A stretch of 21,509 nucleotides of DNA from a virus. Made by a program: the position numbers and the translations under genes. The stretch is taken from positions 1-21,509 of the IMG/VR virus record IMGVR_UViG_3300028837_003789; one strand, 5' to 3'. The notes beneath the pieces are model-generated. The model did no database searches, was not told the DNA's origin, and saw only the letters and a list, made by a program, of their open reading frames with translations. Below, one piece after another: positions 1-21,509 of this stretch; position 1 is the stretch's first letter; every line of letters begins with the position of its first letter.

Positions 1-219
1 GCAGAAGAGTTGCGGGTTGCAGTTTCAGCTTATCTATGTCACGAGGGTGAAGTGCCTGGCTGTCGGCAGATTTTCCACGCAATCAAAAACTGTGGTTCCA
101 GTCCCAGTGCGTGCTTTCCTTATGGCCAGACTATAAACAATGAAGATGTGTGTGAAGGAGGGGATAACGAATGTATAGGAGAAGGCACTGCTGTAATAAC
201 ACAGTGGCCACCACCGTAA
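1..219 (+). CDS. C-terminal part of an unknown Cys-rich protein
   Basis: The reading frame is open from the first base and stops at TAA 217-219, so only the last 72 residues are visible. The fragment has seven cysteines, many Gly and Asn, and ends in WPPP. It resembles a secreted or structural protein held by disulfides or metal, but I do not recognise a family. The next gene starts one base after its stop, so the two are probably co-transcribed. In a circular phage map this would be the end of the late (tail or lysis) operon, because the integrase and early genes follow. That placement is inference from gene order only. Confidence 0.5.
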   Translation, partial: AEELRVAVSAYLCHEGEVPGCRQIFHAIKNCGSSPSACFPYGQTINNEDVCEGGDNECIGEGTAVITQWPPP

Positions 220-220
220 G

Positions 221-478
221 ATGGGATGTTGTGGGAAAGCAGTTGTAAAACACACTACCATCGGCCATACGAATTTAGCCAGAGATAGAAAGTATGAGTT
301 TGCTGATGACAGGATAAGGGCTTGTCAGAAATGCATCAAGAATTTCTGGGTAGGAAGAAGGTTATTTTGCCAATTTCGGGTACGCCGTTCTGGAAGGATT
401 TTGTGGCCCGACCCAAATGCTTATGTTCCCGCGTTGGCAGCGGACGAAAAAAATGAATGCTTAAAAAATAAATGGTAA
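221..478 (+). CDS. Small Cys-rich protein (MGCCGK start)
   Basis: Encodes 85 residues beginning MGCCGK, with a CxxC at residues 35-38 (RACQKC), a further Cys near residue 50 and another near the C-terminus before KNKW. The spaced cysteines suggest a small zinc-binding protein. From memory, small phage proteins with the pattern MGCC, CxxC, CxxC and a C..nkW ending occur at the end of late operons. Here the second CxxC seems disrupted by about 14 extra residues (roughly 52-66), which may be divergence or an old frameshift. It begins one base after the preceding stop, so it is likely translationally coupled. No function can be assigned. Confidence 0.55.
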   Translation: MGCCGKAVVKHTTIGHTNLARDRKYEFADDRIRACQKCIKNFWVGRRLFCQFRVRRSGRILWPDPNAYVPALAADEKNECLKNKW

Positions 479-620
479 AAACTGCACGCTTTATTCAGGG
501 GCCGGAATGAAAGGCTCAAGGGTATAAAAAAACCGCATTTTTAGTCTGATAATGGGGGAATTTGCTATACCTTTTTTGGCTGTTTTTGGCCTAATAATAG
601 GGACTTTAGGGGCAAAAATA

Positions 621-1184
621 CTAATAAATAGATTCAATGTGAAACGATACTTTTTTTACTCGTGAAGGATCAACATTGATAACATATTCAAAGAAAGTAA
701 ATTCCTTCGGCGCCAATCCGCCTTCCAGTGATTTTATAACATAATGTTGTTCAAAAGCAAGGTCATCACCATTTACATCTTTAAGAATACAGGTTGCAGA
801 GCACCTATTAATATGTCTTTTGCTGACATTCGTGATTTTCACCTGAATGCCTAACATGTTATCTCCATATATTTTGCTCGTAATTACTTTGAAGTCCAAT
901 AATTTGTTTGGGGATTTACGGGCGATTTGCTGATTTACTCTATCAGATTTAGCTCTTTCCTTTAAGGCCAATTGGATACGTTTGGCCTTGCCTTGCTCTT
1001 TTAGTTTGTGTTCAGGGAAGATTTTCTCTTCGAGATGAGCCAAGCGTTCAGCAAATTCATCGAGACGCTGTTCGACCTTTTCGAGCCGCTGGCGGAGAAT
1101 ATCCTTGCCAGCAGGGTGGAAACCGGCAAAGACAAAACTGGCAGCCAAACAAAATATGATGATTGTAATAATCAACTTTTTCAT
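621..1184 (-). CDS. Secreted coiled-coil protein of unknown function
   Basis: Encodes 187 residues. Residues 1-20 form a clear Sec signal peptide: MKK, a hydrophobic run, then FVFAG, giving a likely cleavage after Ala20. Residues about 28-60 are heptad-rich (LRQRLEKVEQRLDEFAERL) and predicted coiled coil, followed by a basic helix. The C-terminal 90 residues are beta-rich, with wording like FxLYD or other extracellular modules (GIQVKITNVSKRHI, then CILKDVNGDDLAF). It is the second gene of a minus-strand pair. Its ATG lies 4 bases past the stop of the upstream gene, and the Shine-Dalgarno AGGGGA overlaps that stop. It could be a lysogeny-expressed cell-surface protein, but that is inference. 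Confidence 0.65.
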   Translation of the reverse strand: MKKLIITIIIFCLAASFVFAGFHPAGKDILRQRLEKVEQRLDEFAERLAHLEEKIFPEHKLKEQGKAKRIQLALKERAKSDRVNQQIARKSPNKLLDFKVITSKIYGDNMLGIQVKITNVSKRHINRCSATCILKDVNGDDLAFEQHYVIKSLEGGLAPKEFTFFEYVINVDPSRVKKVSFHIESIY

Positions 1185-1188
1185 TTTT

Positions 1189-1710
1189 CTATCCCCTTTT
1201 TACTTTTTTCTTTATTAATTCAGGGCCAAAGGCCTTTCGAAATTCTGCTGCACGAGCCGAATCTTCTTCAGATAGGAGCTTTGTAATTGTACCCGGAGTA
1301 TGCCTTTCGACTTCAATCATTCCCCTGAGTGCCCGCCGAGTGGTTTCGAGATCAGATGAAAGGGTTGATTTTGTATCTTTGACAAGAGAAGGCTCTTTGA
1401 GAATGTCAAGTAATTTATCACAAAAATTCCGAACATTCGGCGATATTCGTTTAGAATTTTTAATTTCTTTTATAATTGATATTGCGTTGCTTATTTTCTG
1501 TAATCGCTGTTCACCAGCGGTCAATTGTTCCGGAGCAATATCACCACGGGCTACTTTAATAGCTATGAATTTATCTATATCTGTTTGCCTATCAAACAAA
1601 AAAAGCCCTGCAGAAAGGATGTTTTTCAGGCCAAAAACGGGGGCAAGCTCATCCTTAATCTTTTGGACTGATTCGTTCAAAGTAACAGACGTTGGATTTT
1701 TTCTTGGCAT
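1189..1710 (-). CDS. Ribbon-helix-helix-like protein with helical C-terminus
   Basis: Encodes 173 residues. The N-terminus (residues 4-42, containing TSVTLNESVQKIKDEL then a Gly and a second helix with SAGLFLF) matches the beta-helix-helix spacing of Arc/MetJ-type DNA-binding domains: one strand, two helices, a Gly turn. The remaining 130 residues are mostly charged helix with no recognised motif. It is the first gene of a minus-strand pair, with a good sigma70-like promoter ending 9 bases from the ATG and no Shine-Dalgarno, so the message may be nearly leaderless. It diverges from another ribbon-helix-helix-like gene at 1869, as in phage switch regions. A repressor role is inference. Confidence 0.6.
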   Translation of the reverse strand: MPRKNPTSVTLNESVQKIKDELAPVFGLKNILSAGLFLFDRQTDIDKFIAIKVARGDIAPEQLTAGEQRLQKISNAISIIKEIKNSKRISPNVRNFCDKLLDILKEPSLVKDTKSTLSSDLETTRRALRGMIEVERHTPGTITKLLSEEDSARAAEFRKAFGPELIKKKVKRG

Positions 1711-1719
1711 AATTCTTGA

Positions 1720-1747
1720 ATTTTACAAAAAAAATATATCGATACAA
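1720..1747 (-). promoter_or_regulatory. Sigma70-like promoter for the minus-strand pair
   Basis: On the minus strand, TTGTAT (1747-1742) is followed after 16 bases by TAAAAT (1725-1720). The ATG of the 1710 gene starts 9 bases after the -10 box and no Shine-Dalgarno is visible, so initiation at or just before the start codon is expected. Confidence 0.5.
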
Positions 1748-1812
1748 GTCCTTATTTTATAAATACTTATAATAGCCCCCTTATATTTTTGTAGTTTCCT
1801 TTTATTTTTGTA

Positions 1813-1846
1813 TTGACAATAGCCGACATATACCGTAGTTTCTACG
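1813..1846 (+). promoter_or_regulatory. Promoter with overlapping operator-like inverted repeat
   Basis: A perfect -35 TTGACA (1813-1818) is followed at 17 bases by a weak -10, TAGTTT (1836-1841). A perfect 5-bp inverted repeat with a 3-bp centre, CGTAG-ttt-CTACG (1834-1846), covers the -10. A protein bound there would block this promoter. The gene at 1869 is a small ribbon-helix-helix-like protein, so autoregulation is plausible. Confidence 0.45.
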
Positions 1847-1868
1847 TAATACTAATGGAGCAATATTA

Positions 1869-2120
1869 ATGCCAAATAATGCTAAACAGTTTGAAACCCG
1901 GGATGTCCGTATCCAAGCATCGCCAGAACTGTGGGCGGCCTGGGATGTATGGGAGAAGCAGCAGGGCTGTCCCAATCGTCCTGAAGCGTTCCGTCTTGCT
2001 ATGCGTACGGTTACCGGATTCAACCCGAATTGTCAAGAAAAAAAATTACCGGTTCAAGCACGGCCGGACACAGATAGCCAAATAGAGCAGCCAGGGCCAG
2101 CAGAACAGGCGAAAACGTAA
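1869..2120 (+). CDS. Small ribbon-helix-helix-like regulator
   Basis: Encodes 83 residues. Residues 9-50 (RDVRIQASPELWAAWDVWEK, then a helix with NRPEAFRLAMRTVTG) follow the strand-helix-helix layout of CopG/Arc-type DNA-binding proteins. The C-terminal 30 residues are hydrophilic and probably disordered. ATG 1869 has GGAG 9 bases upstream and lies just after a TTGACA promoter carrying an inverted repeat. It sits between the divergent minus-strand pair and the integrase, a usual spot for a lysogeny or excision regulator (repressor or Xis-like). The exact role is unproved. A second frame over the same bases (1879-2085) was judged a shadow. Confidence 0.6.
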   Translation: MPNNAKQFETRDVRIQASPELWAAWDVWEKQQGCPNRPEAFRLAMRTVTGFNPNCQEKKLPVQARPDTDSQIEQPGPAEQAKT

Positions 2121-2204
2121 TTTTAAATAGTTTCTAAAATATCGCTCTTTGACAAGTTTATACGGTGATAGCGTGGCGCAGCGACATTGATAAGGGCTGG
2201 GGGG

Positions 2205-2233
2205 TTGACAGCTGTTTTCCGGCAGTGTAAGCT
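2205..2233 (+). promoter_or_regulatory. Likely integrase promoter
   Basis: TTGACA (2205-2210), a 17-base spacer, then TAAGCT (2228-2233). The -35 is perfect and the -10 weak. It lies 43 bases before the integrase ATG, which has a very strong Shine-Dalgarno (AAGGAGGT, 2263-2270). Confidence 0.45.
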
Positions 2234-2275
2234 ATTAGTGTGATGGCTTGCGGTTGCCAACAAAGGAGGTGAACT

Positions 2276-3316
2276 ATGAAACAGTTGGTCAAGCCCACAA
2301 TCAGCATCAGTACGCTTTGTATGAAGTATCTGGCAGTCAACAAAACGATCGAGCAATCAACCGCAGAGTTAACCGGAAGGGCGTTTCGGCATCTTAAAGC
2401 AGCAGTTGGAAACGTCGGCATGGATAAATTCAGCTATGAATTCGCCGAGCGGTTCCAGGCCTGGCTTATCGAAACCGGAAGGAACAAGGTCACAGCGAAT
2501 ATTTATGTCAAGGCAATAAAGCCGGTCTTTAACTGGGCTAAACGACACGAGTGCATTGAATCGAACCCCTTTGATGGTCTGAAGCTTTTCAAAATTCCCA
2601 AAAAAAGAATACGTCGATTTGAACCCTGGGAGTTTCAGGCTATTTTTGACAACTGCCCCAATATTCTCTGGCGAGCAAGAGTTCTGCTTGGCAAGCTAAG
2701 TTTACGACGTGGCGAAGTTCTCAATTTGACGGTGGATGATATAGATTTTAGTAGAGAAGTGATTTATATCTCGCCGAAGGAAGATACAGCTCATACCTGG
2801 CAATGGCACCCGAAAAATAAAAACCTCGGCTGGTTGCCATTGATACCGGAGCTTAACAAATTACTTGTTGATTTAATGGTAGAGCTGCCGGATGGTCAGC
2901 CGTATCTGCTTCTAAGACCACAAAGGTATTGGCGGGTTTTAGAAATGAAAAGAAGGGGACGGTTGCTTGATAGAGTTGCAAAATGTCCGGACAATAATTT
3001 CGACAGAGAATTCAAAAGGATACTTAAGCGTGCAGGTGTAAAGAACGGAAGTTTTCACGATTTAAGAAAAACAGCGATTACAGAATGGGCGGAGTATCTA
3101 CAGCCTGCTGAGCTGCAGGAAATTGCAAGACATGCTAATCTTGAAACCACAATGACATATTATGTTGCGGTTCATCAGCAATCGTTACTTCGCAAAGCAC
3201 GTCAGGTAAGTATGAATTGTTTAGGAGGTGACGGAGGCCCCGGCCGAAGTCGGAACCCCCGCACCTATGAAACATTCAGTCTCGGGGCGACAGGACTTGA
3301 ACCTGCGACCTCGTGA
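2276..3316 (+). CDS. int: Tyrosine recombinase (phage integrase)
   Basis: Site-specific recombinase of 346 residues, the usual size. Residues 10-95 form the SAM-like core-binding domain and 115-305 the catalytic domain. Visible catalytic residues are Arg144 (LSLRRGEVL), His261 and Arg264 (HDLRKT), His286 (ARHANLETT) and the Tyr nucleophile at 295 or 296 (MTYYV). ATG 2276 follows the Shine-Dalgarno AAGGAGGT. The last residues, GATGLEPATS, are not part of the fold. They are encoded by the reverse complement of a tRNA-Pro 3' half, so the gene runs into its own attachment site. This layout ties the enzyme to integration into a host tRNA-Pro(GGG) gene. Confidence 0.95.
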   Translation: MKQLVKPTISISTLCMKYLAVNKTIEQSTAELTGRAFRHLKAAVGNVGMDKFSYEFAERFQAWLIETGRNKVTANIYVKAIKPVFNWAKRHECIESNPFDGLKLFKIPKKRIRRFEPWEFQAIFDNCPNILWRARVLLGKLSLRRGEVLNLTVDDIDFSREVIYISPKEDTAHTWQWHPKNKNLGWLPLIPELNKLLVDLMVELPDGQPYLLLRPQRYWRVLEMKRRGRLLDRVAKCPDNNFDREFKRILKRAGVKNGSFHDLRKTAITEWAEYLQPAELQEIARHANLETTMTYYVAVHQQSLLRKARQVSMNCLGGDGGPGRSRNPRTYETFSLGATGLEPATS

Positions 3317-3328
3317 CCCCCAGTCATG
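3282..3328 (-). other. Candidate attP core: 3' half of tRNA-Pro(GGG)
   Basis: Read on the minus strand, 3328 to 3282 gives the anticodon arm (catga, loop ctggggg, tcacg), a 5-base variable loop, a complete T-arm (loop ttcaagt), the 3' acceptor strand cgccccg and discriminator A. The anticodon GGG, the G after it and position 72 = G (partner of the unusual C1 of tRNA-Pro) identify tRNA-Pro(GGG). The D-arm and 5' acceptor strand are absent: the bases beyond 3328 do not form them. A tRNA 3' half abutting the integrase is the standard att core. An intact tRNA would mark attL; its absence here, with phage genes on both sides, suggests attP. Confidence 0.8.
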
Positions 3329-3362
3329 AGGTCCTTAAAAATCGTTGGAAACAACCGCAAGC

Positions 3363-3386
3363 CATCATATTTATAAGACATCATAT
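3363..3386 (+). repeat. CATCATAT direct repeat beside attP
   Basis: CATCATAT occurs at 3363-3370 and 3379-3386, 16 bases apart start to start, within an AT-rich stretch 35-60 bases from the tRNA-Pro fragment. Short direct repeats in this position can be arm-type sites bound by integrase or an accessory factor. The assignment is tentative. Confidence 0.25.
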
Positions 3387-3421
3387 CTATCACCAATTCT
3401 AAATAGCAAATAACTGTTTCA

Positions 3422-3468
3422 AGTCAGCGGGCACCTCCACTTATTCCGGCTGAAAATTCCCGCTGACT
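3422..3468. repeat. Perfect 10-bp inverted repeat
   Basis: AGTCAGCGGG (3422-3431) and CCCGCTGACT (3459-3468) are perfect reverse complements around a 27-base centre. There is no T-run, so it is not a classic terminator. It lies between attP and the tRNA pair and could be a protein site or a folded leader of the tRNA transcript. Confidence 0.5.
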
Positions 3469-3487
3469 GGCATTCTAAACTCCTCCG

Positions 3488-3522
3488 AAGCCAGATTCTG
3501 TTGTTTTGGAATCTGGCTTTAT
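3488..3522 (+). terminator. Terminator-like hairpin before the tRNA pair
   Basis: An 11-bp perfect stem, AAGCCAGATTC (3488-3498) with GAATCTGGCTT (3509-3519), has a 10-base loop and is followed by TAT. The last stem bases plus the tail give a short T-rich end. It would stop transcription coming from the integrase. It ends only 4 bases before the first tRNA, so it could instead be part of the tRNA precursor 5' leader. Confidence 0.45.
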
Positions 3523-3523
3523 T

Positions 3524-3593
3524 GGGGCAGTAGCTCAGGCTGGTAGAGCGTTGGGAAACCCAGAGGTCGCAGGTTCGAACCCTGCCTGCTCCA
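3524..3593 (+). tRNA. Alanine-type tRNA-like gene with a 3-nt anticodon loop
   Basis: All arms but one are canonical: acceptor GGGGCAG/CTGCTCC (3524-3530, 3586-3592), D-stem GCTC/GAGC with G18G19, T-stem GCAGG/CCTGC with loop TTCGAAC, a 5-base variable loop and discriminator A3593. The acceptor contains a G3:U70 wobble (3526 with 3590) and A73, the known identity elements of alanyl-tRNA synthetase, and its first five pairs equal those of E. coli tRNA-Ala and tmRNA. The anticodon arm is 13 bases instead of 17: stem TTGGG/CCCAG closes a loop of only AAA, so no anticodon can be presented. CCA is not encoded. It may be a degenerate tRNA or a charged, non-decoding tRNA. The next tRNA starts 17 bases later. 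Confidence 0.6.
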
Positions 3594-3610
3594 TTTTGAA
3601 AAGTGAATAT

Positions 3611-3683
3611 CGCGGGGTAGAGCAGTTGGTAGCTCATCTGGCCCATAACCAGAAGGTCGCTGGTTCGAATCCAGCCCCCGCTA
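3611..3683 (+). tRNA. Initiator-type tRNA-Met (CAT)
   Basis: A full cloverleaf fits: acceptor 3611-3617 with 3676-3682, D-stem GAGC/GCTC, anticodon stem TCTGG/CCAGA with loop CCCATAA, T-arm GCTGG/CCAGC with loop TTCGAAT, and A73 at 3683. Bases 1 and 72 are C and T and cannot pair, and the D-stem has A11:U24. Both mark bacterial initiator tRNA rather than elongator. Two departures from the norm are visible. The 29:41 pair is U:A, so only two of the usual three G:C pairs above the loop remain, and position 33 is C instead of U. No CCA is encoded. It lies inside the phage, next to the alanine-type tRNA-like gene. Confidence 0.85.
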
Positions 3684-3784
3684 TTTGGGCCCCGTGCCAG
3701 GGAATGGCGTTGTTACGGCAGCGGGCGGAACAGGGAGAAATTCCAAACCGCCCAGCTGCAATTTTGAAAATTAAAAAGTGAAAA

Positions 3785-4306
3785 ATGACAGAAGAAGAAA
3801 TCCAACAGGCAAGAGTTGAGCATCGCTCGCAGATACCGGTTTCCTGCAGAAGAACCTACGACAGGGCCATCACGGGGCAAAGTCTGCGGGCTGGCGTCAA
3901 TAGTCAGTGCTATGATTGTATGCACTGGCAGGGCAAGCTGGTCAGGGATTGCTCAAATATTACCTGTCCCCTGTGGCCTTACAGACCCAGACACGGTGTT
4001 TCCAAGGCCAATAAACCAATTATGATCTTATTAAGTGTGCCTGTAACGCCTTCGAGGGCAAAAAAGCAGCAGTCCAGAACCGCCACTTTTGCCAGAACCC
4101 CATCGGTAAAATCCATTCCATCCCCCGATAAGAAAACCGCTCAGAAGGCTTCCTGCATAACGAGAAGGGTATCTGCGAAAAAGAGCCGTGAAAAGCCACA
4201 AATAACACCGCAACAGAAGTTCGAGAAGGTGATAAAGCGTTTGAAAGACCAGTTGCCTCCGGAGGTATTTTCACAAGGTTTGGATAAACTTTGCAGTACG
4301 AGGTAA
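3785..4306 (+). CDS. Phage protein with Cys-cluster (zinc-binding-like)
   Basis: Encodes 173 residues. Residues 33-67 carry a Cys cluster: CYDCMHW, then VRDCSNITCPLWPYRP. The order CxDC, a VRDC step and CPLWPYR is a recurring motif in small early proteins of many phages, probably a zinc knuckle, with no established function. Residues 80-140 are Lys/Ser/Thr-rich and probably disordered; the last 30 residues form a helix (FEKVIKRLKDQL). The ATG has only a weak A-rich Shine-Dalgarno. It is the first protein gene after the tRNA pair and heads a closely spaced run of plus-strand genes, with the next ATG 4 bases after its stop. Confidence 0.75.
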   Translation: MTEEEIQQARVEHRSQIPVSCRRTYDRAITGQSLRAGVNSQCYDCMHWQGKLVRDCSNITCPLWPYRPRHGVSKANKPIMILLSVPVTPSRAKKQQSRTATFARTPSVKSIPSPDKKTAQKASCITRRVSAKKSREKPQITPQQKFEKVIKRLKDQLPPEVFSQGLDKLCSTR

Positions 4307-4310
4307 GAAA

Positions 4311-4787
4311 ATGAGGATAATTAAAACAATAGGGGCGGTCCTGCTGGCCGTACTGTGCTGTCCGGAGACGTTTTGCGATGGCGCTGTCCGGGTCCAGGTC
4401 GATGATATCAACGATGCCAGGCTGATGGTGGAGCTGCCGGTCATTCTGAAGGCTGCGCATCGCAACGACTGCCATGGCCCAAACCTACTTATTTTACTGG
4501 CGATACGCAAAGCGGAGAACGGCCAGCCGGGCCTGGAGTTCGGAATAAAACATCCGAAATGCCTCGCACAAATTGAGGCTGAGCCGGCCAAGTCGCTTGA
4601 TATACAGGCCGGGTGGGCAGCGGCAACTATCGTCAAAAACAAACGAAGATGGATAAGAAGCAATAGTGAAAATGATTTTATCGAGTTTTTAGGCAATCGG
4701 TACTGCCCGAAAGAGACCGACCCGGAAGGTAACAAAAACTGGAAACGAAACGTGCGATACTTTTATAATAAATTCAAAAGGGAATGA
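4311..4787 (+). CDS. Secreted lysozyme/transglycosylase-like protein
   Basis: Encodes 158 residues. Residues 1-23 look like a signal peptide (MRIIK, hydrophobic run, CCPETFCDG). The mature part has LLILLAIRKAENGQPGLEFG (about residues 60-79), in which the Glu in AIRKAENG sits where lysozyme-fold enzymes and lytic transglycosylases place their catalytic acid. It also has the ending FIEFLGNRYCPKE and NWKRNVRYFYNKF, typical of the closing helices of such domains. It would act on peptidoglycan after export, either as an endolysin-like lysis factor or as an early or lysogenic cell-wall enzyme. The call rests on motif resemblance, and the catalytic role of that Glu is unproved. Shine-Dalgarno is GAGG, close to the preceding stop. 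Confidence 0.55.
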   Translation: MRIIKTIGAVLLAVLCCPETFCDGAVRVQVDDINDARLMVELPVILKAAHRNDCHGPNLLILLAIRKAENGQPGLEFGIKHPKCLAQIEAEPAKSLDIQAGWAAATIVKNKRRWIRSNSENDFIEFLGNRYCPKETDPEGNKNWKRNVRYFYNKFKRE

Positions 4788-4812
4788 CCATGCTCGGCAG
4801 GGAGGCTGAAAA

Positions 4813-5040
4813 ATGCAACTTAATAGCGATACCTTAGAGCAGCGATGGGCGATGCTGACTAATTCGTTCACCCTGCCGGTCCCGCCGATGTGCAAGGTCA
4901 CTGAACTTGAAATAATCGAGCACTTACTACTTGTAAATACCTTATCAGGCCGGCAGCTAAGTCATTCACAAATGAAGCAATGCCGGAAGAGATTCAGGCG
5001 GTTCTGCGAGACTCAATGGCTTAATAGAAACAGGAATTGA
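4813..5040 (+). CDS. Small protein of unknown function
   Basis: Encodes 75 residues with a good GGGAGG Shine-Dalgarno 7-8 bases before the ATG. The sequence is mainly helical: one segment ends LEIIEHLLLVNTLSGRQLSH, and a basic C-terminal helix reads MKQCRKRFRRFCETQW. No family is recognised. Its stop codon lies just before the start of the AP2-domain gene, and the next Shine-Dalgarno begins on its last base, so translation of the two is probably coupled. Confidence 0.6.
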   Translation: MQLNSDTLEQRWAMLTNSFTLPVPPMCKVTELEIIEHLLLVNTLSGRQLSHSQMKQCRKRFRRFCETQWLNRNRN

Positions 5041-5051
5041 AGGAGCGAAAA

Positions 5052-5477
5052 ATGTACAAGAAAAAGCCAATCTTTTTAACGGATGGCAAGGGCAGTATTT
5101 ACAAAATCGAGAAACTGATCAAGGCGGCAAAACTGAAAAATCTTGAGACAGGCGAATCTGTCACCGCCGAAATCGTCGGCAGCAGCATAACTGGATTTGC
5201 AGTAATAAATATGCCGAAGATAGAGGGCAACGATATTGATCAGCCGAAAACTGCCATCGCTGCTCAAAAAGACAAGAAGTCGAGAAAAACCAAAAGAGGC
5301 AAATCGTCACAGTATTACGGGGTCGCTGCGGCAAGAGGAAAGAAACCGTGGCGTACGAGTATATGGCTTGATGGCAAAAATGTTTCAACAGGAACTTACG
5401 AAACGGAGATTGATGCGGCCAGGGCCGTAGATGCCGAGCTGGAGAAAAAAGGCAAGCCGAAGCGAAATTTTCCGTAG
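5052..5477 (+). CDS. AP2-domain DNA-binding protein
   Basis: Encodes 141 residues from ATG 5052, which has AAGGAG 6 bases upstream; an upstream in-frame TTG (5037) is less likely. Residues about 85-141 match the AP2/ERF fold: SSQYYGV, KPWRTSIWLDGK, then GTYETEIDAARAVD and a final RNFP. The YGV, W, G-T-x-x-T-E-x-x-AA and NF positions are the conserved ones. In phages AP2 modules usually sit at the end of HNH homing endonucleases or integrases. Here no nuclease motif is present, and the N-terminal 60 residues (FLTDGKGSIYKIEKLIKAAK) are of unknown type. It probably binds DNA as a stand-alone regulator or accessory factor. Confidence 0.75.
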   Translation: MYKKKPIFLTDGKGSIYKIEKLIKAAKLKNLETGESVTAEIVGSSITGFAVINMPKIEGNDIDQPKTAIAAQKDKKSRKTKRGKSSQYYGVAAARGKKPWRTSIWLDGKNVSTGTYETEIDAARAVDAELEKKGKPKRNFP

Positions 5478-5494
5478 GCCCAAGAGGAAGGGCA

Positions 5495-5817
5495 ATTGCA
5501 TTACCGACGGGACCGGATATTGATGAGCAGATAAAAAATCTGAAAGAAGAAGATGTAATTAGTAGATTTGTCATTTCTGGGCGGTCCAGGGCGATGATAG
5601 AGAGCTGGTCGGATGGGAGAGACTGCCGGACAAGCCGCATACCATCGGGCCGGACAGATGCACACATTGTCCATACAAACGGCAGGCAATAAAACAAAAA
5701 GCGGAACAGCCTGCCCTGGCGAGGTTGGCGGTAAGTGAAGCGGGCAGTATTTTGGTGAAATACCGGCAGCGCCGGAAAAATCAAACAAAAGGACAGATGG
5801 CATTAGCGTTTGGATAG
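5495..5817 (+). pseudogene. Small gene with AUU start and apparent frameshift
   Basis: Two overlapping open frames with coding-like composition fill this gap, and neither has a normal start. The first begins at ATT 5495, four or five bases after a strong AAGAGGAAGG, and reads ALPTGPDIDEQIKNLKEED before continuing to TAA 5690-5692. The second is open from 5566 to TAG 5815-5817 and has no ATG, GTG or TTG until late. It contains a CTHCPYKRQ motif and ends KGQMALAFG. Joining them needs one -1 shift between about 5566 and 5600. No slippery heptamer is visible there. It may be a sequencing error, a decayed gene or two tiny genes. Function unknown; the Cys pair hints at metal binding. Confidence 0.4.
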
Positions 5818-5819
5818 TT

Positions 5820-5987
5820 ATGGGCCAAAAACCATTAACAGATGAGCAGATATGGGGAGTGCCGGAGACGGACAGCAAGGAGCAATCCGCAGAGGAGGAT
5901 TTCTGCCTTCTTAAGAAAATCAAATGCTCGGCTTGGGATAATGGATGCCGAGCGGAAGAGTGTATACAGGAAATTGAAGGAGAATAG
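5820..5987 (+). CDS. Cys-containing microprotein
   Basis: Encodes 55 residues from ATG 5820 to TAG 5985. The C-terminal half has four cysteines: FCLLKKIKCSAWDNGCRAEEC. The spacing suggests a small zinc knuckle or a disulfide-linked helix. The N-terminal half begins MGQKPLTDEQIWGVPE. A weak GGA lies 6 bases before the ATG. The next gene starts two bases after the stop, and its Shine-Dalgarno (AAGGAG) lies inside this gene, which supports genuine tight packing. No family recognised. Confidence 0.55.
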   Translation: MGQKPLTDEQIWGVPETDSKEQSAEEDFCLLKKIKCSAWDNGCRAEECIQEIEGE

Positions 5988-5989
5988 CC

Positions 5990-6292
5990 ATGGCAGGTAA
6001 AAAGAAAGAAACGAAGAAAAGTAACGAACAACTTGATTTGATTGATGTCGCTCCTGAAAACGCCAAACCTATGATAGAAGCAGGGCGACTCTACAAAAAG
6101 GCCCAGAAGGTTCGCTTAAAAGCCTTGGCCGAGGAAGTCAAATATAAGGATAAAATCCGACAGCTCGCAAAAGATGCGAATCTACAAAGACTCGAAGATG
6201 GCGTAATTAGGTTCACGCATGACAGCGTGACAATTTGTATTACGCCACAAGACGAGAAGGTTACGGTCAAAGATAAGACAGAATCGGAATAA
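5990..6292 (+). CDS. Conserved-looking phage helical protein, unknown function
   Basis: Encodes 100 residues. After a Lys-rich start (MAGKKKETKK), LDLIDVAPENAKPM is followed by a long charged helix (residues about 30-65, RLYKKAQKVRLKALAEEV) and a short beta region (DGVIRFTHDSVTICITP). The layout of a helix followed by a small sheet is common among phage DNA-associated accessory proteins, but no specific family is identified. AAGGAG at 5976-5981, spaced 8 bases, decides the start. Confidence 0.65.
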   Translation: MAGKKKETKKSNEQLDLIDVAPENAKPMIEAGRLYKKAQKVRLKALAEEVKYKDKIRQLAKDANLQRLEDGVIRFTHDSVTICITPQDEKVTVKDKTESE

Positions 6293-6338
6293 GCTTAACA
6301 ATTTCGGCGATACAGGAACGGTTACCGGGGACGGAATA

Positions 6339-6524
6339 ATGGAGGTAACAGCTGATAAATCTTTGCGGCAGCGGATGCAGGATTTCTGCGAGAGAATCGT
6401 CCGCGAGGTGACAAATATACCGGCAAACAACAGGGCGAAGGTCAACTGGCTGCCCGATGAGGCAAAGAAAATTCTGAAAATGATAAAACAAGAAAAAGAA
6501 GAGGCAAATACGAAGCGGGATTGA
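6339..6524 (+). CDS. Small helical protein of unknown function
   Basis: Encodes 61 residues, almost entirely charged helix (LRQRMQDFCERIVREV, then DEAKKILKMIKQEKEEAN). A GGA lies a few bases before the ATG. The stop codon is one base before the next ATG, so it belongs to the same run of coupled early genes. No family is recognised. Confidence 0.55.
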   Translation: MEVTADKSLRQRMQDFCERIVREVTNIPANNRAKVNWLPDEAKKILKMIKQEKEEANTKRD

Positions 6525-6525
6525 T

Positions 6526-6771
6526 ATGCAAATTTTGGGTTTCCATATAATCAGCGATGTAGAGTTAAGGAGGCAGATTGAAGCAAAAGCAGATACTGTT
6601 TTGAGAGCATTAACATCGGACTTCATGCCGGATATCGAGCAGGTTGTTATTGCGATGAAGGCGGCGAAGGTCGGTGCTTCGTCTCATGGCCGGAGGTTGA
6701 AGAAAAGAAAAGTGCTGCGAGCATTGTATAAACTCAGGCAAAGGATGGGATTGATTGAGGAAGCGGCATAA
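6526..6771 (+). CDS. Small protein, paralogue of its downstream neighbour
   Basis: Encodes 81 residues. The start, MQILGFHIISDVELRRQIEA, matches the next gene product (MRFFNLYIITDSNLKRQIKN): a hydrophobic strand, II(S/T)D, then L+RQI. The rest is amphipathic helix ending in a basic patch (GRRLKKRKVLRALYKLRQRM), so nucleic-acid contact is possible. Its TAA overlaps the ATG of the paralogue by one base. No function known. Confidence 0.6.
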   Translation: MQILGFHIISDVELRRQIEAKADTVLRALTSDFMPDIEQVVIAMKAAKVGASSHGRRLKKRKVLRALYKLRQRMGLIEEAA

Positions 6772-6944
6772 TGAGATTTTTTAATCTTTACATAATAACA
6801 GACAGTAATTTGAAACGACAAATTAAGAACGCTGCATCTGCGGCACGTTTGGCATTGAAGAAAGAGATGGGAATACAAGACATCCCGACAGTAATACAAA
6901 TAGCCAACCACCTTCTTCGGCGTAAGAAAAAGAGGGCACAATGA
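6771..6944 (+). CDS. Small paralogue of the 6526 gene product
   Basis: Encodes 57 residues, starting at an ATG that overlaps the previous stop (TAATG). The N-terminal 20 residues align with those of the upstream product (II(S/T)D, L+RQI, then A-rich helix), and it also ends in a basic tail (LLRRKKKRAQ). The two probably arose by tandem duplication followed by divergence. An ATGA at its own stop opens a 15-codon frame (6941-6988) that may be only a coupling device. Confidence 0.6.
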   Translation: MRFFNLYIITDSNLKRQIKNAASAARLALKKEMGIQDIPTVIQIANHLLRRKKKRAQ

Positions 6945-7003
6945 TTGATTTATACAGCGCTTGTGTATCGAAGGACAAAACCTTTTAAGAACGTGAGGCT
7001 GTT

Positions 7004-7765
7004 ATGGGAATTATTTACAGACCTGCAGGAAGGGCAGCCGAGTACTCGTTTTTGGCGGCAAATCTTTATGTCGGCTGCAGTCATGGCTGTCTGTACTGCT
7101 ACGTGCCTGATTTTACGCACAATAATGATTTTGCTGTTAAACAGTCCGTTCGCAAGGATGTGCTGTATCAACTGCAGAGAGAGGCCCCTAACTTTGCCGG
7201 CACCGATGAGCGGGTGCTGCTGTGTTTTGCCTGTGATCCGTATCAGCCGCTTGATGACACAGAGCAAATCACCAGAAAAGCAATCGAGATTCTGCGGGAT
7301 AACGATGTGCCATTTCAGGTTTTGACCAAAGGCGGGATGAGAGCCGCCCGGGATTTCGATTTATATGGTCCCGATGATGCATTCGGCACAACGTTGACGT
7401 TGCTGGATGAGGATAAATCCAAACTGCACGAACCACATGCAGCGCTGCCGGCAGAGAGGATTGAGGCGATAAAACTTGCCAAAGAAAAGGGGATTGAGAC
7501 GTGGGCAAGTCTGGAGCCGGTTATAGAGCCAGCTACATCATTGGAGATAATTCGCCAGACACATAGAATCGTTGACCATTTCCGGATCGGCAAAATGAAT
7601 CATTGCGATAAGCTTACCGCCGGGGAGTGGAGAAGGTTCGGCAGTAAGGCCATCCAGTTATGCCGGGAATTCAAGGTTGATTATTATATCAAAGCGGACC
7701 TGGCAAAATACCTCGATGGAATTCATTTTTATAATACCGACAAACGAAAAGTTAAGAAAGATTAA
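7004..7765 (+). CDS. Radical SAM protein (SplB-like)
   Basis: Encodes 253 residues. The motif GCSHGCLYCYVP supplies Cys25, Cys29 and Cys32 in the CxxxCxxC spacing that binds the radical SAM iron-sulfur cluster. The preceding YRPAGRAAEYSFLAANLYVG, later EPVIEPATSLE and a TLTLLDED strand resemble the spore-photoproduct-lyase-like (SplB) branch, which acts on DNA thymine dimers; other members of this branch have unknown substrates. SplB itself is longer (about 340 residues) with a substrate cysteine that I cannot place here. It probably acts on phage or host nucleic acid as a repair or modification enzyme, but the substrate is unknown. GAGG precedes the ATG. Confidence 0.85.
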   Translation: MGIIYRPAGRAAEYSFLAANLYVGCSHGCLYCYVPDFTHNNDFAVKQSVRKDVLYQLQREAPNFAGTDERVLLCFACDPYQPLDDTEQITRKAIEILRDNDVPFQVLTKGGMRAARDFDLYGPDDAFGTTLTLLDEDKSKLHEPHAALPAERIEAIKLAKEKGIETWASLEPVIEPATSLEIIRQTHRIVDHFRIGKMNHCDKLTAGEWRRFGSKAIQLCREFKVDYYIKADLAKYLDGIHFYNTDKRKVKKD

Positions 7766-7797
7766 TTATTAACCTGTTTTTCAAAAGGAGAAACAAA

Positions 7798-8406
7798 GTG
7801 AAGAAGTGGCAGATTTTGCTGGTTGTTATTGCCGTTTTCGGCCTTGCCGTAATGTTAGGCTGCCAGCCCAAGGCCGAGCGAATAACCAAAGAGCAATGGA
7901 ATGAACGCTATAAGCCCGAAACCCTCGAACAGGGGCAAGCTATGGCTGTTCTTAACAGTGCAAAGATTAAGGCTGAATCCGAAGCAAAAACATTGGCGAT
8001 TATGAATAAATTTAAGATTGCCTGTGCGATTGGTTTTGTAGGCTCAATCGTAGCTCTTGGAATCGGCTTGTGGCTCAGAATGAAATTGGTTGTTGGACTT
8101 GGTATTGTAGGAGCAATGGCTTGTTTAGCTGGTTATGGTTTGGCCTGTGCGGATATAGTCTATGGCAAGTATGTGGCCGTGGGGGGGTTAATCTTTGGTG
8201 TGGTAATTGGGGGTATGACTATTTTTGTTTTAGTGAGGGCGTTTAGAGAGGTTGTGGCTGGCGGGGAAGAATACAAGCGAAGAATGGCAGGGTTTGAAGA
8301 TTGCAGAATAGCAAATTTTGAAAACGCTCATAGAGAAGCCCAGAAACATAATTCAACAAAGAAATTAGTTAAAAAAACAGCCAAGAAAGTAAAAGCAAAA
8401 TTATGA
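7798..8406 (+). CDS. Membrane lipoprotein with further TM segments
   Basis: Encodes 202 residues from GTG 7798, which has AAGGAG 7 bases upstream. Residues 1-22 form a lipoprotein signal (MKKWQILLVVIAVFGLAV, then lipobox MLGC). After a helical 50-residue section come two or three hydrophobic segments (about 77-95, 98-117 and 121-143), Gly-rich like membrane-spanning helices. The C-terminal 55 residues are basic and cytoplasmic-like. A lipoprotein that also crosses the membrane is unusual. With the membrane protein directly downstream it could form a lysis (holin or spanin-like) or superinfection-exclusion pair, which is inference. Confidence 0.65.
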   Translation: MKKWQILLVVIAVFGLAVMLGCQPKAERITKEQWNERYKPETLEQGQAMAVLNSAKIKAESEAKTLAIMNKFKIACAIGFVGSIVALGIGLWLRMKLVVGLGIVGAMACLAGYGLACADIVYGKYVAVGGLIFGVVIGGMTIFVLVRAFREVVAGGEEYKRRMAGFEDCRIANFENAHREAQKHNSTKKLVKKTAKKVKAKL

Positions 8407-8418
8407 AAGGAGAAAAGG

Positions 8419-8829
8419 ATGACTAATAAAATCAAAGAGTATATTCAGGAAAAGTGGCAGCTATATCCCATCCAGCTTGTGGGTATTAGCTTGCTGGTTT
8501 TGGCACTGTTTCTCGGCTCAATCCATCAATTTGGAGTTGGTTGGATATGCTTTGGGATAGTGGGGGCAATCACGCTTTCCTGTGTAATTCGTAATGAGAT
8601 AGGCGAGCCGACAAGAACCGTCTCACAGGTGATACAGGACTTAACCCGTAACAAGCTGGTGGATTATATTGTGGGTGTTTTAACCGAGATACTTGCAGTT
8701 TACCAACACTTTGCGGTCTTTGAAAACATTGACATGGCAGAACTTACCAGCTTTGAATTCGGAATGATAACAGCGTATTGGCCCCTTGTAATGGGACTGG
8801 CAATTCATTTCTTCGCAAATAAAGAATGA
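8419..8829 (+). CDS. Small integral membrane protein (holin-like?)
   Basis: Encodes 136 residues with a good Shine-Dalgarno (AAAGGAG) 12 bases after the stop of the lipoprotein gene. Residues 17-38 (IQLVGISLLVLALFLGSIH) and 41-60 form two transmembrane helices, and residues about 115-131 (MITAYWPLVMGLAIHFF) form a third. The loop between them is amphipathic and charged. Size and topology suit a holin or a membrane anchor, yet no holin family motif is seen. Its partner is probably the lipoprotein upstream. Confidence 0.6.
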   Translation: MTNKIKEYIQEKWQLYPIQLVGISLLVLALFLGSIHQFGVGWICFGIVGAITLSCVIRNEIGEPTRTVSQVIQDLTRNKLVDYIVGVLTEILAVYQHFAVFENIDMAELTSFEFGMITAYWPLVMGLAIHFFANKE

Positions 8830-8921
8830 TGAGGAAGTAATAACCCGGGGCAGCAGCTCTGGCATTAACGAAGGGTTTACCAAGCCCAAAAATATAATTA
8901 TTTATCCAGTAAGCAGGTAAT

Positions 8922-10055
8922 ATGAAAGCAAAGAAGAAGAGAGCGAGAAAGGTCTGGCGGATATTTCGGTTCGCTCAACGGTTCGAACTGCCGGATGATA
9001 CACGATTCTGTCGCAGGAGCCCCTTGATATATATCCGCGATTATGTCGGTTCCGGATTAGATGATGAGTCAATCAATTACAAGAGACAAATAACAGCCTG
9101 CAAAGCCAGTTCGAACCGCCATAGACTGTTGGCGGTATTTTTCGATTTGCGGGAGATCGCAGCCAATTACAGCAGATGTTTTCGCGGTTACATACTGGAT
9201 GAGCGGTTTGAGCCGGCCAGTGTGAATAAAATAGCCGGCTGGGTAGGCCTTAATATAACAGAGACCTGTAAGATTCTAAAAGAGCTCGAGCAGATAGGAT
9301 TGATTGAGAAGGTGCCATTGCCGGAATTCGACCCATCAATAAATGAGCCACCGGGAGAAGGTGATAAACCCGAAAAAGATCGGAACCCCCGCAGACGCAG
9401 AACAGGCAGATCCAAACGTAAAAAACGTAAACCTCGTGCTTCCTCGGGCGCGCACGGGAAATCCCGAGCGCCTTTAAATAAAAAGAAAACGAAAAGCGGG
9501 AACGGTAAATGTAAAGGGAAATCTTCAGGTAAACCCAAAAAAGGCAAAAAGAAAAGAACCACCGCAACCCCGGCCACCACCCCTGACCCGATTAATCCGA
9601 AGGGATCCGACGCTGGGGTAGGTCAAAAGGTCTGTTGGCCTGTTAAAGACCTGCCCCAGGGGTCGGTTAATTATAAGCAAACAGCAAAATTAGGTTCAGT
9701 ATTGCACAAGCTTTACGATCCGGACGCTGAGCAGTTTGCACAGGAAGTTTATGATGCGGTAGGAACACGTTATGCCAAAGATAGTCGAGAAGGCCGTAGT
9801 GAATTGGCCTGCTGGAAAGCAGCCTGGGCAAAAGCTCAAATGGCTGGAGTTAACCCTGCTTATCTGACGGAGCTTTGGAATAAGATAATTTCCGAAGCGA
9901 TGAAATTGAAGCGCAAGCGGCGGCGAACATCAGTGAGATTTCGCCGTTCACCAGAAGCGGTTCTGCGATGGTTGTTTGACAGGATATTAGCAAGCATAGA
10001 GCGACAAGCTAAAAAGGAAGGTCGAGAAACGATGCGTGCAATAGGTGGGGGTTAA
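8922..10055 (+). CDS. Replication-initiator-like protein with winged helix
   Basis: Encodes 377 residues. Residues about 80-140 form a winged-helix-like unit: VNKIAGWVGLNITETCKILKE and then LEQIGLIEKV, the classical recognition helix and wing of phage replication initiators (lambda O, replisome organisers). Residues 150-215 are extremely Lys/Arg-rich and low complexity. Residues 260-330 are helical (FAQEVYDAVGTRYA, ELACWKAAWAKAQ), followed by a second basic region. Its position among early genes fits a replication organiser, and the basic linker is encoded by A-rich DNA with short repeats that could be the origin, as in lambda O. No helicase or polymerase motif is present. Confidence 0.6.
   Translation: MKAKKKRARKVWRIFRFAQRFELPDDTRFCRRSPLIYIRDYVGSGLDDESINYKRQITACKASSNRHRLLAVFFDLREIAANYSRCFRGYILDERFEPASVNKIAGWVGLNITETCKILKELEQIGLIEKVPLPEFDPSINEPPGEGDKPEKDRNPRRRRTGRSKRKKRKPRASSGAHGKSRAPLNKKKTKSGNGKCKGKSSGKPKKGKKKRTTATPATTPDPINPKGSDAGVGQKVCWPVKDLPQGSVNYKQTAKLGSVLHKLYDPDAEQFAQEVYDAVGTRYAKDSREGRSELACWKAAWAKAQMAGVNPAYLTELWNKIISEAMKLKRKRRRTSVRFRRSPEAVLRWLFDRILASIERQAKKEGRETMRAIGGG
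9414..9490. other. Possible replication origin inside the initiator-like gene
   Basis: Two adjacent copies of AAACGTAAA (9414-9422, 9423-9431), an inverted repeat CTCGGG/CCCGAG (9443-9448, 9463-9468) and an A-rich run from 9475 lie in the basic linker of the gene. Lambda places its origin in the equivalent part of gene O. The repeats also encode KRKKRK, so protein constraint alone could explain them. Confidence 0.2.
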
Positions 10056-10422
10056 ACAAAATGGATAAAAGAAAGAGCCTGTAAGTGTTCGTTATTGAGC
10101 CAATAATGAAGATTTTAGAACATAAAACCTGATGTGAATTGACATGCAATGAGGTTTTTAAGTTTAAAGGTTGATATTGAAAGGTGGGGTTTAAATTGGC
10201 GGGGTTGGGATATTGTGTTCATAACTTATGCAGTAGTAAGCAATTATGTTGCGGGTCCTTCCTGGCGATCCAGCAATCACGGGTTTATGCATGTCGAAAA
10301 GCGAGTGCTTATGGAATTTTTTTTTGGGACTTTACATTCACATTAATTCAGTAAAAACAAGGGGTTATAGGCGGCCGATGGAAAATTGAGTTGGTGAATG
10401 TGCACTTTATAGGAGTTATGAG
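10056..10422 (+). other. Intergenic stretch with a possible promoter
   Basis: No convincing gene is seen here. The only long frame (10149-10346, 65 codons) has no Shine-Dalgarno and unlikely composition. TTGACA (10139-10144) with an 18-base spacer and TTTAAA (10163-10168) is a plausible promoter for the MazG-like gene downstream. The stretch is AT-rich. I found no clear terminator or strong inverted repeat. Confidence 0.35.
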
Positions 10423-10653
10423 ATGGATGTTGGGTTGGCAATTGAGCAAATAGCCTGCGAATACATACATGCTGTCGAAACTGAAGGAACAATTAAAAGT
10501 GCCCACGAAGGGTATGCGGTCATCTTGGAAGAGCTGGATGAGCTCAAGGCGGTTGTTTGGCAAAAACCAAAGGACCGTGACATCGAGCAGATGCGGAAAG
10601 AGGCGAAGCAAGTTGCTGCGATGGCTTTGCGATTTATGGTGGATGTGACATAG
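10423..10653 (+). CDS. MazG-like NTP pyrophosphohydrolase
   Basis: Encodes 76 residues, short but complete for the minimal all-alpha NTP-PPase core. The stretch EGYAVILEELDELKAVVW supplies the ExxE of the metal site (EELDE), and MRKEAKQVAAMALRFMVDV supplies the second helix with its EA..vAAMa pattern. Such enzymes hydrolyse nucleoside triphosphates to monophosphates. In phages they may cleanse dNTP pools or lower (p)ppGpp-type signals. GGAG at 10412-10415 fixes the start. It is followed 14 bases later by the nuclease-like gene, so the two may act together in early nucleic-acid metabolism. Confidence 0.75.
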   Translation: MDVGLAIEQIACEYIHAVETEGTIKSAHEGYAVILEELDELKAVVWQKPKDRDIEQMRKEAKQVAAMALRFMVDVT

Positions 10654-10667
10654 GGATTGAGGAATAG

Positions 10668-11354
10668 ATGAGTACAAGCAAAAGACACATAGAACTTCAA
10701 AACATGTTATTTCGCTGGATAGATAATCGTTCATTCAAAATGTGTGGGTTGCCAGAGTTCAATGCTGTGGGATATGTCGCAGACTTTGTAGCGATTGCGG
10801 GGATGTATGATAGTCACCATACAAGATATACAGCACATTCGGGGTTGACGAAAAAGTGTTTAGTTCCTGATTTTTCTCCTGGGGGTGAGAACATTTATCT
10901 TGAACGGGGTGATATTGATAGGTGGTATGTTTGTGTGTTTGAGGTCAAGGTGTCCCGCAATGATTTTCTGAATACTTTTGGAAACAGAAACACTCCACAC
11001 GCAAAAGCAAGAATGGAACCCGTTGGAACAGCTCATTGGGTGGTTGCTGAAAAAGGTGTTTGCAAGCCGGAGGAATTGCCGGAATTTTGGGGGCTGTTGA
11101 TGCCTTATGGTACAGGGTTGACGGAAAAGAAAATGCCAAAACTTAACATATTATCAGATAGTAAATTACACGCCATAGCCTTCGATATGCTTTGGTTGCG
11201 AATGAATTACCGCGGAAGCTATTACGACCAAATGATAGATATGGCCAAAACAATAAGAGAGGTTCATCAGGGAATAATTAGACAAAAACCCATAGGAGAA
11301 TTGCTCCGCTTATCTAATCAAGCGGTTGAGGCTTGTCGTGGATTTGCTGTATAG
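10668..11354 (+). CDS. PD-(D/E)XK nuclease-like (MmcB-type) protein
   Basis: Encodes 228 residues. GYVADFVAI places an acidic residue (Asp39) after a strand, and VFEVKVSRNDF (Glu92-x-Lys94) forms the E-x-K of the PD-(D/E)XK nuclease signature; the SRNDF that follows is typical of MmcB-like DNA-repair proteins. Downstream GTAHWVVAEKGVCKPEELPE and FWGLLM match the next core strand and the LP..wGL element of the same group. The remaining 85 residues are helical. It probably binds or cleaves DNA (repair, recombination or degradation). The long insertion between the Asp and Glu motifs is unusual. The start codon has GGA 8 bases upstream. Confidence 0.65.
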   Translation: MSTSKRHIELQNMLFRWIDNRSFKMCGLPEFNAVGYVADFVAIAGMYDSHHTRYTAHSGLTKKCLVPDFSPGGENIYLERGDIDRWYVCVFEVKVSRNDFLNTFGNRNTPHAKARMEPVGTAHWVVAEKGVCKPEELPEFWGLLMPYGTGLTEKKMPKLNILSDSKLHAIAFDMLWLRMNYRGSYYDQMIDMAKTIREVHQGIIRQKPIGELLRLSNQAVEACRGFAV

Positions 11355-11422
11355 AAAATAAATCGTAAGACCAACAAATGAAAATCGGGTTGATTGAACT
11401 GCGAGGCTGAAAGGAAAAAATC

Positions 11423-11596
11423 ATGAAAGTAGTAAAAATAACACTTGTAGGCGGAACGGAACTTTATGTCCCTATTGATGAGCTACAAACCTTCAAGGCA
11501 CAAAGGGCAAATATAAAAAAACTTGAAGGGTTAGAAATGTCTCAGGAAGATTATTTTGCCATACCTGCAAGTAACCAAAGCGCAATGTTTTTTTAA
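11423..11596 (+). CDS. Small protein of unknown function
   Basis: Encodes 57 residues from ATG 11423, with AAAGGA 8 bases upstream. The N-terminus is a strand pair (VVKITLVGGTELYVPIDEL), followed by a helix and an AIPASNQSAMFF tail. The low-complexity heptamer region follows. No family is recognised. Confidence 0.55.
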   Translation: MKVVKITLVGGTELYVPIDELQTFKAQRANIKKLEGLEMSQEDYFAIPASNQSAMFF

Positions 11597-11666
11597 GAGC
11601 AGTGGAAGTGGAAGGCAGTCGTATTGTAAAGATTCTGGACAGGGCCGAATGGCCGGAAGAAAGGCG

Positions 11667-11722
11667 GCGAACGTCGAACGCCGAACATCGAAGTTGAACG
11701 TTGAATGTTGAAAATTGGATGT
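11667..11722 (+). repeat. Degenerate 7-bp tandem repeat (GAACGTT-like)
   Basis: Eight consecutive heptamers of the form (t/c)(c/t)GAA(c/t)(g/a/t) run from 11667 to 11722, for example TCGAACG, CCGAACA, TGAACGT, TGAATGT. They drift from CGAACG-like to TGAATGT-like units across the array. Arrays of this kind occur scattered between genes in some bacterial genomes, and on the other strand they read as STFN..RRSTF. It precedes the C5 methyltransferase. Confidence 0.7.
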
Positions 11723-11746
11723 TCTACTGATTTTCGAGGTCAACAG

Positions 11747-13219
11747 ATGAGAGAGATGGTAATTGATAATTTCGCAGGAGCCGGAGGCGCGAGCCTGGGA
11801 ATCGAACAGGCACTGGGGGTGCCTGTCGATATTGCAATCAACCACGATGAGGCGGCGATTGAAATACACAAGGCCAACCATCCTCATACCAAACATTTAT
11901 GCGAGGACATCTGGTCGGTTGATCCACGGGAAGCGACGGCCGGCCGGCCAGTGGGCCTGGCGTGGTTCAGTCCGGACTGCACACATTTCAGCAGGGCCAA
12001 AGGTGGGAAACCGGTCGAGAAGAAAATCAGAGGGCTTGCCTGGGTTGTTGTCCGCTGGGCAAAGGCCGTCAGGCCGAGGGTAATCATACTGGAGAATGTC
12101 GCTGAGTTTCAGGAGTGGGGACCGCTGACTCAAAAAAACAGACCACATAAAAGGAAAAAAGGGGAAACATTCAATATCTGGATGAGCAGTCTGCTTAGGA
12201 TGGGATACGAGGTCGAATGGCGAGAGCTCATCGCCGCCGATTATGGCGCCCCGACTATCCGCAAAAGGCTGTTCCTGATAGCACGCTGCGACGGCCGGCC
12301 GATAGTATGGCCATCGCAAACACACGGCGTTGGGCTGAAACCACACAGGGCGGCGGCGGAATGTATCGACTGGTCAATACCGTGCCCTTCGATTTTCGAA
12401 AGAAAGAGACCGCTTGTCGAGAACACGCTTAAGCGGATAGCGAGGGGAATGCAGCGGTTTGTGTTCGAAGCAAAAGAGCCGTTCATCATTCGCACAGGCC
12501 ATTACAGTAATATAACCGGCAAAGGGGGTTCATTCAGGGGACAGAGATTAACAAAGCCGCTGGGGACAGTGTGCTCAGTCAATGATAAAGCACTTGTGGT
12601 GCCATATTTATCCGGGATAGACCACAAGGGAAGTAACAGTTCCTGTGTCTGGCCGGCGGATGGGCCGCTGCGGACAATCACTAAAGAAAACAGGTTCGCG
12701 CTTGTGACGGCGTTCCTGTCGAAATACTACACGGGGGTTGTCGGTTCGAAGCTGAACAGTCCCATGTCTACAGTTACCGCCATCGACCATAACGCGCTTG
12801 TCGCAACGCATTTGACGAAGTTTTACGGGACAAATACCGGAAGTGATATGCGGAAACCGATGCCGACAATCACAGCGACCGGCCAGCATATCGGGGAAGT
12901 CAGGGCGTTTCTCGTCAAGTATTACGGAACCAATATCGGCCAAAATCTTAAAAAACCAATGCACACCATAACCAGCAAACACCGTTTCGGTCTGGTGACG
13001 GTCGAGGGACAGCAATATCAAGTCGCCGACATAGGGCTAAGGATGCTTGCGCCAAGGGAACTGGCGAGGGCCCAGGGGCTGCCTGACAATTATGTTCTTA
13101 CCGGCACAAAAGCAAACCAGGTGGCCAAAATCGGAAATAGCATCTGCCCCATACTGGCGGAGGTCCTGGTGCGGGCGAATATAAAATTACAAAAACTCAG
13201 TAAGGATTATGTAGCTTAA
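11747..13219 (+). CDS. DNA cytosine-5 methyltransferase
   Basis: Encodes 490 residues from ATG 11747, with GAGG 7 bases upstream; an earlier in-frame TTG at 11705 lies in the repeat and is less likely. Motif I is DNFAGAGGASLGIEQ (residues 7-21), motif IV is SPDCTHFS with catalytic Cys78, motif VI is ENV (116-118), motif VIII is YGAPTIRKRLFLIA, motif IX is RMLAPRELARAQGLP and motif X is VAKIGNSICP. The catalytic Cys follows PD rather than the usual PP or PPC context, as in several phage enzymes. The target-recognition region holds four or five related units ending P(L/M)xT(I/V)T, about 40 residues apart. It would methylate phage DNA against host restriction. Confidence 0.93.
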   Translation: MREMVIDNFAGAGGASLGIEQALGVPVDIAINHDEAAIEIHKANHPHTKHLCEDIWSVDPREATAGRPVGLAWFSPDCTHFSRAKGGKPVEKKIRGLAWVVVRWAKAVRPRVIILENVAEFQEWGPLTQKNRPHKRKKGETFNIWMSSLLRMGYEVEWRELIAADYGAPTIRKRLFLIARCDGRPIVWPSQTHGVGLKPHRAAAECIDWSIPCPSIFERKRPLVENTLKRIARGMQRFVFEAKEPFIIRTGHYSNITGKGGSFRGQRLTKPLGTVCSVNDKALVVPYLSGIDHKGSNSSCVWPADGPLRTITKENRFALVTAFLSKYYTGVVGSKLNSPMSTVTAIDHNALVATHLTKFYGTNTGSDMRKPMPTITATGQHIGEVRAFLVKYYGTNIGQNLKKPMHTITSKHRFGLVTVEGQQYQVADIGLRMLAPRELARAQGLPDNYVLTGTKANQVAKIGNSICPILAEVLVRANIKLQKLSKDYVA

Positions 13220-13223
13220 ATAA

Positions 13224-14111
13224 ATGAATAAATCTGCGATGAAAATTAAGGCTATAGCGCCGTGGTTCGGCGGCAAGCGGAACCTGGCATCGAGGATCGT
13301 CGAGCTCTTAGGTCCGCACCGTGTGTACTGGGAGCCGTTTTGCGGGTCAATGGCGGTCCTTATGGCAAAGCCGCCCTGCGTGATGGAGACCGTCAACGAC
13401 CTGCACGCGGACCTGATTAATCTTGCTCGAGTAATTCAGGATCCCAAACTCGGGCCCCAGCTGTATCGACAACTAAGACGTACCTTAATGCACGAGCAGT
13501 TATTCCGCGAAGCGGCTGAGCGATATAAGAGCAGGGGGTATTTTGCAATGGCGCCGGAGCCGGATTTTGACCTGCCGAGAGCATACGATTACTTTTTGTG
13601 TGCCTGGCTCGGCCGCAATGGGGTCGGCGGCATAAGCAGTTATAATCAGGGATTCTGCGTTCGGTATACCGCCCAGGGGGGACATGCCGCCAAGCGCTGG
13701 CAATCGGTGATTAAATCCATCCCGGCGTGGCGCCGCAGACTCGCCAACGTGACTATTCTGCAGCGGGATGCGTTCGAGCTGCTCGAGCGCATCGATGACC
13801 GAATGGGCACGGCAATCTATATCGACCCACCGTATATAGAAAAGGGCGCAAAGTACATTCACGACTTCGAGCAGCAGGACCACGCAAGACTTGCTCAAAT
13901 GCTGGGACGATTCAAAGAGACCCGCATTGTCGTCAGTTATTATGACCATCCGAAGCTTGCCGAGCTGTACCCGGACTGGGGACGCCTTGAGATTACCGTC
14001 ACCAAATCCCTGGACAATCAAAATAGACGTGACAAAGAAAACAAGGGGGTAAAGGTGGTGGAGGTGTTGTTGGTCAATGGCGAATATAAGCAAAAGGGGC
14101 TGTTTGAATGA
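13224..14111 (+). CDS. Dam-type DNA adenine-N6 methyltransferase
   Basis: Encodes 295 residues. PWFGGKRNLASRIVE (residues 13-27) and YWEPFCGSMAV (35-45) form the SAM-binding motifs X and I, and YIDPPYIEKG contains the catalytic DPPY (201-204). This is the D12/Dam class of about 270-300 residues. ATG 13224 is five bases after the stop of the C5 enzyme; ATG 13239 is a possible alternative. The target sequence cannot be read from the protein. Together with the neighbouring C5 enzyme it would give the phage two kinds of DNA methylation. Confidence 0.93.
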   Translation: MNKSAMKIKAIAPWFGGKRNLASRIVELLGPHRVYWEPFCGSMAVLMAKPPCVMETVNDLHADLINLARVIQDPKLGPQLYRQLRRTLMHEQLFREAAERYKSRGYFAMAPEPDFDLPRAYDYFLCAWLGRNGVGGISSYNQGFCVRYTAQGGHAAKRWQSVIKSIPAWRRRLANVTILQRDAFELLERIDDRMGTAIYIDPPYIEKGAKYIHDFEQQDHARLAQMLGRFKETRIVVSYYDHPKLAELYPDWGRLEITVTKSLDNQNRRDKENKGVKVVEVLLVNGEYKQKGLFE

Positions 14112-14123
14112 AGGAGAATAAAA

Positions 14124-14306
14124 ATAGCTGAAAATCCAAAAGTGTTTGTGCAAATACCACACAATTGTCCTTTTCGAGAACACAACGAGGAGACAGACGA
14201 GTTGTGGTGTGATTACGCAAATAGTGAATTAGATTGTCCTAACGAGACTATTATGCCACAGGAATGTCCCTTATTAAAAGGGCCAATAACTGTCCATGCA
14301 ATATGA
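14124..14306 (+). CDS. Cys-rich microprotein, probably AUA start
   Basis: A 60-codon frame from ATA 14124 to TGA 14304 has coding-like composition and four CP or C motifs: HNCPFREH, LWCDYA, LDCPNE and ECPLLKGPITV. The strong AAGGAG (14111-14116) sits 7 bases before the ATA, where a start codon is expected, and no ATG or GTG lies closer; GTG 14142 is the only conventional alternative and lacks a Shine-Dalgarno. CPFR and CPLL pairs like these appear in small phage proteins, probably metal-binding. It lies between the Dam-type gene and the next small gene, in the same transcript. Function unknown. Confidence 0.55.
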   Translation: MAENPKVFVQIPHNCPFREHNEETDELWCDYANSELDCPNETIMPQECPLLKGPITVHAI

Positions 14307-14319
14307 AGGGACTATTTAA

Positions 14320-14523
14320 ATGAGTCGTGGTCGTGCTTTTATATGCTGGCTTGATGGTGGTGTGCCATTGTATCAGGGCGGCGAGGTGGAGTTTCGACTA
14401 AAACGCCGGTGGTGGCGTGGCACAATTCATTGTCGCAAGGGGTGTTATAAATTCCGACGTGGCAAGCGGGAATTTTGGGTTTTGTTTAGGTTTAACCTGC
14501 GACCAATAGGAGGAACTGTTTAA
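14320..14523 (+). CDS. Small basic protein of unknown function
   Basis: Encodes 67 residues, unusually rich in Trp, Arg and Phe, with a probable beta-barrel-like alternation (GEVEFRLKRRWWRGTIHC, REFWVLFRFNLRP). AAGGGA lies about 8 bases before the ATG, and the TAA is immediately followed by the ATG of the next gene. No family is recognised. The basic and aromatic surface could bind nucleic acid. Confidence 0.5.
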   Translation: MSRGRAFICWLDGGVPLYQGGEVEFRLKRRWWRGTIHCRKGCYKFRRGKREFWVLFRFNLRPIGGTV

Positions 14524-14751
14524 ATGAGAATCGGGTTGTTGATAAGGAAAAAAACCTGCTGTGTTTGGGAGTATTTCCTGCCGTTATTTTCTGTAATGAC
14601 GGCGGATGAGGCCGAGAGAAAAGAAATGTGCAAGAGTTGTGAGTGGGCATATCACAGCCATCCAATTGTGTTTCCGGAAGGGACCAAGCTCTGCACGAAG
14701 ATGTTTAAGATGTGCTATATGCCTGGATTGAAGATGCATGATTGCGCGTGA
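14524..14751 (+). CDS. Cys-rich small protein
   Basis: Encodes 75 residues. Cysteines occur as CC near residue 13 and then as MCKSCEWAYHSHP and LCTKMFKMCY. The CxxC plus His pair suggests zinc binding. It starts directly after the preceding stop and its own stop overlaps the ParB-like gene start, so it is part of the same tightly coupled set. Function unknown. Confidence 0.55.
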   Translation: MRIGLLIRKKTCCVWEYFLPLFSVMTADEAERKEMCKSCEWAYHSHPIVFPEGTKLCTKMFKMCYMPGLKMHDCA

Positions 14752-15337
14752 AATGACAAAGAAAAGACAAACAATACAGCCGCAGATTAAAGAATTTCGG
14801 CTGGGTGAGCTAAGACCGGCAAGGTATAACCCGCGGGTTATCAGCGATGAGGCGCTGGCTGGCCTGGCGGCGTCGATAAAGAAGTTCGGATGCGTCGAGC
14901 CGATTATTGTCAATACCCGGGACGGCAAAAATACGATAATCGGTGGTAACCAGCGATTCAAAGTACTGTCGGCGGCCGGTATCGAAAAATGTATCTGCAT
15001 TATTGTCGATCTGAATTCAGCGGACGAGAAGATTTTGAATCTGACGCTGAATAATCCTGAAATACAGGGAGAATTTATAAAAGAGTTGGGGGAGTATATC
15101 GACACGATCCAAAGAGAAATGCCTGCAGGCGGCGACTTTCTCAACCTTAAAATAAAACAGCTTCGCGAAGAAATAGGCGATGGACCCGGATGTGTTTTTA
15201 GCCAAGAAGAATTAAAGCTGTTCAAAAAAACCCATGTATTGCTGTCGTTTCCTCCGCATCTGTTCGCGCAGATAGCAGATCACCTTGAAGCAATTATCAA
15301 GATAGAAGGTATTGAATATGAACAGAGCTCAAACTGA
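14738..15337 (+). CDS. ParB/Srx-like (ParB N-domain) protein
   Basis: Encodes 199 residues. LGELRPARYNPRVI, a helix LAASIKKFGCVEPIIVN and IIGGNQRFKVLSAAG (residues about 22-95) are the ParB N-terminal/sulfiredoxin-like fold. GGNQR corresponds to the GxxR of ParB. No helix-turn-helix of chromosome-partition ParB is seen, so the usual phage reading is a ParB-like nuclease or nucleotide-binding domain that accompanies DNA methyltransferases. Both ATG 14738 and ATG 14753 are possible; neither has a strong Shine-Dalgarno. It overlaps its neighbours on both sides (14 and 20 bases), so coupled translation is likely. Confidence 0.85.
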   Translation: MIAREMTKKRQTIQPQIKEFRLGELRPARYNPRVISDEALAGLAASIKKFGCVEPIIVNTRDGKNTIIGGNQRFKVLSAAGIEKCICIIVDLNSADEKILNLTLNNPEIQGEFIKELGEYIDTIQREMPAGGDFLNLKIKQLREEIGDGPGCVFSQEELKLFKKTHVLLSFPPHLFAQIADHLEAIIKIEGIEYEQSSN

Positions 15338-15902
15338 CAATTCATATTTTGAGATTAAGGTAAAACTTCGTCTTGAGCATCTGCCAAAGAAAAAGGCTTT
15401 CAGGGTTCTGGATTGCTTTCACGGGGACGGCTTAATCTGGCAGAAAATACAACAGCTCCGCCCAGACCGTGATATCAAAGTACTCGGCATAGATAAAAAG
15501 AAAACTACCAAGAGCCTATGCCTTGTAGGGGAAAATATGAAATTTCTCAGAACCCTTAATCTGGCCGAATTCGACGCCGTTGACCTTGATGCCTACGGCG
15601 TGCCTTACCAGCAGCTAAATTACGTTCTAACGGCCGAACAGGCGCCAAAGGCCTTAGTTATATACGGCACGTTCATACAGAGCCTATACGGAGGCCTACC
15701 GGCAGCCCTACTGGCTGATTTGGGCTATACTCAAGCTATGATACGCAAAATTCCTACGCTTTTTTACCGCCATGGATTTGAGAAGCTAAAACAGTATCTG
15801 GCCCAAAACGGAATAACGCGAATGAGCAACTATACCGACCATACAGGACTAAAGCATTATTTCGCAATAAGAAAAACGAAGAGAGTACATAAAGTAAGTT
15901 AA
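15318..15902 (+). CDS. Rossmann methyltransferase-like protein
   Basis: Encodes 194 residues from ATG 15318, with AAGG 8 bases upstream. FRVLDCFHGDGLIWQKI (about residues 29-45) matches SAM-binding motif I, VLGIDKKK matches motif II, and FDAVDLDAYGVPYQQL gives an acidic strand end like motif IV. The DxDAYGxP wording is unlike the NPPY or DPPY of known DNA amino-methylases, so the target base or molecule is unclear. It overlaps the end of the ParB-like gene. The pairing of a ParB-like domain with a methyltransferase is common in phage DNA-modification modules. It could also be a tRNA- or protein-directed enzyme. Confidence 0.6.
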   Translation: MNRAQTDNSYFEIKVKLRLEHLPKKKAFRVLDCFHGDGLIWQKIQQLRPDRDIKVLGIDKKKTTKSLCLVGENMKFLRTLNLAEFDAVDLDAYGVPYQQLNYVLTAEQAPKALVIYGTFIQSLYGGLPAALLADLGYTQAMIRKIPTLFYRHGFEKLKQYLAQNGITRMSNYTDHTGLKHYFAIRKTKRVHKVS

Positions 15903-16031
15903 AATGCAGACTTATCGAACAGAAAAAATGCGGATTTTTATAGTTTTTATTTGTGCTATAAGTCCTTGTGTGATAAGATGTTATAAAGAAATACATCAAT
16001 CAAAAACGTCTTATTTGAAAGGGCAAAAACC

Positions 16032-16709
16032 ATGAAAACAGCAGGTAAAAAAACGAAAAAGGCGGTGAGTTTGTATGAAAAATACAGACCCGAAAAACTC
16101 GGTGATATCAAGGGACAATCACGAGCTGTAAGAAAGATCCGGACAATGCTCAAGCGCGGATGGGGTGGCAGGGCATACTGGATTAGTGGTTCGAGCGGGA
16201 TCGGCAAAACTTCTTTGGCTCGTATCTTAGCAAGTATCGGCGCCTCCGACCTTATGATTGAGGAATATGATTCCGGCTGGTCCTTTGATGTTGAAATACT
16301 CGACAGGATAGATATCAATATGCACCTATTCGGCATGGGCAAGGGTGGCAGGGCTTATATAATCAATGAAGCCCACGGCCTTCGACAGTGGATGATTCAA
16401 CGTCTGCTGGGCCTACTGGAACGCATACCAAGGCATGTGGTTTTCATTTTCACTACAACAAAGGCAGGGCAGAAAAATTTATTTGACAGCCAGATAGATG
16501 CGAGTCCCTTGCTTAGCCGGTGTGTCTATATAGAACTTAACAACAATAAAAGGCTTACAAAAACTTTCGCCGAACATTGCCACAAAATAGCCAGGCAGGA
16601 GCGTTTGAATGGCAGGCCGTTGTCGAGCTATATAAAATTAGCGGAAGAACATAAAAATAACTGCAGGGCTATGCTACAGGCGATAGAGGCCGGAGAAATG
16701 AAAAAATAA
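16032..16709 (+). CDS. Clamp-loader-like AAA+ ATPase (DnaX/RFC-type)
   Basis: Encodes 225 residues. The N-terminus [15 protein letters not shown] is the DnaX/RFC signature; Walker A is GSSGIGKTS (53-61), Walker B region is YIINEAHGL, sensor 1 is FTTT (140-143), and [10 protein letters not shown] carries the clamp-loader SRC motif (162-164). Walker B has Asn112 where Asp is expected, so metal-ATP chemistry may be weakened. The protein ends after the lid, lacking the C-terminal collar domain of full DnaX (usually over 350 residues). It may load a sliding clamp in phage replication or act as a trimmed subunit with host partners. AAAGGG precedes the ATG. Confidence 0.85.
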
Positions 16710-16710
16710 A

Positions 16711-16800
16711 GAGAAGCTGATGCGGGCGGCGGGTACCGAACTAACCGCCTGCCGCGATAGTTAGAGCTACCGGGCATTTTAACACATCAGCCTTTTTGCG
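16711..16800 (+). other. Structured GC-rich segment; candidate cos site
   Basis: An outer stem GCTGATG (16716-16722) with CATCAGC (16785-16791) encloses an inner stem CGGGCGG/CCGCCTG (16723-16729, 16745-16751) and is followed by five T, so transcription may stop here. The segment includes GGGCGGCG (16724-16731), the same eight bases that start the cohesive end of lambda. It lies directly before the small terminase gene, where lambda-type phages carry cos. Eight matching bases can arise by chance, so the assignment rests mainly on position plus symmetry. Confidence 0.4.
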
Positions 16801-16843
16801 AACAGGATATTATACACAGGGTACCGAAGAATGGAAATAGATT

Positions 16844-17719
16844 TTGACGCTATCCGCCGTTGAGATCGCTCAGAAACAGCGGCACTTATACCTTCTGACC
16901 CGGATCAGGAATAATCGGCACCTGAGCCGGGCGGAACTGGCTGAGCTGGAGCAGCTCGAAAAGATGACAAAGAAGCAGAAAAAAACCGCCAGGGATAAGG
17001 GTAAAAAATCCGCCAAAGGCAAAGGTAAAAAAACCGTCAGGGGCAAGAATATCAGGGCACTTGCCCGTGAGCTGCGGTCGCTGGCAGCTGCCGATGCTGA
17101 AATCGACAGCCATTTAGCGAGTATCTTTGAAAAACATCCCCGCATAAAGATTGCCTGGGATCAGGGGATAGCACAGCGGGTTGAAGAGGTAATCAGGGAC
17201 AAGTTCACCGAAGCAGACCTGAAAGATTACCGTCGAGTAACATTAAAGCAGCTGGTGGAAATCACGGGCAGGACGCGAAGGACCATTTACGACTGGCTGA
17301 AAAAGGGCCTGCAGCGAAACGCGGATGGCAGCTTCTATCTGCCGAGCTTTTTAATATGGTTCGAAAGGTACACTATAGAGAAACTGCCGCCGAAGGCGGT
17401 CGCAGCAGCCAATCCGCTGCAGGCGATGAAGGCGGAGAGATTAGAGATGGACCTGGCACGACAGAGGAACCAGCTGCTGGACCGCGGCGAGGTAATAGCC
17501 GGCCAGATTGCCCGCTATCAGAACCTGATGAATTCGCTTACCCATAAGGCGGAAGAATTGGCACTGCTGGCCAACGGCCAGCCGAAGGGGAAAATAGCGG
17601 AGATGTTAAATGATTTCTTCGACGAGGTCCTGCGCCAGCAGTGCCAGGTGCCGGAAGAGCTGCGGCTGCCGGAAGAAGCGGAGAGACAGTTTGCGAAATT
17701 ATTGAGAAGCCTGGAGTAG
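16844..17719 (+). CDS. Terminase small subunit, Nu1-like (start uncertain)
   Basis: Encodes 291 residues from TTG 16844. A basic low-complexity segment (45-70) is followed by a winged-helix DNA-binding unit at about 133-175 (TLKQLVEITGRTRRTIYDWL, then SFYLPSFLIWFERY), as in lambda Nu1. A coiled helix with AERLEMDLARQRNQLLDRGE and a helical C-terminus follow. It would recognise the packaging site and guide the large subunit, which is encoded 394 bases downstream. A better Met start, ATG 16831, gives MEIDFDAIRR and then TGA (16861-16863); a +1 shift there would join EIAQKQRH of the main frame. TTG has GGAA 8 bases upstream, so either route is possible. Confidence 0.8.
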   Translation: MTLSAVEIAQKQRHLYLLTRIRNNRHLSRAELAELEQLEKMTKKQKKTARDKGKKSAKGKGKKTVRGKNIRALARELRSLAAADAEIDSHLASIFEKHPRIKIAWDQGIAQRVEEVIRDKFTEADLKDYRRVTLKQLVEITGRTRRTIYDWLKKGLQRNADGSFYLPSFLIWFERYTIEKLPPKAVAAANPLQAMKAERLEMDLARQRNQLLDRGEVIAGQIARYQNLMNSLTHKAEELALLANGQPKGKIAEMLNDFFDEVLRQQCQVPEELRLPEEAERQFAKLLRSLE

Positions 17720-17720
17720 A

Positions 17721-18110
17721 ATGAAAAAAGTTTATCAAACTAAATTTGGAGCAAGAGAAGGCAATTGCTTACAAGCCTGTATAGCTTCTATCTTAGAGCT
17801 TACCTTAGAAGAAGTACCTGACTTTTGCAGCGAGTTTGAAGGCGAAAAATATTATGAACAATTTGTTAAGTGGCTTAATAAAAAAGGGCTTTCAGCTCTT
17901 CCAGTTAATGTGGAGGATGATTTGAATCGGCCAAATTATAAAGGATGTTATTTGATAGTGGGAGGCAAGAACAGTGATGGTGTAATGCATGCTGTAATCT
18001 ACAAAGATGGCAAACTTGTGCATAATCCGAATAAAAAATGTGAGGGAATAATACCTGAAACGGTAGATATCATTTTTCCGCAAAAACCTGCAGAATTTAT
18101 AAAGCAATAA
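17721..18110 (+). CDS. Cysteine-peptidase-like (papain/C39-like fold) protein
   Basis: Encodes 129 residues. GNCLQACIASILELTLEEVP (Cys16 in the GNC position), VMHAVIYKDGKLVHNPNKK (His90, and Asn102 in the HNP loop) match the Cys-His-Asn/Asp triad layout of small papain-like proteins found in phages and bacteria. A cleavage activity is not proved; members may be inactive. It sits between the two terminase genes, one base after the small subunit and three before the large one. Its A+T content is clearly higher than that of the neighbouring terminase genes, suggesting later insertion. It could process a head protein or a host target. Confidence 0.65.
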   Translation: MKKVYQTKFGAREGNCLQACIASILELTLEEVPDFCSEFEGEKYYEQFVKWLNKKGLSALPVNVEDDLNRPNYKGCYLIVGGKNSDGVMHAVIYKDGKLVHNPNKKCEGIIPETVDIIFPQKPAEFIKQ

Positions 18111-18113
18111 TCG

Positions 18114-20024
18114 ATGAGAAATAGAAAATTTACAATACCCAAGCCGCTGCCGCTTCAGCCGGAGGAGCTGGATGTTCTCAGCCCTCGAAAAAGACTGACC
18201 GTCTCGGAAAGCGCGCTGCAGCGGCGTATACTTTCCAAAAAGACCTCGCGATACAGCGGCCCATGGTCGCACGATTATACACCATGGGCGGTCGAGATTA
18301 TGGATGCCCTATCAGATGTCGGGACACGACAGGTTACGGTAATGAAATGCGCACAGAGCTGCGGGACGGAAATCGGCCTGAATTTCTTAGACTGGATAAT
18401 CGAAGAAAAACCCGGGCCGACAGGCCTGTTCATGCCGCGCGAAGATGATTTAAACAGGCGCGTCAATACGAGAATCATACCGATGTTTCAGGAAATGCCG
18501 TCACTGAGGGCACATATACCAGGTGGAAAAATAGAAGATATAAATATCGGCAAGGAGACGGTCCTGGACAATATGATAATGTTCATCGGCTGGGCGGGAA
18601 GCGCAGCGGCAATGGCGGACGTTGCCCTCTGTTATGCGATTGTCGATGAAGTAGGAAAGTTTCGACCCAAAACCGGCAGGGAAGCTGACCCCATCAGCTT
18701 GATAAAGGACAGGCTGATTACTTATTTCTCGGAATCAAAGTTATACTGCCCATCAACGCCGGTCAAGGAAAACGATCTCATAGACCGCGAGTTCAGAGCG
18801 GGCAGTAAAGAAAAGTTGTGGTTTAAGTGCCCATTCTGCGGCGAGTTTCATAGACACGCATGGGCAAACGTGCAGCTCGATAAGGATAAAAACGGGGACC
18901 TGCTCGATTCAAAAACATACGAAACCGGAGGGCATGCCAGATACGTATGCCCATCCTGTAAAAAAAGCTGGACGGAAAAAGACCGCTGGCAGGCGGTATC
19001 GGACGGCCGATGGGCGCCGGACGGCTGCACAGTCGGCAAGTCGGGCAGGATCATCGGCAGGGTACCTGTAACAACGCACAGGAGCTTCCGTGTGTCGGCC
19101 ATGATGCTTTACCCGGGATTTATGACAATGGACAGGATGGCGGCGAAATGGGCGGATGCGCAGGTTTATAAGAAAATGGGCGACATTGGCCCGCTGCAGG
19201 ACTTTATCAATTCGTATCTCGGAGAGCCGTTCGAGGAAAGAGAGAAAGAGACCGAAGAGAGCAGACTTGTCGGTCATATCGGCAGCCACAAGCCGGAGAT
19301 TATCCCGAAAGGCGTGCAGCTGATTACCGGCGGCTTCGATGTCCAATTAGACCATGTATGGTTCAGTATACTCGGATGGGGCTATATGTCGGAGGTATGG
19401 AGTATTACCGAAGGCCGGTTAGAGACCGGCGATACGAGCCTGCTGGAAAATTATAAGCTTCTCGAAGAGCTGTTAGAGATGCAATGGCCGCTGGCGGATG
19501 ATGAGCAGCATAAGGGAGTAATCTACCGCGCTGCCATAGACTGCAACTACCGTCCGGATGTGGTTTTTGATTTCTGTATTCGTCATTCGGATACGATAGT
19601 GCCGGTCCGGGGTGATGATTCGGTAAAAAGCAAGATCTACAGGGCGGTGAGACTCACCGGAGGGCGATTGATACGTTATGACCTTAATACGAACGCCATA
19701 AAGGACAGGCTGTACCGGCTGCTTTACGAGTCGGTAACACCCGGGCCCGGGTACTTTCACCTGCACGCGGAAACTACGGGTGAAACGCTTGAGCACCTGG
19801 CCAGTGAAGAGCAGAGAAAAAGAAAGGTCGGCAGGCACTTCGAAATGGCATGGTTCCAGAAACCACACAAGCCAAACCACCTCTGGGACTGCGATGTATA
19901 TGCCACCTTTGCAGCCGAATTAGCGGGAGTGAGGATGCTCAGGGACCCAGCGCAAAAAAAGGCTGCGCCGAAGCGGGCGCAGATAGAAAGAAAAGGAACG
20001 AGGAAAATCAGGACCAAATACTGA
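18114..20024 (+). CDS. Terminase large subunit, GpA family
   Basis: Encodes 636 residues, close to lambda gpA (641). The ATPase domain has the variant Walker A KCAQSCGTE (78-86) and Walker B AIVDEVGKF (175-183). Two CxxC pairs (Cys239/242 and Cys279/282) form a zinc ribbon. The nuclease domain has the acidic residues Asp409 (GGFDVQ), Asp476 (AAIDCN) and Asp592/594 (LWDCDVY). It cuts phage DNA at cos, powers packaging and binds the portal. The start at ATG 18114 is 4 bases after the preceding stop. Order and type point to a cos-packaging, lambda-like phage. Confidence 0.96.
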   Translation: MRNRKFTIPKPLPLQPEELDVLSPRKRLTVSESALQRRILSKKTSRYSGPWSHDYTPWAVEIMDALSDVGTRQVTVMKCAQSCGTEIGLNFLDWIIEEKPGPTGLFMPREDDLNRRVNTRIIPMFQEMPSLRAHIPGGKIEDINIGKETVLDNMIMFIGWAGSAAAMADVALCYAIVDEVGKFRPKTGREADPISLIKDRLITYFSESKLYCPSTPVKENDLIDREFRAGSKEKLWFKCPFCGEFHRHAWANVQLDKDKNGDLLDSKTYETGGHARYVCPSCKKSWTEKDRWQAVSDGRWAPDGCTVGKSGRIIGRVPVTTHRSFRVSAMMLYPGFMTMDRMAAKWADAQVYKKMGDIGPLQDFINSYLGEPFEEREKETEESRLVGHIGSHKPEIIPKGVQLITGGFDVQLDHVWFSILGWGYMSEVWSITEGRLETGDTSLLENYKLLEELLEMQWPLADDEQHKGVIYRAAIDCNYRPDVVFDFCIRHSDTIVPVRGDDSVKSKIYRAVRLTGGRLIRYDLNTNAIKDRLYRLLYESVTPGPGYFHLHAETTGETLEHLASEEQRKRKVGRHFEMAWFQKPHKPNHLWDCDVYATFAAELAGVRMLRDPAQKKAAPKRAQIERKGTRKIRTKY

Positions 20025-20035
20025 AAGGATTCATT

Positions 20036-20470
20036 ATGTCAAAGCAGAAAGAAGAAAAAACGGCGGCCACAAAGAACACAAAGAGTGCAGAGGCGCCACA
20101 GGATGACCAGCCAGCCACAAAGACGCCACAGGTCGATGACAAGGTCGATAAGCAGGTCGATGACAAGGTCGATAAGCCGGTCGATGACAAGGTCGATAAG
20201 CCGGTCGATGACAAGGTCGATAAGCCGGTCGATGACAAAGTCGATAAGCCGGTCGATGACAAAGTCGATAAGCCGGTCGATGACAAAGTCGATAAGCCGG
20301 CTGGGAAAAAGAAAAAGAAAATCAGATACGCCTTCCCAACGGTCAGCCGGTGTCCGCGATGCAAAACAACCGATACGGTGGCATATAGGACGGCTAAAAA
20401 TATTCAATACCGCCGTTGTTTGCGGGCGATTTGCCGCTGGTCATACTCTGTTCGGGGCAAAAAAGTGTAG
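20036..20470 (+). CDS. Repeat-rich acidic/basic protein with C-terminal zinc finger
   Basis: Encodes 144 residues from ATG 20036, with AAAGGA about 6 bases upstream. Residues 1-32 are hydrophilic; residues 33-88 consist of seven copies of the 8-residue unit VDDKVDK(P/Q). A Lys run follows, then a zinc-finger-like C-terminus: RCPRCKTTDT with a later RRCLRAICRW. The repeat is likely an extended charged spacer. It has no counterpart in lambda, where the gpW gene follows the large terminase. It may tether the zinc finger to DNA or to the terminase. The unit and alternative frames over it have no homologue that I recognise. Confidence 0.75.
   Translation: MSKQKEEKTAATKNTKSAEAPQDDQPATKTPQVDDKVDKQVDDKVDKPVDDKVDKPVDDKVDKPVDDKVDKPVDDKVDKPVDDKVDKPAGKKKKKIRYAFPTVSRCPRCKTTDTVAYRTAKNIQYRRCLRAICRWSYSVRGKKV
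20132..20299 (+). repeat. Seven tandem 24-bp repeats
   Basis: Seven in-frame copies of a 24-base unit encode VDDKVDKP (the first copy ends in Q). Copies 1-4 have Lys codon AAG at one position and copies 5-7 have AAA, so copies differ in blocks. That pattern suggests unequal expansion rather than point drift. Confidence 0.95.
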
Positions 20471-20483
20471 CAATCTGTAAATT

Positions 20484-20501
20484 CTTACCATATATGGTAA
20501 G
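20484..20501. promoter_or_regulatory. Perfect 18-bp palindrome, candidate operator
   Basis: CTTACCATATATGGTAAG is its own reverse complement. It is 38 bases upstream of a TTGACA promoter, and a second weaker inverted repeat (ACCA...TGGT) lies between them. No T-run follows, so it is not a terminator. A dimeric regulator site is the simplest reading. Confidence 0.55.
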
Positions 20502-20539
20502 TATTTTGCCATTCCACCATATTTTGTGGTTTTTAGGGG

Positions 20540-20569
20540 TTGACAGACTACATATTGTGGTATTATTAA
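20540..20569 (+). promoter_or_regulatory. Promoter for the small RNA
   Basis: TTGACA (20540-20545) is followed by TATTAT at a short 15-base spacing (20561-20566) or TATTAA at 18 (20564-20569). Transcription would start near 20574. It is the best promoter in the packaging region. Confidence 0.5.
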
Positions 20570-20573
20570 GTCG

Positions 20574-20676
20574 ATAAGTTAATAGAAAGCCCGCCGAGCT
20601 GATCACCCGGTGGGTATAAAAAAACGAAATTGATGCGGCTGGTAGGAGCCTATTCCTTCTATCAGCCGCTTTTTTA
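20574..20676 (+). ncRNA. Candidate ~100-nt small RNA
   Basis: The stretch begins just after the promoter and ends at a strong terminator. It carries a 7-bp hairpin, CCCGCCG (20590-20596) with CGGTGGG (20608-20614), an A-rich single strand, and the terminator hairpin. No open frame of useful length with a Shine-Dalgarno lies in it. The order promoter, hairpin, A-rich linker, terminator is typical of bacterial small RNAs. It lies between the large terminase cluster and the gpW-like gene. No known RNA family is recognised. Confidence 0.5.
20635..20676 (+). terminator. Rho-independent terminator
   Basis: An 11-bp stem (GCGGCTGGTAG, 20635-20645, with CTATCAGCCGC, 20659-20669; one G:U) with a 13-base loop is followed by six T (20670-20675). 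Confidence 0.85.
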
Positions 20677-20701
20677 TTAACACGGATTTAAGGAAAGCAA
20701 G

Positions 20702-20971
20702 ATGCCACTAACAAGTGCATCGACAAGGGCGGATGCCATCGCCCAGTATAACGATAACCTCGACTGGGAAGGCAGCGCAGCAAAAGCCGGTCTCGCACTC
20801 GAGGCGGTGCGATGGCTACTGGTCAATCGGCCGCAGAGCCTGAGTAGAAATGATCGCACTTCTAATTATGAGTCACTGATAGATGAGAAACGAAGGCTCG
20901 AGGAATACGTTGTAATTCACGGCAGCTCCGTCAAACGGGCGCCGTTTACCCAGGGGAGGATGCTGACTTAA
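20702..20971 (+). CDS. gpW-like head-tail connector (position-based)
   Basis: Encodes 89 residues with AAGGAA upstream. The N-terminal helix (MPLTSASTRADAIAQYNDNL) and a second helix (AAKAGLALEAVRWLLVNRP) resemble small connector proteins; gpW of lambda is 68 residues and lies in the same place, between the large terminase and portal genes. The link is mainly by position. Residues about 60-75 (YESLIDEKRRLEEYVVI) form a further helix. It would join the portal vertex and tail. Its stop is one base before the portal start codon. Confidence 0.7.
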   Translation: MPLTSASTRADAIAQYNDNLDWEGSAAKAGLALEAVRWLLVNRPQSLSRNDRTSNYESLIDEKRRLEEYVVIHGSSVKRAPFTQGRMLT

Positions 20972-20972
20972 T

Positions 20973-21509
20973 ATGGCGGCGGCTAAAAATAAAAATCGCA
21001 CAGTAAAATCGGCCAAAATCGCCGGGCCGCCGGCATCCGGAATCCAGCCGAGAAAACGCACACCGAATCGCGACAGGAAGATTACATTCGAACGCCGGCC
21101 CGGCTATTATACATCATTGGGATACAGGGCGGCAAGAGTGGCGTCCCGCGAAGGCAGGGGCTATACGGGGGCAAGCGGCGAGGCGCATATCAGATACGAC
21201 CGAACCAGGCTGCAGAACCAGTCGCGGGACTTTATCCGGAACAATCCCATCTACAAGGGGATGATAGAAAGGGCCACCGGCTATATTGTCGGCAACGGGT
21301 TCGGGCTGCAGGCCAAAGCCGGCGACAAGACAATCAATGCCGATATTGAGAAAAGATGGAAGCGGTTCTGGCGCAGACCTGAAATCAGGAGCATTCTCTC
21401 CGGCGGCGAGTGTGAAGAAATGGTATGCAGCGAGCTGCTGACGGTCGGGGACACAGGTGTACTCAAAACCAATAAGCGGAAAATACAGCTCATCGAGGCC
21501 GAGCAGATC
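20973..21509 (+). CDS. Portal protein, lambda gpB family (5' part)
   Basis: The frame runs from ATG 20973 to the window edge (179 codons, no stop). After a basic disordered N-terminus, YRAARVASREGRGYTGASGE leads to SRDFIRNNPIYKGMIERATG and YIVGNGFGLQAKAG, the typical opening of gpB-type (DUF264-like) portal proteins, and then to WKRFWRRPEI and a turn with SELLTVGDTGVLK. It would form the 12-mer ring through which DNA enters the head. It directly follows the gpW-like gene, as in lambda. Confidence 0.9.
   Translation, partial: MAAAKNKNRTVKSAKIAGPPASGIQPRKRTPNRDRKITFERRPGYYTSLGYRAARVASREGRGYTGASGEAHIRYDRTRLQNQSRDFIRNNPIYKGMIERATGYIVGNGFGLQAKAGDKTINADIEKRWKRFWRRPEIRSILSGGECEEMVCSELLTVGDTGVLKTNKRKIQLIEAEQI

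Follow-up and report, generated by a model that had tools for sequence, protein, structure and literature searches.

A phage tRNA gene with a three-base anticodon loop beside attP is probably a decayed cargo tRNA

What is a tRNA gene without an anticodon doing in a phage genome? The window analysed here, a 21.5-kb IMG/VR virus record (21,509 nucleotides), carries one such gene (Table 1), originally predicted to be an alanine-identity tRNA that could be charged and yet not decode. The covariance-model folding proposed with that prediction matched RF00005 across the whole gene (cmscan/Infernal, 54.3 bits, E 2.2e-9, zero broken pairs), above the gathering cut-off of 29 bits, which bears out the claim of a normal tRNA body outside the anticodon arm. 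The RNA reads GGGGCAG UA GCUC AGGCUGGUA GAGC G UUGGG AAA CCCAG AGGUC GCAGG UUCGAAC CCUGC CUGCUCC A, with all four stems paired. Nothing is unusual about the D stem (GCUC/GAGC), the T stem (GCAGG/CCUGC) or the T loop (UUCGAAC). The acceptor pairs from 1-72 to 7-66 are G-C, G-C, G-U, G-C, C-G, A-U and G-C, followed by A73, so that the predicted G3:U70 and A73 are indeed present. The anticodon arm, UUGGG-AAA-CCCAG, has 13 nt where 17 are usual; its perfect 5-bp stem, with U27:G43 as the one G:U pair, is closed by AAA as described, and the predicted fold recovers both stem and triloop.

Table 1. Coordinates of features around the short-loop tRNA gene in the window
Feature	Position	Strand	Evidence or remark
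Tyrosine-type integrase	2276..3316	+	Pfam PF00589 and PF13102; last codons overlap att core
attP core, 3' half of host tRNA-Pro(GGG)	3282..3326	-	MAG tRNA matches, G074 prophage
Perfect 11-bp inverted repeat	3488..3519	.	Just 5' of the short-loop tRNA gene; kept in L211
tRNA-like gene, AAA 3-nt anticodon loop, Ala-type acceptor, no CCA	3524..3593	+	Infernal and fold prediction
Initiator tRNA-Met, phage copy of host type	3611..3683	+	cmscan 63 bits; ARAGORN
Conserved phage protein, marker for finding syntenic relatives	4311..4787	+	Homologue search

The three bases AAA stand in place of the 7-nt anticodon loop, and U33 and the anticodon are missing. Since there is no anticodon, it follows that the RNA would be unable to decode, as had been claimed. 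A73 is followed by TTT in the gene; CCA is not encoded and would thus need to be added to the RNA. ARAGORN missed the gene and reported only the tRNA-Met (at 3610-3684) in the window, so such tRNAs may be under-recorded. Exact copies of the anticodon arm were found in neither viral_contigs nor genome_contigs, and a search for near-identical tRNA bodies returned two tRNA-Lys genes with normal loops on other phage contigs.

The window is from a temperate phage of Sedimentisphaerales (Planctomycetota). Pfam searches of ten ORFs identified, along with the integrase, a C5 cytosine methylase, a D12-class adenine methylase, a radical-SAM protein, a ParB-like protein and a GpA-type terminase. Related integrases adjoin tRNA-Pro(GGG) in five Sedimentisphaerales loci, and several genomes of this order have, beside that tRNA, integrases 41-47% identical to that of the window; the same query against viral_contigs gave one distant match. 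The 38-nt central part of the att core is identical in 10 MAG contigs, each time inside a full tRNA-Pro(GGG), and nine of these contigs are titled Planctomycetota, Phycisphaerae or Sedimentisphaerales (one is titled ‘uncultured bacterium’). The core had no match in viral_contigs. A syntenic prophage on contig 28 of genome G074 has the core at both ends, one of which also carries the integrase and a complete tRNA-Pro. In the window, phage DNA continues beyond the core and the 5' half of tRNA-Pro is missing, so the record shows attP, the unintegrated form. The short-loop tRNA lies 197 bases beyond the core, next to the phage initiator tRNA-Met. Possible integrase arm sites lie close to the core (3359-3390 and 3422-3468), in the form of two 16-nt direct repeats and a 10-bp inverted repeat. 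In one Sedimentisphaerales genome a group II intron match lies close to a related integrase (L119, 1035-1269), and a window ORF at 19850-20470 repeats an 8-residue KPVDDKVD-type motif about eight times.

The neighbouring tRNA-Met matches initiator tRNAs of Sedimentisphaerales. It has a C1xU72 mismatch and the anticodon loop CCCAUAA, in which C33 replaces U33. C33 is common to the initiator tRNAs of Sedimentisphaerales host loci L031-L035, L039 and L044, and those of L116 and L127 differ, with UUCAUAA or CUCAUAA loops. Derivation of the short-loop tRNA from an initiator tRNA was rejected, as its D stem is the opposite (GCUC/GAGC versus GAGC/GCUC). The inverted repeat just upstream is preceded by CTCCTCC in both the window (3478-3519) and the relative L211 (206-257). 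Viewed on the minus strand, it may be a hairpin before a GGAGGAG Shine-Dalgarno-like motif and a short reading frame; viewed on the plus strand, it may be a terminator.

The marker protein retrieved seven viral and four bacterial loci, all of them distant relatives, about 50-65% identical in that protein. L211 is syntenic with the window: a 225-bp alignment (E 3e-17) runs from the upstream hairpin through the whole of tRNA-Met, with 38/44 aligned bases identical in the hairpin segment (86%) and 59/71 in tRNA-Met (83%). In the slot of the short-loop tRNA, 42/65 bases match, a modest excess over shuffled sequences, 13/500 of which did as well, and cmscan found no tRNA there at E<0.5. In the initiator tRNA-Met of L211 (345-418), the T loop is 5 nt long (UUCGA) and the D loop is enlarged. 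The more distant L214 encodes a tRNA between integrase and marker protein that is 82% identical to the short-loop tRNA over 71 columns. Its anticodon arm has 19 nt, its anticodon stem a U28xU42 mismatch, and its acceptor end is frayed (A1xC72, G2:U71, G3:C70, C73), with neither G3:U70 nor A73. Pair 31-39 of the anticodon stem is G-C in the window and C-G in L214, both sides having changed. Also in L214 are a Leu-like tRNA with extra internal sequence (5643-5775), whose acceptor and T arm are common to an adjoining Phe-like tRNA, and a short acceptor-plus-T-arm piece with a weak tmRNA match (5201-5249). L209 retains only a T-arm remnant. No tRNA was found in the covered part of the corresponding interval of G074, G103, G110, G129, the viral contig G002, L210 or L213, the contigs of G002 and L213 starting inside the interval and covering it partly. 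In the G032 prophage, an initiator tRNA-Met is encoded elsewhere.

Among the relatives examined, at about 50-65% marker identity, the short loop is thus not conserved, and the same holds for the Ala-type acceptor. The conservation of the short loop in related phages, put forward as a check on the original prediction, was not observed. A normal 7-base loop in such phages, named there as contrary evidence, was not strictly found either: the slot in L211 is tRNA-less, and the loop of L214 has nine bases, or seven if its arm is paired in a shifted register.

The intact stem had been taken to argue mildly against decay. A pattern search for tRNAs whose anticodon arm is four bases too short identified 57 viral contigs. 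With the copy in the window these gave 51 distinct sequences, of which 31 (30 from viral contigs and the window's own) have at least 6 acceptor pairs and 4 T-stem pairs. As a null, random 4-nt deletions were applied to 26 normal-length arms, and about 30% of them left at least 5 anticodon-stem pairs. A stem of at least 5 bp occurs in 10/31 short-arm tRNAs versus 9.1 expected (p=0.43), and one of at least 4 bp in 19/31 versus 18.3 expected (p=0.48). In this small sample (n=31), the stems are no better preserved than by chance deletion. The intact stem is therefore weak evidence against decay and the earlier argument fails. Short-arm tRNAs as a class with preserved stems were likewise rejected, as the null explains them, although a functional minority may exist within so small a sample. 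The same scan of 161 Sedimentisphaerales genomes gave one match, which lacks a good anticodon stem.

The acceptor end is of the alanine type. Listed bacterial determinants of alanine identity are A73, G2-C71, G3:U70, G4-C69 and G20, and alanyl-tRNA synthetase (AlaRS) recognition lies mainly in the acceptor stem; a plant tRNA-Phe given G3:U70 becomes a substrate of AlaRS (PMC9976931). Like bacterial tRNA-Ala, the short-loop tRNA has A73, G1-C72, G2-C71, G3:U70 and G4-C69; unlike it, the RNA has no anticodon, a 13-nt anticodon arm and U in place of the minor determinant G20, the base after G18G19 in the D loop. Its best full-length match among the 161 Sedimentisphaerales genomes is a tRNA-Ala(GGC), with 58/70 bases identical. 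Charging with alanine is plausible as predicted from the acceptor stem, because that is the part AlaRS reads. We found nothing in the window or in the examined relatives that points to a use for the charged RNA.

Given these analyses, we suggest that the gene is probably a recently inactivated, degenerate cargo tRNA, that is, a tRNA pseudogene, of a Sedimentisphaerales temperate phage. Among the options of the original prediction, decay is the one we prefer: the form is not conserved and chance deletion explains the stem. Beside attP, the phage lineage would carry a small tRNA cluster that changes fast. In one tRNA of this cluster four bases may have been deleted, the simplest source being a 7-base loop with AAA at its end, so that the anticodon stem is now closed by AAA. 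The RNA is perhaps still made, folded and charged, would be unable to decode and is probably a passive leftover. Two marks of a pseudogene are present, the loss of the decoding feature and a form not conserved in the (distant) relatives, and the L211 tRNA-Met with its 5-nt T loop counts as a second misshapen tRNA at this locus. With every other part of the tRNA intact, the loss probably happened recently in this lineage; we infer both this recency and the absence of selection for the short form. Phe-like CUGAAAA (from L214) and Trp-like CUCCAAA (from L211) were considered as ancestral loops, and both give AAA on losing four bases, so the loop does not fix the ancestor isotype. Against decay, the paired stems with no second lesion imply either a very recent loss or a body under selection, the acceptor keeps the main Ala determinants, which drift need not yield, and pair 31-39 differs on both sides between the window and L214.

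A rival reading is a functional alanine tRNA that takes no part in decoding; AlaRS would charge it through G3:U70, and it would serve as a donor outside the ribosome or as acceptor-end bait for an enzyme or toxin. The determinants, the dominance of the acceptor stem in AlaRS recognition, the intact stems and the tRNA-Ala match in the host all agree with such an RNA, and we nevertheless consider it unlikely. G20 is missing, the tRNA is absent or deformed in every examined relative, and its closest positional homologue (L214) has G3:C70 and C73. None of the ten window ORFs encodes an aminoacyl-tRNA-using enzyme by Pfam scan, and no promoter-like site was found nearby on the plus strand, which is weak evidence. 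The donor or decoy role originally proposed is thus unsupported, and its variant as a decoy for anticodon nucleases was rejected as implausible, the RNA having no anticodon to cut. Quite improbable is the broader idea that dedicated alanine-charged, non-decoding tRNAs are selected for a minimal loop, the short-loop tRNAs of unrelated phages being further instances.

Another view concerns the origin of the tRNA pair. In mycobacteriophages, tRNA-dependent lysogeny is documented (PMC10865867), and the pair could be its relic, a cargo near attP that once replaced a host tRNA broken by integration, which as an account of this locus we hold to be very improbable. The second half of this reading, in which the cargo became dispensable once the integrase used tRNA-Pro with a long core, seems to us just as improbable. 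Like those phages, the window has a temperate-phage tRNA gene and a tyrosine integrase using a host tRNA gene, and related integrases adjoin initiator-type tRNA-Met genes in L116 and L127. The core is not short and non-restoring: at 45 nt it is long, spans the whole 3' half and restores tRNA-Pro, of which a full copy is present at the integrase end in G074, and therefore no replacement is needed now. The att site is Pro(GGG) whereas the cargo is Met plus an Ala-type tRNA, with no Pro cargo, and no relative was found whose att site is a tRNA-Ala or tRNA-Phe gene and whose cargo tRNA matches it. Such a relic is a plausible origin for cargo tRNAs in phages of this sort; it would account for origin and not for current function. 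Finally, a sequencing or assembly error may have dropped four bases from a normal tRNA, as the sequence comes from a single metagenomic record with no exact match elsewhere. We regard this as highly improbable, given that the site has no long homopolymer or tandem repeat, that tRNAs short by the same four bases occur in other viral contigs, and that the L214 homologue is abnormal too.

tRNA pseudogenes have been reported in T4-like phages (PMC1524935) and in XacN1 (PMC5852040). The gene studied here is similarly a phage-borne, defective tRNA with a better-formed tRNA adjoining, and differs in that its lesion is limited to the anticodon loop, the remainder scoring as a good tRNA. Phage tRNAs that evade host nucleases through anticodon-loop mutations (PMC10264068) also have an altered loop; those keep the anticodon, which is gone here, so protected decoding is impossible. 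We found no report of anticodon-less phage tRNAs in the open-licence literature. Were it functional, this RNA would be a tRNA reserved for tasks other than translation; in its present state, the gene chiefly illustrates the gain and loss of phage cargo tRNAs beside attP. It also calls for caution: many random small deletions leave a perfect anticodon stem closed by a tiny loop, so this shape should not be taken for a sign of selection.

Comparable tRNAs occur at other loci. Those of the phage contigs L151, L177, L203, L189 and L201 have complete acceptor and T stems, 5-bp anticodon stems and 3-4-base loops, and the L189 and L201 copies sit in tRNA arrays. In the viral contigs L180, L153 and L166, the 3' parts of the tRNAs are nearly identical; the loop is Met-type or altered, four bases are again missing, and the parse used gives only a 2-bp anticodon stem. 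In L004 (7384-7596), a four-base-short tRNA is followed by a 134-nt tRNA that ARAGORN calls tRNA-Arg with an internal insert.
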